64,000 bases of DNA from Lachnospiraceae bacterium. GTDB taxonomy: Bacteria > Bacillota > Clostridia > Lachnospirales > Lachnospiraceae. The notes beneath the pieces were generated by a model. That model did no database searches, was not told the origin of the DNA, and worked only from the letters and a program-made list of their open reading frames with translations. How positions within the stretch are numbered: the stretch's first letter is position 1; every line of letters begins with the position of its first letter. Shown here piece by piece: positions 1-64,000 of the stretch. A program made the position numbers and the translations under genes. The stretch is taken from positions 1 through 64,000 of the forward strand of contig JAETOL010000010.1 of the NCBI GenBank assembly GCA_021771755.1, given 5' to 3'.

Positions 1-55
1 GAGGTATCCGCTATACCGATTGCTCTTATCATTCTAACAGCTTAAGCAACAAGAT

Positions 56-90
56 GGGTAATTCCTTACTGGCTGTAAGGGGTATTAACC
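56..90 (+). promoter_or_regulatory. Imperfect inverted repeat in the leader of the PucR-type gene
   Basis: CCTTAC (64-69) and GTAAGG (75-80) form a perfect 6-bp inverted repeat around TGGCT, with partial pairing extending outward to about 56 and 90. It lies just upstream of the Shine-Dalgarno of the next gene, so it could be an autoregulatory operator or an RNA hairpin. There is no U-run to make it a clear terminator. The assignment rests on symmetry alone. Confidence 0.3.
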
Positions 91-120
91 ATAAATATAT
101 TGTAGTAGGAGGTAATTAAA

Positions 121-1584
121 GTGAAGTTAAGTATGTGGATGATCGCAAATCAGATGACAGAGCTGGATGTGAAGCTGGAGATCCGTGAAGATGCTCCAAC
201 TGTTCTGAACAGTGCACGGCTTGCTTATGCTACGAACTGCGTTCATATATATCAGGAAAATGACTATGTGGTCTGCGACGGGGAAGGAGACCGGATCTAC
301 ATGTACGATATGGATGTGACCAGAACATTCGAATTGGTGCAGTCTATATTTGACGCCTATGAAGACTGGATCTGTATGATCCGGGAAGCAGTCAGCAGTC
401 AGGACTATCAGAAAGCCGTGGATACAGCCTATCGTATGTTTAAAAATCCTATCGTACTTTTTGATGCCAACAATAAGGTGCTGGGAATGACCAGCGCATA
501 TGGGGAGCACGATCTGGACAGCGAATGGGCCTATCTGTCTCGTTATGGATATTCTTCGTTAAATGCGGTTAATATGATCAAATATACCAGCAGCAACAGT
601 GAATTTTTTTCTCACAGAAACATCAGTTACCTGTTTCCACAGAATAACCTTATTGCCCTGGAGGGAATCAGCTATTGTGTATATGTAGATAATATCGTAT
701 GCGGGAGAATGAATCTGATCGCAAAAGAGAGAAAATTGAATCAGGGAGATGCGCAGCTTCTGGAAAAATTTACAGATGTACTCCAGACATATATGGGACT
801 GTATACGTTGAAAGATATATCGGAAAGTATGAATAATGTTTTTCTGGACCTTATGATGGACCGCCTTTATGATAAAACAAAATTGAAGATGCAGATGAAC
901 TATCAGGGATGGACAGGGGAAGAAACGTATTACATAGCGCTGATCCGATTTACTGAAAAGGAGGATCCTGAAGTTGTATCCCGTCAGATCAATTCTCTTT
1001 TTCGTATGCTGATCCAAAATCTTACAGATGTTTGTATCAATATCCGAAATCATGACCTGATCCTGCTTTCAGACAGAAATCTGGCAAAAGATCAGGATTC
1101 CTGTCTGCTGCTGAGGAATCTGGTGGTACATAATCCGGTACAGATTGGATTCAGCCTTCCGAATCATAATGGTATTATGGAGATCTCCAGATTTTATCGT
1201 CAGGCAGAATATGCTCTGGAAAGAAACAAACAGCTTCCGAAACCAAAAGCCATTCAATATTTTGAAAACATGGCTTCCGAATACCTTCTGACAGCATCGG
1301 CACCGTTGGAAGATAAGGTAATGGCATGTATGCCGGCAGTTCTCAGCCTTTGGCAGGAGCAGCAGAACGGAAGTGAGATGTTCCGTACATTGTTTAGTTT
1401 TTTGAGTAATGAACGCTCAGTTGCACATACTTCAGCAGAATTGTTTCTTCATCGGAATACTACCGTATATCGAATCAAGAAGATACAGGAAAACATGAAG
1501 CTTGATCTGGAGGATCCGGAGATACGGAACTACTGTTATATCTCCATGCTTTTTCTAAAGGCATACGAGAACTGCAGATCGTGA
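121..1584 (+). CDS. PucR/CdaR-type transcriptional regulator
   Basis: A 487-residue cytosolic regulator starting at GTG 121, with a TAGGAGG-type Shine-Dalgarno just upstream. The C-terminal ~60 residues match the PucR-family helix-turn-helix: SVAHTSAELFLHRNTTVYRIKKI, split here as SVAHTSAELFLHRN followed by TTVYRIKKI. The N-terminal two thirds resemble the GAF/GGDEF-like sensory regions of this family. PucR proteins usually activate catabolic genes in response to a small metabolite. The ligand cannot be deduced here. The only adjacent candidate target is the convergent UroD-family gene, and a hairpin separates the two. Family assignment is firm; the regulon is unknown. Confidence 0.85.
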   Translation: MKLSMWMIANQMTELDVKLEIREDAPTVLNSARLAYATNCVHIYQENDYVVCDGEGDRIYMYDMDVTRTFELVQSIFDAYEDWICMIREAVSSQDYQKAVDTAYRMFKNPIVLFDANNKVLGMTSAYGEHDLDSEWAYLSRYGYSSLNAVNMIKYTSSNSEFFSHRNISYLFPQNNLIALEGISYCVYVDNIVCGRMNLIAKERKLNQGDAQLLEKFTDVLQTYMGLYTLKDISESMNNVFLDLMMDRLYDKTKLKMQMNYQGWTGEETYYIALIRFTEKEDPEVVSRQINSLFRMLIQNLTDVCINIRNHDLILLSDRNLAKDQDSCLLLRNLVVHNPVQIGFSLPNHNGIMEISRFYRQAEYALERNKQLPKPKAIQYFENMASEYLLTASAPLEDKVMACMPAVLSLWQEQQNGSEMFRTLFSFLSNERSVAHTSAELFLHRNTTVYRIKKIQENMKLDLEDPEIRNYCYISMLFLKAYENCRS

Positions 1585-1586
1585 AA

Positions 1587-1630
1587 AATCCGTGTTTTAT
1601 CTGACAGAACAACAGATAAAACACGGATCT
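1587..1630 (-). terminator. Intrinsic terminator between convergent genes
   Basis: Perfect 16-bp inverted repeat (1588-1603 with 1613-1628) and a 9-nt loop. Read on the minus strand the stem is followed by TTTTT, so it is a canonical terminator for the UroD-family gene. On the plus strand it lacks a U-run but could still stop the PucR-gene transcript. Confidence 0.85.
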
Positions 1631-1672
1631 GGAGGGATCGAAGGGACTTGACTCTTTGTTTCAAAAAACAGA

Positions 1673-2716
1673 TCAGAACATGATCTCGTGAGGCATTCTC
1701 ATGGCTTCCTGCTGCTCCGGTGTGAACCCGAAGCGTTCCTGATTGACTTTATCGATCGCGCTGGACAAAGACAGATATACACCTGGATATACAGATCCGG
1801 GACCGCCCTGGGCGATACATGGGATAAAGCTGTGGATGCCGCACTCATCAATGGTTTCGCGGACTACTTTTTCACATTCTTCATCCGTCCAGCCTTCGTG
1901 GTCCACAAAGGCATTTTCGATCACACCCATAAAGCTGATCTTATCGCCGTATTTTTTGATCAGTTCCGGGACATTATTGGTCTTCATGCAGCCCTGATAT
2001 ACATCAATACCCATATCGATCATATCCGGAACCAGGGTTGCAGCGTAACTGTCAGAATGATGTACAATGTAGTCCACTCCGTGATTCTTGTAATAACCAT
2101 AGATTTCTTTGTAGGAATCAAGGAAATAGTCTTCAAACATGGTCGGACTAAGGAACGTGCTGTCATGGCTGCCCCAGTCGTCATGATGGAAGATCATATC
2201 CGGATGGAGATGCTCGCAGATTCCTTCCGCCAGTTTCAGTTCCCATTCAGTCAGATATTTGATCAGATCATGCATTTCATCTTCATAGTCTACATAATAA
2301 TACAGAGCATTGACCATTTCACAGAGATGATGAGTCTGTTCAAAAAGTCCGGGGGCAACAAAGGCGGCTTTGAATGCTTTTGTACCGTCTACGGCATCAT
2401 AGATGGCTTTGCACTGATCCCAGAGCTCCTGAGGAAAAGTAAGAGAAGGCGCTTTTACATAATCTCTCCAGTTTTCGATATCCTTTACAACAATCTTATC
2501 CGGAGTATGAACCGGGAAAGAACCCGGTGTGTTTTCCGGAAAACTGTTGGTAACACCCCAGGCATTTACAACGTTCAGCTGACCTTTTTGAGGCTGAGGA
2601 CTGGTCATCATGAATGGATGCGGCAAAAGACGGATGGCCTCATACTGATTTACAAAACGATCCGGACTGCCGCCGGCTTTCATACATTCGATCATATTCT
2701 GCTTTGCTGTTAACAT
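1673..2716 (-). CDS. Uroporphyrinogen decarboxylase (UroD)-family methyltransferase-like protein
   Basis: 347 residues, start ATG with AAGGAGG upstream. It has the UroD/MtaA-type TIM-barrel layout: an N-terminal region with HPFMMTSPQ, a central FHHDDWGSHDS motif, then IVHHSDSYA and a C-terminal IPCIAQGGPGS segment. Anaerobes carry many such paralogues that act as corrinoid:cofactor methyltransferases, for example in O-demethylation, rather than in haem synthesis. No corrinoid protein or reductive activase gene lies nearby, so the partner is not visible. It is divergent from the translational GTPase and convergent with the PucR gene. The fold assignment is good; the reaction is inferred only at family level. 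Confidence 0.75.
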   Translation of the reverse strand: MLTAKQNMIECMKAGGSPDRFVNQYEAIRLLPHPFMMTSPQPQKGQLNVVNAWGVTNSFPENTPGSFPVHTPDKIVVKDIENWRDYVKAPSLTFPQELWDQCKAIYDAVDGTKAFKAAFVAPGLFEQTHHLCEMVNALYYYVDYEDEMHDLIKYLTEWELKLAEGICEHLHPDMIFHHDDWGSHDSTFLSPTMFEDYFLDSYKEIYGYYKNHGVDYIVHHSDSYAATLVPDMIDMGIDVYQGCMKTNNVPELIKKYGDKISFMGVIENAFVDHEGWTDEECEKVVRETIDECGIHSFIPCIAQGGPGSVYPGVYLSLSSAIDKVNQERFGFTPEQQEAMRMPHEIMF

Positions 2717-2747
2717 AGGATCAAACCTCCTTTATATGTATGGTTCC

Positions 2748-2771
2748 ATCCTCCTGCGCTTTGAGGAGGAT
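2748..2771 (-). promoter_or_regulatory. Hairpin in the 5' leader of the UroD-family gene
   Basis: ATCCTCC (2748-2754) pairs with GGAGGAT (2765-2771) around a 10-nt loop. On the minus strand it precedes the Shine-Dalgarno of the UroD-family gene. On the plus strand it is followed by TCTTTTTG and might act as a weak terminator. Its function is uncertain. Confidence 0.3.
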
Positions 2772-2867
2772 TCTTTTTGCTTATAACATAAACATACAAC
2801 TGCCGAAGCTAAAAAAACAGGTGTGGAGTGAACAATTTTACAAAAAATATAGGGCGATTATTTGTTT

Positions 2868-2911
2868 ATAGATGACAATCTATCGACGGCGGTTTTTACT
2901 TGTGATATAAT
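2868..2911 (+). promoter_or_regulatory. Extended -10 promoter and palindrome before the GTPase-NYN gene
   Basis: TGATATAAT (2903-2911) is an extended -10 box. A weak -35 (TCGACG, 2883-2888) lies 17 bp upstream. The inverted repeat ATAGAT-GACA-ATCTAT (2868-2883) touches the -35 and is placed like an operator. Confidence 0.5.
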
Positions 2912-2947
2912 TTTTTTATTATACGGACAAATTAGGAGGCACTTTTC

Positions 2948-5710
2948 ATGGGCGTACAGGGACCTGAAAAAAATAAAAAAAAGATATGTGTGGGCATCCT
3001 GGCCCATGTAGATGCGGGAAAGACCACTCTTTCTGAGGGACTGCTTTATCTTTGCGGAGAGATCCGTAAACTTGGGAGAGTGGATCACGGAAACGCATTT
3101 CTGGATACTTATGAACTGGAAAGAGAAAGAGGAATTACAATTTTTTCCAAGCAGGCAGTATTGAAGACTGAAAATATGGAGATCACTCTTCTGGACACAC
3201 CGGGACATGTGGACTTTTCGGCGGAAATGGAACGTACTCTGCAGGTGTTGGATTATGCGATTCTGGTGATCAACGGCATGGACGGAGTACAAAGCCATAC
3301 CATGACTTTATGGCGGCTTCTGGCCCGCTATGAAATTCCTGTTTTTCTTTTTGTAAATAAAATGGATCAGCAGGGGACAGACAGGGAAGGACTTCTGGCA
3401 GATCTCCGGAAAAGACTGAATGAAAACTGTATGGACTTTGGTCCTATGACAGCAGAAAAAGAGAGGGAAAACAGTGATCCGGAGGAACGGGAAGCGCTTC
3501 TGGAGAATCTCTCCATGTGTGAGGAAGCGCTTCTGGAGACCTATCTGGAAACAGGAGAGCTGGAACACGGAGAGATCTGCCGTCTGATTGCAGAGAGAAA
3601 GGTCTTTCCCTGCTGGTTTGGATCTGCACTTAAAATGCAGGGAGTACAGGAATTCCTGAAGGGTCTGGAAAGTTATACGCTCAGCCGGAAATATCCGGAG
3701 GAATTTGGGGCAAAGGTCTTTAAGATCGCCAGAGATCCCCAGGGAAACCGTCTTACTTACCTGAAGATTACAGGAGGAAGTCTGAAAGTAAAAACTCTGT
3801 TGAATGGGGAAAAGATCGACCAGATCCGGATTTATTCCGGGGCAAAGGCAGACAGTGTGCCGGAGGTGCAGGCAGGAGAAATCTGCGCAGTTACCGGACT
3901 TTCCAAAACCTGTCCGGGACAGGGGATCGGAATCGAAGAGGAATCCCGGATGCCTGTGCTGGAACCGGTGCTGAATTATCAGATCCTTCTTCCTGAAGGC
4001 TGTGATCCTCATAAGATGATCCAGAATCTCCGGGAGCTTGAGGAGGAAGAGCCGCAGCTTCACATTCTCTGGGACAGCCGTCTCGGGGAGATCCACGCAC
4101 AGCTTATGGGAGAGGTGCAGACAGAGATTCTGAAAAGTATGATCTGGGACCGTTTTCATGTGGCTGTGGAATTTGGAACGGGAAATATTGTCTATAAAGA
4201 AACCATTGCGGCGCCGGTAGAAGGTGTGGGACATTTTGAGCCTCTCCGTCATTATGCGGAGGTTCATCTCCTTCTGGAGCCGGGAGAACCGGGAAGCGGC
4301 TGTCAGTTTTTTACTGCGTGCAGTGAGGATGTTCTTGCACGGAACTGGCAGAGACTGATCCTGACCCATCTGGAAGAAAAGGAACATCTGGGTGTTCTTA
4401 CCGGATCTCCATTGACAGATGTACAGATCACTCTTTTGACCGGACGGGCACATACCAAGCATACGGAAGGCGGCGACTTCCGTCAGGCAACGTACCGTGC
4501 GGTACGCCAGGGATTGAAAAAAGCAAAAAGTATTCTTCTGGAGCCTTATTATGAATTTCGTCTGGAGGTTCCTTCTGAACTGATCGGCCGTGCCATGTCT
4601 GATATCCAGCAGATGCAGGGAAGCTTTGAACCGCCGGAAACAGAAGGGGATATGTCTGTTCTTACCGGGACGGCTGCTGTTTCCCGGATGCGCGATTATC
4701 AGAAGCAGGTGGTGGCCTATACCAGCGGGAGGGGGAGACTGTTTTGTAACCTGAAAGGTTATGCGCCCTGCAAAAATCAGGAGGCTGTGGTACAGGCTGT
4801 TGGATATGATTCCGAGCATGATCTGGAAAATCCTGCAGGGTCGGTATTTTGTGCACACGGAGCAGGCTTTGTGGTACCCTGGGATCAGGTGGAGGAATAT
4901 ATGCATCTGGACAGTGGAATCGATGCAGAAGCTTTGTCTGCGGAAGCGGAAAGCTGGTATGAGCTTTCAGAGGAAGATGAGAAAGAAAACGGAAGAGTGC
5001 TGTCAGATACTTCAGGAAAAAAATATCAGAAGGGCTATTCCTATAGTGGAAGCTATGAGGATGAGCAGGAGCTGCAGGCAATCTTTGAACGTACCTTTGG
5101 ACCGGTAAAAAGAGAACGGGCTATGTATGCTTCAAAGACTACCGTTTCCTCTCAGAAAGAAACGGTACGGTATCGTCCCGGGAAACCGAGAAAGGAAGAA
5201 TATCTCCTGGTGGACGGGTACAATATTGTTTTTGCCTGGGAGGATCTGCGGGAGCTGGCAAAGGAAAACATCCATGCGGCCTGTGATAAGCTGATGGATA
5301 TTCTCAGTAATTATCAGGGATATCGAAAATGTACTCTGATCCTTGTTTTTGATGCATACAAGGTAGAAGGACATGCAGAGGAGGTCATTCCCTACCATAA
5401 CATTTATGTGGTGTATACAAAAGAGGCGGAGACAGCAGACCAGTATATAGAAAAAACAGTTCACCGGATCGGCCGCCAGTATCAGGTGACAGTGGCAACC
5501 TCTGATGGTCTGGAGCAGATGATCATTCTGGGGCAGGGAGCCAGCAGACTTTCCGCACAGGGATTGAAAAAAGAGATCGAAGACGCGGAAAAAAACGGAA
5601 AACAGGAATGGAGATCACGGCGTCAGAGCAGTAAGAATTATCTTTTTGACAATGTATCGGAAGAACTTTCTGCCCATCTGGAAAAAATCCGAATGGGAGA
5701 GGAGCAGTAG
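2948..5710 (+). CDS. TetM-like ribosomal-protection GTPase fused to a Rae1/YacP-like NYN nuclease domain
   Basis: 920 residues, against about 640 for TetM/TetO. The N-terminal part is an EF-G-like translational GTPase: P-loop AHVDAGKT (19-26), switch I RGIT (61-64), DTPGH (83-87) and NKMD (137-140), followed by EF-G-like domains to about residue 660. A linker leads to a C-terminal NYN/PIN-like domain from about 752, with VDGYN (755-759), FDAY, KEAETAD, ATSD and GQGA. This is the motif series of Rae1 (YacP), which cleaves mRNA in the ribosomal A site in Bacillus. The inference is a single protein that binds the ribosome through its GTPase and presents a nuclease. Tetracycline protection is possible but not shown. 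Start ATG 2948 follows AGGAGG (2934-2939). It is monocistronic, with its own promoter and terminator. Confidence 0.85.
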   Translation: MGVQGPEKNKKKICVGILAHVDAGKTTLSEGLLYLCGEIRKLGRVDHGNAFLDTYELERERGITIFSKQAVLKTENMEITLLDTPGHVDFSAEMERTLQVLDYAILVINGMDGVQSHTMTLWRLLARYEIPVFLFVNKMDQQGTDREGLLADLRKRLNENCMDFGPMTAEKERENSDPEEREALLENLSMCEEALLETYLETGELEHGEICRLIAERKVFPCWFGSALKMQGVQEFLKGLESYTLSRKYPEEFGAKVFKIARDPQGNRLTYLKITGGSLKVKTLLNGEKIDQIRIYSGAKADSVPEVQAGEICAVTGLSKTCPGQGIGIEEESRMPVLEPVLNYQILLPEGCDPHKMIQNLRELEEEEPQLHILWDSRLGEIHAQLMGEVQTEILKSMIWDRFHVAVEFGTGNIVYKETIAAPVEGVGHFEPLRHYAEVHLLLEPGEPGSGCQFFTACSEDVLARNWQRLILTHLEEKEHLGVLTGSPLTDVQITLLTGRAHTKHTEGGDFRQATYRAVRQGLKKAKSILLEPYYEFRLEVPSELIGRAMSDIQQMQGSFEPPETEGDMSVLTGTAAVSRMRDYQKQVVAYTSGRGRLFCNLKGYAPCKNQEAVVQAVGYDSEHDLENPAGSVFCAHGAGFVVPWDQVEEYMHLDSGIDAEALSAEAESWYELSEEDEKENGRVLSDTSGKKYQKGYSYSGSYEDEQELQAIFERTFGPVKRERAMYASKTTVSSQKETVRYRPGKPRKEEYLLVDGYNIVFAWEDLRELAKENIHAACDKLMDILSNYQGYRKCTLILVFDAYKVEGHAEEVIPYHNIYVVYTKEAETADQYIEKTVHRIGRQYQVTVATSDGLEQMIILGQGASRLSAQGLKKEIEDAEKNGKQEWRSRRQSSKNYLFDNVSEELSAHLEKIRMGEEQ

Positions 5711-5715
5711 CAGAA

Positions 5716-5758
5716 CAAAAGAAATGCAGGGCTGAAATAATGCTCTGCATTTCTTTTG
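5716..5758. terminator. Bidirectional intrinsic terminator
   Basis: Perfect 14-bp arms (5716-5729 and 5745-5758), CAAAAGAAATGCAG and its complement, lie between the convergent GTPase and GNAT genes. The A/T-rich stem base gives a U-rich 3' side in both directions. Confidence 0.85.
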
Positions 5759-5766
5759 GGGAAAAT

Positions 5767-6324
5767 TTATCGTCTGATCTCCCGGATCATGGAGTATTCA
5801 TGAAGGAGGGTTCCGTCTTTCAGCCGTATGGCATTGGGTTTTATTCCGGTGATCCGAAATCCCATCTTTTCGTACAGGGCGCGGGCGCGGCTGTTGCCTT
5901 CAATAAATTCTAATTCAATCTGTAGAAGATCAGGATTTTTTTCTGCAATCTGAATCATTTCCTGGAACATTCTTGTTCCGATACCCTGATTCCAGAATTC
6001 CTTTAAAACGGCAATGGCTACATTGGCTCGATGCCGGGTTTTTATGCGGGTATTCCACGATATCTGACAGTTTCCGACAACTTTTCCGTCTGCCAGACAT
6101 ACAAGCATGGCTTCATGATCGGAAGCATTTATCTGTTCAAAAAACTGTGCTTCCTCCTGAGGGGTATAACTGTCGCATTCCTCCGGATAGCGCAGGAGAA
6201 ATTCGGTTTCTTCTGTGGAAAGAGAAAGGTAATCCAGCATTCCCTGGGCATCCTTTTCTTCAGGACTTCTAAGCTGAGCGATTCGTCCGTCTTTGAGTTT
6301 AAATTCCTTTGGGCTGATAATCAT
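5767..6324 (-). CDS. GNAT-family N-acetyltransferase
   Basis: 185 residues, start ATG with AGGAGG upstream. It shows the GNAT fold: an acceptor-side N-terminus, beta-4 AMLVCLADGKVVGN, the acetyl-CoA loop ending in NQGIGTRMFQEMI, and a C-terminal NSRARALYEKMGF motif typical of RimJ/RimL-like and small-molecule acetyltransferases. It transfers acetyl from acetyl-CoA to an unidentified amine. It is a single gene divergent from the LRR operon. Confidence 0.85.
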   Translation of the reverse strand: MIISPKEFKLKDGRIAQLRSPEEKDAQGMLDYLSLSTEETEFLLRYPEECDSYTPQEEAQFFEQINASDHEAMLVCLADGKVVGNCQISWNTRIKTRHRANVAIAVLKEFWNQGIGTRMFQEMIQIAEKNPDLLQIELEFIEGNSRARALYEKMGFRITGIKPNAIRLKDGTLLHEYSMIREIRR

Positions 6325-6356
6325 ATGTTTTTCCTCCTGTAAAAAGGTTAATCCTA

Positions 6357-6385
6357 ATTATAGAGCATTTTGGGGCAGTACACAA
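6357..6385 (-). promoter_or_regulatory. Promoter of the GNAT gene
   Basis: Minus strand: -35 TTGTGT (6385-6380), a 17-bp spacer, -10 TATAAT (6362-6357), upstream of the GNAT Shine-Dalgarno. Confidence 0.55.
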
Positions 6386-6401
6386 GTTTGGAAATGGAAT
6401 C

Positions 6402-6430
6402 TTGACGGAAAAAGTCCCGGATGGTAGGAT
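6402..6430 (+). promoter_or_regulatory. Promoter of the LRR-VWA-MoxR operon
   Basis: -35 TTGACG (6402-6407), 17-bp spacer, -10 TAGGAT (6425-6430), about 60 bp before the first gene. It is divergent from the GNAT promoter. Confidence 0.6.
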
Positions 6431-6491
6431 TGATTTCAGGACAAAAATCAGGTGATCTGTTTTAGAGAAAACCTGTGGAAAGGTATTGAAA

Positions 6492-7463
6492 ATGCAGTAT
6501 TTGTGTGAAAAAACAAAAAATGGGAGAAAGATCAGCAGGGTTTTTGGCTATGACAGCATTGTAGAAATCCCGGAGCGCCTTATGGGGGAGACAGTAACTG
6601 AGCTTGGGGATTATGTGTTTTCTGACCGGATGGATCCAAAAGAACTGGAGGAGGCGTTACGCAGAGGAAATCTGTGTACAGAGGAAGGAAAAACCGTTGA
6701 AGGTGTGGATAAGTTTCCTGAAATCGCAGGGTCAGATCTGGAAGAGCTGATCCTTCCGAAAAGTATAGAAAAAACAGGGAGATATGCTTTTTATAACTGC
6801 CGAAATCTGAAAAAGCTTTCTTTTGGAGGAGCGCTCCGTGATCTGGGAGCAGGAGCCCTTACCGGCTGTCATCAGGTAAGTGAGCTGACTGTCAGGCTTG
6901 GAGAAAACGACCGTTCCTGCCTCCGGGAAATCCTTACAGAGCTTCCGGAAACTCTTTGTGTAAAAATTGAAGAAAAGGAGCAGAAGGGCTGCTTCTGGTT
7001 TCCGGAATTTTTTGAAGAGGGAGTAGAAAATACACCTGCCCGTATTCTGGAAAACCATGTACATGGAAGCGGGATCCGGTATCGGAACTGCTTTCAGAAC
7101 CGGGTATTAAATACGGGGGAATATGATGAGATCTTTCCTTATGCCATTGCCTGGGAGAAGGAACAGGTGGTGCTGCGGCTGGCGCTTGGAAGAGTACTGT
7201 TTCCATTGAGGCTTACTGAAAAAGCACAGGAAAAATACCTTGTTTATCTGAGAGAACACAGTGTACACGCGGCAGAACTTCTGGGCCGGGAGAAAGAATA
7301 CCAGCTGCTGGAAAGACTTCTGGAGCTGCTTCAACCGGATCGTGAAACCATAGAAAAACTGCTGGAAACAGCCCAGAGGCAGGAGGATCCTCAGTGGACC
7401 GGAATCTTGATGGAGAGGCTGGGAAGTCTGGGCAAAAAGAAGAGACGAAGCTTTGAACTGTAG
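6492..7463 (+). CDS. Leucine-rich-repeat (BspA/LRR_5-type) protein, first gene of a MoxR-VWA operon
   Basis: 323 residues from ATG 6492. An in-frame TTG at 6486 is only about 3 nt from the GGAAAGG ribosome site, so ATG 6492 fits better. There is no signal peptide, so it is probably cytosolic. The N-terminal half carries BspA-like repeats (SDLEELILPKSIEKTGRYAF, then NCRNLKKLSF). The C-terminal half is charged and helical without a recognisable domain. It is followed 17 nt later by the VWA gene and then the MoxR ATPase, so it is probably an adaptor or substrate-recognition partner of that chaperone system. LRR class is clear; role is inferred from context. Confidence 0.7.
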   Translation: MQYLCEKTKNGRKISRVFGYDSIVEIPERLMGETVTELGDYVFSDRMDPKELEEALRRGNLCTEEGKTVEGVDKFPEIAGSDLEELILPKSIEKTGRYAFYNCRNLKKLSFGGALRDLGAGALTGCHQVSELTVRLGENDRSCLREILTELPETLCVKIEEKEQKGCFWFPEFFEEGVENTPARILENHVHGSGIRYRNCFQNRVLNTGEYDEIFPYAIAWEKEQVVLRLALGRVLFPLRLTEKAQEKYLVYLREHSVHAAELLGREKEYQLLERLLELLQPDRETIEKLLETAQRQEDPQWTGILMERLGSLGKKKRRSFEL

Positions 7464-7480
7464 AAAAAGAAAGGACAGAT

Positions 7481-8848
7481 ATGGAGAAAAAATACCGGGA
7501 TAAATACGGGAATTTTGTACATAAACAAAGAAAAAAGGAAGAGGAGATTCTGGATATCTGTCAGGAGATCCTGAAAAACTCGAGAAATGAACTGGGAATC
7601 TCCATGCATTTTCTGTGCAGCCCTCTCAGTGAACTGCGGCCTGTTTTATCAGAAGAGACTTCTGTAATTGGAACAGACGGAAAACAGCTTTTTGTTTCTC
7701 CGGCCTGGCTGATTCCTGTATTTATGAATCAGAAGATCCTGCTGAATCGTCTGTATCTCCATCAGCTTTTGCACTGTCTTTTCTGCCATTTATGGGGGCG
7801 TAAGGACAGGAACCGGAAACTCTGGGATCTGGCTTCTGATATTGCAGTGGAAAACATGATCGATGATCTTTATGCGAAACCGGTCTATATCCGGCCGGGA
7901 AGCTTCCGAAGAGAAATTTACCGGAAGTGGAAGGCGCAGTATGGGATCCTGACCGCAGAGCGTATTTACAGGATTCTGGAAACGCTGCCGGAGGAAAAAA
8001 CAGAAAGACTGATTCAGGAATTTCGCAAAGACGATCATCATTTCTGGAAAAATACAGAAGAAAAAAGCGGGATGGCAAGCCCGAAAAAACATTGGGAGGA
8101 TAAACGGAAAAAGCTTCAGACAGAAATGGAGCTGATGTCCAAAGAAGCTTCCAGAGAGGCACCGACGCTTATGGAACAGCTTCGGGCACAGAACAGAAAA
8201 CGATATGATTACCGGGAATTTCTCCGGCGTTTTTCGGTGCTGAAAGAAGAGATGCAGGTGGACATGGATACCTTTGATTACATTTATTATCATTATGGAA
8301 TGGAACATTACGGAAATCTGCCTCTGATCGAGCCTCTGGAAACAAAAGAAACCCGAAAGATCGAAGATTTTGTGATCGTAGTGGATACGTCCATGTCCTG
8401 CAAAGGGGAGCTGATACAGAAATTTCTGGAGGAAACCTATTGTGTGCTTTCCGGATCCGAAAGCTTTTTCCGAAAAATTCAGGTGCATATTATTCAGTGT
8501 GATGACCGGATCCGGGAGGATGTTGTGATCCATGATCAGGAGGAAATGGAGCAGTATCTTCAGGATTTTACCATAAAAGGCTTCGGAGGAACGGACTTTC
8601 GTCCGGCCTTTCAATATGTGGAGCAGCTGATCAAAAAAGGTGCGTTTCAAAAGCTTCGGGGGCTTCTTTATTTTACGGACGGCTATGGGATATTTCCCGG
8701 AAGGATGCCTCCCTATGATACGGTATTTGTTTTTATGAAAGAGGATTACAGGGATGTGGATGTGCCTCCCTGGGCCATGAAACTGATCCTTGGAGAAGAG
8801 GATCTGATACAGGAAATACAGCAGGAACACCCGAGTGTTTCTGAATAA
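7481..8848 (+). CDS. VWA-like/metallopeptidase-fold protein (COG3864, DUF2201-type)
   Basis: 455 residues, ATG 7481. The N-terminal region has the metallopeptidase-like helix of the family, but the usual HExxH reads HQLLH (94-98), so the catalytic Glu is replaced by Gln. The C-terminal VWA-like domain keeps a MIDAS signature DTSMS (302-306) and a downstream GGTD, suggesting metal-dependent protein binding. Between them is a charged, lysine-rich helical linker. COG3864-type proteins are typically encoded next to MoxR AAA+ ATPases, as here (21 nt upstream of the ATPase gene), and are thought to act as their substrate adaptors. It is probably a peptidase-dead scaffold, though I cannot exclude residual activity. 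Confidence 0.8.
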   Translation: MEKKYRDKYGNFVHKQRKKEEEILDICQEILKNSRNELGISMHFLCSPLSELRPVLSEETSVIGTDGKQLFVSPAWLIPVFMNQKILLNRLYLHQLLHCLFCHLWGRKDRNRKLWDLASDIAVENMIDDLYAKPVYIRPGSFRREIYRKWKAQYGILTAERIYRILETLPEEKTERLIQEFRKDDHHFWKNTEEKSGMASPKKHWEDKRKKLQTEMELMSKEASREAPTLMEQLRAQNRKRYDYREFLRRFSVLKEEMQVDMDTFDYIYYHYGMEHYGNLPLIEPLETKETRKIEDFVIVVDTSMSCKGELIQKFLEETYCVLSGSESFFRKIQVHIIQCDDRIREDVVIHDQEEMEQYLQDFTIKGFGGTDFRPAFQYVEQLIKKGAFQKLRGLLYFTDGYGIFPGRMPPYDTVFVFMKEDYRDVDVPPWAMKLILGEEDLIQEIQQEHPSVSE

Positions 8849-8869
8849 AAAAGAAACAGGAGAAAAATT

Positions 8870-10369
8870 ATGAATATCAGACAGGCAAGACAGGAGGTTG
8901 TGGATACTGTCCGGGCATACCTTTTAAAAAATGAATACGGGGAATATGAGATCCCCACAGTGAGACAGAGACCGATTCTGATCCTTGGGGCTCCGGGGAT
9001 CGGAAAGACCCAGATCATGGAGCAGGCAGCCCGTGAGTGTCAGGTGGCGCTTGTATCTTATACCATCACGCATCACACCAGACAGAGCGCCATCGGGCTT
9101 CCTTATATTTCCAAAAAAGAATATGGAGGCAGATCGTATTCTGCCACAGAATATACCATGAGTGAGATTGTGGCAAGTATTTATGACCGTATGGAGGAAA
9201 CCGGTCTCAGCGAAGGAATCCTTTTTATTGATGAGATCAACTGCGTATCGGAAACACTTGCCCCGGCAATGCTGCAGTTCCTGCAGAATAAAACCTTTGG
9301 AAATCACAGGATCCCGGAGGGATGGGTGATCGCAGCAGCAGGAAATCCACCGGAATATAACAAATCTGTAAGAGAATTTGACGTGGTCACCCTGGATCGT
9401 GTGAAGAAGATCCTGGTGGAACCAGACTATCAGGCATGGCGGAAGTATGCCTGCCAGGAGAACTTTCATCCGGCGATCCTTGCTTATCTGGAACTTCGTA
9501 ATTCCTGCTTTTATCAGATGGAGACCACCATTGACGGAAAGCAGTTTGCAACACCCAGAGGATGGGAGGATCTGTCCAGAATGATGGAAGTATGTGAAAA
9601 AATCGGAAAAGAAATCAACAGAAATCTGGTGATCCAGTATATTCAGCATGACCGGATTTCCGGTGAATTTGCAGATTATTATGAGCTTTATCAAAAGTAT
9701 CAGCAGGATTATCATATTTCCGAGATTTTGGAAGGAAAAAGCTCCGAAGGAATGGTAAAAAAAGTTTCTCATGCGCCTTTTGACGAGAGACTAAGTGTGG
9801 TCAATCTGATCTTTTCCGGTATGCGCCAGAAGATCAGAGAGGCGGTTCAGGGTGAACTGGTTCTGGAAAAAGTGTTTACAGTCCTGAAAAGGCTGAGGCA
9901 GGACCAGACAGAAGAACCCTTGTTTTTCCGGCTGGGAGACTATACAGATGAGCTTCTTAATACCATGGAAAAGAAAAAAGCCCAGGGGCTTCTGGAACGA
10001 AAAGAGGAGCTTTCCGTGAGAAAGGCTGCGGGACTTTTGCGAAGTTATGAAAAAATATTAAAAAGAGAAACTCAGATTCCGGAAGAGGAAAGATTTGATG
10101 CAGTCAGAGACGTTTTTGAAAAAGACAGAGATGCCTGGGAACAGGACTGCGAAACAGCGGAGCATACACTGGAATATGCCTTTGACTTTATGGAAGCAGG
10201 TTTTTACAACAGCCAGGAAATGGTGATGTTTGTATCCGGGATTAATACGGATTTTTACTGTGTGCGATTTCTGGAAACTTATGAGTGCGAGCGCTATATA
10301 AGATATAATAGGGAACTGCTTTTTGAAGACAGAGACAGAGAGCTTCGCAGAAGGATACAGGAGTTATAA
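8870..10369 (+). CDS. MoxR-type AAA+ ATPase
   Basis: 499 residues. Walker A GAPGIGKT (40-47), Walker B LFIDEIN (118-124), and a sensor-like segment AAAGNPPEYNKSVREFD place it in the MoxR/RavA branch of AAA+ proteins. These hexameric ATPases usually work with a VWA partner to remodel or insert cofactors into target complexes. The ~230-residue C-terminal part is helical and charged and is not assigned to a domain. It is third in the operon after the LRR and VWA genes, so the three products probably form one chaperone module. The client is unknown. Confidence 0.85.
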   Translation: MNIRQARQEVVDTVRAYLLKNEYGEYEIPTVRQRPILILGAPGIGKTQIMEQAARECQVALVSYTITHHTRQSAIGLPYISKKEYGGRSYSATEYTMSEIVASIYDRMEETGLSEGILFIDEINCVSETLAPAMLQFLQNKTFGNHRIPEGWVIAAAGNPPEYNKSVREFDVVTLDRVKKILVEPDYQAWRKYACQENFHPAILAYLELRNSCFYQMETTIDGKQFATPRGWEDLSRMMEVCEKIGKEINRNLVIQYIQHDRISGEFADYYELYQKYQQDYHISEILEGKSSEGMVKKVSHAPFDERLSVVNLIFSGMRQKIREAVQGELVLEKVFTVLKRLRQDQTEEPLFFRLGDYTDELLNTMEKKKAQGLLERKEELSVRKAAGLLRSYEKILKRETQIPEEERFDAVRDVFEKDRDAWEQDCETAEHTLEYAFDFMEAGFYNSQEMVMFVSGINTDFYCVRFLETYECERYIRYNRELLFEDRDRELRRRIQEL

Positions 10370-10395
10370 GATGGGAGAAATTGTGCAAATTCCAT

Positions 10396-10442
10396 CAAAA
10401 TCAGTCAAGGATTTTGTGAAATAGTTTGGATGACTTTGACTG
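10396..10442 (+). promoter_or_regulatory. Candidate FruR (DeoR-family) operator
   Basis: CAGTCAA (10402-10408) is repeated in inverted orientation as TTGACTG (10436-10442). A second inverted repeat, CAAAATC/GATTTTG (10396-10402/10410-10416), overlaps it. Both lie at or just upstream of the fruK promoter and could bind the DeoR-type regulator encoded at 19450-20190. Confidence 0.35.
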
Positions 10443-10458
10443 AATTTAGGAATATAAT
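10430..10458 (+). promoter_or_regulatory. Promoter of the fructose PTS operon
   Basis: -35 ATGACT (10430-10435), 17-bp spacer, -10 TATAAT (10453-10458). The fruK start codon is at 10520 with GGAGGAG upstream. Confidence 0.55.
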
Positions 10459-10519
10459 AAGCACATACAAAAGAAAATGGTCAAAAACAATTAAAGTCAG
10501 TATAGAGGGAGGAGAAAAG

Positions 10520-11301
10520 ATGATCTGTACAGTAACCTTTAACCCATCTCTGGACTACATTGTGGATGTGGAGGATTTCAGACTGGGACTGACCAACCGG
10601 ACAAGCGCAGAAAAAATCCTTCCCGGAGGCAAGGGAATCAATGTTTCCACCGTTCTTATGAACCTGGGAATCCGAAACACAGCCCTTGGTTTTACTGCCG
10701 GTTTCACAGGAGACGAGATCATCCGCAGACTGCAGGAAATGGGAGTGGATTCCGACTTTATTTCTGTGGAAAACGGAATTTCCAGAATCAATGTAAAACT
10801 GAGATCCATCGATGGAACAGAGATCAATGGTGCCGGACCGGAAATCAGTCCGGACAAGGTGGAAGAACTGATGGAAAAACTGGATCAGCTTCAAAAAGGA
10901 GATGTCCTTTTTCTTGCAGGGAGTATTCCGTCGTCCATGCCTGACGATATGTATGAGAGAATCATGGACCAGCTGAAAGAAAGAGATGTGACCACTGTTG
11001 TAGATGCAACCAGAGACCTGCTGGTGAAGGTGCTGAAATACCATCCCTTCCTTGTAAAACCAAACAATCATGAACTGGGTGAGATCTTTGGAGTGGAACT
11101 GAACACCAGAGAGGATGTGGTTCCTTATGGTAAGAAGCTGCAGGAAATGGGAGCGAAAAATGTTCTGGTTTCCATGGCCGGAGAGGGAGCTGTTCTGATC
11201 GCAGCGGACGGTCAGGTGTACCAGAAGCCGGTTCCAAAAGGAACACTGGTAAACGGTGTAGGTGCCGGGGATTCCATGGTGGCAGGCTTTATGGCAGGCT
11301 G
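10520..11301 (+). pseudogene. fruK: 1-phosphofructokinase, 5' part (gene split by a 6-kb element)
   Basis: PfkB-family kinase that phosphorylates fructose 1-phosphate to fructose 1,6-bisphosphate. It runs from ATG 10520 (GGAGGAGAAAAG upstream) with the N-terminal MICTVTFNPSLDYIVDV, the LPGGKGINVS-type substrate loop and the C-terminal GVGAGDSMVAGF anion-hole motif. Host sequence ends at the attachment site near 11301, and the reading frame runs only four more residues into the element before a stop. The missing 3' end is at 17339-17489. Joining the pieces gives a continuous 310-residue protein, the normal length. Without it the C-terminal helix is missing, so activity in the integrated state is doubtful. 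Confidence 0.9.
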
Positions 11302-13040
11302 TGCAGAAAGGTAAAAATACAGGGGTTTTTAATGAAATGAGCACTGTCCTCATTCTCTTTCCTATGTAACGAGGAAATCTGTTCGATTTCCTCCAACCTG
11401 ATAACGCAGTTTTTCTTTCGTCCCTCTGCGGTAAAGGTTGCTTTCACATTGGCATCTCCATTTAATTTTAGATACCAATCGAATGTTGTGTCAGTAGTCG
11501 GGATAACCATATAGACAAATTGATTGATAACATCGTGGCTGATTGTGCTGCCGCTAAAATCAATTAGGCTGTTGAGTGTTGAACGAATACCCTCTAAATC
11601 TAATCCTCTTGGACTGATTGCATCTGTCGGAGCTTCGTTAAGCTCCTTTTGTAACTTCTGGATTTCGGTATCAATCGGACTTCTCATTGTCTGATATTCG
11701 TCTTTGCTGATTTCTCCGTCTGCTCTCATAGCAATAAGGTTTGTCAACCTCTGATTTGCCTTATTGAGTTTTGCTTGTATTGCTTCAATATCTAAGCTGT
11801 TTCCCGTAGCACTTTCTTCCTTATAATAATGCTTAATAAGGTCTAAGGCGATGAGGACAGCTTCTTTTCGTTCTGTCCATAAATGCTCTAACAGAGCCTT
11901 CGCCATAAAATCAAGTTTCCAATCGGTTATCATTTTAATATCACAATAGCCCTCGGTATCTAATCCTAACTCTGCCCTTTTTCGCTTAATGCCATTGTTA
12001 AGCTGATTATAGCATTGATAGCCATACGATATTTTCCCATCCAACTTAGTATGCCATTTGTTTTTACGGAATGATGACCCACAAGAGCAACGCAGCTTGT
12101 TGACCCATATATCCCGTGAGTCACGCTTGCTGTGAGTGGTTTTCCCTGCCGTCACTAAAGCAGGCTTTACTCTGCTTTCTCGTATTGTCTGAGCTTTATC
12201 CCAAATCTCCTGAGAAATAATAGCGGGGAAGTCGCCCTCTACATATTCATAAGTGGACATATCCAGATTATTAACTCTCTTTTGCTCCAGAAAGTTATTG
12301 CTTCTGGATTTGTTATAGCATTTTGTTCCTGTATAAGTGGCGTTTTTAATTGTTCTCATAATATTAGAAACGCTCCACTTAACAAGTCCTGAAGCTGTTT
12401 TCCTCTTTTGCTCGGTCAGCATCTTTGCAATTTTCATTGAGCCATAGCCTTTTAGATACAGGTCGTAAATGATGCGTACCGTTTCTGCCTGTTCTTCGTT
12501 AATAACATAGGTATCACCTACACGGTCATATCCTAAAATATTTCCGTTTCCATAGAGAACACCATTATCACGGCTGATTTTCTGTCCTGCCTTCACACGC
12601 TCGGAAGTTTTACGACTTTCCTCCTGAGCCAATGTTGCCATAAGAGATAATCTCAACTCTCCGTCACCGTCCATAGTCCAGATGTTGTCATCAATGAAGA
12701 ACACTTCCACACCGATATTTTTCAGTTCTCTGGTAACTACAAGAGTATCTACGACATTTCTTGCAAAACGGCAAACCTCTCTGGTAACAATCAAATCAAA
12801 TTTACCCCGCTTTGCATCTTCAATCATACGCAAAAATGCAGGTCTTTTTTTAGCCTGTGTACCTGTGATACCCTCATCTATATAGCGTTCACAAACAGTC
12901 CAATTCAGATGATACCTAACTTGGTCATCATACCATTGTAACTGATTTTCAAGAGCTGATAACTGTGCTTCGTGTTCCGTAGAAAGACGACCATAAAACA
13001 AAAGAATTAACCAACCTAAAAGAATTAAAAATGTTCTCAT
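11289..13040 (-). CDS. Large serine recombinase (integrase)
   Basis: 583 residues. The N-terminal resolvase domain has the catalytic motif YGRLSTEHEAQ (the serine of RLST), then the conserved TREVCRFARN helix; next are a Recombinase domain (KIAKMLTEQ and following), a zinc ribbon (KLRCSCGSSFRK with later cysteines) and a coiled-coil region. It catalyses integration and excision of the element. The first 15 residues are unusually hydrophobic. I keep ATG 13040 because it overlaps the stop of the upstream KTR gene (ATGA). The last codons and the TAA stop (11289-11291) lie in host fruK DNA beyond the crossover, so the C-terminus depends on integration state: in the circular form the frame continues into 17335-17185. 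Confidence 0.9.
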   Translation of the reverse strand: MRTFLILLGWLILLFYGRLSTEHEAQLSALENQLQWYDDQVRYHLNWTVCERYIDEGITGTQAKKRPAFLRMIEDAKRGKFDLIVTREVCRFARNVVDTLVVTRELKNIGVEVFFIDDNIWTMDGDGELRLSLMATLAQEESRKTSERVKAGQKISRDNGVLYGNGNILGYDRVGDTYVINEEQAETVRIIYDLYLKGYGSMKIAKMLTEQKRKTASGLVKWSVSNIMRTIKNATYTGTKCYNKSRSNNFLEQKRVNNLDMSTYEYVEGDFPAIISQEIWDKAQTIRESRVKPALVTAGKTTHSKRDSRDIWVNKLRCSCGSSFRKNKWHTKLDGKISYGYQCYNQLNNGIKRKRAELGLDTEGYCDIKMITDWKLDFMAKALLEHLWTERKEAVLIALDLIKHYYKEESATGNSLDIEAIQAKLNKANQRLTNLIAMRADGEISKDEYQTMRSPIDTEIQKLQKELNEAPTDAISPRGLDLEGIRSTLNSLIDFSGSTISHDVINQFVYMVIPTTDTTFDWYLKLNGDANVKATFTAEGRKKNCVIRLEEIEQISSLHRKENEDSAHFIKNPCIFTFLHSLP

Positions 13041-13216
13041 TTTATTTCTCTAAATTCTTTAATAACCGTTACCTGTAAATCCTTTGCGTTAATCAAACTT
13101 TCCTGCTTGCACTTCGGGCAGTAGAGAGGAAAGTTTTTAAGTTCTGTGTCTGCCCGAAGCTGCAATCTTGTTTTATTTCCGCAGACAGGGCAGAGTACCC
13201 ATTTGCTATTTCCCAT
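13037..13216 (-). CDS. Cysteine-rich KTR-domain small protein
   Basis: 59 residues. ATG 13216 with GGAGG 8 nt upstream; the stop overlaps the recombinase start by ATGA. Two CxxC pairs (CPVCGNKTR and YCPKCKQ) form a predicted zinc ribbon, and the KTR signature follows the first pair. Such proteins are recurrent cargo beside recombinases of conjugative or integrative elements in Firmicutes. Their role is unknown; translational coupling with the recombinase suggests coordinated expression. Confidence 0.8.
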   Translation of the reverse strand: MGNSKWVLCPVCGNKTRLQLRADTELKNFPLYCPKCKQESLINAKDLQVTVIKEFREIK

Positions 13217-13231
13217 AGAAATCCTCCTGCG

Positions 13232-13753
13232 TTATTTTGCTCTGCTTCGTTGCTCCAATTCCGCACCGTAGCGAACAACCATTGCAAGTAAAATCAAGCA
13301 AATGCCGATACCAATGCCACCGCCGTTATCCATCCGTTCTGAAACAAACGCAAACTTTTCCATCGCAGAAGAAAATGCTGCTGATAAAATCTCTACAACA
13401 ATAAAGAGTATTCCGAGCCTCGTTATTCTCTTTGCTCCTGCTTCGGTAAAAGGTGTTCCCTCGCTCAACTCCAACTTAAAATATCTGCAAACACAAATAG
13501 CTTCAATCGCTCCCATAATCAAAACCACGCTTTCACAGAGCAGGGCTATTCCTATTTCCCGATTGTCAATCGTTCTGTCAGCTTCTATGAGCAGCCTTTG
13601 CAGAAGTTCGCCAAATGGAAGTTTATCTGCCATCAAACTTACGCTGCCAGACACTAATGTAAAAGCAATCGCCACAAAACTAAATACCGCTACAATTTTT
13701 GCAATGATGTGAAAGACCTTCATTGCCTTTTGGATTTTTTCAAGATTATTCAT
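13232..13753 (-). CDS. Small four-helix membrane protein, DUF2975-like
   Basis: 173 residues from ATG 13753. A TTG at 13759 is too close to the AAAGGAAA ribosome site. Four hydrophobic segments are visible near residues 15-40, 68-90, 110-130 and 145-165. The segment SEGTPFTEAGAKRITRLGIL and the C-terminal YGAELEQ resemble the DUF2975 family, often found beside XRE regulators. Function is unknown. It is part of the element's minus-strand cargo, next to the CPBP protease gene. Confidence 0.6.
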   Translation of the reverse strand: MNNLEKIQKAMKVFHIIAKIVAVFSFVAIAFTLVSGSVSLMADKLPFGELLQRLLIEADRTIDNREIGIALLCESVVLIMGAIEAICVCRYFKLELSEGTPFTEAGAKRITRLGILFIVVEILSAAFSSAMEKFAFVSERMDNGGGIGIGICLILLAMVVRYGAELEQRSRAK

Positions 13754-13777
13754 TTTCAAATTTCCTTTCGCTGTAAT

Positions 13778-14578
13778 TTAATAAATTTCCGATATGTTCT
13801 TTTTCAAAAAGCTGTTCCTTATCCATACGGCAATCGGCGTGATAATCAGGTAAAGAACAGTTAAAATCACAAAAAATCCAATATCCGCATATAAGAACAC
13901 ATAAATGATGTTAAAGCCAAAGTGCAGCAGCACCGAGTAGAGCAGATTGTTATATCGTTCCAGAAAAATATTCATCAAAACCGTAATAGAGGTAATGACA
14001 ACAATGTTGGAAATAACATACGGGATTGCCCTTAAATCCGTAAACTCGGAGTCTACAATCCATAACAGGGTATGCCAGAAGCACCATACCAAGCCCTGAA
14101 AAATGGACGATTTCAGAAAACCATACTTCTTGTTAAATTCCTCTCTCATAAAGCCACGCCACCCAAGTTCCTCGCCTGTCGGTCCAGAAGTGAAGGATAG
14201 GAAAATACTAAGCGGCAATGCTGTTGTTCCCAAGTTGAAATAGGAGAACATCGGCTTTCCCTGAATTATGGAGAAAATAAACAATGCCAACAGGCTAATT
14301 CCAAAGGTCAGGGTAAAAGAGAATAACAAAGGCAACAGCTCGACTTTTCCAGAAAAGCACCGTTTTATAAAAGCTATTCTTGTTTCATTCGGTCTGAAAT
14401 GCTTCCAACCAAGAAAAAGCAAGTAGGTTGGCGACCACGCAATCAGATTACGGATAATCCACATAATGACAGGCGGGGCATCAAAAACCAGACTTGCCGT
14501 ACCTGCCACAAAGATAATCAGTACCCATACTAAAACATAAGAGCTGATGATGTATTTCTTCAAATAACTTGTTCTCAT
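13778..14578 (-). CDS. CPBP-family intramembrane glutamic protease
   Basis: 266 residues from ATG 14578, placed after the GGGGG ribosome site that overlaps the end of the upstream regulator gene. It is multi-pass, with the three CPBP motifs: EELGWRGFMREEF, FWHTLLW, and LHFGFN near the C-terminus. Family members cleave or process membrane substrates; several give immunity to bacteriocins or mature peptides. Here it is translationally close to an XRE regulator within a mobile element, which suggests a regulated membrane-stress or immunity role. Substrate unknown. Confidence 0.85.
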   Translation of the reverse strand: MRTSYLKKYIISSYVLVWVLIIFVAGTASLVFDAPPVIMWIIRNLIAWSPTYLLFLGWKHFRPNETRIAFIKRCFSGKVELLPLLFSFTLTFGISLLALFIFSIIQGKPMFSYFNLGTTALPLSIFLSFTSGPTGEELGWRGFMREEFNKKYGFLKSSIFQGLVWCFWHTLLWIVDSEFTDLRAIPYVISNIVVITSITVLMNIFLERYNNLLYSVLLHFGFNIIYVFLYADIGFFVILTVLYLIITPIAVWIRNSFLKKNISEIY

Positions 14579-14582
14579 TCCA

Positions 14583-15470
14583 TTACACCCCCTGTTTATC
14601 CATACAGATAATAAGCTCACTTTTAATGCCGTTCAGTTCAATGACATTTTCCGCATCGGGCGTGTCAAACCGTTCGGTCTGCCTGTCGTCCTTTTCATAG
14701 GAAATGCTTGTTCCGATACCTTTCGTAACAGCAGTAAATACTTCTCCCTCTGGAATATGGATTTTTGAAGTTGCCGATACCTGATTGATTGCAAGGTAGC
14801 CCTTTAAGGAATTGCAAACCACATCCATATCCAGATTGCAGTTGATTTCTACCGTATCGCCGACATCGTTTAAGATGATATTCGGCGTCTTTACATCAAG
14901 CTCAATACTGTCGCAATCCAAAGAATGGATTTCTACGGTTTCCGCATTGACAGCGCACTCAATTTTTCCTACATAGGGCATAGGAATTTGAACGAAAATA
15001 CTGACAGCTTCTTTTGCCGTTGCTTCGGATACGCCGTTTTTTCGGATTACATCTACATCAATCCGTTTTCGGATGTCATCAATTTTAGCCTTAAAATCGC
15101 TCTGGAGCGTGGAGAGGGTATTAGATACCAGACGGACACGGATTTTTTCTCCCTCATAACCTGACAATACAAACCTCTTTGCTCCGCCGAATTTCATATC
15201 ATAGCGTTTTGGCTCGTCAATATCATATTCCGTAACGCTTTCAAACAGATACTCGTCAGATTTTTTCATTCCTCTTTCATTGGAAAGCAGTTCGTCAATG
15301 GAAATGTCAAACAGGGCAGAGATAGCCATAATATTTTCAATATCGGGAATACCCATATCAGTTTCCCATTTTGTAACTGCCTGTCTTGACACGCCTAACT
15401 TCTCGGCAAGCTGTTCCTGCGAAAGCCCTGCCTGCTTGCGGATAGATTTTAGTTTTTCTGCAAATGTCAT
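14583..15470 (-). CDS. XRE-family regulator with a DUF4097-like beta-repeat C-terminus
   Basis: 295 residues from ATG 15470 (AAGGAGG upstream). N-terminal Cro/C1-type HTH: LKSIRKQAGLSQEQLAEKLG then VSRQAVTKWE. The C-terminal ~200 residues are beta-rich, with repeating polar/hydrophobic strands (NIILNDVGDTVEINCNL), like DUF4097 adhesin-type beta-solenoids fused to HTH domains. It probably senses an unknown signal through that domain and controls its own operon with the CPBP protease. A clear promoter lies just upstream. Confidence 0.78.
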   Translation of the reverse strand: MTFAEKLKSIRKQAGLSQEQLAEKLGVSRQAVTKWETDMGIPDIENIMAISALFDISIDELLSNERGMKKSDEYLFESVTEYDIDEPKRYDMKFGGAKRFVLSGYEGEKIRVRLVSNTLSTLQSDFKAKIDDIRKRIDVDVIRKNGVSEATAKEAVSIFVQIPMPYVGKIECAVNAETVEIHSLDCDSIELDVKTPNIILNDVGDTVEINCNLDMDVVCNSLKGYLAINQVSATSKIHIPEGEVFTAVTKGIGTSISYEKDDRQTERFDTPDAENVIELNGIKSELIICMDKQGV

Positions 15471-15499
15471 TCTCGTGACCTCCTTATATTGATACGCCA

Positions 15500-15528
15500 A
15501 GTATAGAAAACCGTGCTTTACATTACAA
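15500..15528 (-). promoter_or_regulatory. Promoter of the element's XRE-CPBP operon
   Basis: Minus strand: -35 TTGTAA (15528-15523), 17-bp spacer, -10 TATACT (15505-15500). The repeated TGTAA steps inside the -35/spacer may be the regulator's own binding site. Confidence 0.6.
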
Positions 15529-15605
15529 GCAAGCAGAGATGACATTCAGAATTTTTCTGCTACTTTGCGTGGCATTTGCCGATTTTAAGCAAAATACTTG
15601 ATAAA

Positions 15606-15977
15606 TTACTCACAATGTTCTTTACTAAATATTACCTTACAATAATTGCGTTTTCCGCACTTAGGACATTTCAAATATCGCTTTGTCGGAGAACGCATAC
15701 CCAAAAGATATGCTGCTATGCTTGGTTGGAAATGATGATGACATTCTCTACACTCATAATGTCCTGCGGCTCTATCCAATATAACCGCAATGATGAAAGC
15801 AATTCCAAACACTACGCAGCCGCCTATTATGATTGTGATTTTTGCCGCCTGTGTCATATCAGAAATGTTTTCTGTTGTTAAAATACAGATTGTAAGTACA
15901 CATACCCCCAAGACAGCAATCACCGCCGCAAAAATCCTTTTGTACTGATTTATCTTTCTTTTCTTTGAAATACCCAT
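15606..15977 (-). CDS. Membrane-anchored zinc-ribbon protein
   Basis: 123 residues from ATG 15977, which has GGAGG 9-10 nt upstream; the longer upstream frame has no ribosome site. A basic N-terminus is followed by two transmembrane helices (about 14-35 and 44-68) and a C-terminal zinc ribbon (ECRECHHHF then LKCPKCGKRNYC). It sits directly downstream of a small XRE gene. Proteins of this layout are seen behind short HTH regulators in Firmicutes; function unknown. Confidence 0.65.
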   Translation of the reverse strand: MGISKKRKINQYKRIFAAVIAVLGVCVLTICILTTENISDMTQAAKITIIIGGCVVFGIAFIIAVILDRAAGHYECRECHHHFQPSIAAYLLGMRSPTKRYLKCPKCGKRNYCKVIFSKEHCE

Positions 15978-15991
15978 ATCGGACTTCCTCC

Positions 15992-16210
15992 TTAAACCAA
16001 AATCATCCAAATTAGTTTGGAGACAATGTGACATCCCATATGTCCAAGCATCGCATATTGAATACCATATTTTCGATACATAGTCGTACCATTTTCCCAT
16101 CTGGAAATGCTTCGATTGGATACTCCAAGCAGTTCGGCAAGCTCTGCTTGTGTGATAGATTTTTCGCTCCGCAGCTCCTTTAAGAACAAGCCTACTTTTT
16201 GCTGATTCAT
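15992..16210 (-). CDS. Short XRE-family regulator with an atypical C-terminal tail
   Basis: 72 residues, ATG with AAGGAGG upstream. Residues 1-43 are a full Cro/C1-type HTH (LKELRSEKSITQAELAELLG, then VSNRSISRWENG). After ENGTTM the expected MPD-type continuation is replaced by an unrelated 28-residue tail rich in Met/Ile/Tyr. This could be a real short repressor or the remnant of a longer regulator after a frameshift. It lies 14 nt upstream of the zinc-ribbon membrane gene. Confidence 0.6.
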   Translation of the reverse strand: MNQQKVGLFLKELRSEKSITQAELAELLGVSNRSISRWENGTTMYRKYGIQYAMLGHMGCHIVSKLIWMILV

Positions 16211-16470
16211 AATTTGCTACCTCCTTTCGAGTTCCAGAATAACATTTTTGCCTAAAAAGTACAGGTCAGCGGCTGAGAATAGTGCTATTATCAGGCAGGA
16301 CACAAACTGAGAAATCCCTTTTTTCAAGGAAAATCTGTTGTTCAGACTTAGTAGACCACTTTCTTTTCACTATTTGTTGTTTCTTAATTATAGTTGCAGA
16401 TTATAACCATTTCAAGTTATTTAGGCTATTCATCTCTACCATACAGAAGCTAAATTTCTATATGGCTATG
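16211..16470. other. Non-coding stretch within the element
   Basis: About 260 A/T-rich bases (302 with the adjacent terminator) between the short XRE gene and the small ORFs. It should hold the XRE promoter on the minus strand, but I could not pick a convincing -35/-10 pair. No ORF with a ribosome site is seen. Confidence 0.5.
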
Positions 16471-16503
16471 TAAAAACGGCATCAGCTTTACGCCAATGCC
16501 GCC
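16471..16503 (-). terminator. Terminator of the small-ORF unit in the element
   Basis: CGGCAT (16477-16482) pairs with ATGCCG (16496-16501). On the minus strand the stem is followed by TTTTTA, giving a canonical intrinsic terminator 10 bp after the small-ORF stop. Confidence 0.8.
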
Positions 16504-16512
16504 TTTGTTCGG

Positions 16513-16874
16513 TTATAAAATTCCCGCCTTTTTAAGATACCCAACGCTGTCGTAACAGCCACGGAAGTAAACCGACTGCATTTCCATATCGGTCAGCCTG
16601 TTCTTTAACTCCGTTACTTTGATAACAGCGGCACATTCTTCCTTTGTAAGCTCCGTTGCCTGTTCCGTATCAAACACACCTAACACTTTCGGATATTGCT
16701 GATACAGGCTCTCAATCTCGTCCTGAATGGCTTTGTATTCCTCATTTTCTTTAGAGAGATTGCATCATTTTCCTTTTGATAGTCTGGACTAAGCTGTATC
16801 ATCTGATAGACAGTATCTTCTTTCAGTTTTTCCACCGCTACCTTTACAAGCTCGGTAAATTTTTCATCATACAT
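16513..16874 (-). pseudogene. Frameshifted small conserved element protein
   Basis: The frame from ATG 16874 (GGAGG upstream) encodes MYDEKFTELVKVAVEKLKED and continues to about NDAISL near 16752. The conserved continuation (ENEEYKAIQDEIESLYQQYP, then a C-terminal CYDSVGYLKKAGIL) lies in another frame ending at 16513. A single indel explains this. The intact form is a ~120-residue helical protein recurrent in Firmicute integrative elements, function unknown. It could also be a sequencing error. Confidence 0.7.
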
Positions 16875-17061
16875 TGCACCCTCCTGTCAGTATCACTTTC
16901 AGTTTCTTCACGGGTGCATTTATGACCTTGAATATCAGCTCGTCAACGCAGTCCGTATATCTACCTTGCTGTATAAGCTGATTTTTCAGCTCCACAAGGC
17001 TATGTATAACTATTTGCCGTTCGTGGCTATCCAGATATGCGTGATAGGTTTTATCTCTCAT
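16867..17061 (-). CDS. Small conserved element protein
   Basis: 64 residues from ATG 17061. The GTG at 17070 lies too near the AAAGGAC site. It is a helical, charged sequence beginning MRDKTYHAYLDSHERQ. Its stop overlaps the start of the next small ORF (ATGTATGA region), so the two are translationally coupled. No domain recognised. It is part of the accessory block near attR. Confidence 0.6.
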   Translation of the reverse strand: MRDKTYHAYLDSHERQIVIHSLVELKNQLIQQGRYTDCVDELIFKVINAPVKKLKVILTGGCNV

Positions 17062-17184
17062 AATTGTCACCGTCCTTTCTTGGCTTCATTATATCCAAAA
17101 GTGTGAGAAAGAACAAATCTGCAAATCAGGGCAAAAAAATAGGAGTACCACTATTTCTAATGATACGCCTATCATATTCATTTG

Positions 17185-17335
17185 TTAATCAAGGTCGATT
17201 AACACCCTTACGGTTGTTTCTCGCCATTGATTTTTCCTTACATATTGCCCGTTAGCCTTACGATAGGCTGCTGCCTGCTCAAAACTAAGCGGTAAATCAA
17301 AGGAAAGAGAACTCCTACCTATTTGCGATAGCCGC
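17185..17335 (-). other. Alternative recombinase C-terminal tail next to attR
   Basis: An open minus-strand frame from the attR crossover to TAA at 17185 (about 50 codons, including FDLPLSFEQAAAYRKANGQY) has no start or ribosome site of its own. When the element circularises it becomes contiguous and in frame with the recombinase coding region, replacing the host-encoded residues HSLP. I infer that it is the recombinase's native C-terminus in the excised form. Confidence 0.6.
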
Positions 17336-17338
17336 CTG

Positions 17339-17489
17339 GATGGAAAAAAAGGATTACCGGCATGCTTTTTATATGGGAATCGCGGCAGGAAGTGCAAGTG
17401 CCTTTTCGGAAAATCTGGCAACAGGTAAGGAAATCGAAGCAGTCTACCGTCAGGTAGCGCAGGAAATGAAGGAGGAGAAAGTGTTATGA
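17339..17489 (+). pseudogene. fruK: 1-phosphofructokinase, 3' part
   Basis: The in-frame host sequence reads MEKKDYRHAFYMGIAAGSAS and ends EEKVL before TGA 17487-17489. It is the C-terminal ~49 residues of the fruK split at 11301. The stop overlaps the fruA start (ATGA). It has no initiation signals and is translated only after element excision. Confidence 0.9.
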
Positions 17490-19048
17490 GAATCACAGAT
17501 CTGCTTGACAGAAGAAGTGTATCACTGACTGCAGCTCCGGGAAGCAAATCAGAAGCTCTGGATATGGCTGTGGATCTTATGGTCAGAAGTGAAAAGATCA
17601 GTGACAGAGATGCTTATCGGGCACAGGTGTATTTAAGAGAAGAAGAAAGTACCACCGGTATCGGAGAGGGAATTGCCATTCCTCATGGGAAATGTGATGC
17701 GGTAAAGAAGCCCGGACTGGCAGCCATGGTGATAAAAGACGGTGTGGAATTTGAGTCACTGGATGATGAACCGGTAACCCTCCTTTTTTTGATTGCTGCT
17801 CCAAATACATAGGACAATGTTCAGCTGGATGTGCTCAGTAAACTTTCGGTGATGCTGATGGACGAGGACTTTATCGCAGCGCTCAGAAACGCACAGTCCG
17901 TAGATGAATTTATGGATATTATCGATAAAGCAGATCAGGAGAAAAAGGACATTGACGAAAGACTGGCAGGCTCCCAGAATACTTCTTCAGGCGCAAAGGC
18001 AGGCGGCAGTGCCGGCCATAAGATATATACCCAGCTTATGAACGGTGTTTCCCACATGCTTCCTCTTGTTGTGGGAGGCGGAATCCTGATCGCTATTGCT
18101 TTCCTGATCGATGGTCTTTTCGTTGATTTGAATGCTCTTCCTGCTGACCAGAGATCAAATTTCGGTACCATTACCCCAGTGGCGGCTGTCCTGAAAAATA
18201 TTGGCGGCACAGCCTTTGGCTTCATGCTTCCTGTCCTGTCTGGTTTCATTGCAATGGCCATCGGTGACAGACCGGCACTGGCGGTTGGTCTTGTGGGAGG
18301 CATGATCGCGGCAAATGGAAAATCCGGCTTCCTTGGAGCACTTCTGGCAGGCTTTCTGGCAGGCTATCTGATCCTTGGACTTCGCAAAATCTGCGATAAG
18401 CTTCCGGAAGCTCTGGAAAAGATTGCCCCGGTTCTGATCTATCCGGTAGTGGGAATCCTTTTTATGGGACTGATCATGACATTTATTGTGGAACCTGTTA
18501 TGGGCGGCCTGAATACAGGGCTAAATAATGCCTTGACAGGAATGGGAAATACAAGTAAAGTTATTTTAGGAATTGTTCTTGGCGGAATGATGGCCATAGA
18601 CATGGGAGGCCCGTTCAATAAGGCGGCTTATGTATTTGGTACAGCGTCAATTGCAGCAGGAAATTATGATATCATGGCAGCAGTTATGGTCGGCGGAATG
18701 ACACCTCCATGTGCCATTGCCCTTGCATCCCTTCTCTTTAAGGATAAGTTTACAAAGGAAGAGAGAGAGGCAGGTCCTACAAACTTTATTATGGGACTGG
18801 CATTTATTACAGAGGGAGCGATTCCCTTTGCGGCTTCCGATCCGCTGCATGTACTTCCTTCCTGCGTTGCAGGCTCAGCAGTGGCAGGCGCTGTTTCCAT
18901 GATGTTTGACTATACGCTGATGGCACCTCACGGTGGAATCTTTGTATTCCCGGTAGTAGGAAATGCAGTAGCCTACGTCGCAGCTCTTGTTGCAGGAACT
19001 GTGATCTCGGCACTTCTTCTCGGCATATTAAAGAAGAAAGCAGTATAA
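17486..19048 (+). pseudogene. fruA: Fructose PTS EIIA-EIIC gene, interrupted by TAG and lacking EIIB
   Basis: Membrane permease/kinase that imports fructose as fructose 1-phosphate. EIIA runs from ATG 17486 with the active His67 in AIPHGK. An in-frame TAG (17810-17812) follows LFLIAAPNT; the frame then continues as DNVQLDVLSKL to 19048, and family homologues read through here, so one codon change is implied. A GTG at 17831 could reinitiate. After EIIA a short Gly/Ser linker passes straight to EIIC (HKIYTQLMNGVSHMLPLVVG), so the ~100-residue EIIB with its phosphocysteine (usual CPTGIAHT) is absent. The remaining EIIC is about 350 residues. Transport by this protein alone is unlikely unless EIIB is supplied in trans. 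Confidence 0.85.
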
Positions 19049-19074
19049 GAAAAATAAAACTGGAGGATAAAAGA

Positions 19075-19332
19075 ATGAAAGAATTCAAGTACGTAGTTAC
19101 AGACAATGAAGGTATCCATGCACGTCCGGCAGGAGAGCTTGTGAAACTGGTAAAAGGTTTTCAGTCTTCAGTGACCCTTGAAAAAGAAGGCAAATCAGTA
19201 GACTGCCGTAAGCTTCTTGCACTTATGGGGCTTGGCGTAAAAAAAGGCCATGAAGTGATCTTTACCTTTGAAGGTGAGGATGAGGCAGCAGCCTGCGAAG
19301 CAGTAAGCAAATTTATGCAGGAAAATCTCTGA
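19075..19332 (+). CDS. HPr-family phosphocarrier lacking the regulatory Ser46
   Basis: 85 residues with RBS 9 nt upstream. The phosphoacceptor His15 is in GIHARPAG. The helix that normally carries Ser46, the HprK target, reads CRKLLALMGLGV with Lys at 46. It can therefore take phosphate from EI but should be blind to HprK, resembling the HPr-like domains of dedicated fructose systems. It is encoded with fruA and a DeoR regulator, so it probably served that PTS. The general HPr must be elsewhere. Confidence 0.85.
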   Translation: MKEFKYVVTDNEGIHARPAGELVKLVKGFQSSVTLEKEGKSVDCRKLLALMGLGVKKGHEVIFTFEGEDEAAACEAVSKFMQENL

Positions 19333-19360
19333 TCCCTTTATACAAAAGAAAATCAATCAT

Positions 19361-19422
19361 AAAGAAACTGTTGTATGGGAACATGACGGCTCAGGCCGGT
19401 GATGCCATGCAGCGGTTTCTTT
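19361..19422 (+). terminator. Long hairpin between the HPr gene and the DeoR regulator
   Basis: An 18-bp stem (19361-19378 with 19405-19422), complete if three G-U pairs are allowed, closes a 26-nt loop containing GGCTCAGGCC. The 3' arm ends GGTTTCTTTG without a strong U-run, so it may be a partial terminator or a processing site reducing regulator expression. Confidence 0.5.
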
Positions 19423-19449
19423 GTATATAAACAGAAAGAGGAGAATAAG

Positions 19450-20190
19450 ATGCTGACAGAACAGAGATATGAGATCATTCTCAGGCTTTTGGCAGAGAAA
19501 AAAAGTGTCACTGTCACAGAGCTGAAAGAGCTTTTGGATACATCGGAATCAACCATACGAAGAGATATTACGGCGCTGGATAAAATGGGAAAGCTGACCA
19601 GGGTTTTTGGAGGCGCGGTATCTCTGGAGAACGTGGTGTCTGCCTATGAACCTACCGTGGAGCAGAAATCCGATCTGAATACAGAAGAAAAGAAAAAAAT
19701 CGCCAGATATGCAGCCGGACTCATTCGTTCCGCAGATTTTGTATTTCTGGATGCAGGTACGACTACCGGCTTCATGCTGGATTATCTGGAACATACAAAG
19801 GCTTCCTTTGTGACCAATGCAGTTTCCCATGCCAGGATCCTTGCGCAGAAGGGAATTCATGTAAGCCTTCTGGGCGGAGAGCTGGAGGGTTCCACAGAGG
19901 CCGTGGTAGGAAGCCAGGCAATGCAGATGCTGCAGATGTATCATTTTACAAAAGGCTTTTTTGGCACAAACGGCATCACCCATAAGGAAGGATTTACGAC
20001 TCCGGATACAAATGAAGCTTTGGTAAAAAGAACGGCTATGGAACACTGCCGAACGGCCTATGTGCTGGGTGACGGATCCAAATTCGGACAGATCAGCTCT
20101 GTGACTTTCCGTCCGTTTAAAGAGGCAGAAGTCATCACTGACCGATGTCCGAAAGATTATAAAGAATGTAAAAACATCATCGTGATCTAG
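19450..20190 (+). CDS. DeoR-family transcriptional regulator of the fructose operon
   Basis: 246 residues from ATG 19450 (AGAGGAGA upstream). N-terminal DeoR HTH (SVTVTELKELLDTSESTIRR, then DITALDKMGKL) and a C-terminal DeoRC sugar-phosphate sensor (FVFLDAGTTTGFM, GTNGIT, LGDGSKFGQ). Proteins of this type next to fruK/fruA bind fructose 1-phosphate or related sugar phosphates and repress the operon. Its location at the 3' end implies autoregulation. Its stop codon shares the palindrome CTAG with the convergent LysR gene. Confidence 0.85.
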   Translation: MLTEQRYEIILRLLAEKKSVTVTELKELLDTSESTIRRDITALDKMGKLTRVFGGAVSLENVVSAYEPTVEQKSDLNTEEKKKIARYAAGLIRSADFVFLDAGTTTGFMLDYLEHTKASFVTNAVSHARILAQKGIHVSLLGGELEGSTEAVVGSQAMQMLQMYHFTKGFFGTNGITHKEGFTTPDTNEALVKRTAMEHCRTAYVLGDGSKFGQISSVTFRPFKEAEVITDRCPKDYKECKNIIVI

Positions 20191-21080
20191 GAAAGATAAA
20201 AGCTCCGTGCAAACTGGATAAACTGGCGTACATGGGGCTTCAGGATCCGGTTCCGGCTGTATACGATATAGAAATTTCTTTTGTGTTCCGCATCTTTCAG
20301 GGGAAACAGCAGGATCTGCTTTGTTTTTCGCAGATCCTGAACGGAACGTGCAGAAAGAATAGAAATTCCAAGGCCGTTGACGATGGATTTTTTGATGCTT
20401 TCCAGATCGTTCATTCTTGCAATTACATGGAGATCCGATGGCGGGATATCGGATTTTTCCAGAAAGTAATCCATTTCTTTTTTTGTTCCGGAGCCTTTTT
20501 CGCGGACGATCATAGGCTCCCGCACCAGCTCCTGCAGAGAAGCATTGCGTTCTTTCAGTGCCAGATAATGCGGGGTTACAGGCGCTGCGATCACCAGAGA
20601 ATCCTGACAGAAAGGGATGAAGCAGCAGTCCTCCTGCTCGGTATACTGTCCCACAAGTCCCAGATCTACGCTGCCGTCAATCACCTTCTGGATGGCCTCT
20701 GAGCTGTCTGACTGCAGGGAGTGAAAATAAACATCCGGGCATATCTTTCCGAAGCCTGCAAGCAGTTCCGGGAGCAGATAAGAGGATGGAATGGTAGAGG
20801 CGCTCAGATCAATAATATGTTTTTTGGAACCGGTAAAATCCTCCAGAAGATTATTGCGGATATGGAGGATACGGATCGCACTGTCATAAAGCTGATATCC
20901 CTTTGTGGTGATGGTCAGCTTTTTTGTTGTCCGTATGATCAGCTTTACCTTCAGCTCATTTTCCAGCGCCCGGATATGTGCGCTGATGGTAGGCTGGGTC
21001 AGATAGAGGCGGCGCGCGGCCTCAGAAAAGCTTCCGTAATCCACCACTGCGGTAAAAGCTTCCAGCTGTTTAAAATCCAT
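20187..21080 (-). CDS. LysR-family regulator, probably of selenium/sulfur genes
   Basis: 297 residues. N-terminal winged HTH (LEAFTAVVDYGSFSEAARRL, YLTQPTISAHIRALE) and a LysR substrate-binding domain (SASTIPSSYLLPELL; GSVDLGLVGQYTE). It resembles the CysL/CbbR-like branch. Sixteen bases separate it from the cysteine desulfurase-like gene upstream on the same strand, so it belongs to that operon. It probably controls the divergent YedE promoter. The inducer is unknown. Confidence 0.82.
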   Translation of the reverse strand: MDFKQLEAFTAVVDYGSFSEAARRLYLTQPTISAHIRALENELKVKLIIRTTKKLTITTKGYQLYDSAIRILHIRNNLLEDFTGSKKHIIDLSASTIPSSYLLPELLAGFGKICPDVYFHSLQSDSSEAIQKVIDGSVDLGLVGQYTEQEDCCFIPFCQDSLVIAAPVTPHYLALKERNASLQELVREPMIVREKGSGTKKEMDYFLEKSDIPPSDLHVIARMNDLESIKKSIVNGLGISILSARSVQDLRKTKQILLFPLKDAEHKRNFYIVYSRNRILKPHVRQFIQFARSFYLS

Positions 21081-21096
21081 GTTTGTCCCTCCTGTT

Positions 21097-22284
21097 TCAG
21101 CAGACTCCGGTAATCTCTCCCAGAGCCTTCAATGCGGTATTTATTTCTTCCAGTGTGTTTTCCGGACCGAAAGAGAAGCGAATGGTTCCCTGTGGATAGG
21201 TTCCAAGCGTTCTGTGTGCGGAAGGTGCACAGTGAAGGCCGACACGTGTCATGATCCCATAGGTGTGATCCAGCTGAAAGGCCGCATCTGCCATATCGAT
21301 CTCCGTAGTCTGGAGTGAGACCACAGCGCAGCGGGCGGCAGTTTCCAGTGTATCCGGACAGTCGGTTCTTCCAATGATCCGAAGCTGTTTTCCGAGGGGA
21401 TCCATAGACTGGATTCCTCGGATAAAATGGTCGGTCAGCGCCATTTCATGACGGAAATTCGTCTGAGAACACAGGAGTCCGGGACAGGAAAGCGCTGCAT
21501 GGAGCCCAAGGATTCCGGGAATATTAGGGGTTCCCGGCTCAAAGCGGTCAGGCATAAAATCCGGGATTTCTTCTGTGTGGGAAATGCTTCCGGTGCCTCC
21601 GCTGAGAAGAGGAACCATATCAGAAACCAGAGCTTCCCGGATAAGAAAGCCGCCGATTCCCTGGGGACCCCGGAAGCCCTTGTGACCGGTAAATGCCAGA
21701 GCATCAATATGACAGGCTTCCATGTCTATGGGAAGGACACCTGCGGTCTGTGCTGTATCCAGGACAAAGAGGATCCCGTGCTTATGACAGAAATCCCCGA
21801 TGGCTTTTATGGGCATCAGTGTGCCGCATACATTGGAACCATGAAGGCATACGAGAAGCCGGGTTTCCGGGCGGAGCAGCTGTTCGGCCTGTTCAAGAAG
21901 CAGGTTTCCGTCATGGTCACAGGGGATCCGGTCGAAGCTTACTCCTGTTTTTTCAAGCTGTACCAGTGGACGCATCACAGCATTATGCTCCATGGAGCTT
22001 ACCAGAACATGATCTCCGGGACGGAGCAGCCCTTTCAGAAGAATATTCAGACTTGCTGTGACATTAGCGGTAAAAATTACATTGCGGCTTTTATCCGGAA
22101 AATGGAAAAGCTGCTTCAGCTGTTCTCTTGTTTCAAAAATCTGCTCTTCTACAGAAAAAGCCGTGTCGTAGCTTCCGCGATTGATATTGACTGCATCGCC
22201 GGACAGATAATGAAAGACTGCATCTGCCACGCCCGGAGCCTTGGGGCAGGAGGTGCTTGCCTGATCCAGATATATTTTTTTCAT
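21097..22284 (-). CDS. Class V aminotransferase/cysteine desulfurase-like protein
   Basis: 395 residues. Fold-type I PLP enzyme: YLDQASTSCPK at the N-terminus, MEHNAVMRP, VLDTAQTAG, and the PLP lysine in TGHKGFRGPQGIGG. It belongs to the small IscS-related subfamily repeatedly found beside selenium-metabolism genes rather than Fe-S cluster genes. The expected reaction is removal of sulfur or selenium from (seleno)cysteine as a persulfide/perselenide. It is divergent from yedE, with the LysR gene downstream. Confidence 0.85.
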   Translation of the reverse strand: MKKIYLDQASTSCPKAPGVADAVFHYLSGDAVNINRGSYDTAFSVEEQIFETREQLKQLFHFPDKSRNVIFTANVTASLNILLKGLLRPGDHVLVSSMEHNAVMRPLVQLEKTGVSFDRIPCDHDGNLLLEQAEQLLRPETRLLVCLHGSNVCGTLMPIKAIGDFCHKHGILFVLDTAQTAGVLPIDMEACHIDALAFTGHKGFRGPQGIGGFLIREALVSDMVPLLSGGTGSISHTEEIPDFMPDRFEPGTPNIPGILGLHAALSCPGLLCSQTNFRHEMALTDHFIRGIQSMDPLGKQLRIIGRTDCPDTLETAARCAVVSLQTTEIDMADAAFQLDHTYGIMTRVGLHCAPSAHRTLGTYPQGTIRFSFGPENTLEEINTALKALGEITGVC

Positions 22285-22330
22285 GATGATCTTCTTCCTT
22301 TTCTTATTTTTTTCATGATACTGTATCCTT

Positions 22331-22339
22331 ACTATAACA
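22331..22339 (-). promoter_or_regulatory. Extended -10 element of the desulfurase-LysR operon
   Basis: Minus strand TGTTATAGT (22339-22331) is an extended -10. The -35 region is poor, which fits an activator-dependent promoter. Confidence 0.4.
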
Positions 22340-22389
22340 CGACTTATCGAAAAAAACTATAAATAACACAAAAATACAACTATAATTAA

Positions 22390-22419
22390 TTGGCAAAAAA
22401 TAATAAAAAATGGTATGAT
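22390..22419 (+). promoter_or_regulatory. Promoter of the yedE-yedF-DUF3343 operon
   Basis: -35 TTGGCA (22390-22395), 18-bp spacer, extended -10 TGGTATGAT with TATGAT at 22414-22419. It lies in the divergent region where the LysR protein would be expected to bind. Confidence 0.6.
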
Positions 22420-22497
22420 TCTGATGTACGAAATATGCGTTTACAACAAAAAATACGACTCAAACAGAAACGCATAGGGAAAAGGAGGAAATAACAA

Positions 22498-23571
22498 ATG
22501 AAAAATGAGAAAAAAGCCATTGTAGCAGCAGGGCTTGTGATCGGTGTGATCTCAGCTTTGCTGGTATTTTTTGGCAATCCGGTAAATATGGGATTCTGTA
22601 TCGCGTGTTTCCTGAGAGACACGGCAGGCGCTCTGGGATTTCATTCGGCGCCGGTGGTACAATACATACGTCCGGAGATCATCGGACTGGTTCTTGGCGC
22701 CTGCATTATGGCAATGGTATCCGGAGAATTTAAGGCAAGAGGCGGTTCCGCTCCTGTTACCAGATTCATCCTTGCAGTGTTTGTCATGATCGGCTGCCTG
22801 ATGTTCCTTGGCTGCCCGTTCCGTATGATCCTGAGACTGGCAGGCGGAGACGGAAATGCGATTTTCGGCTTTGTGGGATTTGCACTTGGCATTTTTGCAG
22901 GTGTATTTTTCCTGAAAAGAGGCTACACACTGAAACGCTCTTATAAAATGCCGGCGCTGGAGGGACAGCTTTTTCCGGTACTTCAGATCGTATTCCTGAT
23001 CCTTCTGGTTGCAGCACCTGCATTTATCCATTTTTCCACAGAAGGCCCGGGATCTCTCCATGCCTCCATCTGGATCGCTCTGGCAGCCGGCCTGATCGTA
23101 GGTGGCCTTGCACAGAAAACACGTCTCTGTATGGTGGGCGGTATCCGTGATGCGGTTCTTTTCCGTGAATGGAAGCTTCTGATGGGATTTGTGGCAATTT
23201 TTGCCAGTGCGCTTGTAATGAACCTTATTCTGGGAGCTGTAACAGGAACTCCGTTTTTTAATCCGGGATTTGCAGGACAGCCGGTGGCACATACAGATGG
23301 ACTGTGGAATGCACTTGGCATGTTCCTTGCAGGCTTTGGCTGCGTGCTTCTGGGCGGCTGCCCGCTCCGTCAGCTTGTGCTTTCCGGTGAGGGAAATACA
23401 GACTCTGCAGTCACTGTCATCGGACTGATGGTCGGAGCGGCTGTTGCTCATAACTTCGGGCTTGCTTCTTCCGGAGAAGGTCCTACATCCAATGGAAAGA
23501 TCGCGGTGATCATTGGTATCGCAGTGGTAACAGTGATCGCATTTATGAATTCCAGAAAAAAAGCAGACTGA
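22498..23571 (+). CDS. yedE: YedE-type putative selenium transporter
   Basis: 357 residues, about nine to ten transmembrane helices, ATG with AAAGGAGG upstream. It is a YeeE/YedE membrane protein with conserved small motifs GNPVNMGFCIACFLRDTAG, GCPFRM, KTRLCMVGGIRD and GGCPLRQL. Cysteines within these motifs are typical of the family that handles thiosulfate or selenium species. Co-location with YedF and DUF3343 marks the selenium branch. It probably imports or relays a selenium compound to the cytosolic partners. Confidence 0.85.
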   Translation: MKNEKKAIVAAGLVIGVISALLVFFGNPVNMGFCIACFLRDTAGALGFHSAPVVQYIRPEIIGLVLGACIMAMVSGEFKARGGSAPVTRFILAVFVMIGCLMFLGCPFRMILRLAGGDGNAIFGFVGFALGIFAGVFFLKRGYTLKRSYKMPALEGQLFPVLQIVFLILLVAAPAFIHFSTEGPGSLHASIWIALAAGLIVGGLAQKTRLCMVGGIRDAVLFREWKLLMGFVAIFASALVMNLILGAVTGTPFFNPGFAGQPVAHTDGLWNALGMFLAGFGCVLLGGCPLRQLVLSGEGNTDSAVTVIGLMVGAAVAHNFGLASSGEGPTSNGKIAVIIGIAVVTVIAFMNSRKKAD

Positions 23572-23600
23572 AAATATATTTTTGATAAAGGAGAACAATT

Positions 23601-23807
23601 ATGAAACAGGTAGACGCAAGAGGATTGTCCTGTCCGGAACCGGTGATCATGACAAAAAATGCACTGGCTTCCAAAGAGGCAGCATATGAGGTTCTGGTAG
23701 ATAACGTAACGGCAAAAGAAAATGTTACAAGATTTGCATCCCATCAGGGCTACCAGGTACAGGTGGAAGAGCAGGGGGAGGATTTCCTGCTTCGTATTAC
23801 AAAATGA
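23601..23807 (+). CDS. yedF: YedF/TusA-like sulfur (selenium) carrier
   Basis: 68 residues. TusA/SirA fold with the active cysteine in [10 protein letters not shown] near the N-terminus. It is shorter than the two-domain YedF form, as it lacks the C-terminal DsrE-like domain. It probably accepts sulfur or selenium as a persulfide-type group. The stop overlaps the DUF3343 start (ATGA), so the two are made together. Confidence 0.85.
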
Positions 23808-24055
23808 CAGAGTATATTGCAACTTTTTATTCCCATTACGGCGCAGTATGTTTTAAGAAAAATTGTGAAAAACTGGGAATCGGCACAAAGATCATGCCGG
23901 TTCCCAGAAATTTAAGCTCTTCCTGCGGAACCTGTGTCCGGTTCTGGATGGAACAGGAATTTTCAGAGGCTGCTCTGGAACTGAATGAGGAGCTGGAGCA
24001 GATCGTTCAGGTGGAGGGCGACTCTTATCGGGCGCTTTATCGTTCGGAGGAGTGA
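23804..24055 (+). CDS. DUF3343 protein
   Basis: 83 residues. It carries the family motif [16 protein letters not shown] with two cysteines. DUF3343 proteins recur in selenium loci and have been noted as partners of YedE/YedF and desulfurase-like proteins. They are likely small carriers or regulators of selenium flux; the biochemical role is not established. The 3' end overlaps the convergent ABC permease gene by 19 nt. Confidence 0.82.
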
Positions 24056-26184
24056 AGATCCAGCTGTTTCATCAACCCATAAAGGGTTCGACGGTACACA
24101 GCATAGAACACAATGGCAATGACGGCGATCACTTCCAGACACACCAGAAAACCGGCAATCTCCGACTGTGTGTAGCGGTTATCATTGGCATAAAGCATCA
24201 TTCCATAGAGAAGTACCATACAGCTCATTCCCACAGCAGTTGGAATCTGAAAGACCGGTCCGGCCTGCCGGCGGAGCTCCCTGCAAAGAAAAGCGGGAGA
24301 AGCGCCCAGACGCTTCAGGTCATAAAATACATAGGCATTATTCAAAGCCAGTGTCTGGCAGCGGGTGTAGGAAATGACCAGAGCGGCAGTAAAGCATACG
24401 ATCCCGATAAAAAGGAAGGTCATCATAAATACAGAAAAGGTATTCAGCTGTTCGGTGCTGTCAAGGATCCGGAACTGCGGCATGTAGTTCCAGAACATCC
24501 GGAAATCTGCGCTGTCCAGCTGTGAGCGATCCAGGTGGTCATCGACATCTCTGTAGCTGGCTCCGAAATAGTCGTTTGTATAGCCCTCTGTCATGAGGTA
24601 TTCGACAGGATCGTAGAGACTTGTAGAAAAGCTGTCGTCATCAAAGGAGGCCACAATCCTTTCATAAAAAGCGCGGGCAAAGGGATAACTGTCCTTTCCT
24701 TCGGAATTGAAAAATGCCATGGTTCCCTGCCATTGGGGCGTAAGTCCCCGGGAAATTTTTTGGAAGTCACTGTCATCCAGAACCCCGGTATACAGAGCGC
24801 CCAGCTGATCAAAATGAACAAAGCCTTTAAAGGATACAGGGAGAACCTCTCTTGTGATCATATTGGTAAATCGGGTGGAATTATCTACCACACGGTAAGA
24901 AGTCTCTTCCCGGTTGGTTACAGCATAATATTCTCCCGGTTCAACGGAAAGGCTTTGACCGGAGATCCGGTTGAAATCACTTTCAGAAAGAAAATGTCCC
25001 TCAGAGGAAATCTCATAGTATTTCCATGAAAAACTGCCGTCGGCATTGTCGATCATCACATTGGAGTCAACGGCCAGACTGAGGTAAGGACATTCCTTCC
25101 AGTCTGCAATCTGTATCTTATGTTCCCGGGCAAGATCCTGGATTTCTTCTTCTGAAGGAAGCTGCTGATCCGATGGCCAGAACCAGGAATAATCGTATTC
25201 TCTCTGTTCAATATTCATGGAAGTACCGGTACCAAGCATAGGAAGATAAAAAATACCGAAGCAGCCGCCTGCGATCAGAACCGTGGTAACAAGCAGGCTG
25301 TTTACGGTCTGTTTTCCCTGGAATTTCATCATGCTTCTTGCAATGATGTTTTTCCAGGGATTTTTATGTCTGAAGAGCCATCCGTTGACAACGGTGTGGA
25401 GCATGATCAGATAAAGCCCTGCAAATACCGGGGAATAACAGAGAAGCTTAAGCAAAGCCGGGGCATAGCGGTGCGTAAGATTCTGATAAAAAGTAGGGAA
25501 GTTATAGCCCAGCATTGCTCCGCCTGTCAGCAGGACAATACCCAGCGGTCCGCACCAGAGTCCAAGCTCTTTTACCGGCTCATTCTGATGCTCTTCCTGT
25601 ATCACATCCAGAATGTCTGTTTTTCTGAGATAAACAAAAGCCAGCAGGCAGGCGCAAAAAAGCACGAGAACGGCAAATCCTGCCGGTATCCACAGACAGC
25701 GAAAATCCAGATGCAGGATCATGTACTGATTATCCACGATCAGGAAACGGAACAGCTTCCACAGGAGCATTATGAAAGGAAAGCCTGCAAGGATCCCAAG
25801 AAGGGCAGAGCTTCCGCTTAAAAGAATCACCTCGCGGAAAAGTCCGGGAGCCAGCGTTTTTCTGGAGGCGCCAAGCGCCATAAGGATTCCGAGCTGGTGT
25901 GATTTTTTACGGAAAAACAGGCTGGCGGCATAGACGGTGAAGACCGTACAGCCAAAAAGAGTCATGATAAAGATCATGTAAAGCTGTCTCAGGCTGTCTC
26001 CGCCCTCCGGAAAGATATTCAGGACCGTAGGGGAAAACATCAGAGCAGAATATGCAGTCATCAGCATCAGAGATACAAAATTACAGAACAGATACAGTCG
26101 TGCCTGTTTCCAGTCTGCTTTTTGCAGACGGTTTTCCAGCTCTTTTATCGTTCTTATGGATTGTCTTTTTTTCTTTTTATTCAT
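24037..26184 (-). CDS. FtsX-type ABC transporter permease
   Basis: 715 residues. The layout is that of MacB/BceB-like exporters: an N-terminal cytosolic basic segment, several helices with SHQLGILMALGASRK (FtsX signature), a large extracytoplasmic domain (about residues 330-560) and C-terminal helices with a second FtsX-like block (YDLKRLGASPAFLCR). Its start overlaps the ATPase gene stop by 4 nt. With the ATPase it would export or detoxify a peptide or lipid-linked compound. The linked LytTR system suggests an antimicrobial-peptide or signalling role; substrate unknown. Confidence 0.82.
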   Translation of the reverse strand: MNKKKKRQSIRTIKELENRLQKADWKQARLYLFCNFVSLMLMTAYSALMFSPTVLNIFPEGGDSLRQLYMIFIMTLFGCTVFTVYAASLFFRKKSHQLGILMALGASRKTLAPGLFREVILLSGSSALLGILAGFPFIMLLWKLFRFLIVDNQYMILHLDFRCLWIPAGFAVLVLFCACLLAFVYLRKTDILDVIQEEHQNEPVKELGLWCGPLGIVLLTGGAMLGYNFPTFYQNLTHRYAPALLKLLCYSPVFAGLYLIMLHTVVNGWLFRHKNPWKNIIARSMMKFQGKQTVNSLLVTTVLIAGGCFGIFYLPMLGTGTSMNIEQREYDYSWFWPSDQQLPSEEEIQDLAREHKIQIADWKECPYLSLAVDSNVMIDNADGSFSWKYYEISSEGHFLSESDFNRISGQSLSVEPGEYYAVTNREETSYRVVDNSTRFTNMITREVLPVSFKGFVHFDQLGALYTGVLDDSDFQKISRGLTPQWQGTMAFFNSEGKDSYPFARAFYERIVASFDDDSFSTSLYDPVEYLMTEGYTNDYFGASYRDVDDHLDRSQLDSADFRMFWNYMPQFRILDSTEQLNTFSVFMMTFLFIGIVCFTAALVISYTRCQTLALNNAYVFYDLKRLGASPAFLCRELRRQAGPVFQIPTAVGMSCMVLLYGMMLYANDNRYTQSEIAGFLVCLEVIAVIAIVFYAVYRRTLYGLMKQLDLHSSER

Positions 26185-26930
26185 TCGGCATCACCACTCA
26201 TTTCTTTGATCGCATTTAACAGGGTGTCATGAAACGCACTTCTTGTCTGAATATTTTTTTCCAGCTGACGATAAACCATTCCATCTTTTAAGAGAATTAC
26301 CCGGTCGCAGAAGGATGCGGAAAAGCTGTCGTGAGTGACCATAAAGATGGTGGCATCCAGATTCTTTCTGGCATTTTCAAAGGATTCGATAACGATACGG
26401 CTGGAGCGGCTGTCCAGATTTCCGGTAGGCTCATCTGCAAGGATCATCAGAGGCCGGTTGATCAGGCTTCTGGCAACAGCGGTTCTCTGCCTTTCACCGC
26501 CGGAGATTTCAGCGGGATACTTACTGCGGATATGGCTGATGCCAAACAGCTCCATCAGCTGGTCTGCGTACCGTTCTCCGTCCTTATCCACATTGGAACG
26601 GATGATCCTGGGAACCAGAATGTTTTCCCGGACTGTCAGCCCGTCCAGAAGCATAAAATCCTGAAATACAAAGCCCAGTTTTTCGTTGCGGACAAGGGCA
26701 AGCTGCTCCGGTGTCATGGTGCTGAGTTCCTGGCTGCCAAGAGTGATCTTTCCTTTTTCAAAAGGAATATAACAGGAAATACAGTTGAGAAGTGTGGACT
26801 TTCCGGAGCCGGAAGGCCCCATGACAGCGATAAATTCGCCTTTTGCAATGGAAAAAGAGACTCCCCTCAGAACCGGGTAGGTCTGTTTTCCTGTTTTATA
26901 GGATTTTTCAAGATTTTTGACAGATAGCAT
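26181..26930 (-). CDS. ABC transporter ATP-binding protein (LolD/BceA type)
   Basis: 249 residues, ATG with AAGGAGG. Walker A GPSGSGKST, Q-loop FQDFMLLDGLT, signature ISGGERQR, Walker B MILADEPTGNLDS, H-loop VTHD. It energises the FtsX permease encoded 4 nt downstream in overlap. It belongs to the MacB/BceA clade used for peptide resistance and lipoprotein release. Confidence 0.9.
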   Translation of the reverse strand: MLSVKNLEKSYKTGKQTYPVLRGVSFSIAKGEFIAVMGPSGSGKSTLLNCISCYIPFEKGKITLGSQELSTMTPEQLALVRNEKLGFVFQDFMLLDGLTVRENILVPRIIRSNVDKDGERYADQLMELFGISHIRSKYPAEISGGERQRTAVARSLINRPLMILADEPTGNLDSRSSRIVIESFENARKNLDATIFMVTHDSFSASFCDRVILLKDGMVYRQLEKNIQTRSAFHDTLLNAIKEMSGDAE

Positions 26931-27025
26931 AAAATTCCTCCTTATTATATAGAAATGTCCGTGATATGGATTTCCGGTTTTTTCAAATTGAGGATAACAC
27001 AGAAAACAGAGAGAAAAATCAGAGG

Positions 27026-27110
27026 TGTAAAGAATGGAGCTCAGGATGTAAAGTTTGGAAGGAGGCTGCAGAAAATGTAAAGATCGGAAGGATTTTTGTA
27101 AAGTTTGGAG
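27026..27110 (+). repeat. Four LytTR-type direct repeats upstream of the two-component operon
   Basis: TGTAAAG-NN-NGGA repeats start at 27026, 27047, 27076 and 27097. The steps are 21, 29 and 21 bp, so they form two pairs, each two helical turns apart. That spacing is characteristic of LytTR-domain regulators, which bind tandem 9-bp sites. They end at the -35 region of the LytTR promoter, so autoregulation is likely, and the divergent ABC genes may share them. Confidence 0.7.
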
Positions 27111-27138
27111 TGGACGGAAAGGGGAAGTGCGTTATAAT
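27111..27138 (+). promoter_or_regulatory. Promoter of the LytTR two-component operon
   Basis: -10 TATAAT (27133-27138), weak -35 TGGACG (27111-27116), 16-bp spacer. The poor -35 abuts the last direct repeat, as expected for an activated promoter. Confidence 0.55.
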
Positions 27139-27168
27139 AAAGAAACAAAATAAAAAAGGGAGAAAGCT

Positions 27169-27882
27169 ATGTTGAGGATCGCATTGTGTGACGATGAACA
27201 GGAAGCCCGGGACAGCCTGCGGTTTCAGCTGGAAAAATCCATGTATGAGGGAGACGAGGAGATCGTCTATGAATTTACTTCCGGAGAAACAGCTCTCCGG
27301 TGGCTGAATAAACATCCCGGCGAGGTGGATCTTCTTTTTCTGGATGTGGAGATGAAAGACCTGAATGGGATGGAAACTGCGGAAGAAATCCGGAAATTTG
27401 ATAAGGAGCTCCTGATCGTTTTTGTGACAGGGTATTCAGAATATGTGTTTGACGGATACCGCACAGGTGCTTTGGATTATGTGCTGAAGCCGGCAAAGGA
27501 AGAACAGATCCGTCAGGTCCTGAGCCGTGCCAGAGAACATTTTTTTCAGAAAAGAGAAAAGAACTTTGTGTTCCAGAATCAGGACGGAACCTTTCGGATG
27601 CCTTTGGATAAGATCCTGTATTTTTACAGTGACAGGCGTCAGGTCGGCGTAGTGACAGAGAAAGAAGAATATTTTTTTTATGGAAAGCTCTCTGAGGTGG
27701 AAGAAAAAACAGACGGACGCTTTGTAAGGATCCATCAGAGATATCTGGTAAACGCAGATCAGGTGGAGTATATCGGGCATGACCAGGTAGAGATTCATGG
27801 GAAAGAACTGCCTGTCAGCAGAGGGATGAAGGATACCGCTGTGGCAAAGCTGGCGGAATGTATGCTGAAAGGAATCGGGTGA
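27169..27882 (+). CDS. LytTR-family response regulator
   Basis: 237 residues. REC domain with ALCDDEQEA, the phosphoacceptor Asp in LLFLDVEMKDLNG, and a Lys near TGALDYVLKPAKE. The C-terminal LytTR DNA-binding domain (RFVRIHQRYLVNADQVEYI) resembles AgrA/LytR. It is encoded 4 bp before its kinase and faces four matching direct repeats, so it probably controls itself and the divergent ABC exporter. Confidence 0.9.
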   Translation: MLRIALCDDEQEARDSLRFQLEKSMYEGDEEIVYEFTSGETALRWLNKHPGEVDLLFLDVEMKDLNGMETAEEIRKFDKELLIVFVTGYSEYVFDGYRTGALDYVLKPAKEEQIRQVLSRAREHFFQKREKNFVFQNQDGTFRMPLDKILYFYSDRRQVGVVTEKEEYFFYGKLSEVEEKTDGRFVRIHQRYLVNADQVEYIGHDQVEIHGKELPVSRGMKDTAVAKLAECMLKGIG

Positions 27883-27886
27883 TGTC

Positions 27887-29140
27887 ATGAAGGAGAGTGT
27901 CAAACTTATACTGAGTATTTTATGGCTGTCACTGATGGGAATGCTGCTTCTTTTTTCTATTGGGAGACTGACCGGGCTTCGTCAGCAGAAACTGAGGCGG
28001 CTGTTTCTTTTGTTTTCCTGTGGTCTGCTGGGCGGAATGGTGATCTTTCTATCAGACTGGCAGAATATTGTTCCTACCTTTCTGATTTTTCTTACGGCGG
28101 TATGGGCAGGCTGTGAGGGGAGCCGGATCAAAAGACTGACAGTAGGACTTATGGTGGCAAGCACTGTCTTTTCTTTTAATGTGCTGGTGGATAACGGCAC
28201 AGAATTCGGCGGTTTTCTGGTGATCCTGCTTAAGCTGTGTTTCTGCCTGGGGCTTTGTGCGGTGATATGGAAATACGGTCCGGAACGGGATTTTGAACTT
28301 TCTCCGGCGATGTGGAAGCTTTTGTTTCTTCTGACGCTTCCTCCGGTGGGAATCGTGTTCAGTCTGGTTCTGCTCAGTGATCCGAAGGTTTACGAACTGT
28401 CAGTACAGTATCTCATCCTTCTGTTACTGTCTCTTTTTGCTTTTGTGGGACTGCTGTGGACCATGGTAGTACTGGCAAAGCAGCAGAAGCTGGAAGCCGA
28501 GGCAGTGATGGCCGCTCAGAATGTACGCTACTACGAAGCCATGGAGCAGCAGCATTTTGAGATAAGGAGACTGAAGCATGATATGGCAAATCATCTTCAG
28601 ACTGCGCTGGCGCTTCCGGGGGAGCAGGGAAAGGCATATCTTCGGGAACTTTTGGAAAGTACGGAGAATACCCGTACTTTAAAATACTGCATGGACAATA
28701 CGATGAATATCATCCTCAGTGCAAAAGAAGCAGCAATGAAACAGAAAGGAATCGATTTTCATGTGCTGGCAGATATTCCGGAGCCGCTTCCGATGGAAAA
28801 AACAGATATCTGCGCTGTTTTCGGCAATGCTCTTGACAATGCCATGGAAGCAGTGGAAGGATTTCCGGAAGAAAAACGCCGGATTACTATGGAGGCAAGG
28901 TGGAAAAGAGGACTGCTTGCAGTCAGTATCCGTAATCCGGGAAGGATTCCGGAAAGAGACAGCAGGATTCCAAAAAAGTTTCCGGTAACCACAAAAAAGG
29001 ACCGCGCATCTCACGGATTCGGGATTCCCAGTATCCGGGCTGTCCTCGGAAGATACGGCGGCACCATGGAACTGCGCCAGGAGGGGGACGAGGTGTGTCT
29101 GTTTCTCTACTGTCACCTTCAGAAAGAAAACGTCTCTTGA
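27887..29140 (+). CDS. GHKL-type sensor histidine kinase (AgrC/LytS-like)
   Basis: 417 residues. The N-terminal half has six to seven transmembrane helices. The dimerisation/phosphorylation segment carries His in RRLKHDMANHL, followed by a GHKL ATPase domain (FGNALDNAMEAVE; GFGIPSIRAV). It phosphorylates the LytTR regulator encoded just upstream. The membrane sensor lacks an extracellular domain, typical of kinases sensing peptides or membrane-active compounds. Confidence 0.85.
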   Translation: MKESVKLILSILWLSLMGMLLLFSIGRLTGLRQQKLRRLFLLFSCGLLGGMVIFLSDWQNIVPTFLIFLTAVWAGCEGSRIKRLTVGLMVASTVFSFNVLVDNGTEFGGFLVILLKLCFCLGLCAVIWKYGPERDFELSPAMWKLLFLLTLPPVGIVFSLVLLSDPKVYELSVQYLILLLLSLFAFVGLLWTMVVLAKQQKLEAEAVMAAQNVRYYEAMEQQHFEIRRLKHDMANHLQTALALPGEQGKAYLRELLESTENTRTLKYCMDNTMNIILSAKEAAMKQKGIDFHVLADIPEPLPMEKTDICAVFGNALDNAMEAVEGFPEEKRRITMEARWKRGLLAVSIRNPGRIPERDSRIPKKFPVTTKKDRASHGFGIPSIRAVLGRYGGTMELRQEGDEVCLFLYCHLQKENVS

Positions 29141-29165
29141 GTTTCTGAAAATCATCCTGTATACT
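29137..29165 (+). promoter_or_regulatory. Promoter of the GreA-family gene
   Basis: -35 TTGAGT (29137-29142), 17-bp spacer, -10 TATACT (29160-29165). The -35 overlaps the stop of the histidine kinase gene. Confidence 0.65.
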
Positions 29166-29210
29166 TGATTTACTGAAAAATATTCCATATTTGTGAAGGA
29201 GAGAACAACG

Positions 29211-29711
29211 ATGGGAGAAAAGCTTACAAAACGTGATGTGGAAAAAATAGAGCAGGAGATCGAGCACCGAAAGCTGGTAGTGCGTAAAGAGGCTATTGAA
29301 GCAGTGAAAGAGGCAAGAGCCCAGGGCGATCTCAGTGAGAATTTTGAATATTATGCAGCCAAGCGTCATAAGAACCAGAATGAAAGCAGAATCCGCTATC
29401 TGGAAAGAATGCTGAAAACAGCCGTTATTGTCACAGATGCCTCCAAAGAGGATGAGGTGGGAATGGATGATATTGTTGAAGTGGAATTTGAGGAAGATGG
29501 AGAAATTGAGAAATATAAGCTCGTCACCTCCATTCGGGGCAATTCCATGGAAAACAGGATCAGCATTGAATCTCCTATTGGAAAAGCGCTGAAAGGGCGT
29601 AAGACAGGAGACCGGGTAAAGGTTCAGGTCAGTGAAGATATCAGTTATTATCTGATCATCCGGTCCATTGAGAAAACCGGAGAGGAAGGAGAAAATATCC
29701 GGGGCTTTTAA
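29211..29711 (+). CDS. greA: GreA-family transcription elongation factor
   Basis: 166 residues from ATG 29211; an upstream GTG at 29193 overlaps the AAGGAGAG site. N-terminal coiled coil with the acidic tip EARAQGDLSENFEYYAAK (the GDLSEN signature), then the FKBP-like C-terminal domain (NRISIESPIGKALKGRKTGD). It stimulates transcript cleavage in backtracked RNA polymerase. It may be a second Gre paralogue, since the C-terminal part diverges from standard GreA. Confidence 0.85.
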   Translation: MGEKLTKRDVEKIEQEIEHRKLVVRKEAIEAVKEARAQGDLSENFEYYAAKRHKNQNESRIRYLERMLKTAVIVTDASKEDEVGMDDIVEVEFEEDGEIEKYKLVTSIRGNSMENRISIESPIGKALKGRKTGDRVKVQVSEDISYYLIIRSIEKTGEEGENIRGF

Positions 29712-29720
29712 ACAAAAAAA

Positions 29721-29760
29721 TTTTACACAGATTTTACATTGCACTGGGGATAATTTTACA
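29721..29760 (+). promoter_or_regulatory. Pho boxes upstream of the Na/Pi cotransporter
   Basis: TTTTACA occurs at 29721-29727, 29732-29738 and 29754-29760, all in an 11-bp phase; the position at 29743 is degenerate. This matches the TTTTACA repeats bound by PhoP/PhoB regulators in Firmicutes. The last copy sits at the -35 position of the -10 TATATT (29781-29786). Confidence 0.75.
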
Positions 29761-29780
29761 AAGTCCTCCTAAAATGAAGG

Positions 29781-29786
29781 TATATT
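29781..29786 (+). promoter_or_regulatory. -10 box of the Pho-regulated operon
   Basis: TATATT with no consensus -35; a Pho box occupies that place. This fits activation by the phosphorylated regulator encoded downstream. Confidence 0.5.
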
Positions 29787-29810
29787 AAATATTCGCAAAG
29801 GAGAAATACC

Positions 29811-31580
29811 ATGGATTTTTTTAGTATACTGACTCTGTTAGGCGGACTTGCCCTGTTTTTATATGGTATGCAGGTGATGGGCGATGGTCTTGCCAAGGTT
29901 TCCGGAGGAAAGCTGGAAAAAATACTTGAAAATCTTACATCCAGTAAATGGAAAGCAGTTCTTCTGGGACTTGCGGTTACAGCGGTGATCCAGTCCTCTT
30001 CGGCAACCACCGTTATGGTAGTGGGGTTTGTAAACTCCGGTATTATGAAATTAACACAGGCGGTAGGCATCATCATGGGTGCCAACATTGGTACCACAGT
30101 GACTGCCTGGATCTTAAGCCTTGCAGGCATTGAGAGCAGCAACTTTTTTATCAGTCTTCTGAAGCCAAGCTCATTTGCTCCGATTCTGGCGCTGATCGGT
30201 ATTGTGCTTCTTATGTTTACAAAAAGTTCCCGCAAAAAGGATATCGGTGTGATCCTTGTGGGCTTTGCAGTCCTGATGTTTGGAATGGAGACTATGAGCG
30301 GTGCGGTAAAACCCCTGGCAGATGTTCCGGAATTTACCAACCTTCTTCTTGCATTTTCCAACCCGGTAGCCGGTGTGCTGGCAGGAACCATCCTGACTGC
30401 GATCATTCAGTCCTCTTCTGCTTCCGTAGGTATTCTGCAGGCGCTCTGTGTCACCGGTGCGGTACCTTACAGTGCAGCCTTCCCGATTATTATGGGACAG
30501 AATATCGGTACCTGTGTGACAGCACTTCTGTCTGCCATCGGTGCAAATAAAAATGCCAAACGTGCGGCAATGATCCATCTGTACTTTAACCTGCTTGGAA
30601 CCGTGATCTTCCTTGGTGTATTCTACCTTCTGAATTCCGTGGTACACTTTTCCTTTATGGATTCCATGGCAACACCGGCAGCGATCGCTGTTACCCACAG
30701 TATTTTTAATGTGACGGCAACTCTGATCTGGCTTCCATTTTCTAATATCCTTGTGAAACTGGCATGTCTGACTATCCGCGATTCTGCAGAGGATGTGGTT
30801 GCAGCCGGAGAAGACAGAGAATTCCTGATTCTGGAATCCCGTTTCCTTGAGAAACCGGCATTCGCTGTTGAACAGGGAAGAACTGCAGCAAGACGTATGG
30901 CAGAAGATTCCAGAAAATCTCTGGGAACTGCATTTGACCTGCTTCATCAGTATGATGCGGAAGGCGCAAAGAAAATTGACAAGCTGGAAGGCAAGGTGGA
31001 CCGTTATGAGGATGAACTGGGAACCTATCTGGTACAGCTGAATAATAAGGATCTTTCCGAAAACGACAGCCACAGTGTTTCAATCATGCTTCACTGCATC
31101 GGAGATTTCGAGAGAATTTCCGACCATGCTGTCAACATCAAGGAATCCGCAGAGGAGCTTCATGAAAAGAACCTGAGCTTTTCTCCAGTGGCTAAGGCGG
31201 AGCTCAGAGTTGTGACTGCGGCAGTCAATGACATTGTGGAAAAAGCATTTCAGGTTTTTGATGACCAGGATACCACGAAGGCTGCTGAGATCGAAGCGCT
31301 GGAGGAACTGATCGACGAGCTGACAAAAGAAATGAAACGGCGTCATATCAATCGCCTTCGCTCCGGTGAGTGTACCATTGAAATGGGATTTATCCTTTCT
31401 GACCTGATCACCAGTATGGAAAGAATTGCAGACCACTGTTCCAACATCGGTGTCTGCGTGACACAGGTCCGTGAAAACCTTTATGACACACACAGCCACC
31501 TGAATGCGCTGAAAAACGAAGACAGTGACGATTTTGAAAGATGTCTGGAAAAGGTACGTCAGGAGTACCTGCTTCCATAA
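29811..31580 (+). CDS. Na/Pi cotransporter with a C-terminal PhoU domain
   Basis: 589 residues. Two inverted repeats of the NptA/NptII fold with the paired QSSSATTVMVVG and QSSSASVGILQA motifs, eight to nine helices, then a cytosolic PhoU-like helical domain from about residue 350 (two halves: KSLGTAFDLLHQYD and DLITSMERIADHCSNIGVC). It imports phosphate with sodium. Pho boxes upstream and a PhoB/PhoR-like pair downstream support phosphate-starvation control. Confidence 0.88.
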   Translation: MDFFSILTLLGGLALFLYGMQVMGDGLAKVSGGKLEKILENLTSSKWKAVLLGLAVTAVIQSSSATTVMVVGFVNSGIMKLTQAVGIIMGANIGTTVTAWILSLAGIESSNFFISLLKPSSFAPILALIGIVLLMFTKSSRKKDIGVILVGFAVLMFGMETMSGAVKPLADVPEFTNLLLAFSNPVAGVLAGTILTAIIQSSSASVGILQALCVTGAVPYSAAFPIIMGQNIGTCVTALLSAIGANKNAKRAAMIHLYFNLLGTVIFLGVFYLLNSVVHFSFMDSMATPAAIAVTHSIFNVTATLIWLPFSNILVKLACLTIRDSAEDVVAAGEDREFLILESRFLEKPAFAVEQGRTAARRMAEDSRKSLGTAFDLLHQYDAEGAKKIDKLEGKVDRYEDELGTYLVQLNNKDLSENDSHSVSIMLHCIGDFERISDHAVNIKESAEELHEKNLSFSPVAKAELRVVTAAVNDIVEKAFQVFDDQDTTKAAEIEALEELIDELTKEMKRRHINRLRSGECTIEMGFILSDLITSMERIADHCSNIGVCVTQVRENLYDTHSHLNALKNEDSDDFERCLEKVRQEYLLP

Positions 31581-31600
31581 AAGAAAAAGGAATAGGATAC

Positions 31601-31638
31601 GGCTGCTGAGGGCAATACCCCCGGCAGCCTTTGTTGCT
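31601..31638 (+). terminator. Hairpin between the phosphate transporter and its two-component system
   Basis: GGCTGC (31601-31606) pairs with GCAGCC (31624-31629), with an inner GGG/CCC, followed by TTTGTTG. It is probably a partial terminator lowering regulator expression relative to the transporter. Confidence 0.55.
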
Positions 31639-31656
31639 AAGATAAGGAGGATGGCC

Positions 31657-32325
31657 ATGATCTATTGTGTAGAAGACGAAAAAAACATCCGGGAGCTTCT
31701 GGTATATACGCTGGAGACCACCGGATTTTCTGCAAAAGGGTTTGCGGACGGCAGAGAACTGAACGCAGCCCTCAAAAAAGAACTTCCGGTTCTGATCCTT
31801 CTGGATATCATGCTTCCGGGAGAGGACGGATATTCCATTCTTTCCAGACTGAAAGCAGCTCCGGAAACCAGAAATATTCCTGTGATCATGGTCACGGCCA
31901 AGGATGCGGAATTTGACAAGGTAAAGGGACTTGAGACAGGAGCAGACGATTATATCACCAAACCCTTCGGAATGATGGAATTTGTTGCCCGGGTAAAGGC
32001 AGTTCTCAGAAGATGTACCAGAAAAGAAGAAAACCGGGAGCTGTATTGTGGAGAGCTGAAGGTTCTGGTAGGGCGCCATGAGGTGCAGATCGGCGATAAA
32101 AAGGTAGAGCTTACCCGAAAGGAATTCGAGCTTCTTCAGTATCTTCTGGAAAACAAGAGTCTTGTTATGAGCCGGAATCAGATTTTGTGTCATGTGTGGG
32201 GATATGATTTTGATGGAGAAACCAGGACGGTGGACGTTCATGTAAGAACACTCAGACAGAAGCTGGGAGACGCAGGAAATATGGTAGAGACTGTGCGTGG
32301 GGTAGGCTACCGGATCGGAGATTAA
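31657..32325 (+). CDS. PhoB/PhoP-like OmpR-family response regulator
   Basis: 222 residues from ATG 31657, 6 nt after AAGGAGG; the ATG at 31651 is adjacent to it. REC domain with YCVEDEKNIR, the phosphoacceptor Asp in LILLDIMLPGEDG, and the Lys in DDYITKPFG. OmpR winged helix at the C-terminus (LTRKEFELLQYL; RTVDVHVRTLRQKLG). It lies 1 bp before its kinase gene. The Pho boxes and the Na/Pi transporter upstream make it a phosphate regulator by context. Confidence 0.88.
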   Translation: MIYCVEDEKNIRELLVYTLETTGFSAKGFADGRELNAALKKELPVLILLDIMLPGEDGYSILSRLKAAPETRNIPVIMVTAKDAEFDKVKGLETGADDYITKPFGMMEFVARVKAVLRRCTRKEENRELYCGELKVLVGRHEVQIGDKKVELTRKEFELLQYLLENKSLVMSRNQILCHVWGYDFDGETRTVDVHVRTLRQKLGDAGNMVETVRGVGYRIGD

Positions 32326-32326
32326 G

Positions 32327-33658
32327 ATGAGACAGAGACTTTTAAATCATGGAAGCTTTCTTGTTATTTTATCAGTTGTGCTGACTTTTCTGGCGGCAAG
32401 CATCGTCATGTACGATAAATTCAGTGTGTCCATGAGGCAGAGTGTCAGAGATGAAGTAGAATATATCCGTGCGGGGATGGATGCGGCGGGAATCGATTAT
32501 CTTCAGGAAAATGTAAAGGATATCAATGTAACAAGGATCACCGTGACAGACAGTGAGGGAAACGTAATCTATGAGTCCAATGCAGAAGCGGAGGAAATGG
32601 AAAATCACGGAGAGCGCCCGGAGATGATTCAGGCAAGAGAAGAGGGTTATGGAGAAGTGGTCCGTTTTTCGGAAACTCTGTCAGAACAGACCTTTTACTG
32701 CGCGACGAAGCTGGAAAACGGAAATATCCTTCGCGTAGCCAGGACTACTGACAGCGTATTTATGACACTTTTTTCCAGCTTTACTCTTTTGGGTCTGATC
32801 ACGCTGGGGATTCTGATTCTGGAGGTGATTCTTGTCCAGAGACAGACGAAGGATCTGATCAAGCCCATCAATGAACTGGATCTTGAAAATCCTCTGAAGG
32901 ATGTAAAGTACGAAGAACTGAGACCGCTTCTCGGAAGAGTAGATCAGCAGAACCGGCAGATCGTCCGTCAGATGCAGGAGCTGAAGGAGGCAGAAGCCAT
33001 GCGGCGGGAATTCTCTGCCAATGTATCTCATGAGCTGAAAACACCGCTGATGTCTATTTCCGGTTATGCGGAGCTAATGATGAACGGAATGGTGGGAGAG
33101 GATAAGATCCCTGAATTTTCCGGACGGATCTATCATGAGGCGAGCCGTTTAAGTTCCCTGGTTTCAGATATCATCCAGCTGTCACGTCTGGATGAAAAAA
33201 ACAGCGATATGCCATTTGAGGCAGTGGATATCTACGAGCTGGCAGAGGATATCGTCATGCATCTGAGGATGGCGGCAGAAAAAAAAGAGATCGAGCTTTT
33301 ACTGGAGGGGGAACGGGTAGTTGTCCGGGGAGTTCGCCAGGTGCTCTACGAAATGTTTTACAATATTGCAGACAATGCGATCCGGTATACGGATGCCGGA
33401 GGAAGGGTGCTTGTCTTTGCCGGACAGAAGGAAAGACACCCCTGTTATTCGGTGGAGGATAACGGGATCGGTATACCAAAGAATGAGCAGAAACGGATTT
33501 TTGAAAGATTTTACCGGGTGGATAAAAGCCACTCCCGTCAGACGGGAGGGACCGGACTGGGGCTGTCCATCGTTAAGCATGGAGCGAGTCTCCATAAGGC
33601 AAAGATCAATCTGGAGAGCGAGCCGGGAAAGGGAACAAAAATGGAGCTGGTGTTTTAG
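32327..33658 (+). CDS. PhoR-like sensor histidine kinase
   Basis: 443 residues. Two transmembrane helices (about 8-30 and 145-167) flank a ~115-residue extracytoplasmic region. H-box FSANVSHELKTPL, N-box NIADNAIRY, G-boxes DNGIGIP and GGTGLGLSIV. It phosphorylates the PhoB-like regulator. Its stop overlaps the convergent AraC gene by 4 nt. Confidence 0.88.
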   Translation: MRQRLLNHGSFLVILSVVLTFLAASIVMYDKFSVSMRQSVRDEVEYIRAGMDAAGIDYLQENVKDINVTRITVTDSEGNVIYESNAEAEEMENHGERPEMIQAREEGYGEVVRFSETLSEQTFYCATKLENGNILRVARTTDSVFMTLFSSFTLLGLITLGILILEVILVQRQTKDLIKPINELDLENPLKDVKYEELRPLLGRVDQQNRQIVRQMQELKEAEAMRREFSANVSHELKTPLMSISGYAELMMNGMVGEDKIPEFSGRIYHEASRLSSLVSDIIQLSRLDEKNSDMPFEAVDIYELAEDIVMHLRMAAEKKEIELLLEGERVVVRGVRQVLYEMFYNIADNAIRYTDAGGRVLVFAGQKERHPCYSVEDNGIGIPKNEQKRIFERFYRVDKSHSRQTGGTGLGLSIVKHGASLHKAKINLESEPGKGTKMELVF

Positions 33659-33677
33659 GCATCAGCTCCGTTTTTAT
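33643..33677 (+). terminator. Terminator spanning the PhoR/AraC gene ends
   Basis: GGAGCTG (33643-33649) pairs with CAGCTCC (33663-33669) and is followed by GTTTTTATCTT. The stem covers the stop codons of both convergent genes. Confidence 0.7.
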
Positions 33678-34596
33678 CTTCTTTATTATTTTTGTGGTCT
33701 GTATCCTGCGGGCGTTCAGAGATGGCCTTGATGGAAGAAGCGTATTCTGTGGGGGTCATTCCGCATATTTTTTTGAACTGCCTGGAAAAATAGTGAATGG
33801 AAGAATAACCCAGAAATTCTGAAATCTGTGTGAAATTCATGTCATTTTCACGGATCAGCTGTCTCGCGAAGTTGATCTTCATATGAGAGAAAAATTCAAT
33901 GACTCCGTAGCCATATTCTTCCCGGAACAGTTTCTGAAGCTGAGAACGGCCGATAAGATTGTCATGACAGACATCTTCTATGGTGATCGAATCCCGAATA
34001 TGTTCCTCAAAATAGCTTACGATCTTACGGGATGCGGAGGAGACCGGTCCGGTATCATCCAGACTGCTGGAAGGATAGCGGGGAGTAGTGGTATATCTGC
34101 GCAGCATATGGATCAGCAGCTGTTCCAGATAGCTTATCAGAAGCTGCTGGGAGCCAAAAAGGATATCCTGCCGTTTTTCCATCTTCTCTGTATACGGATT
34201 GTCAAGAGGAGACGAAAAACAATGGCGGGCTTCTGCAATGATCAGACCCAGAATAGATCGCTCCGTATCAGAAAATTCCAGAAGTTTGTTTTCAAAAAAA
34301 CTCATACAGGGAGAATTGCAGGCAAAAGAAACGACAATGATGTTAGGAGCATTTGTTCCGGTAGCACTTAAATTGTGAAATTCATTTGGTTTATGAAAAA
34401 TAACCTGTCCCCGGCTCAGAACATAATGCTCATCTTCGGCACAGACCTCGGCTTTTCCCTTGTCTACGCATTGGAATTCCCAGAAATTATGACGTTCTCC
34501 TGCATAATAAAAATCATTTCTATATTCAAAATAATGGATCGTGTAGATCCGGTCGATCTGAAGTTCTTTTTCCAGATACACACTTTCATATGCCAT
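33655..34596 (-). CDS. AraC-family transcriptional regulator
   Basis: 313 residues from ATG 34596 (AGGAGA upstream); the longer frame lacks a ribosome site. N-terminal cupin-like effector domain (HNFWEFQCVDKGKAEV; IFHKPNEFHNL) and C-terminal AraC double HTH (ITIEDVCHDNLIGRSQLQKL; NFTQISEFLGYSSIHYFSR). It is divergent from the sugar ABC operon, with three related operator-like repeats in between, so it probably activates sugar uptake and salvage. Confidence 0.88.
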   Translation of the reverse strand: MAYESVYLEKELQIDRIYTIHYFEYRNDFYYAGERHNFWEFQCVDKGKAEVCAEDEHYVLSRGQVIFHKPNEFHNLSATGTNAPNIIVVSFACNSPCMSFFENKLLEFSDTERSILGLIIAEARHCFSSPLDNPYTEKMEKRQDILFGSQQLLISYLEQLLIHMLRRYTTTPRYPSSSLDDTGPVSSASRKIVSYFEEHIRDSITIEDVCHDNLIGRSQLQKLFREEYGYGVIEFFSHMKINFARQLIRENDMNFTQISEFLGYSSIHYFSRQFKKICGMTPTEYASSIKAISERPQDTDHKNNKEDKNGADA

Positions 34597-34725
34597 ATAA
34601 CATCTCCTGCCTGTATCAGTTTCGGATACCGGCCAAAAACCATCTGTTGCAAACCTATTATAACTCAATAAAAAGCAGAATTCCACAAAAAAACAGAAAC
34701 GTATGGGAAAAATGGACAAAACAAG

Positions 34726-34776
34726 CTTTTTGTACAAAATAAACATACTTTTGTGCAAATACTTTTTGTGCAAAAA
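34726..34776. promoter_or_regulatory. Three near-palindromic operator repeats upstream of the sugar ABC operon
   Basis: CTTTTTGTACAAA (34726-34738), CTTTTGTGCAAAT (34748-34760) and CTTTTTGTGCAAAA (34762-34775). Centres are 21 and 15 bp apart. The first core, TTTTGTACAAAA, is a perfect palindrome. The third overlaps the presumed -35 of the ABC promoter. They are candidate sites for the divergent AraC regulator. Confidence 0.55.
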
Positions 34777-34795
34777 CGATAAAATAAAAGATAGT
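34766..34795 (+). promoter_or_regulatory. Candidate promoter of the sugar ABC/salvage operon
   Basis: -35 TTGTGC (34766-34771), 18-bp spacer, -10 GATAGT (34790-34795). Both boxes are weak and the -35 is embedded in an operator repeat, which fits activator dependence. Confidence 0.4.
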
Positions 34796-34880
34796 AAAAC
34801 ATGTTTTGAGTAAAAACCACCAAAACATGAAGAAGCGAAAAACAACACAAAACAACATATTTTTTAAGGAGGAATTCAAA

Positions 34881-36131
34881 ATGGGAATGAAGAAGAAACT
34901 TCTGAGTGCTGTATTATGTGGTGCAATGGTAGGAACAATGATGGCTCCGATCGCAACTGTACAGGCAGCTGATGATACTCTGGTATACTGGTCCATGTGG
35001 GAGTCCACAGAGCCGCAGGGACAGGCTATTCAGGAAGCTGTTGATGCTTACACAGCAGAGACAGGCGTTAAGGTAGACCTTCAGTTCAAGGGACGTACCG
35101 GAAACCGTGAGGCTCTTCAGCCGGCACTTGACGGCGGCACACAGATCGACATCTTTGATGAGGATATCGACCGTGTAAACAGCATGTATGCAAAATATCT
35201 TCTTGACCTGGAAGACCTTGTAAAAGAATCCGGATATGAAGATACAGCTATCCCGGGACTTATGTCCGCATGCCGTGACGCTGGCGGCGGAACACTGAAG
35301 ACAATTCCGTATCAGCCGAACGTATTCGCTTTCTTCTATAACAAAGACCTGTTTGAGCAGGCCGGTGTTGAGAAAGAGCCTACTACATGGGCAGAGTTCC
35401 TGGACGTTTGCCAGAAACTGAAAGATGCAGGAATCACTCCAATGACAATGGATGACGCTTATGCTACATCTGTAATCGGATACCATCTTGCAAGACTGGT
35501 AGGCGAAGAAAAAGTTGTTGAGATCGTTACAGAAGGCAAATGGGATGATCCGGCAGTTCTCCAGATGGCACAGGATATCGAAGAACTTGCAAAGAACGGA
35601 TACTATTCTGAAATGGTTGGTTCCAACGTATGGCCGGCAGGTCAGAACACAGAGCTTGCTCTTGGAACAGCTGCTATGTACCTGAATGGTTCCTGGCTTC
35701 CGAACGAAGTTAAGGATATGGCTGGCGAAGACTTCAAATGGGGATGCTTCGCATATCCGGAACTTGAGAACGGTGCAAACGGAATTGAGACAAACAACTT
35801 TGGTGCACAGGTATTTGGTATCAACAAAGATACAAAAATGCCGAAAGAAGCATTTGATCTGGTTAAATTCATCACAACAGGCGAGTATGACGCAAAACTT
35901 GCTGAGATGTCTGTAGGTATCCCGGCAGATACTACAAATACAGAGTGGCCGGCAATGGTTGAATGTGCAAAACCGGTAATCGAGCAGAGCACAGGCCGTC
36001 TCACTTGGGCTGCAGGCGTTGAGACAAACGTAGATATGACTCCTGTTATCAAAGAGAACTTCATCAAACTGATGGCTGGTTCCCTGACAGCAGACGAATT
36101 TGTAGCTGCAATGCAGGAAGCTGCTAAATAA
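34881..36131 (+). CDS. Sugar ABC transporter substrate-binding protein
   Basis: 416 residues from ATG 34881 (AAGGAGG upstream). N-terminal signal peptide (MKKKLLSAVLCGAMVG, cleavage likely after ATVQA), then an SBP family 1 fold (WESTEPQGQAIQEAVDAY; FFYNKDLFEQAG; WAEFLDVCQKL; YLNGSWLPNEV). No lipobox cysteine is present at the cleavage site, unusual for a Gram-positive binding protein, so membrane tethering is not obvious. It captures a saccharide for the two permeases downstream; context suggests lacto-/galacto-N-biose or a related sugar. Confidence 0.88.
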   Translation: MGMKKKLLSAVLCGAMVGTMMAPIATVQAADDTLVYWSMWESTEPQGQAIQEAVDAYTAETGVKVDLQFKGRTGNREALQPALDGGTQIDIFDEDIDRVNSMYAKYLLDLEDLVKESGYEDTAIPGLMSACRDAGGGTLKTIPYQPNVFAFFYNKDLFEQAGVEKEPTTWAEFLDVCQKLKDAGITPMTMDDAYATSVIGYHLARLVGEEKVVEIVTEGKWDDPAVLQMAQDIEELAKNGYYSEMVGSNVWPAGQNTELALGTAAMYLNGSWLPNEVKDMAGEDFKWGCFAYPELENGANGIETNNFGAQVFGINKDTKMPKEAFDLVKFITTGEYDAKLAEMSVGIPADTTNTEWPAMVECAKPVIEQSTGRLTWAAGVETNVDMTPVIKENFIKLMAGSLTADEFVAAMQEAAK

Positions 36132-36152
36132 TAAAATAAGCAGAGCAGAGAT

Positions 36153-36190
36153 GGTGGCATCGTTTTTACGCTGCCGCCGTCTTTTCTTTT
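36153..36190 (+). terminator. Attenuating terminator between the binding-protein and permease genes
   Basis: GGTGGCA...CGT (36153-36163) pairs with ACG...TGCCGCC (36168-36178), then GTCTTTTCTTTT. Hairpins here usually give more binding protein than permease. Confidence 0.7.
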
Positions 36191-36218
36191 GAGGGAAATA
36201 AAAGAGGAGGAAACCATA

Positions 36219-37124
36219 TTGAAGAAAAATAAAACAATGATCGTGGTATTCCTGACACCGGCAGTACTTCTGTTCCTGGGAATCTTTCTGTATCCGATAC
36301 TGAAGACCATTCTCATGAGCTTTTTCAAAATCGAAGGTGTTACGGATGCTATGAACCTGTGGAGCTTTGTCGGTCTGGACAACTATGTAAAACTGATCAA
36401 TACCAGTCTTTTCCGCACCGCATGTTATAATCTTTTCCGTATCTGGTTCTTTGGCGGCCTGATCGTTATGTCCCTGTCACTTCTTTTTGCAGCGATCCTT
36501 ACAAGCGGAATCCGCGGCAAAAAATTCTTCCGTGCTATTATCTACATGCCGAATATCGTAAGTGCAGTTGCTCTGGCTACTATGTGGCTTCAGTATGTAT
36601 ACAGCCCAAGATTTGGACTCCTTAAGAGCTTTTTTGAAGCGCTTCATCTGGAGGGTCTGGCAAAAATACAGTGGCTGGATAATGAACACAAATTCATGGC
36701 ACTGCTGCTTGCCTACTGTTTTGGTATGGTAGGCTATCACATGCTGATCTGGCTTTCCGGAATTGAGCGCATCAGTCCGGAATACTATGAGGCGGCAACG
36801 ATTGACGGTGCAAACAAACTGGAACAGTTCCGTTATATGACACTTCCTCTTCTGAAGGGTGTGTTTAAAACAAACATCACCATGTGGTCTGTAAGTTCTG
36901 TAGGATTTTTCGTGTGGTCTCAGCTGTTCTCCAATGTAACGGCAGATACACAGACGATCACGCCTTATGTATATATGTACATGCAGATCTTTGGAGGCGG
37001 TAATACAGTAACAGAACGTAACTCCGGCCTTGGAGCCGCCATTGGTGTGCTTCTGAGCTTATGTGTGGTACTTGTATTTACAGTATGTAACAAACTGATC
37101 AAAGACGACGACTTAGAATTTTAG
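36219..37124 (+). CDS. Sugar ABC transporter permease (MalF type)
   Basis: 301 residues from TTG 36219, 8 nt after GAGGAGG. Six transmembrane helices and the EAA loop YYEAATIDGANKLEQFRYM. It forms the channel together with the second permease. The ATPase is not encoded here, so the system probably uses a shared MsmK-type ATPase elsewhere. Confidence 0.88.
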   Translation: MKKNKTMIVVFLTPAVLLFLGIFLYPILKTILMSFFKIEGVTDAMNLWSFVGLDNYVKLINTSLFRTACYNLFRIWFFGGLIVMSLSLLFAAILTSGIRGKKFFRAIIYMPNIVSAVALATMWLQYVYSPRFGLLKSFFEALHLEGLAKIQWLDNEHKFMALLLAYCFGMVGYHMLIWLSGIERISPEYYEAATIDGANKLEQFRYMTLPLLKGVFKTNITMWSVSSVGFFVWSQLFSNVTADTQTITPYVYMYMQIFGGGNTVTERNSGLGAAIGVLLSLCVVLVFTVCNKLIKDDDLEF

Positions 37125-37136
37125 GAGGTGTCCGCT

Positions 37137-38021
37137 ATGGCAAAGACAAAGGAAAAAGAGCCACGTCGCCCGTTTAATCTGAAGCAAGAGCTGAAGCTGG
37201 CACCGGGATATATCATTATTCTTCTCTGGGTGATCTTTACGATCGTACTTCTTGGATGGGTATTTTGTGCCAGCTTTTCAACAACGGCAGAGATCTTCCA
37301 GGGCAAGGCTCTGAAATTTGAAACAGGACTTCATTTTGAAAACTATGCGAAAGCATGGAATGGATCCGGTGTTGCAGGATTTTTTGGAAACTCTCTGTTA
37401 TATTCTGTAGTTTCCTGTGTTGCACTGATCCTGGTGTGCGCTCCGGCAGCTTATGTACTGTCCAGATTTGATTTTATTGCAAATAAATTCATCCAGACAA
37501 GCTTCGTATCTGCTATGGGTGTTCCGGCGATCATGGTAGTTCTTCCGCTGTTCAGTATTATTTCTGGTATGGGAATCCTGAACAACATTCCGCTGGCAAA
37601 AGGAACGCTGATCCTTCTGTATGTGGGAATCAATGTACCTTATACGACGATTTTCCTGCTGACATTTTTCAGCAATATTTCAAAAACCTACGAAGAGGCT
37701 GCAGCCATTGACGGATGTCCTCCAATGAAAACTTTCTGGAAGATCATGTTTCCGATGGCACAGTCCGGTATTGTAACAGTAACTATTTTTAACTTTATTA
37801 ATATCTGGAATGAGTACTTCCTGTCATTGATCTTTGCAAGCTCCGACAAGCTGAAACCAGTAGCTCCGGGACTTTACGGAATGATCAACTCCATGAAGTA
37901 TACAGGTGACTGGGCTGGTATGTTTGCAGCTGTTATCATCGTATTCCTGCCGACCTTCATTCTTTACGTTTTCCTGTCTGAGAAGATCATCGGCGGTGTT
38001 ACCGGAGGAATCAAAGGCTGA
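37137..38021 (+). CDS. Sugar ABC transporter permease (MalG type)
   Basis: 294 residues from ATG 37137; a GTG at 37128 is inside the TAGGAGGTG ribosome site. Six helices, EAA loop YEEAAAIDGCPPMKTFWKIM. It pairs with the upstream MalF-type permease, 12 nt away. No ATPase gene in the operon. Confidence 0.88.
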   Translation: MAKTKEKEPRRPFNLKQELKLAPGYIIILLWVIFTIVLLGWVFCASFSTTAEIFQGKALKFETGLHFENYAKAWNGSGVAGFFGNSLLYSVVSCVALILVCAPAAYVLSRFDFIANKFIQTSFVSAMGVPAIMVVLPLFSIISGMGILNNIPLAKGTLILLYVGINVPYTTIFLLTFFSNISKTYEEAAAIDGCPPMKTFWKIMFPMAQSGIVTVTIFNFINIWNEYFLSLIFASSDKLKPVAPGLYGMINSMKYTGDWAGMFAAVIIVFLPTFILYVFLSEKIIGGVTGGIKG

Positions 38022-38041
38022 TAAAGAAAGGATTGAACATC

Positions 38042-38974
38042 ATGAAGAAACCAGTATTAGTAGTTATGGCTGCAGGTATGGGAAGCCGTTACGGAGGTCT
38101 GAAGCAGATCGACCCTATTGACAAAGAAGGACATATCATCATGGATTTTTCTATCTATGATGCGGTAAAGGCAGGTTTTGAGAAGGTTGTATTCATTATT
38201 AAAAAAGAGAATGAAGAGGACTTCAGAAAAGCCATTGGAGACCGCCTCAGCAAACAGATCCAGGTGGCTTATGTATTCCAGGATCTCCATAATATCCCGG
38301 AAGGCTACGAAGTACCTGCTGACCGTGTAAAACCATGGGGAACCGGACATGCGGTATTAAGCTGCATCGGAGAGGTGGACGGACCATTTGCCGTGATCAA
38401 TGCAGACGACTATTATGGAAGCCATGCATTTAAGATGGCATATGATTTCCTTACAGAGAACCAGGACGAGGAAGAACTTTATAAATATATGATGGTTGGC
38501 TATAAGCTGGAAAATACCCTTACGGATAACGGACATGTTGCCAGAGGTGTTTGTGTAACAGATGAAAATGACCATCTTATGAAGATCAATGAACGCACAC
38601 ATATTGAAAAACATGACGGCGGAACTGCTTATACAGAGGATGATGGTGCAACATGGACCATGCTTCCGGAGGGAAGTACAGTTTCTATGAATATGTGGGG
38701 ATTTTCTGCAAGTATCCTTACAGAACTGAAAGCACGCTTTGCAGCTTTCCTTGATGAGAATTTAAGCAAGAATCCGCTGAAGTGCGAATATTTCCTGCCT
38801 TTTGTTGTGGATGAGCTTCTTCATGAGGAGAAAGCAACTGTAAAAGTGCTGAAATCCGAAGATAAATGGTATGGAGTTACCTACAAAGACGATAAGCCGG
38901 TTGTTATGGCTGCGATCCAGAATCTGAAAGATCAGGGACTTTATCCACAGAACTTATGGGAGGAGAACAAATAA
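38042..38974 (+). CDS. Sugar-phosphate nucleotidyltransferase
   Basis: 310 residues from ATG 38042 (AAAGGA upstream). Nucleotidyltransferase P-loop-like MAAGMGSRYGGLKQI, then NADDYYG (metal binding) and NMWGFSASIL. It resembles the UTP-hexose-1-phosphate uridylyltransferase-like member (LnpC-type role) of N-acetylhexosamine salvage clusters. With NahK and GalE it would activate hexose 1-phosphates to UDP-sugars. The exact sugar and NTP are inferred from context. Confidence 0.78.
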   Translation: MKKPVLVVMAAGMGSRYGGLKQIDPIDKEGHIIMDFSIYDAVKAGFEKVVFIIKKENEEDFRKAIGDRLSKQIQVAYVFQDLHNIPEGYEVPADRVKPWGTGHAVLSCIGEVDGPFAVINADDYYGSHAFKMAYDFLTENQDEEELYKYMMVGYKLENTLTDNGHVARGVCVTDENDHLMKINERTHIEKHDGGTAYTEDDGATWTMLPEGSTVSMNMWGFSASILTELKARFAAFLDENLSKNPLKCEYFLPFVVDELLHEEKATVKVLKSEDKWYGVTYKDDKPVVMAAIQNLKDQGLYPQNLWEENK

Positions 38975-38976
38975 CA

Positions 38977-40077
38977 GTGAATGCGATTCAGAAAGAAGTA
39001 ATTAGCAAATTTGATTTTCCGGGAGAAGTAGTGGAATGTATTCCTTATGGAAGCGGACATATCAACGATACATACCGTCTGACAGTTCATACACCAGGCG
39101 GACAGGATAAGCGTTTTATCCTTCAGAGAATGAACAAGAGCATTTTTACAAAACCGGTGGAACTGATGGAAAACGTCAGCGGTGTTACTTCATGGCTCCG
39201 TAAGAAAATCCAGGAAAACGGCGGAGATGTGGAAAGAGAAACCTTAAATATTGTAAATGATAAGGATAACAATCCTTACTATATAGACTCAGAAGGAGAG
39301 TACTGGAGAGTGTATCTCTTTATTGAGGATGCGACCAGCTTCGACATGGTGAAGGATGATAATGATTTTTACCAGAGTGCGGTTGCTTTTGGACATTTCC
39401 AGAGACTGCTGGCAGATTATCCGGCAGAGACCCTTCATGAGACGATTGTGAATTTCCATAATACAGTGGACCGTTTCCGCAAATTTAAGGAAGCAGTAGC
39501 AGCAGACAGCGAGGGCCGTGCAAAGGATGTACAGGATGAAATCCGGTTTGTACTGGATCGAGAGGAACGGGCGCATACGCTCTGTGACCTTCAGGAAAAG
39601 GGAGAAATTCCTCTTCGTGTTACACACAATGATACCAAGCTGAACAATATCATGATCGACGATAAGACAGGAAGAGCAATCTGTGTGATCGATCTTGATA
39701 CAGTTATGCCGGGACTTTCTGTAAATGATTTTGGTGACTCTATCCGTTTCGGTGCAAGTACAGGAGCAGAGGATGAACCGGATCTCAGCAAGATCTCCTG
39801 CGACCTTCATCTCTATGAGGTTTATACCAAAGGCTTTATTGAGGGATGTGCCGGTGCGCTGACAGATATCGAGCTGGATATGCTTCCTATGGGCGCAATC
39901 CTTATGACCTTTGAGTGTGGTATGCGTTTCCTGACAGATTATCTGGAAGGTGACCACTACTTTAAGATCCACAGAGAAGGTCACAATCTGGATCGCTGCC
40001 GCACACAGTTTAAACTGGTGGCAGATATGGAAGAAAAGCTTCCTCAGATGAAAGCTATTGTAGAAAAGTACAGGTAG
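38977..40077 (+). CDS. nahK: N-acetylhexosamine 1-kinase
   Basis: 366 residues from GTG 38977, after GGGAGGAG, 2 nt past the upstream stop; ATG 38956 coincides with that ribosome site. Aminoglycoside-phosphotransferase-like fold with the catalytic loop VTHNDTKLNNIMIDD, metal segment VIDLDTVMPG and NDFGDSIRFGASTGAEDE, closely matching Bifidobacterium NahK as I know it. It phosphorylates GlcNAc/GalNAc at C1 using ATP. It lies between the nucleotidyltransferase and galE. Confidence 0.88.
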   Translation: MNAIQKEVISKFDFPGEVVECIPYGSGHINDTYRLTVHTPGGQDKRFILQRMNKSIFTKPVELMENVSGVTSWLRKKIQENGGDVERETLNIVNDKDNNPYYIDSEGEYWRVYLFIEDATSFDMVKDDNDFYQSAVAFGHFQRLLADYPAETLHETIVNFHNTVDRFRKFKEAVAADSEGRAKDVQDEIRFVLDREERAHTLCDLQEKGEIPLRVTHNDTKLNNIMIDDKTGRAICVIDLDTVMPGLSVNDFGDSIRFGASTGAEDEPDLSKISCDLHLYEVYTKGFIEGCAGALTDIELDMLPMGAILMTFECGMRFLTDYLEGDHYFKIHREGHNLDRCRTQFKLVADMEEKLPQMKAIVEKYR

Positions 40078-40134
40078 TGGTATACTGAATACTGGTAACA
40101 AACCATAAGAAGACCTGAAGAGGAGGACAAGATC

Positions 40135-41151
40135 ATGGCAATTTTAGTTACAGGCGGCGCCGGTTATATCGGAAGCCATACTGTTGTTGAGCTTCAGAAT
40201 GCAGGATACGAGGTTGTTGTTGTGGACAACTTAAGCAATTCCAGTGAAAAGAGCCTGGAGCGTGTGGAAAAGATCACAGGAAAACCGGTGAAATTCTACA
40301 AGGCAGATATTCTTGACAGAGAAGCTCTTACAGAAATCTTTGAAAAAGAGGAAATTGATTCCTGTATTCATTTTGCAGGACTGAAAGCTGTAGGCGAATC
40401 TGTAGCAAAACCATGGGAATATTATGAGAATAATATTGCCGGAACACTGACTCTTGTAGATGTAATGAGAAAACACGGCGTGAAGAATATTATTTTCTCT
40501 TCTTCTGCAACGGTATATGGAGATCCTGCGATCATTCCGATCACGGAAGAATGTCCGAAAGGACAGTGTACCAATCCTTATGGATGGACAAAATCCATGC
40601 TGGAACAGATCTTAAGCGATATCCAGAAGGCAGATCCGGAATGGAATGTAGTCCTTCTTCGTTACTTCAATCCTATCGGTGCTCATAAGAGCGGAACCAT
40701 TGGCGAGAATCCAAACGGTATTCCGAACAATCTGATGCCTTATGTGACACAGGTTGCAGTTGGCAAGCTGAAAGAGCTTGGCGTATTCGGAAACGATTAT
40801 GATACTCCGGATGGAACCGGCGTGAGAGATTATATCCACGTAGTGGATCTGGCCAAAGGCCATGTGAAGGCGCTTAAAAAGATCGAGGATAACTCAGGAC
40901 TGAATATCTATAATCTGGGAACCGGAAAAGGCTACAGCGTTCTTGATATCGTAAAGAATTTTGAAGAGGCAACAGGCGTGAAGGTTCCTTATGTGATCAA
41001 ACCCCGCCGCCCTGGCGATATCGCTACATGCTATTCCGATGCTTCCAAGGCAGAGAGAGAGCTTGGATGGAAAGCAGAGTTTGGCATCCGGGAAATGTGC
41101 GCAGATTCCTGGAACTGGCAGAGCAAAAATCCTAATGGCTATGATGAATAA
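40135..41151 (+). CDS. galE: UDP-glucose/UDP-GlcNAc 4-epimerase
   Basis: 338 residues. SDR extended fold: [17 protein letters not shown]-binding motif, FSSSATVYG with the catalytic Ser, and [12 protein letters not shown] containing the YxxxK pair. It interconverts UDP-Gal and UDP-Glc (and possibly the N-acetyl forms). It is the last gene of the operon before a strong terminator. Confidence 0.93.
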
Positions 41152-41199
41152 ATAAAAGAAAATCCCTTCGGATCGCTCCGAAGGGATTTTCTTTTATTT
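41150..41199. terminator. Bidirectional terminator overlapping two stop codons
   Basis: Perfect 23-bp arms (41150-41172 and 41177-41199) with the tetraloop TCGC. The stem base overlaps the galE stop and the last Lys codon and stop of the convergent DUF1846 gene. A/T-rich ends give U-runs in both directions. Confidence 0.92.
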
Positions 41200-42684
41200 A
41201 TCATCATCGTCATCTTTTTTCTTTTTCTCAAACTTGGGTTCACAGGTAAGCTCAATGCCAAGTCTTCGGAACTGCCAGATATCTACGGAAGAAAGCATAA
41301 CAGAAGTATGTGCCTGGCAGCCTTTCAGTCTGGGAAGCTGTTCCAGTGCAAGTCCGGCTTCCGGATTGCTTGCAGCGCTGACAGAAAGGGCAATGAGCGT
41401 TTCGTCTGTGTGGAGACGAGGATTTTTGCTTCCAAGGTACCTCGTTTTAAGTTCCTGGATAGGACGAATGGCTTCCGGTGAAATGACATGATGTGCATGA
41501 TCGATACCTGCAAGTTCTTTCAGTGCGTTGAGAAGCAGTGCAGAAGATGCTCCAAGAAGGTCGGAGGTTTTGCCGTCAATGATCTCGCCGTTTGGAAGCT
41601 CCAGAGCCGCTGCAGGAGCTCCTGTCTGTTTCTCGATATCCAGAGCCGTGGTAACTACCCTGCGGTCCTCCAGGGATGCGTGAGCCTGTTTCAGCAGCAG
41701 TTCGATCTTGCAGACCTCTTCTTCCTTTCCGGTACCGGATACAAGCGCATCGCAGCTTTTGTAATAGCGGCGGATGATCTCCTGACGGGAGGCTTCTTTG
41801 CAGACCTCATCATCGACAATACAGTTTCCGGCCATATTAACACCCATATCGGTAGGTGATTTATAGGGACATTCCCCCATGATCTTTTCGAACATAGCCT
41901 GAAGGACAGGGAAAATCTCTACGTCACGGTTATAATTGACGGTGGTTTCCCCGTAAGCTTCCAGATGGAAGGGGTCGATCATATTTACATCATTGAGATC
42001 TGCGGTAGCAGCCTCGTATGCAAGATTGACAGGGTGCTTCAGTGGAATATTCCAGATAGGGAAGGTCTCAAATTTCGCGTATCCGGCACAGATACCGCGT
42101 TTATGCTCATGATAAAGCTGAGAGAGACACACGGCCATCTTTCCGCTTCCCGGTCCCGGTGCGGTGATCACCACCAGCGGTCTGGAGGTTTCAATGTACT
42201 GATTTTTGCCATAGCCCTCATCACTTACGATAAGGGAGGTGTTGCTGGGATATCCGGGGATGTTATAGTGGACGAATACACGGATGCCCAGTTTTTCCAG
42301 TCTGTTTTTAAAGAGATCTGCCCCTTCCTGGCCGGAATAACGGGTAATGCAGACGCTTCCCACATAAAGTCCGCGTTCAGAGAATACTTCGATCAGACGG
42401 AGGACATCCTCATCATAGGTGATGCCAAGATCTCCACGAACTTTATTTTTATCGATATCTGCAGCACTGATCACTATGACGATCTCTGCCTGATCGCTGA
42501 GCTGCATCAGCATACGGAGCTTACTGTCCGGTTCAAATCCAGGAAGGACTCTGGATGCATGAAAATCATCAAAAAGTTTGCCGCCAAATTCAAGATAGAG
42601 TTTATTTCCGAATTTGCCGATCCTTTCACGGATATGTTCTGACTGCATGGTTAGATATTTTTCGTTATCAAATCCTGTCTTCAT
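41194..42684 (-). CDS. DUF1846 family protein
   Basis: 496 residues. Full-length member of the conserved DUF1846 family common in Firmicutes (TAPGPGSGKMAVCLSQLYHE; PTDMGVNMAGNC). The GPGSGKM stretch suggests nucleotide binding. A structure of a homologue is known to me but no function is established. The C-terminus ends in a run of lysines then aspartates (KKKKDDDDDK). Confidence 0.85.
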   Translation of the reverse strand: MKTGFDNEKYLTMQSEHIRERIGKFGNKLYLEFGGKLFDDFHASRVLPGFEPDSKLRMLMQLSDQAEIVIVISAADIDKNKVRGDLGITYDEDVLRLIEVFSERGLYVGSVCITRYSGQEGADLFKNRLEKLGIRVFVHYNIPGYPSNTSLIVSDEGYGKNQYIETSRPLVVITAPGPGSGKMAVCLSQLYHEHKRGICAGYAKFETFPIWNIPLKHPVNLAYEAATADLNDVNMIDPFHLEAYGETTVNYNRDVEIFPVLQAMFEKIMGECPYKSPTDMGVNMAGNCIVDDEVCKEASRQEIIRRYYKSCDALVSGTGKEEEVCKIELLLKQAHASLEDRRVVTTALDIEKQTGAPAAALELPNGEIIDGKTSDLLGASSALLLNALKELAGIDHAHHVISPEAIRPIQELKTRYLGSKNPRLHTDETLIALSVSAASNPEAGLALEQLPRLKGCQAHTSVMLSSVDIWQFRRLGIELTCEPKFEKKKKDDDDDK

Positions 42685-42713
42685 ATTGTTTTCCTTTCCC
42701 GATTCACGTCGTT

Positions 42714-42772
42714 GGCAGAAATTCTGCCTTACTCATGCTGATAGTATACTACGAACAACTGATGGATGCAAA
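42714..42772 (-). promoter_or_regulatory. Promoter and downstream palindrome of the DUF1846 gene
   Basis: Minus strand: -35 TTTGCA (42772-42767), 17-bp spacer, -10 TATACT (42749-42744). A perfect palindrome GGCAGAA-A-TTCTGCC (42714-42728) follows the expected start site and could be an operator. Confidence 0.5.
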
Positions 42773-42796
42773 ACTTTTTTAAACAGACTAATCTTG

Positions 42797-42825
42797 TTGA
42801 TTTATGGATGAAATCTCTTTATAAT
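42797..42825 (+). promoter_or_regulatory. Promoter of the ftsH-uvrC operon
   Basis: -35 TTGATT (42797-42802), 17-bp spacer, -10 TATAAT (42820-42825); GAGGAGG precedes the ftsH ATG. Confidence 0.7.
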
Positions 42826-42851
42826 AAAGAAGACAGTAGAGGAGGAAAAGA

Positions 42852-44837
42852 ATGAACGATCATATGGAAAAACGTCCGGATGGAAATAAACCGGACCGTA
42901 ATGAGCCCGGAAAACCAGGGCATAATAAAAACCGTCAGTCATTGCTGGCATTTTTGCTTTGTCTTTTGGTGACGCTGATCTGTCTGAGCTTTATCACAGA
43001 AATCCGCAATGGCGGCACCAGTGAAATCACTTATGACAAATTTATCGAAATGGTGGAGAAGGATCAGATAAAAGAGGTAACGCTGCAGTCCGGCGTGCTG
43101 ACAGTTGAACCGAAACTTCATGATTCTTTTGAAAAGAAACAGTACCATGTAAATCAGATGGAGAATATTGATGCGCTGACTGCCCGGCTGGAAGGTAAGG
43201 GCATCATTTTTCAGTATGAACAGCCGGATGCCATGCTGGAGATCCTTTCCATGCTGCTCAGTGTACTTCTTCCAACAGTCCTTATGTTTGGAATGTTGAT
43301 GTTCTTTATGCGCCGCATGAATAAAGGCGGCGGTGTTATGGGTGTTGGCAAAAGCCGTGCCAAGGCATATATCCAGCAGGAAACAGGGATTACCTTTAAG
43401 GATGTGGCTGGACAGGATGAGGCAAAGGAATCTCTCCAGGAGGTTGTGGATTTTCTTCACAATCCGGGGAAATATACGGCGATCGGAGCCAAGCTTCCAA
43501 AAGGTGCGCTTCTCGTAGGCCCTCCGGGAACAGGAAAAACACTTCTGGCAAAGGCTGTGGCCGGAGAGGCAAAGGTACCGTTCTTTTCTCTTTCCGGTTC
43601 AGAATTTGTGGAGATGTTTGTAGGTGTGGGCGCGTCCCGTGTCCGCGACCTTTTTGAGGAAGCGAAGAAGAATGCACCTTGTATTGTATTTATTGATGAG
43701 ATCGATGCAATCGGAAAAAGCCGTGATTCTCATTATGGAGGCGGGAATGATGAGCGTGAGCAGACCCTGAACCAGCTTCTTGCGGAAATGGACGGATTTG
43801 ATACATCGAAGGGACTTCTGATTCTTGCGGCTACCAACCGTCCGGAAGTACTGGATCCGGCACTCCTCCGTCCGGGACGTTTTGACCGTCGTGTGATTGT
43901 AGACCGCCCGGATCTGAAAGGCCGTGTGGAGGTTCTGAAAGTACATGCCAAGGATGTGCTTCTGGATGAAACAGTAGATCTTGATGCCATTGCACTGGCA
44001 ACCTCCGGCGCCGTAGGTTCTGACCTTGCAAATATGATCAATGAGGCTGCGATCCTTGCAGTAAAGAATGGACGTAAAGCAGTATCCCAGAAGGATCTTC
44101 TGGAGTCTGTGGAGGTGGTTCTGGTAGGAAAGGAAAAGAAAGACCGTATTTTAAGTGCGCAGGAGCGCAGGATCGTTTCTTACCATGAGGTGGGACATGC
44201 TCTTGTCAGCGCACTGCAGAAAGATGCGGAGCCGGTGCAGAAGATCACCATTGTTCCCCGTACGATGGGAGCTCTCGGTTATGTCATGCATGTGCCGGAG
44301 GAAGAAAAATTCCTTAACACACAGAAAGAGCTGGAGGCAATGCTGGTTGGCTATCTGGGCGGCCGTGCTGCAGAGGAAATCGTTTTTGATACGGTTACGA
44401 CAGGCGCTGCCAACGATATTGAGCAGGCTACCAAGGTTGCGAGAGCTATGATCACCCAGTATGGTATGTCACAGAAATTCGGACTTATGGGACTGGCATC
44501 TCAGGAAAATCAGTATCTTTCCGGAAGAGCCGTATTAAACTGCGGAGACGATACAGCGACAGAGATCGATCATGAGGTGATGCAGCTGCTCCATGAATCT
44601 TATGAGGAATCCAAGCGCCTCTTAAGAGGACACAGGACAGCTCTTGATAAGATTTCGGAATATCTGATCCGGAAAGAAACGATCACCGGAAGAGAATTTA
44701 TGAAGATATTCCGGGCAGTAGAGAGAGGAATGGACATTCCGGAGGATCTGAATGATCTGGTATTTCCGGAAGATGTGAAAGCGATCGAAGAGACCGCATC
44801 AGAAGAAAAGCAGGATACAGAAAATGTTTCTGATTGA
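42852..44837 (+). CDS. ftsH: ATP-dependent zinc metalloprotease FtsH
   Basis: 661 residues. Two transmembrane helices (about 28-50 and 133-155) flank the small periplasm-side domain; then AAA+ with Walker A GPPGTGKT (223-230), Walker [14 protein letters not shown] region RPGRFDRR, and the zinc site HEVGH (445-449; most FtsH proteins read HEAGH). It degrades membrane and regulatory proteins. Its end overlaps uvrC by 14 nt. Confidence 0.93.
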
Positions 44838-46692
44838 GGAAGAACTGAAAAAACTTCCCGCCAAGCCCGGCGTTTACCTGATGCATGATGAGCGGGATGA
44901 GATCATATATGTGGGAAAGGCTGTCAGCCTTAAAAACCGTGTGCGGCAGTATTTTCAGAGCAGCCGCTACAAGGGTGCGAAAATCGAGCAGATGGTCACT
45001 CATATTGCAAGATTTGAATATATCATCACAGATTCAGAGCTGGAAGCTCTTGTACTGGAAAGCAATCTGATCAAAGAACACCGGCCAAAATATAACACCA
45101 TGCTGAAGGATGACAAAAGCTATCCATTTATCAAGGTGACTGTTCAGGAGGCTTACCCAAGAGTGCTTTTTGCACGAAGGATGAAAAAAGACAAAAACAG
45201 ATATTTTGGTCCTTATACAAGCGGCGGTGCGGTCAAGGATGTGATCGAGCTTGTCCGTAAGCTGTATCAGGTCCGCTCCTGCAGCAGAACACTTCCCAGA
45301 GACTGCGGCAAGGATCGGCCCTGCCTTTATTATCATATGAAGCAGTGTACCGGCCCCTGTACCGGCCAGGTATCACAGGAGGCATACAGGGAAAATATCC
45401 AGAAGGTTCTGCGGTTTTTAAACGGAGACTTCCAGGAAACCATTGACCAGCTGACGGACAAAATGCAGAAAGCCTCTGAAGAGCTTCGCTTTGAGGATGC
45501 GGCAGAGTGCCGGGATCTGATCCAGAGTATCCGTAAGATCGGAGAACGTCAGAAGATCACAGCTTATGGAGAAGAGGACAGAGATATTATTGCAGTAGCC
45601 ATGGATGAAAGTCTGGATCTCAGAGAACAGGATGCAGTAGTGCAGGTGTTTTTTATGCGCAGCGGCAGGATCATTGGAAGAGATCATTTTTATCTGCGCG
45701 TTGCGAGGGGAGACACCAGAGAGCAGGTGCTGTCCAGCTTCCTGAAGCAGTTTTATGCAGGAACACCTTTTATCCCCAGAGAAATTATGCTGCAGACAGA
45801 TGTGGAAGACCGTGAGGTGATCGAGGAATGGCTCAGTTCCAGGAGAAAACAGAAAGTCCATATCCTGGTTCCGAAGAAAGGCACGAAGGAGAAACTGGTG
45901 GAGCTTGCCAGAGAAAACGCCCGGATGGTACTGGATAAAGACAGAGAGCGGATTCGCCGCGAAGAAGGACGGACTATTGGGGCTGTTCATGAAGTTGAGG
46001 AGTGGCTGGGACTGAAGGACATCGTTCGCATGGAAGCATTTGATATTTCCAATATCAGTGGTTTTGAGTCTGTGGGTTCTATGGTGGTATATGAAAAAGG
46101 ACGCCCGAAAAAAAGCGATTACCGAAAATTCCGGATCAAGTCTGTTCAGGGACCGAATGATTACGCCAGCATGGAAGAAGTGCTTACCAGACGTTTTACT
46201 CATGAGAGCAATGGAGAATTTGACAGCTTTGCCAGAATGCCGGATCTGCTTTTGATGGATGGAGGCAGAGGGCAGGTAAATATTGCATTGGGTGTTCTGG
46301 AAAAACTGGGAATACAGATTCCGGTATGCGGCATGGTGAAGGATGACCATCATCGTACCCGCGGGCTGTATTTTAACAATGTAGAAATCCCCATAGAGAC
46401 AAACAGCGAGGGATTTCGACTGATCACCAGGATACAGGACGAGGCCCATCGTTTTGCGATAGAATACCACAGATCTCTGCGCAGTAAGGAACAGGTACAT
46501 TCGATTCTGGATGATATACCGGGGATCGGTGAACGAAGGAGAAAAGCGCTGATGCGGAAGTTCCGGTCTGTGGAAGGAATCCGGGATGCTTCTCTGGAGG
46601 AGCTGACGGAAACAGAGTCCATGAATGCGGCAAGCGCGCAGCAGGTATACCTTTTCTTTCATTCGCCTGTGCAGACGCAGGACAGCCAGTAA
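44824..46692 (+). CDS. uvrC: Excinuclease ABC subunit UvrC
   Basis: 622 residues, full length. N-terminal GIY-YIG nuclease ([20 protein letters not shown]), UvrB-binding UVR motif ([20 protein letters not shown]), UvrC/RNase H-like domain ([17 protein letters not shown]) and C-terminal helix-hairpin-helix repeats ([16 protein letters not shown]). It makes the dual incisions of nucleotide excision repair. Co-transcribed with ftsH by overlap. Confidence 0.93.
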
Positions 46693-46752
46693 TAAAGTCA
46701 GTAACACAAAGTAATTTGTGCCGCTAATATATGAAAAAAGGAGAACACACAT

Positions 46753-47685
46753 ATGAAGGGTGTATTGATGACAAAGATGGTGCAGGAGCAGAATCTTACA
46801 AATCTGACTCCGGAAATTGACCTGTCAGACAAGAGGATCATGACTGCGGAGATCAACCGTCCTGCACTGCAGCTTACCGGGTATCTGGAGCATTTTGCCA
46901 ATGAGCGGGTTCAGATCATTGGATATGTAGAATACACATATCTGATGCAGCTTCCGGATGAAAAGCGTCTGATGAAATATGAACGTTTTATCTCCAGCAA
47001 GATTCCCTGCGTAATCTTCAGTACCATGACAAAGCCGTCACAGGATATGCTGGATCTTGCTGTTAAATATAATGTACCTACTTTTGTAACAGAAAGAACA
47101 ACTTCCAGCCTTATGGCAGAGATCATCCGCTGGCTGGGTGTCCAGCTTGCTCCCTGCATTTCCATTCACGGAGTTCTGGTAGATGTATATGGTGAAGGTA
47201 TTCTAATCACAGGAGAAAGCGGAATCGGTAAAAGCGAGGCTGCTCTGGAGCTGATCAAGCGAGGACATCGTCTTGTCAGCGATGATGTGGTGGAATTACG
47301 TAAGGTCAGCGATGTAACACTGGTGGGATCCGCACCTGATATTACAAGACACTTTATAGAGCTTCGGGGTATTGGTATCATTGATGTCAAGACTCTGTTC
47401 GGTGTGGAAAGTGTAAAAGATACACAGTCCGTTGACCTTGTGATCAAGCTGGAGGAATGGGACAGAGATAAGGAGTATGACCGCCTTGGTCTTACAGAAG
47501 AATATACAGAGTATCTTGGCAATAAAATCGTCTGCCATTCTCTGCCGATCCGTCCGGGACGAAATCTGGCAGTGATCGTAGAATCTGCCGCAGTTAACCA
47601 CAGGCAGAAAAAGATGGGGTATAATGCTGCAGAAGAGCTGTATAAACGTGTGCAGGCAAATATTGCAAAAAAACGTGATAAATAA
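46753..47685 (+). CDS. hprK: HPr kinase/phosphorylase
   Basis: 310 residues. N-terminal regulatory domain, then Walker A GESGIGKS (154-161) and the HprK signature around ELRGIGIIDVKTLFG. It phosphorylates HPr on Ser46 to trigger CcpA-dependent catabolite repression. The HPr paralogue of the fructose operon lacks that serine. uvrC-hprK is a common order in Clostridia. Confidence 0.93.
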   Translation: MKGVLMTKMVQEQNLTNLTPEIDLSDKRIMTAEINRPALQLTGYLEHFANERVQIIGYVEYTYLMQLPDEKRLMKYERFISSKIPCVIFSTMTKPSQDMLDLAVKYNVPTFVTERTTSSLMAEIIRWLGVQLAPCISIHGVLVDVYGEGILITGESGIGKSEAALELIKRGHRLVSDDVVELRKVSDVTLVGSAPDITRHFIELRGIGIIDVKTLFGVESVKDTQSVDLVIKLEEWDRDKEYDRLGLTEEYTEYLGNKIVCHSLPIRPGRNLAVIVESAAVNHRQKKMGYNAAEELYKRVQANIAKKRDK

Positions 47686-47702
47686 AAGAAAGGGGAAATA
47701 AC

Positions 47703-48632
47703 ATGTATTGTTTTGGCATTGATGTAGGAGGTACTACCGTAAAATGCGGACTTTTTCAGGTTGATGGAACTCTGGTAGACAAGTGGGAGATTCCTACAAG
47801 AACAGAAGAGGAGGGAGTACATATCCTTCCCGATGTGGCAGAAGCGATCCAGTCTAAAATTGCTGAAAAAGGGATTGCTAAGAATGAGGTGGCCGGTGTT
47901 GGAATCGGTATCCCGGGACCGATCAACAGCAATGGAGAGGCAGCCTGTGCAGTAAACCTTCACTGGGGATTCAAACCGGTAGCCAAAGAACTCAGCGACC
48001 TGATCGGACTTCCGGCAAAAGCAGGAAACGATGCGAATGTGGCAGCTCTTGGAGAAGCATGGAAGGGTGCAGCGGCAGGCTCTCAGAATGTGATCATGGT
48101 TACCCTTGGAACAGGTGTCGGCGGCGGCATTATTGTGGATGGGAAAATTGTTGCAGGACATCATGGAGCCGGCGGCGAGATCGGACATGCAAATGTATGC
48201 CATGAAGAAACAGAAAGCTGTAACTGCGGAAATAAAGGCTGCCTTGAGCAGTATTCTTCTGCCACAGGAATTGTTCGCCTTGCAAAGAAAGCACTTGCGG
48301 CTTCTGAGGAGGCAAGTGTTCTGAGAAATATGGAGCAGATAGAAGCAAAGGATGTACTGGATGCTTTTAAAGCCGGCGATGCCCTGGCCTGTCGTGTGAT
48401 GGAAGAAGTAGGAGAAAAGCTCGGCGGTGCACTTGGAATATTTGCAGCTGTGGTAGACCCTGAGGCAATCGTTATCGGCGGTGGCGTGTCAAAAGCAGGC
48501 CAGCCATTGATCGACTGTATTGCAAAGCACTACAAAAAATATGCATTCTCCTTATGTAAGGATGTTCCGATCGTCATTGCGAGCCTTGGAAACGATGCAG
48601 GTATTTACGGAGCAGCGAAAATGGTTCTGTAA
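47703..48632 (+). CDS. glcK: ROK-family glucokinase
   Basis: 309 residues. ROK phosphate loop GIDVGGTTVKCG, substrate segment GNDANVAALGEA, LGTGVGGGI, the zinc site in CNCGNKGCLEQYSS with GAGGEIGH, and VIGGGVS. It phosphorylates glucose with ATP. It lies 17 nt after hprK, probably co-transcribed, coupling sugar phosphorylation to carbon control. Confidence 0.9.
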   Translation: MYCFGIDVGGTTVKCGLFQVDGTLVDKWEIPTRTEEEGVHILPDVAEAIQSKIAEKGIAKNEVAGVGIGIPGPINSNGEAACAVNLHWGFKPVAKELSDLIGLPAKAGNDANVAALGEAWKGAAAGSQNVIMVTLGTGVGGGIIVDGKIVAGHHGAGGEIGHANVCHEETESCNCGNKGCLEQYSSATGIVRLAKKALAASEEASVLRNMEQIEAKDVLDAFKAGDALACRVMEEVGEKLGGALGIFAAVVDPEAIVIGGGVSKAGQPLIDCIAKHYKKYAFSLCKDVPIVIASLGNDAGIYGAAKMVL

Positions 48633-48670
48633 TAGAGAGAAAAGTGTATTTTGCAATTTTAATCTTTATA

Positions 48671-48718
48671 ATAATAAAAAAGGAGATTTCCTGTTTTGGA
48701 AATCTCCTTTTTTATTAT
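48671..48718. terminator. Bidirectional intrinsic terminator
   Basis: Perfect 21-bp arms (48671-48691 and 48698-48718) with GGAGATTTCC at the top and a 6-nt loop. It lies between the convergent glcK and PBP1A genes, with an A/T-rich base giving U-runs on both strands. Confidence 0.93.
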
Positions 48719-48725
48719 TATGGGG

Positions 48726-51353
48726 TTAGTATACTTCCCAATCGTTTTCGTTCCAGTCGCCGCCGCCATCACCGCCAGCATTCGGATCTTCGGTATCGCC
48801 GCCAGCGTTTGGATCTTCGGTACCACCGCCGGCATTCGGGTCTTCCGTACCGCCGCCAGCGTTCGGATCTTCGGTACCACCGCCGGCATTTGGATCTTCG
48901 GTACCATTGCCGGCATTCGGGTCTTCCGGCATAATGGTCGGCTCCGGAATCTCTGTTTCATCGTAGATGTATTCCGGAATGATCTCTGGCTCATAGAAAT
49001 GCTGATCACAATAATCGATAGGAACATCACCGATATCAAAGTATTCTGTGATCACAGAGCAGCCAGCTCTCGGAAGAAGACCGGTATCCGCACAGATACT
49101 TACTTCTTCTATAGTAGAAGGCATTTCGAAGTCTTTGTCTGCTAATCCCTCATGAATTCGTGTCATAACTTTTTTCCACAGATTTTTGTGGAATTCACGA
49201 GAATAATCATCAGGAAGTTTTTCGTTGTTATCAAATCCAGACCACACTGCACAGGTATAATATGGTGTATAACCTACAAACCACAGGTCATTGTAATCAT
49301 CTGTAGTACCTGTTTTTCCTGCTACAGTCATATTTTCCAGCTGGCAGGCAGTACCGGTACCATAATTGACTACATCTTCCATAGCGCTGGTAAGAAGCCA
49401 TGCAGTACTTTCTTTGATGACAGAACGGCCGGCAGATGTTTTTTCAATCAGAACATTTCCGTCATGATCCAGGATCTTTGTATAATACAAAGGCTCAATA
49501 TAATTTCCCTGATTTGCAATGGCAGCATAGGCAGCGCAAAGCTCAATATTGGTAACGCCATGAGTCAGACCGCCAAGGGCAAGAGGAAGGTTCGCGTCTG
49601 TCCATACAGTGCCGTTTGCATCGGTATCGGCTTCTGTTCCATGTGCAAGAGTAGTAAATCCAAAGTTGTCCAGATATTGGAGACCAAGTTCTGGAGTAAC
49701 TTCTTCCAGACATTTAACAGCAACTACGTTAATAGAACTCTGGATAGCTCTTCGGATCGTTGTTGTGCCGCTGTAGGATCTGGATGCATTTTCTACAGGA
49801 GAACCGTCTGGATAATTATAAGGTTCATCTTCAAAAGTTGTGGCAAGAGTCATTCCCTTTTCGTTTAATGCGGGTGCATAGGTAGAAACGATCTTGAATG
49901 TGGAACCGGGCTGTCTAGTGGTATCTGTTGCGCGGTTCAGCGTAAGGCTGGCTGTTTTTTCTCCACGTCCGCCTACGATTGCTTTAACATAACCGGTATG
50001 CTGATCGATCACACTCATGGAAGACTGAGGCTGAGGGGCAAAATTAACGCGTTCTGCGATCACAGTGCTGCCATCGGCCAGAATAGACTGTTTATATCTG
50101 TCTACATATTCCTGACCTTCTTCCTGAGAAGAAAACAAAAGGTCAAATTCCGGATTTTCATTCTGGAAGTAGAGACGGAGCATTTCTTTGCTGTAGTTGA
50201 CTTCTTCTCCCTGAGGATTCTGGACAGTCAATGCGTAATCAAGAGCATACTGCACGTTTTGCGGATAGTTTTCCGGATTGGCATATTCTTCATCCAGGAT
50301 ATTCTGTATGGACTGATCCTGTGTTGTATATATCTTCAATCCACCGCTGTAAACCAGGTTCTGCGCCTGAGTTCTGGTATAACCTTTGATATTCATAAGA
50401 TCACTGATTACCTGATCGATCAGTTCATCTTCAAAATAGCTGTAAATAGTATCAGCAGTTTCTGCGTTCAGAGCCTGTGCAGCCTGAATCTCAGAATAAA
50501 TATCGTGATTCAGAGTCTGTTCATACTGTTCCTGGGTGATGTATCCCTGCTCCAGCATATGATTCAGAACTTCTTTACGCCTTTTGGCATTGGCTTCCGG
50601 ATGTTCGATAGGGTTGAACTGTGTAGGATTCTGGGTGATTCCTGCGAGAGTTGCACATTCGGAAAGGTTCAGATCCCATACATCTTTATTAAAATACTGC
50701 CTTGCGGCCGCCTGTACACCATAAGCTCCGGCGCCAAGGTTGATTGTGTTCAGATAGTTTTCAAGGATGACATTTTTGTCATTGATCTTTTTTTCAATCT
50801 GAATCGCCAGATACTGCTCCTGGAATTTTCGGGTAAAACGTTCCAGCCATGTGGATTCATTTGTCCAGTTGGTGAAAACGTTATTTTTCAAAAGCTGCTG
50901 TGTAATGGTACTGGCTCCCTCAGAAAGACCGCCGGAACTGATGTTTTTAACAAAAGCTCGGAGAATACCTCTTACGTCAATACCGTTATGCTCGTAAAAA
51001 CGTTCATCCTCGATTGCTACGACTGCATGCTGCAGATCTACCGGAATCTGTTCGATCGAAACCGGAAGACGGTTAGAACTGGGGGCAGTCAGCTTACGAA
51101 GCTGATTCCCGTCTCCGTCATATAGGAAGGTTGCATATCCCAGAGGTGAAATGTCTACGTCATTTACATCTGGAGCATTGTCTATGATTCCTCGAAATGC
51201 ACCAATACCTATGCAGCCCACGACCACACATAAAGTGATCAGAGAAACAAAAAGAACTCTGATAAAAGAAACATGTGCACGTTTCCCCATCATGGCTGTA
51301 CGGGAAATCAGAGAATTTCGTTTTTTTGCGACTGATTTTTTACCGTAATTCAT
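48726..51353 (-). CDS. Class A penicillin-binding protein (PBP1A type) with a tandem-repeat tail
   Basis: 875 residues. Cytosolic basic N-terminus, one transmembrane helix (about 30-52), GT51 transglycosylase (EDERFYEHNGID; GASTITQQLLKN) and transpeptidase with the SxxK motif STFK, SxN in SSIN and KTGT. It polymerises and crosslinks peptidoglycan. The C-terminal ~60 residues are an acidic tail of six EDPNAG units with GGT/GGD spacers, ending DWNENDWEVY. Confidence 0.9.
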   Translation of the reverse strand: MNYGKKSVAKKRNSLISRTAMMGKRAHVSFIRVLFVSLITLCVVVGCIGIGAFRGIIDNAPDVNDVDISPLGYATFLYDGDGNQLRKLTAPSSNRLPVSIEQIPVDLQHAVVAIEDERFYEHNGIDVRGILRAFVKNISSGGLSEGASTITQQLLKNNVFTNWTNESTWLERFTRKFQEQYLAIQIEKKINDKNVILENYLNTINLGAGAYGVQAAARQYFNKDVWDLNLSECATLAGITQNPTQFNPIEHPEANAKRRKEVLNHMLEQGYITQEQYEQTLNHDIYSEIQAAQALNAETADTIYSYFEDELIDQVISDLMNIKGYTRTQAQNLVYSGGLKIYTTQDQSIQNILDEEYANPENYPQNVQYALDYALTVQNPQGEEVNYSKEMLRLYFQNENPEFDLLFSSQEEGQEYVDRYKQSILADGSTVIAERVNFAPQPQSSMSVIDQHTGYVKAIVGGRGEKTASLTLNRATDTTRQPGSTFKIVSTYAPALNEKGMTLATTFEDEPYNYPDGSPVENASRSYSGTTTIRRAIQSSINVVAVKCLEEVTPELGLQYLDNFGFTTLAHGTEADTDANGTVWTDANLPLALGGLTHGVTNIELCAAYAAIANQGNYIEPLYYTKILDHDGNVLIEKTSAGRSVIKESTAWLLTSAMEDVVNYGTGTACQLENMTVAGKTGTTDDYNDLWFVGYTPYYTCAVWSGFDNNEKLPDDYSREFHKNLWKKVMTRIHEGLADKDFEMPSTIEEVSICADTGLLPRAGCSVITEYFDIGDVPIDYCDQHFYEPEIIPEYIYDETEIPEPTIMPEDPNAGNGTEDPNAGGGTEDPNAGGGTEDPNAGGGTEDPNAGGDTEDPNAGGDGGGDWNENDWEVY
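48756..48928 (-). repeat. 24-bp tandem repeat encoding the EDPNAGGG-type tail of PBP1A
   Basis: Six copies of an 8-codon unit (EDPNAG plus two Gly/Asn/Asp/Thr residues), with synonymous differences between copies. Length variation between strains is likely. Confidence 0.85.
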
Positions 51354-51432
51354 GATCTTCCTCCTTTATAATCCGTTTCATTATATCAAATAAAAAATCG
51401 TAAATAAACCCCAAAATAAAAACTTCATATTT

Positions 51433-51441
51433 AGTATAGCA
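51433..51441 (-). promoter_or_regulatory. Extended -10 of the PBP1A gene
   Basis: Minus strand TGCTATACT (51441-51433); no good -35. It lies about 80 bp before the PBP1A start codon. Confidence 0.4.
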
Positions 51442-51540
51442 GAAAAATACAAAAATATTGTAATTTCCATATCCACCATAGAAGAAAATACACTTTGCTG
51501 CAGAATACAAGAATAAAAATTACAGTAGAGAGAGTTTTTA

Positions 51541-51549
51541 TGATATAAT
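51541..51549 (+). promoter_or_regulatory. Extended -10 of the C39-type peptidase gene
   Basis: TGATATAAT (51541-51549), weak -35. The coding start (TTG 51615) follows an AAGGGGGA ribosome site. Confidence 0.5.
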
Positions 51550-51614
51550 CGTTACACAAAAGAGAAAATACAGTTTTGACCGAAATATAAAAATCGGGCA
51601 AGGGGGATCATACT

Positions 51615-52499
51615 TTGAAAAAAAGGAATAAACCGATTTTTTCCGGAGCTGACCGCCCAAGAAGTCCTGCAGTGGAGGCCAGGATCAGAGAGAGAAATCG
51701 GAGAGTCATCATGACAGTCTCTGTTTTTCTGTTTTCGGCGGCAGGGATCTTTTTGCAGAGAGAGCGTAAACAATGGCAGTTTCAGGAGACCTCCGTTCCT
51801 CCAAAGGCAGTCGTTATAGAAGTTACTCCCGTAGAAAAAACACGAGAGGAAAAGCTCTGGGAACAGGTTGATCAAAATAGAGAAAAGCATCCTGCAGATT
51901 TTCTGGAGGCATTAAAAAGGAATCCGGAAGCATTGGATTTTGCAGTGTCCTGTCTGACTGCATCGGCAGAGCCATCCGGAGGAATCACGCTGTCTGAAAG
52001 CAGGAGAGAGGTTCCGCTTTTTATACAGTGGGACAAACGGTGGGGATATGTTCCCTATGGACAGTCAAACATAGGAATTTCCGGCTGCGGGCCAACCTGT
52101 CTTTCTATGGTTCTTTACAGTCTTACCAGGGATAAGAGCCTTACTCCGGATCTGCTGGCAGGAAGGGCCATGGAGGAGGGATATTATGTGGAAGGGGAAG
52201 GAACCTCCTGGCTGTTTATGGAGGATATGGCAAAGGAATATGGGATTAAAGTCACACAGTTTGCCTATATGGATCTTTTGGAAATGGAAAGAGAACTGGA
52301 TGAAGGCAGGCTGATCATCTGTGCCATGGGACCGGGAGATTTTACAGATAACGGCCATTTCATTGTTGTGCGGGGACATACCGGAAGCCAGATGATCATT
52401 AATGATCCCTTCAGCAGGAGCAACAGCGGGAAAAAATGGGAATTTGACCGGCTGGAACCGCAGATACAGAAGTGCTGGGTGTATGAAAAAATAAAGTGA
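51615..52499 (+). CDS. Secreted or membrane-anchored C39-like cysteine peptidase
   Basis: 294 residues from TTG 51615. N-terminal signal anchor (about residues 31-47) after a basic segment; a spacer; then a C39_2-type papain-like domain from about 135: QWDKRWGYVPYGQ, the catalytic Cys in SGCGPTCLSMVLY, the His in GHFIVVRGH and NDPFSR as the third site. Such proteins cleave peptides or act on cell-wall peptides outside the cell. Divergent from PBP1A. Substrate unknown. Confidence 0.82.
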   Translation: MKKRNKPIFSGADRPRSPAVEARIRERNRRVIMTVSVFLFSAAGIFLQRERKQWQFQETSVPPKAVVIEVTPVEKTREEKLWEQVDQNREKHPADFLEALKRNPEALDFAVSCLTASAEPSGGITLSESRREVPLFIQWDKRWGYVPYGQSNIGISGCGPTCLSMVLYSLTRDKSLTPDLLAGRAMEEGYYVEGEGTSWLFMEDMAKEYGIKVTQFAYMDLLEMERELDEGRLIICAMGPGDFTDNGHFIVVRGHTGSQMIINDPFSRSNSGKKWEFDRLEPQIQKCWVYEKIK

Positions 52500-52529
52500 G
52501 AGGGCGATGGAGGAAAACATCTATGTATA

Positions 52530-52775
52530 TTGACGGCCATTGTAAATACGCTGTGTATGAAGGCCGGAAGTATGTGGCCTGCGGTGGTGCTTCATTCCAG
52601 CCACAATCTGTTTGTACAGTCTGTTTTTGATAAAATGACAGTAAATAAATCCTATACACAGTATATAACCTCTGCGTTTGGAATTGGGCTTGCATTGTGT
52701 TATGCTGTGGCTGCAATGTTTATTGTGTATAAGGGAAGGAACATCCAGAAAGCAAAATTGCGAGAAACGGCCTAA
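52530..52775 (+). pseudogene. C-terminal remnant of a CPBP intramembrane protease
   Basis: The frame encodes GSMWPAVVLHSSHNLF, the third CPBP motif, and the final two helices with a basic end. The N-terminal two thirds with EExxxR and FxxxH are missing, and there is no proper ribosome site. It is a decayed fragment. Confidence 0.75.
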
Positions 52776-52940
52776 GACCGGAAAAAAAAGAATTTGAGGA
52801 GGCTCATGTATGTGTTTTATTTGTGATAGAATTAAAAAGATTAAAGATGGGACGAATCCCTATTTTGTTAATTTGTTTGTGTAAACTGAAAAATTAACAA
52901 AATAACTTAGAATCCATCAGGCGAAAGGAGGAGGTATGGG

Positions 52941-53207
52941 ATGTTCTATATGGTTTTCGACTTTGTGATGGCAGTACTCATGCTTTTGTTTGGGGCATAT
53001 TTTTACAGCTCAAAAGGGAAGGCTGCCAGATTTTTGTCCGGTTACAATAGGAAGCCTGAAAGTGACCGAAAGAAACACGATGAAGATGCCATGTGCAGGG
53101 CGTATGGAAACAGAACGGTGATTTTCATTTATTTACACATAGATCGGAGTGAATCCTATATGAAGAGAGAATACTGTCAGAAGGTATTTTCAGGCATGGC
53201 TGGTTAA
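52941..53207 (+). pseudogene. Truncated DUF3784-like membrane protein
   Basis: ATG 52941 is preceded by GGAGGAGG. The N-terminal FDFVMAVLMLLFGAYFYSSK and FLSGYNRKPESDRKKHDE match the start of DUF3784 proteins. After MCRAYGNR the hydrophobic continuation is replaced by an unrelated charged stretch ending at 53207, indicating an indel. It may still be translated as an 88-residue product. Confidence 0.65.
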
Positions 53208-53211
53208 AAAT

Positions 53212-53362
53212 ATGGAACCATTAGAAAGCATTTTTTCAGAGAAGGTTGTATACAGTGAGTGCTATGGGCCGGGATATCACGGATTATCACAATATGATCA
53301 ATGGATTTGATGGTGTATCTGTCATGGAGTTTGACGAGAATGGGAAGATCATCAGGGATTGA
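53212..53362 (+). pseudogene. Remnant of a SnoaL/NTF2-like protein
   Basis: From ATG 53212 one frame reads LESIFSEKVVYSECYGPGYH. A second frame, ending in TGA 53360-53362, reads NGFDGVSVMEFDENGKII, the typical last strand of the fold. The middle is deleted and the frame shifted, so no functional product is expected. Confidence 0.55.
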
Positions 53363-53408
53363 CATATTTACGGACTTTCCGTATAATGAATATCAGAAAA
53401 GTTGTCAG

Positions 53409-53443
53409 GCCTCTTGCCCGAAAAGGCAGGGGGCTTTGTTTCT
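53409..53443 (+). terminator. Terminator before the YigZ-family gene
   Basis: GCCTCTTGCC (53409-53418) pairs with GGCAGGGGGC (53425-53434) with two G-U pairs, then TTTGTTTC. It ends the decayed region. Confidence 0.65.
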
Positions 53444-53458
53444 ATAAGGAGAAGAAAC

Positions 53459-54115
53459 ATGCTGGAAACATACAAGACCGTCCTGGAAGGCGGAACTGGT
53501 GAGATCACAGAAAAGAAATCCAGATTTATCGCAACGGTTCGTCCGGTAAAGACCGAGGAGGAGGCGCTGGCATTTCTGGAAGAAATGAAGAAAAAATACT
53601 GGGATGCAAGGCATAACTGTTTTGTGTATTCAGTGGGCCTGAACAGGGAGTATACCAGGTGCAGTGACGACGGAGAACCGTCGGGTACGGCAGGCCGTCC
53701 TATGCTGGATGTGATCCTCGGAGAGGATATTTATAATGTGGCCGTTGTGGTCACACGGTATTTTGGAGGAGTTCTTCTGGGCACTGGAGGTCTTGTGCGC
53801 GCTTATTCCAAGGCGGTACAGGAAGGACTGGCAGCCAGCCGGATCATTGAGAAACGCCGGGGGATTGCTCTGAAGGTGACCACAGATTATACCGGGATTG
53901 GCAAGATCCAGTATATTGCAGGAGAAAGAAACATTCCGATCCTGAACAGTGAGTATACAGATAAGGTGGTTCTGGAACTTCTGATCCCGTCAGAGGATGT
54001 GGATGCAGTGCAGAAGGCTGTTACAGAAGGCACCAATGGAAGAGCCCGGATGGAAAAAGACAGAGAATTGTATTTTGCCGTTCTGGATGGAGAGGTTATG
54101 ACCTTTGAAGACTGA
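53459..54115 (+). CDS. YigZ/IMPACT-family protein
   Basis: 218 residues from ATG 53459 (AAGGAGA upstream). N-terminal UPF0029/IMPACT domain (EKKSRFIATVRPV; CSDDGEPSGTAGRPML; VVVTRYFGGVLLGTGGLVRAY) and a C-terminal DUF1949 ferredoxin-like domain. The family is linked to translation or ribosome quality control, but its molecular role is unclear. Single gene. Confidence 0.9.
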   Translation: MLETYKTVLEGGTGEITEKKSRFIATVRPVKTEEEALAFLEEMKKKYWDARHNCFVYSVGLNREYTRCSDDGEPSGTAGRPMLDVILGEDIYNVAVVVTRYFGGVLLGTGGLVRAYSKAVQEGLAASRIIEKRRGIALKVTTDYTGIGKIQYIAGERNIPILNSEYTDKVVLELLIPSEDVDAVQKAVTEGTNGRARMEKDRELYFAVLDGEVMTFED

Positions 54116-54142
54116 TATGAAAAAATGAGAATGAGAACAGAA

Positions 54143-54191
54143 AAAGCCGGTACAGTCTCCCGATATATAAGGGGAGAAAAGTACCGGCTTT
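54143..54191. terminator. Bidirectional terminator between the YigZ-family and cyclophilin genes
   Basis: AAAGCCGGTAC (54143-54153) pairs with GTACCGGCTTT (54181-54191), with an inner TCTCCC/GGGGAGA. Confidence 0.88.
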
Positions 54192-54226
54192 CTTATATTC
54201 TTATAGGATGTTTATCTGTCAGCGGA

Positions 54227-54745
54227 TCAGCATTTCTCCGGTTCCGGATAATCCACACCAAAGGTTTCTACGGTCACAGTTTTCATAACCTGATCGTCCA
54301 GAGGTCTGTCGCTGTAATCGGTATCTTCTTCTGCAATGCGGTTCACCACATCCATGCCTTCTGTGATCTTGCCAAAAGCAGCATAGCTTCCGTCAAGGTG
54401 AGGCGCTGCTTTGTGCATGATGAAGAACTGGCTTCCGCCTGAGTTCGGATGCATGGCTCTTGCCATGGAGAGAACTCCCGGTGTATGTGCAAGATTGTTT
54501 GCAACACCATTCTGTGCAAATTCGCCCTTGATGCTGTAGCCCGGGCCGCCCATTCCGGTTCCGTCCGGACATCCGCCCTGGATCATGAAGCCCTGGATTA
54601 CGCGGTGGAAGATCAGTCCGTCATAAAAGCCTTTTTTTACCAGGCTGATGAAATTGTTTACAGTGTTCGGAGCGAACTCCGGATAAAGCTCTGCTTTCAT
54701 TACATCACCATTTTCCATAGTGATGGTCACAACTGGATTTGCCAT
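54227..54745 (-). CDS. Cyclophilin-type peptidyl-prolyl cis-trans isomerase
   Basis: 172 residues, cytosolic. Cyclophilin core: FHRVIQGFMIQGGCPDGTG, LSMARAMHPNSGGSQFFIM (with catalytic Arg/Phe/Gln residues) and HLDGSYAAFGKI. It accelerates proline isomerisation during folding. Start ATG with AAAAGGAG. Divergent from tsaE. Confidence 0.93.
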   Translation of the reverse strand: MANPVVTITMENGDVMKAELYPEFAPNTVNNFISLVKKGFYDGLIFHRVIQGFMIQGGCPDGTGMGGPGYSIKGEFAQNGVANNLAHTPGVLSMARAMHPNSGGSQFFIMHKAAPHLDGSYAAFGKITEGMDVVNRIAEEDTDYSDRPLDDQVMKTVTVETFGVDYPEPEKC

Positions 54746-54792
54746 AGTTTTATCTCCTTTTACGAAAAGTATTGTTTTTCTCTGTTTGCTCT

Positions 54793-54821
54793 ATTATAAT
54801 ATGCAAAGAACAATTTCGCAA
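54793..54821 (-). promoter_or_regulatory. Promoter of the cyclophilin gene
   Basis: Minus strand: -35 TTGCGA (54821-54816), 17-bp spacer, -10 TATAAT (54798-54793). Confidence 0.65.
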
Positions 54822-54892
54822 GGAATAAGTAAAAGAACGGAAATCATAACGGTTTATAAAATAATCGGGAATGTTTATGGAAAGGTGCAGAA

Positions 54893-55327
54893 ATGGTAAT
54901 AGAAACAAGGAGTCCGCAGGAGACTTTTGAATTAGGAAAAAAAATCGGGGAGACAGCGAAGCCGGGGCAGGTATATACCCTGAACGGCGATCTTGGCGTA
55001 GGAAAAACAGTGTTCACTCAGGGAGTGGCAGCCGGTCTTGGCATTACAGAGGCAGTCAGCAGTCCGACTTTTACCATTGTCCAGGTGTATGAGGAAGGAC
55101 GTCTGCCTTTTTATCATTTTGACGTATATCGTATCGGAGATATTGAGGAAATGGAAGAAATCGGTTATGACGATTACTTTTTTGGCGAAGGAATCTGCCT
55201 GATCGAATGGGCGGAGCTGATTTGTGAGATCCTTCCGGAAAAAAGAATTTCCGTTACCATCGAAAAGGATCTGGCACAGGGCTTTGATTATCGTCGGATC
55301 ACCATTGAGGAGATTGAAGAAAGGTAG
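54893..55327 (+). CDS. tsaE: tRNA t6A biosynthesis ATPase TsaE
   Basis: 144 residues. P-loop GDLGVGKTVFTQG; SPTFTIVQVYEEG; FHFDVYRIGD; Walker B-like LIEWAE. It is the ATPase of the TsaB-TsaD-TsaE complex that transfers threonylcarbamoyl to A37 of ANN-decoding tRNAs. First gene of tsaE-tsaB-rimI. Confidence 0.93.
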   Translation: MVIETRSPQETFELGKKIGETAKPGQVYTLNGDLGVGKTVFTQGVAAGLGITEAVSSPTFTIVQVYEEGRLPFYHFDVYRIGDIEEMEEIGYDDYFFGEGICLIEWAELICEILPEKRISVTIEKDLAQGFDYRRITIEEIEER

Positions 55328-55336
55328 GGAGAAATT

Positions 55337-56074
55337 ATGAAAATATTAGGTCTCGACAGTTCCGGTATCGTAGCGTCTGTTGCAGTTGTAGAAGACGATA
55401 CGATGATCGCAGAGTACTCGGTAAATTATAAAAAAACACATTCTCAGACACTTCTTCCCATGCTGGATGAAGTGGCAAAAATGACAGAACTGGATCTGAA
55501 CACCATTGACGCCATTGCGGTGGCAGGAGGACCGGGTTCCTTTACCGGGCTTCGTATCGGTTCAGCAACTGCCAAGGGACTGGGACTTGCTCTGGAAAAA
55601 CCGCTGATCAGCGTTCCTACTGTAGAAGCGCTGGCATTTAATCTTTATGATGTACAGGGGCTGATCTGTCCTATTATGGATGCCAGAAGAAACCAGGTGT
55701 ATACGGGTATTTATCGTTTTGAGGACCATAAGCTTCAGGTGGTGGAAGATCAGATGGCAGTTCCTGTTGGGGAGCTTCTGGAAAAACTGAACGGATACGG
55801 GCAGAAGGTGACTTTTCTGGGAGACGGTGTTCCGGTGTTCCGTGAGACGATTCTGGAAAAAGCAAAGTTTTCCTGTTCCTTTGCGCCGGCTCATGTAAAC
55901 AGACAGAGAGCGGCTGCTGTGGCGGCTCTGGGTCTGGTCTATTATCAGGAAGGAAGATATGAGACTGCCCGGGAACACATGCCGGATTATCTCCGGGTTT
56001 CTCAGGCGGAAAGAGAGCGGGCAGAGAGAGAAAAAGTCCGTCAGCAGGCAGAAAGCGGGGAAACAGGACAATGA
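55337..56074 (+). CDS. tsaB: tRNA t6A biosynthesis protein TsaB
   Basis: 245 residues. ASKHA fold: LGLDSSGIVASVAV, HSQTLLPMLDEV, AVAGGPGSFTGLRIG. It is an inactive TsaD paralogue that scaffolds the t6A complex. 9 nt after tsaE; it overlaps rimI by 4 nt. Confidence 0.93.
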   Translation: MKILGLDSSGIVASVAVVEDDTMIAEYSVNYKKTHSQTLLPMLDEVAKMTELDLNTIDAIAVAGGPGSFTGLRIGSATAKGLGLALEKPLISVPTVEALAFNLYDVQGLICPIMDARRNQVYTGIYRFEDHKLQVVEDQMAVPVGELLEKLNGYGQKVTFLGDGVPVFRETILEKAKFSCSFAPAHVNRQRAAAVAALGLVYYQEGRYETAREHMPDYLRVSQAERERAEREKVRQQAESGETGQ

Positions 56075-56505
56075 TCTTCCGTGAGATGCTGGTTGAGGAT
56101 CTGGATCAGGTTATGAATATCGAAGAAACGCTTTTTTCGGTACCATGGACAAGAGAAGGTTTTCTCACCTATCTGATGAAAAAAGACACGATGTTTTTTG
56201 TAGTGGAGGAAAAAGACCGGATTCTTGGCTACTGCAGCATGATGACAGTGCTGGATGAGGGAGATATCCTGAATGTGGCGGTCAGAAAAGACCGTCAGAA
56301 AGAAGGAATCGGACAGTTCCTTGTGGACAGTATCCTTCGTATGGCAGAGATGCAGGGGATAAAGCTGGTCCATCTGGAGGTCCGTGAGGGAAACGGAACC
56401 GCCAGACGGCTTTATGAAAGACTGGGCTTTAAAGAGGACGGACTCCGTAAGAATTATTACGAGAATCCTGTGGAAAACGCAGTACTGATGACAAAGACAA
56501 TGTAG
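56071..56505 (+). CDS. rimI: Ribosomal protein-alanine N-acetyltransferase RimI
   Basis: 144 residues. GNAT fold with acetyl-CoA loop RKDRQKEGIGQFLVDSIL and the C-terminal LEVREGNGTARRLYERLGF typical of RimI (acetylates S18 N-terminus in E. coli). Start overlaps tsaB (ATGA), the usual clustering of these genes. Confidence 0.9.
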   Translation: MIFREMLVEDLDQVMNIEETLFSVPWTREGFLTYLMKKDTMFFVVEEKDRILGYCSMMTVLDEGDILNVAVRKDRQKEGIGQFLVDSILRMAEMQGIKLVHLEVREGNGTARRLYERLGFKEDGLRKNYYENPVENAVLMTKTM

Positions 56506-58917
56506 ATAACTTTGCCAGAAGAAGGACTGCGGCAGAAAAAGTGAACAGAATTCCCATAGACTTACCGGGCGCATGAAATCGAACCAGGATCTCATGCGTT
56601 CCTTTTTTACAGGAAATCCCAGAAAACCTTTGTTGACCAGCTCCGGTTTTATTTTTTTACCGTCCACAAGAATCTGATATCCTCTGGAATAAGAAAAGGA
56701 AGTAACAAAATAACCGTCTTCTTTCATGCCTATGGAACCATGAAGAAGTTCCTTTTTTTCTGTGACTGAAGACCGGAAGGGTTGTATATCCGGATGTCGG
56801 AGCGCGGAAAAGGGCAGAATAAATGCCTGAACATTGCAAAGTTTGTAATTACCCGGGGAGAAGTGAATATTCAGGGATTTTAATGGCTCGTTTCCGGATA
56901 AGATCCAGGTAAAGGTTTCGTTGTGGTTCGGGTAGGGGGCATCAGAACCGGAAAGACGATTCCGTATTCCGTTTATGGTAATGTCAATATCTTTTTTTCC
57001 ACTGTAGGAAACATCACAGGACAGCAGAAGAATCTGGTGCTCCAGAATGGAAGGCAGCTGTCTGGTAATGGTAAGAGCCTGTCCGTTTTCCGGCGCTTCC
57101 AGAAAATTTACGGGAAGAGGATATTCTTTCATTAGTGAAGTGTATGGCGTAGTGGATGCGTCGGAGCTTTCCGGGACAACCGTACGATTGGCAAGTGTGT
57201 CCAGAGTCTGAGGATAGCTGAGCGCATCAAAATCCTTCTCATTAAGAAGCGCTGTGGTTCCATAAGCAGAGGGGAGCACCTGCCGGTTTTCTGCCAGAAC
57301 GAAATCTCCTTTTTGCAGCAGGGGTAAATATCCTTCAGGAAGCTTGTCCTCTGTGGTCAGGATATAGCGGACGCCCATCAGATATTCCTGAAAAGGATTT
57401 GCATCGGCATTCATGGAGACGCGGTTTCTGGTGCTGACAGGCATTTTCAGAATATCGTAAAAAAGCCGGTTATAGGTACTGTTAGAGACAGACGAGTACA
57501 TGGTTGTACGTCTCAGGCTTCCGAGCGGCAGATAGTTGCTGTTGGTCATCGGAGCACTCAGAATATCCATGGTACGATCTGCTTCGGACAGAACACTTTT
57601 TATTTCCTTTTGGGAAAAAATCTCCCGGCTTTTAGTGGAGGCGGAAGCATAGGATTCTGTCCGTGCTGTAGATACAAAAATCAGAGACGGAATCAGAAAA
57701 ACCAGAAAAAAGCCTGCAAGTTTTTCAGAGAGTCCGGTATGAAAACCAGCATACAGCAGAAGAAAAAGTATATCGGCCAGAATCAGGATTTTCCTTCCGG
57801 AATGTAGAAACAGAATTTGTACCAGTCCCGGGATCATACATAAGAGTGCCAGTGGGAAGCGATGGCGGATACTTTTTTCATGGAGCTCCTTCAGGGTATC
57901 TGCGGTCAGCAGCAGGATCAGTGGTAAAAAAGGAATCAGCGCCTTGGGACGCAGATAGAGCGTTCCGTTCAAAATCCAGCAGCAGAACTGACTGCACAGG
58001 AGAATACAGAGTATCGCTGCTGTTTTTTGTGTTTGTTTTCGGAAAAGGCAAAGCAGAAGACAATACAGGCAGATCAGAGTGAGACCGCATCCATAGGGGC
58101 TGTAGAGCAGTGTGTTTAAAGATGGATTTACGGTGAAAATTTGCCGGATGGAAGCAGACTTCACGTCTTTTTTGTTTTCCAGGATTGCCAGCGCGGTGGG
58201 GAGCAGGTATATCATGGAAAGGCTGATACCTGTTGCGACAGAGCTGAGAAATGGAATCCAGGGACGTTTTTCCGGACGGTTGTCCAGTTGGAGAAAATAC
58301 AGGGTAAGGCATACAAAGCAGGCAGGAAAGAAATAAAAACTGTGAAGTATGATCATGCAAACGGACAGAGAAAGCCCTGCATGTACAGGAAAACGACGGA
58401 AAAAACAGGAAGTATTTTCCTGATAAAGACTGTCTGTAAAGATCAGAGCCAGAATCAGAAAGGGAAGATAACTGATAAACATGATCTGTCTGTGTGCCTG
58501 AAACATACAGTTGGAAGTCAGATAAAGAAATCCTCCGGTAAAGCACAGATTTTCAGGGATATTTTTTTTCTGCAGCCACCAGTAAAGCAGCCAGGATCCC
58601 AGAAGCATCTCCAGAATGGCATAGCCCTGAATAAAGACTTCCATGGGGACATTTGGGAAAAAGAAGCTGATCAGTACGTCCGGACGGAGAAAACCATAAT
58701 AGGAAAGCGTGTAAAAGTTTGTACCGTTGCCAAGCGCGCACCAGTCAGGCAGCAGCTCTCCGGTTTCCAGAAATTGCTTACGCATGGTGTCTGCAATGGT
58801 CACATGCTGACAATACCAGTCTGTAGTGGAACCAAAAAGCTTTCCCTGGGGAAGCGTGATCCATATGAACAAAAAAACTGCTCCAGCAAGAAGCAGGTAA
58901 TTGACTGCCTTTTTCAT
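56429..58917 (-). pseudogene. YfhO-family multi-pass membrane protein, probable frameshift near the 3' end
   Basis: The first ~770 residues are a normal YfhO-family glycosyltransferase-like membrane protein: 12-13 helices after MKKAVNYLLLAGAVFLF, the luminal motif LGNGTNFYTLSYYGF, and a C-terminal extracytoplasmic domain ending GYQILVDGKKIKPELVNKGF. At a run of six A (plus strand T 56603-56608) the frame shifts away from the expected ending; with seven A it reads KKGTHEILVRF, then a last helix (GILFTFSAAVLLL), stopping at 56429 inside rimI antisense. Without the shift the frame runs over rimI into tsaB to 56041, which is implausible. The family modifies lipoteichoic or other wall polymers; substrate unknown. 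Confidence 0.72.
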
Positions 58918-59034
58918 AAATATTCTCCTATGTTTTTTAATAGTTTATTTTGGAAAACGGAAATTTGTTTTTGAAAAAATCTGTAATAAATATATTCCAT
59001 TTATCTTAAAAAAATACCGTGAAAAATCTGAAGA

Positions 59035-59061
59035 ATTCTTAAGAATGACAAAATCCTGTCA
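59035..59061 (+). promoter_or_regulatory. Palindromes upstream of the second OmpR-type regulator
   Basis: ATTCTTAAGAAT (59035-59046) is a perfect 12-bp palindrome, followed by TGACA-N6-TGTCA (59046-59061). They lie just before the -10 of the regulator promoter and are candidate autoregulatory sites. Confidence 0.4.
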
Positions 59062-59067
59062 CAGTCA

Positions 59068-59076
59068 TGCTATAAT
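59068..59076 (+). promoter_or_regulatory. Extended -10 of the OmpR/kinase operon
   Basis: TGCTATAAT (59068-59076); no consensus -35, with palindromes in its place. Confidence 0.55.
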
Positions 59077-59105
59077 AGGGGAAGGTAAGAAATGGAGGCA
59101 GAAAT

Positions 59106-59804
59106 ATGGGAGAGTCCAGAATACTGATCGTGGATGATAATCCGGAGATTCGTGAGGTGGTTACGGTACTTTTGGAAGGAGAAGGTTTTTGGCTGGAAGA
59201 GGTGGCAGATGGAAGGGAAGCGCTGGAAAAAATAAAACGGAACAGTTATGATCTGATTCTTCTGGATGTAATGATGCCGGGACTGGACGGTTATCAGACC
59301 TGTGTGGAAATCCGGAAAAAATCCAATGTTCCGATTCTTTTTCTCAGCGCAAGAACCCAGGTGGAGGATAAGACCCTTGGATTTTCCTGCGGTGGAGATG
59401 ATTACCTTCCGAAGCCTTTTTCCTATCCGGAGCTGATCAGCAGAGTGAAAGCACTGGTGAGAAGGTATCATGTATATCAGGGCAGCGGAGCAGAAAAAAA
59501 CGAAAAAAAACTATGCTGCGGAGGACTTGAGGTTTACCCGGAAAAAGGAACCGTCTGGAGAAATGGGCAGGAAATCTCCCTGACAGATACGGAATTTTCG
59601 ATTTTATGTCTGCTCCTGAAACACAGAAAGCAGATATTTTCTGTGGAACGCCTTTATGAGTCAGTCTGGGAAGAGGATTATTATTACGGGGCATCTAATA
59701 TTGTCATGGTACATATCCGGAATCTGCGAAGCAAAATAGAAGAAGATCCCCATGATCCAAAAATCATTCGTACCGTCTGGGGAAGGGGGTACCGCTGTGA
59801 TTAG
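59106..59804 (+). CDS. OmpR-family response regulator
   Basis: 232 residues, ATG with GGAGG. REC domain with ILIVDDNPEIRE, the phosphoacceptor in LILLDVMMPGLDG, and DDYLPKPFS; C-terminal winged helix (LTDTEFSILCLLL; NIVMVHIRNLRSKIEED). It resembles VanR-like regulators. The kinase start lies inside its last codons, so the two are translationally coupled. Regulon unknown. Confidence 0.88.
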   Translation: MGESRILIVDDNPEIREVVTVLLEGEGFWLEEVADGREALEKIKRNSYDLILLDVMMPGLDGYQTCVEIRKKSNVPILFLSARTQVEDKTLGFSCGGDDYLPKPFSYPELISRVKALVRRYHVYQGSGAEKNEKKLCCGGLEVYPEKGTVWRNGQEISLTDTEFSILCLLLKHRKQIFSVERLYESVWEEDYYYGASNIVMVHIRNLRSKIEEDPHDPKIIRTVWGRGYRCD

Positions 59805-61131
59805 GAGGGGAAAAGCCGGAGAACGTAAACTGACCCGGGAGCTTTTGGTTATTTTTCTTGCAGGACTTTTTTGTGCGTTGTTTTGTACAGTGTTTTTGAT
59901 GAACCGGAGGTTTGGAATTTATGCCTGGATGCTGGATCATGGAGTTATAGAAGATTCCAGAAAGGAATATGCACGGTGGCTGAAAAAAGAAACGCCTGCA
60001 TTTCATATGGACAAGCCGGAGGAGTACATGCCTTATTTTACAGAAAGGGCAGACGCTTATACCTGGATGGGGATTTATGATGAAGAAAACGGGAAGCATA
60101 TAGACAGTTTTTTTCCAGAGATTCTTGACAGTAGAATATGGGGAAGCTGGTCGTGGTCAGATACGGATATAGCAGCACAGTCTATGGAACCTCCGATAGA
60201 ATTTGAAACACATTTTTCTGACGGAACAGCCAGAGTACAGCTGATGAGTTATCAGTCTTTGAAGTTTTTTCCGCTTTTTTATCTGTCGATCGTGATCATG
60301 GACAGCCTTTGGATTCTGGGACCAATTCTTATTTTTGTACACAAAAAAATGAAGTATCTGGGAAGAGTACGCTGTGAGGCTGCTGTTATGGGGCAGGGAG
60401 ATATGGAACATCCGGTTACGGTGAAAGGAAAAGATGAGATTGCAGCTCTTGCAAAAGAGCTGGATGATCTTCGCCTGGCCCTGAAAATAAGTATGGAAAA
60501 TGAGCGCCAGACTCATATGGATAATCAGGAACTAATCCGGGCGCTTTCTCATGATATCCGTACGCCGCTTACTGTTTTAAACGGATATCTGGAAATCCTC
60601 AGAAGAAAAAAGGGGGATCAGGAGAATTATCCGCAGTATGTACAGAAATGCCTGATAAAAACAGAGGAGCTTCGGGGGATGACGGATAAGATGTTTGAAT
60701 ATGCCCTTGTCTTTGAAAATCCGGGAGAAACTGCCATGCAGGATTACAGTCTCCGGGAATTTGCAGGAGAACTGCAGGAACAGCTGGAGTATCTGGAACT
60801 GCAGGGATTCTCTGTAGAGTATGTCCGGAAGGGGGATGCAGACGATAGGTGGAAGGCAAATCCTTTCCTTATACAGAGATTGTTTACAAATCTCTGCTCC
60901 AATATCCTTCGTTATGGAAAACAGGATCATAGAGTGACAGCAGATATTTATATGGAAGAGACAAACGTGATCGTAATTCTGGAAAACGGGATTTCTGAGC
61001 AGCGTCAGGCAGCGGGAAGCGGAGTAGGACTGAAAAGTGCAGCAAGGATTACAGAGCTTCATGGAGGGGAAATGTCCTGGACGGAAAAGGGGGACATTTT
61101 TCAGGTGAAAATAAGCATTCCTCTTCACTGA
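59797..61131 (+). CDS. Sensor histidine kinase
   Basis: 444 residues from GTG 59797, 7 nt after AAGGGGG in the regulator's coding end. Two transmembrane helices (about 14-36 and 160-182) with a ~120-residue extracytoplasmic domain, HAMP-like segment, H-box RALSHDIRTPLTVLNGYLEI, N-box LCSNILRYG and a short G-box. Partner of the regulator upstream; signal unknown. Confidence 0.85.
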   Translation: MIRRGKAGERKLTRELLVIFLAGLFCALFCTVFLMNRRFGIYAWMLDHGVIEDSRKEYARWLKKETPAFHMDKPEEYMPYFTERADAYTWMGIYDEENGKHIDSFFPEILDSRIWGSWSWSDTDIAAQSMEPPIEFETHFSDGTARVQLMSYQSLKFFPLFYLSIVIMDSLWILGPILIFVHKKMKYLGRVRCEAAVMGQGDMEHPVTVKGKDEIAALAKELDDLRLALKISMENERQTHMDNQELIRALSHDIRTPLTVLNGYLEILRRKKGDQENYPQYVQKCLIKTEELRGMTDKMFEYALVFENPGETAMQDYSLREFAGELQEQLEYLELQGFSVEYVRKGDADDRWKANPFLIQRLFTNLCSNILRYGKQDHRVTADIYMEETNVIVILENGISEQRQAAGSGVGLKSAARITELHGGEMSWTEKGDIFQVKISIPLH

Positions 61132-61146
61132 CAGGGGATTTTGACC

Positions 61147-61175
61147 TTGTTTTGAAGTATTAATTGTGTTACACT
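61147..61175 (+). promoter_or_regulatory. Promoter of the rnz-tsaD-ispD genes
   Basis: -35 TTGTTT (61147-61152), 17-bp spacer, extended -10 TGTTACACT (61167-61175). Confidence 0.4.
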
Positions 61176-61251
61176 TTGCCAGTAAAGTAATAGCAGAGAC
61201 TGTGGCAGATAGATTCTGCGGCAGACTTTTTCAGAATAAAAGAGGGATTTT

Positions 61252-62163
61252 ATGTTAGATGTTTGCTTAGTAGGAACAGGTGGTATGATGCCCCTTCCAA
61301 GAAGGTGGCTGACTGCCCTGATGACAAGATATAATGGAAGCAGTCTTCTGATCGACTGTGGTGAGGGAACACAGGTTGCCATTAAGGAAAAAGGCTGGAG
61401 TTTCAAGCCCATTGATGTGATCTGTTTTACGCATTATCATGGGGATCATATCAGTGGACTTCCCGGACTGCTTCTGACTATGGGAAATGCTGACCGTACA
61501 GAGCCTTTGACTCTGATCGGTCCCAGAGGACTGGAACGTGTGGTAAATGCTCTCCGTGTGATCGCTCCGGAGCTTCCTTTTGAGATTCGGTTTATAGAGA
61601 TCACAAAGCCGGAGGAGGTAATCGAACTGAATGGATACAGGATTACCGCTTTTAAGGTGAATCATAATGTGATCTGCTATGGGTATACGCTGGAAATCCT
61701 ACGCCAGGGCAGGTTTTCCCCAGAACGGGCACGGGAGCAGGAAATTCCCCTGAAATTATGGAATCCGCTCCAAAAGGGACAGACCATAGAACTGGAAGGA
61801 AAAACCTACACGCCGGATATGGTCCTTGGACCTGACAGAAAGGGAATTAAACTTACCTATACAACAGATACCAGACCTACAGATTCTATTCTCCGCAATG
61901 CAAAAAATTCAGACCTTTTTATCTGTGAAGGTATGTATGGAGAGGATGAGAAAACAGATAAGGCGAAAGGCTATAAGCATATGACGTTCCGTGAGGCAGC
62001 AGAGATGGCCAGGGAAGCCGGAGTGGGAGAAATGTGGCTGACACATTACAGTCCTTCTCTGATCCGCCCGGACGATTATATGGATACTGTCAGAGCAATT
62101 TTTCCGCAGTCCTATCCGGGGAAGGATGGAAAAAGTGTGGAATTAAATTTTGAGGAGGAATAA
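61252..62163 (+). CDS. rnz: Ribonuclease Z
   Basis: 303 residues. Metallo-beta-lactamase fold with the zinc motif [11 protein letters not shown], the first strand [13 protein letters not shown], later conserved His (VNHNV) and the C-terminal LTHYSPS; the exosite loop is shorter than in canonical forms. It removes tRNA 3' trailers endonucleolytically. Two nt before tsaD. Confidence 0.87.
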
Positions 62164-62165
62164 AC

Positions 62166-63185
62166 GTGGAAGATACATTGATTCTTGCCATAGAGAGCTC
62201 CTGTGATGAAACAGCGGCTTCCGTTGTAAAAAATGGAAGAACGATTCTGTCTAATGTGATCTCTTCACAGATTGAGCTTCATAAATTGTACGGTGGTGTT
62301 GTGCCGGAAATTGCATCAAGAAAACATATAGAAAAGATCAATCAGGTTATCGAAGAAGCGCTGAAAGAGGCAGGGGTGACTCTGGATGACCTTGATGCGA
62401 TTGGTGTTACCTATGGACCGGGACTTGTAGGAGCGCTGCTTGTAGGTGTTGCAGAAGCCAAGGCCATTGCCTATGCAAAAAAACTTCCATTGGTAGGCGT
62501 CCACCATATTGAGGGGCATGTCTCGGCAAACTATATCGAACATCCGGATCTGGAACCGCCGTTTCTTTGCCTGATCGTTTCAGGGGGACATACCCATCTG
62601 GTGATTGTAAAGGATTACGGTGTGTTTGAGATTTTGGGAAGGACCAGAGATGACGCGGCAGGAGAGGCTTTTGATAAGGTTGCCCGTGCGATCGGTCTGG
62701 GTTATCCGGGAGGTCCTAAGATTGATAAGCTGTCAAAAGAAGGAAATCCGGATGCGATACAGTTCCCGAGAGCGAAAGTAGGAGACAGTCCTTATGATTT
62801 CAGCTTCAGCGGAGTCAAATCTGCGGTACTGAACTATCTGAATCAGGCCCAGATGAAGGGCGAAGAGGTAAATCGTGCAGATTTGGCGGCATCTTTTCAG
62901 AAAGCGGTGGTAGATGTTCTGGTAGAGCATACTATGATGGCGGCAAAGGATTATGGCATGGATAAGGTAGCGATTGCAGGCGGTGTGGCTTCCAATGGTA
63001 CTCTGAGAGCAGCGATGGAAAAAGCCTGTGAAGAAAATGGCTATCAGTTTTTCCGTCCTTCACCGATTTTCTGTACGGATAATGCTGCTATGATCGGTGC
63101 GGCGGCATATTATGAGTACAAAAAAGGGACGCGCCATGGATGGGATCTGAATGCAGTACCGAATCTGAAACTGGGAGAAAGATAA
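62166..63185 (+). CDS. tsaD: tRNA t6A threonylcarbamoyltransferase TsaD
   Basis: 339 residues. ASKHA ATPase: [14 protein letters not shown], the metal ligands in [30 protein letters not shown] and CTDNAAMIG. It is the catalytic partner of TsaB/TsaE encoded at 54.9-56.1 kb and completes the t6A set in this window. Confidence 0.95.
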
Positions 63186-63205
63186 AAACTTTTGGGGAGG
63201 TTTTT

Positions 63206-63901
63206 ATGGAAGGAAAAAATACAGCCATTGTTTTGGCAGCAGGACAGGGGAAACGGATGAACAGCAAGGTCCAGAAGCAGTTTTTGGAGCTGGGAGGAAA
63301 ACCGCTGCTTTATTATGCGCTGAAATGCTTTCAGGACAGTGGAATGATACGTGATATTATTCTGGTTACAGGGGCGGAGTCGGTTTCTTTTTGCAAAGAG
63401 GAAATTGTGGAAAAATATGGTCTCACCAAGGTGACAAAAGTGATACCCGGTGGAAAAGAGCGATATGATTCTGTTTACCAGGGACTTCTTGCCTGTCGGG
63501 AGACGGAGTATGTTCTGATCCATGACGGAGCCAGACCTTTTATTACAGAAGAAATTATTCGGAGAGGAATACAGGGAGTTGAGAAAACAGGCGCCTGCGT
63601 GATCGGTATGCCTTCTAAGGACACGGTAAAAATAGCAGATACACAGGGATATGTTGCAGAGACACCGGAACGAAGCTCTGTCTGGACGGTTCAGACACCC
63701 CAGATCTTTGAGTATAATCTTATCCGAGAGGCTCATGAGAAGATCCGTTGTCGGGATATGTCTGCGATAACTGATGATGCTATGGTGGTAGAACAGGAAA
63801 CGGGTGTGAAAATTGCCCTTGTAGAAGGCTCGTATAAGAACCTTAAGATCACAACTCCGGAGGATTTGGATATAGCTGAAATTTTTTTGAAAAATATTTG
63901 A
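63206..63901 (+). CDS. ispD: 2-C-methyl-D-erythritol 4-phosphate cytidylyltransferase
   Basis: 231 residues from ATG 63206 (GGGGAGG upstream). CTP-binding loop LAAGQGKRMN, GGKERYDSVYQGL, HDGARPFI, and TPERSSVWTVQTPQIF. It makes CDP-methylerythritol in the MEP isoprenoid pathway. 20 nt after tsaD. Confidence 0.93.
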   Translation: MEGKNTAIVLAAGQGKRMNSKVQKQFLELGGKPLLYYALKCFQDSGMIRDIILVTGAESVSFCKEEIVEKYGLTKVTKVIPGGKERYDSVYQGLLACRETEYVLIHDGARPFITEEIIRRGIQGVEKTGACVIGMPSKDTVKIADTQGYVAETPERSSVWTVQTPQIFEYNLIREAHEKIRCRDMSAITDDAMVVEQETGVKIALVEGSYKNLKITTPEDLDIAEIFLKNI

Positions 63902-63910
63902 TTTTATGTC

Positions 63911-63939
63911 TTGACAGGCATGAGGTTTGGTGATAGAAT
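63911..63939 (+). promoter_or_regulatory. Strong promoter of a gene that starts beyond the window
   Basis: -35 TTGACA (63911-63916), 17-bp spacer, extended -10 TGATAGAAT with TAGAAT at 63934-63939. A Shine-Dalgarno AAGGAGAG near 63987-63994 and the window end imply a start codon at or just past 64000. Confidence 0.8.
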
Positions 63940-64000
63940 GTAATTCGCGTCAACGAGAAAAACGTCGGAAAACGCAGAATTGCATAAGGAGAGATATCGA

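Follow-up and report, generated by a model that had tools for sequence, protein, structure and literature searches.

The window, a 64,000-nucleotide stretch of Lachnospiraceae DNA, carries on its forward strand a gene for a protein of 920 amino acids in which an EF-G-type translational GTPase is followed by a ribonuclease domain of the YacP/Rae1 type. The gene is a single unbroken open reading frame that begins with ATG, and an AGGAGG ribosome binding site lies eight bases upstream of it. A promoter-like site ends 36 bases upstream of the start codon; it is one of three such sites in the region, no more than are found in shuffled sequence (mean 3.7). A search of the 64-kb window against Rfam gave no match at gathering scores. 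The features of the locus are as follows.

2883..2911, + strand: promoter-like site TCGACG-17-TATAAT with TG before the -10 element (extended -10), a consensus match only
2934..2939, + strand: ribosome binding site AGGAGG, from the sequence
2948..5710, + strand: whole fused gene, 920 amino acids plus stop
2981..3676, + strand: G domain, residues 12-243 (Pfam GTP_EFTU; motif residues unchanged across all 45 fused proteins)
3704..4177, + strand: EF-G domains II and III, residues 253-410 (Pfam, just below cut-off; structure model)
4184..4528, + strand: EF-G domain IV, residues 413-527 (Pfam EFG_IV)
4442..4483, + strand: domain IV tip loop GRAHTKHTEGGDFR, residues 499-512 (alignment; unlike Tet(W) and Tet(S))
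4535..4780, + strand: EF-G domain V, residues 530-611 (Pfam EFG_C)
4781..4915, + strand: C-terminal extension, residues 612-656, common to free GTPases (alignment)
4916..5197, + strand: tether, residues 657-750, largely disordered in the model (alignment, model)
5054..5098, + strand: predicted tether helix, residues 703-717 (alignment, model)
5204..5692, + strand: YacP/Rae1-type NYN endoribonuclease domain, residues 753-915 (Pfam, structure match, alignment)

An earlier note on this DNA had claimed a fusion of GTPase and nuclease, and the fusion is real: one frame of 920 codons encodes the domain order of EF-G and then NYN_YacP. Two of the EF-G domains, EF-G_D2 (residues 253-321, 26.9 bits) and EFG_III (residues 339-410, 26.1 bits), fall just under their Pfam cut-offs of 27. 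The AlphaFold model of the whole protein (mean pLDDT 85.0, pTM 0.66) matches whole EF-G structures best in Foldseek, and at this pTM it does not fix the position of the NYN domain relative to the GTPase. Among named genomes, the best 80 of at least 596 matching stretches all hold the fused frame, in one case as a 481-residue piece at a contig end, and they come from Blautia, Mediterraneibacter, Anaerostipes, Caproicibacter, Oscillibacter, Flavonifractor, Desulfosporosinus and other genera. The best of the named relatives listed is from Blautia (76% identity over the C-terminal half, 77% over the whole), which would place the window's organism in Lachnospiraceae; the structure alignment took in 73 of the 80, seven being left out. 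Because all 80 hold a frame with both parts, and because 45 fused proteins align throughout, a chance fusion is excluded.

The distribution of the domain was followed by searching for PF05991 at the ranks of genus, family, class and phylum, with frame length taken as the sign of fusion and the 45 fused proteins read and aligned. Of the loci gathered, L001 and L005-L034 gave way to longer stretches, and L134, placed by estimate, yielded nothing. Within the genus the domain is present in 58 of 60 genomes, including all 32 of high quality; 56 of the 58 have it in single frames of 876-1101 residues, one has it in a frame of 458 residues and one in a frame split over contig ends. The fused reading frame is thus no artefact, since 56 of 60 genomes of the genus have the domain in one long frame. 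The family gave 180 positive genomes out of 200, and the 149 of these that were listed comprise 131 with frames of at least 800 residues, 11 with frames of at most 220 and 7 in between. All 20 family genomes that lack the domain also lack the GTPase at E 1e-60, which marks the fused gene as dispensable. In the class, 192 of 293 genomes have the NYN domain, and 98 of the 293 are of the fused type (an NYN or GTPase match in a frame of at least 800 residues), all 98 being NYN-positive. The free type was seen in 58 of the 149 listed among the 192 positives, and subtraction gives about 87 free-type genomes of the 293, with six genomes that have partial fused frames set aside and one under the cut-off (G456) counted as lacking the domain. 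Across the phylum 85 of 149 genomes are positive, and the 84 above the cut-off, a count that leaves out G517, divide into 11 fused, 72 free and one with a frame of 308 residues. The fusion therefore proved widely conserved when surveyed, from 56 of 60 genomes in the genus to 98 of 293 in the class, and the fused form looks like the usual version of Rae1 in many gut Clostridia.

The assignment of the C-terminal domain is firm. NYN_YacP matches residues 753-915 at 176.5 bits, far above its cut-off of 24.6 (E=5.6e-52, Pfam), and a sequence search of the PDB aligns residues 752-918 with the crystal structures of Bacillus subtilis YacP/Rae1, 5mq8 and 5mq9. When a model of the C-terminus was submitted to Foldseek, the three best solved structures were 5mq8_A, 5mq9_A and 5mq9_B, all of them B. 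subtilis Rae1, with E values of 1.4e-11 to 7.5e-11 and TM scores by target of 0.67-0.75. The full series of Rae1 motifs that the earlier note had read here is present, namely VDGYN (755-759), FDAY (801-804), KEAETAD (825-831), ATSD (850-853) and GQGA (862-865), although within the last of these G864 alone is invariant among the 45 fused proteins. The acidic residues likewise held up in alignment: D756, D802, D831 and D853, which we take from the NYN/PIN fold to be active-site residues, do not vary in any of the 45 fused or the 35 free Rae1 proteins, and N759, E835, S852 and Q857 are further nuclease residues that are invariant in all 45 fused proteins. The domain thus shares its catalytic acidic residues and predicted fold with B. 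subtilis Rae1, for which cleavage of mRNA in the ribosomal A site is reported (PMC6613710, PMC12320835); the B. subtilis protein is described as a stand-alone one encoded beside yacO/rlmB, whereas here the domain is fused to a GTPase and encoded elsewhere in the genome.

This reported activity bears on an older proposal for NYN domains, cited in Atkinson 2015 (PMC4342817), according to which the nuclease would mature rRNA or tRNA and the GTPase would be an assembly factor. The EF-G paralogues LepA and BipA have been linked to subunit assembly in the accessible literature, in keeping with such a role; set against the A-site cleavage described for B. subtilis Rae1, the closest characterised relative, we consider a maturation role very improbable.

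The GTPase half has the features of the EF2 family, with the motifs of the G domain and EF-G domains IV and V. Its G motifs were described as intact, and they are moreover invariant: A19, V21, D22, G24-L28, T64, the DTPGH of residues 83-87, N137, K138 and D140 are the same in 45 of 45 fused proteins. In domain order the protein is like the ribosomal protection proteins Tet(M), Tet(O), Tet(W) and Tet(S), from which it differs in its additional C-terminal extension, tether and NYN domain and, by comparison with Tet(W) and Tet(S), in the tip loop of domain IV, which is GRAHTKHTEGGDFR here and GLYYSPVSTPADFR in those two proteins. Free GTPases of the same clade, from class genomes and from Ligilactobacillus salivarius plasmids, are 41-52% identical among those seen and share the tip loop and the C-terminal extension, but they are without the tether and the NYN domain. 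The tip residues KHT and GGDFR are found in 20 of 20 of these free cousins, and each such residue occurs in 42-45 of the 45 fused proteins.

The architecture itself is not new and has been in print since 2015, when Tet proteins with a YacP-like NYN domain were reported from ten Clostridiales (Atkinson 2015, PMC4342817). These have the same make-up as the protein described here, a Tet-subfamily GTPase joined to a YacP NYN RNase, and in the literature searched, which left most subscription journals outside reach, the fusion was named only there. In the accessible text of that paper the NYN domain is called acquired and a resistance mechanism with RNase activity is suggested; that is, the protein would be a tetracycline-type ribosomal protection protein with the RNase as a second layer. 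Tet models do score best in NCBIfam, one fused gene is annotated as belonging to the TetM/TetW/TetO/TetS family, and two of the four genes nearest otr(A) are reported to have given a 1-4-fold rise in MIC in E. coli, the other two giving none (PMC7725328). However, all listed Tet and OtrA models remain below their cut-offs: the best, tet_protect, reaches 431.6 of 775 bits, and the second best, Otr(A), 327.7 bits against a cut-off of 900, the comparison with Otr(A) being by model score; an Otr(A) sequence for the tip loop was looked for and not found among the 40 listed of 630 rows. At 28% identity the protein is no closer to Tet(W) and Tet(S) than to EF-G (29%), and in a sequence search of the PDB Staphylococcus aureus EF-G ranks no lower than TetM, with 262.5 against 253.5 bits. 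The tip loop that differs belongs to domain IV, and the loops of this domain in Tet proteins are reported to interact with and dislodge tetracycline (Atkinson 2015, PMC4342817).

The genetic setting of the fused gene also speaks against resistance. It is a core, single-copy gene, not a mobile one, and just 36 bases separate its promoter-like site from its start. The nuclease domain occurs in 23 plasmid records; among the 20 listed, two have it in a GTPase gene, both on replicons of over 250 kb (252 and 518 kb). Among plasmid records of the free nuclease, the Clostridium difficile copies were set aside, as the one record inspected of twelve looks chromosomal. With the core distribution a housekeeping role seems likelier than resistance; distribution and copy number look like those of a housekeeping gene, and we regard antibiotic protection as improbable. 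The earlier note had proposed a device for stalled or drug-bound ribosomes. Of this, the reference to drug-bound ribosomes finds no favour with the tip loop, the NCBIfam scores or the presence of a single-copy gene in most family genomes sampled. What is supported is that both halves are intact and constrained and that the fusion is widely conserved. Our analysis suggests that TetM/TetW/TetO/TetS labels on genes of this clade in gut Clostridia more probably mark core translation factors with an RNase than resistance genes, and such relabelling, if true, would matter for resistome counts.

About 95 residues join the GTPase to the NYN domain, and they show little conservation among fused proteins. 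In the model pLDDT falls under 50 at residues 679-704 and 721-745. Between these stretches lies the predicted helix at 703-717, with the consensus ELxxIFxRTYG in named fused relatives; it has diverged in one fused sub-clade (e.g. EIDQIINxTFYANQGKK), and the free GTPases end upstream of it.

The window's genome (164 contigs, 99.98% complete) has a single YacP domain, the fused one, and three EFG_IV domains, which belong to two EF-G-like proteins and to the fused protein. Of 35 free-Rae1 loci 11 were inspected, and in 8 of these rae1 adjoins rlmB, the usual order being cysS-mrnC-rlmB-rae1-sigH, with gene names given by similarity and, for C. difficile, by annotation; L043, L047 and L049, free Rae1 loci from the window's order, lie away from rlmB. 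The window's genome has a cysS-mrnC-rlmB-sigH operon without the rae1 that other Clostridia keep there. Twenty rlmB loci were chosen as coming from fused-form genomes (19 read as such, G072 not), and rae1 was found in none of the 20 within about 5 kb on each side of rlmB; with frames of at least 120 residues considered, rlmB and sigH are neighbours in 14 of the 20, the window's genome included.

The two forms are used almost exclusively of one another. Four class genomes have two matches, and G478 alone among them combines a complete fused copy with a complete free one, the latter in the order mrnC-rlmB-rae1-sigH. Both forms thus coexist in one of 293 class genomes against 29 expected if they were independent, a figure that is a description rather than a test because the genomes are related. 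Several other candidates for a second copy were rejected. In G318, G372 and G405 the second match falls short of the family cut-off (about 21 bits). In G076 and G173 a single gene has been cut by contig ends, and in G039 the second match is a fragment at a contig end. G154 carries one stretch twice, on two contigs, and the two matches of G130 are pieces of a single frame. The fused gene takes the place of free Rae1, with near-exclusive use of one form, fused or free, in each genome. This is new as far as our literature search reached; no description of the replacement was found in the literature searched, most subscription journals being outside reach, and the accessible text of Atkinson 2015 (PMC4342817) makes no mention of loss of free yacP, of the operon, of a single origin or of transfer.

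The phylogenies suggest how this came about. In a quick tree without bootstrap, built from 65 GTPases with two EF-G outgroups, all 45 fused GTPases fall into one clade with an SH-aLRT of 99, and none of the 20 sampled free GTPases is nested inside it; the branching order among the fused groups is not resolved by this tree. In the NYN tree the fused domains group with free Rae1 from the window's family (seven genomes) and from its order (one genome), and once two long rows (L094 and L113) were dropped, fused NYN domains and the free Rae1 of that family and order form one clade with a support of 99. As found, the NYN tree needs three changes between fused and free, and two without the long rows, and a second fusion or some fissions are therefore possible; when the fused NYN domains are kept in one clade, the best tree is no worse (log-likelihood 2.03 higher, AU p 0.55). 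In the NYN tree one set of fused genes from other families, with f26, f49, f77 (from another class), f21 and f9 among them, is nested within the set of the window's family, and a second one (f11, f12, f17, f18, f56 and f59) is not and stands beside it. Taken together the trees favour one fusion, with a Rae1 of the window's order, followed by transfer. According to our reading the fusion would have arisen near the root of that order, the fused gene would have been passed to other families, native rae1 would then have been lost there, and G478 would represent a stage with both forms. Otherwise the fusion may be older and have been followed by losses, or the gene trees, drawn from a short alignment, may be in error.

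The fusion bears on how Rae1-like nucleases choose the ribosomes that they attack. A nuclease that, throughout a clade, is missing from its usual operon and joined to a GTPase of the A-site type points to a physical answer, and offers a good setting in which to study how bacteria direct RNA cleavage to stuck ribosomes. EF-G-type GTPases place domain IV in the A site. Domain IV and the NYN domain would compete for this one site, and they would therefore have to act in turn or on different ribosomes. As the two cannot occupy the A site together, we propose a hand-over. The GTPase in its GTP form would bind the factor site of a ribosome with an empty or blocked A site, and domain IV would enter the decoding site and sense or clear it. 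GTP hydrolysis would let domain IV withdraw, upon which the tethered NYN domain, at high local concentration, could enter the vacated A site and cut the mRNA, after which trans-translation could free the ribosome. The length of the tether fits such a hand-over; simple tethering without gating is also possible. The most likely role of the GTPase, we infer, is to deliver Rae1 to ribosomes whose A site is vacant or blocked. For the reading as a whole, in which an A-site endoribonuclease, the sole Rae1 of the cell, hangs from the C-terminus of a Tet/OtrA-like GTPase on a mostly flexible tether of about 95 residues and works by hand-over, we lean slightly towards acceptance, with the order of steps, ribosome binding, cleavage and rescue all put forward conditionally. 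A stronger form of it strikes us as possible but doubtful: the protein would be a GTP-gated cutter in which the GTPase, as a loading factor, permits cutting by Rae1 on inspected ribosomes only, a single-protein initiator of rescue that is standard in the window's family and was passed to other Clostridia, where it displaced their free Rae1. B. subtilis Rae1 works as a stand-alone protein, a point against our main reading, and so are the dispensability of the gene within the family, the weak association of free GTPase with free Rae1 and the competition of the two domains for one site. In the literature searched no experiment on the fused protein was found; the primary Rae1 papers, Leroy 2017 and Condon 2018, postdate Atkinson 2015.

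It is also conceivable that the fusion couples the two activities without making them cooperate. Co-expression and tethering to the ribosome would then be all that is fixed, with the GTPase serving as a general A-site factor and the nuclease as an ordinary Rae1 on separate occasions. In its favour, the tether is long, mostly disordered and poorly conserved, and free GTPases and free Rae1 each occur alone. Yet the fused GTPases form one clade across many families, with none of the 20 sampled free GTPases nested inside it, and genomes of other families that have the fused gene lack rae1 at rlmB. A single fused clade together with the absence of rae1 from rlmB suggests that the joint form does something that the separate forms do not, and we hold coupling without cooperation to be unlikely.

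Cutting of mRNA in the A site is also reported for toxins of the RelE family (PMC12320835), and the fused protein might by analogy sense translation blocked by infection and destroy mRNA in phage defence or an abortive response. Against this, PADLOC gave no match at E 0.001, the gene is present in most of the genus and family genomes sampled, and there is no shared gene neighbourhood, the commonest neighbour family occurring in 9 of 81 loci; a role in defence thus seems highly improbable.

As for the separate forms, the free GTPase was considered as an obligate partner of free Rae1 and rejected, the association being weak: among non-fused class genomes it occurs in 13 of 87 with Rae1 and in 6 of 102 without (Fisher p 0.052, kinship ignored). 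In one genome, G042, the GTPase and nuclease parts lie in adjacent separate frames.

G478 is the sole genome in the class sample to hold both the full GTPase-Rae1 fusion and a free rae1, which lie on separate contigs (loci L048 and L086), with the free gene beside mrnC, rlmB and sigH. In G388 (locus L249), rlmB and the fused gene are approximately 5 kb apart on the same strand, which places the fusion near the position occupied by rae1 in other genomes.

The GTPase of this clade also occurs on its own. Six class genomes (loci L069, L070, L071, L072, L073 and L074) encode the clade GTPase in the absence of any YacP match, which suggests that this GTPase probably also does work independent of the nuclease. 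A free GTPase of the same clade, of about 50% identity and annotated as a Tet protein, is found on a plasmid of Ligilactobacillus salivarius (L257, 4542-6932), where it is adjoined by a gene for ribosomal protein S14; the genus Ligilactobacillus accounts for 44 matching records.

The free nuclease was matched in twelve Clostridioides difficile records, L259 and 11 more, with gene content being read for L259. Although filed as a plasmid, this record is probably a chromosomal fragment: at 566-6507 it carries gltX, cysS, a gene with a ribonuclease III domain, thyX and rlmB, together with the free nuclease.

Beyond the fused gene, one stretch of the window contains the following features:

10430-11314, PfkB-family kinase gene, which ends before its profile does
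11289-13040, serine recombinase gene of the resolvase/recombinase type, beside the kinase gene
about 17300-17500, short frame resembling a PfkB C-terminus, as judged by eye

The short frame lies some 6 kb further on from the kinase and recombinase genes, and is followed by a gene that by eye resembles a fructose PTS gene. This PfkB/recombinase stretch looks like an inserted mobile element. Separately, two adjacent genes at 7481-10369 bear a by-eye resemblance to a pair comprising a VWA-type protein and a MoxR-like ATPase, the second of which gave a marginal PADLOC match (E 0.00036).
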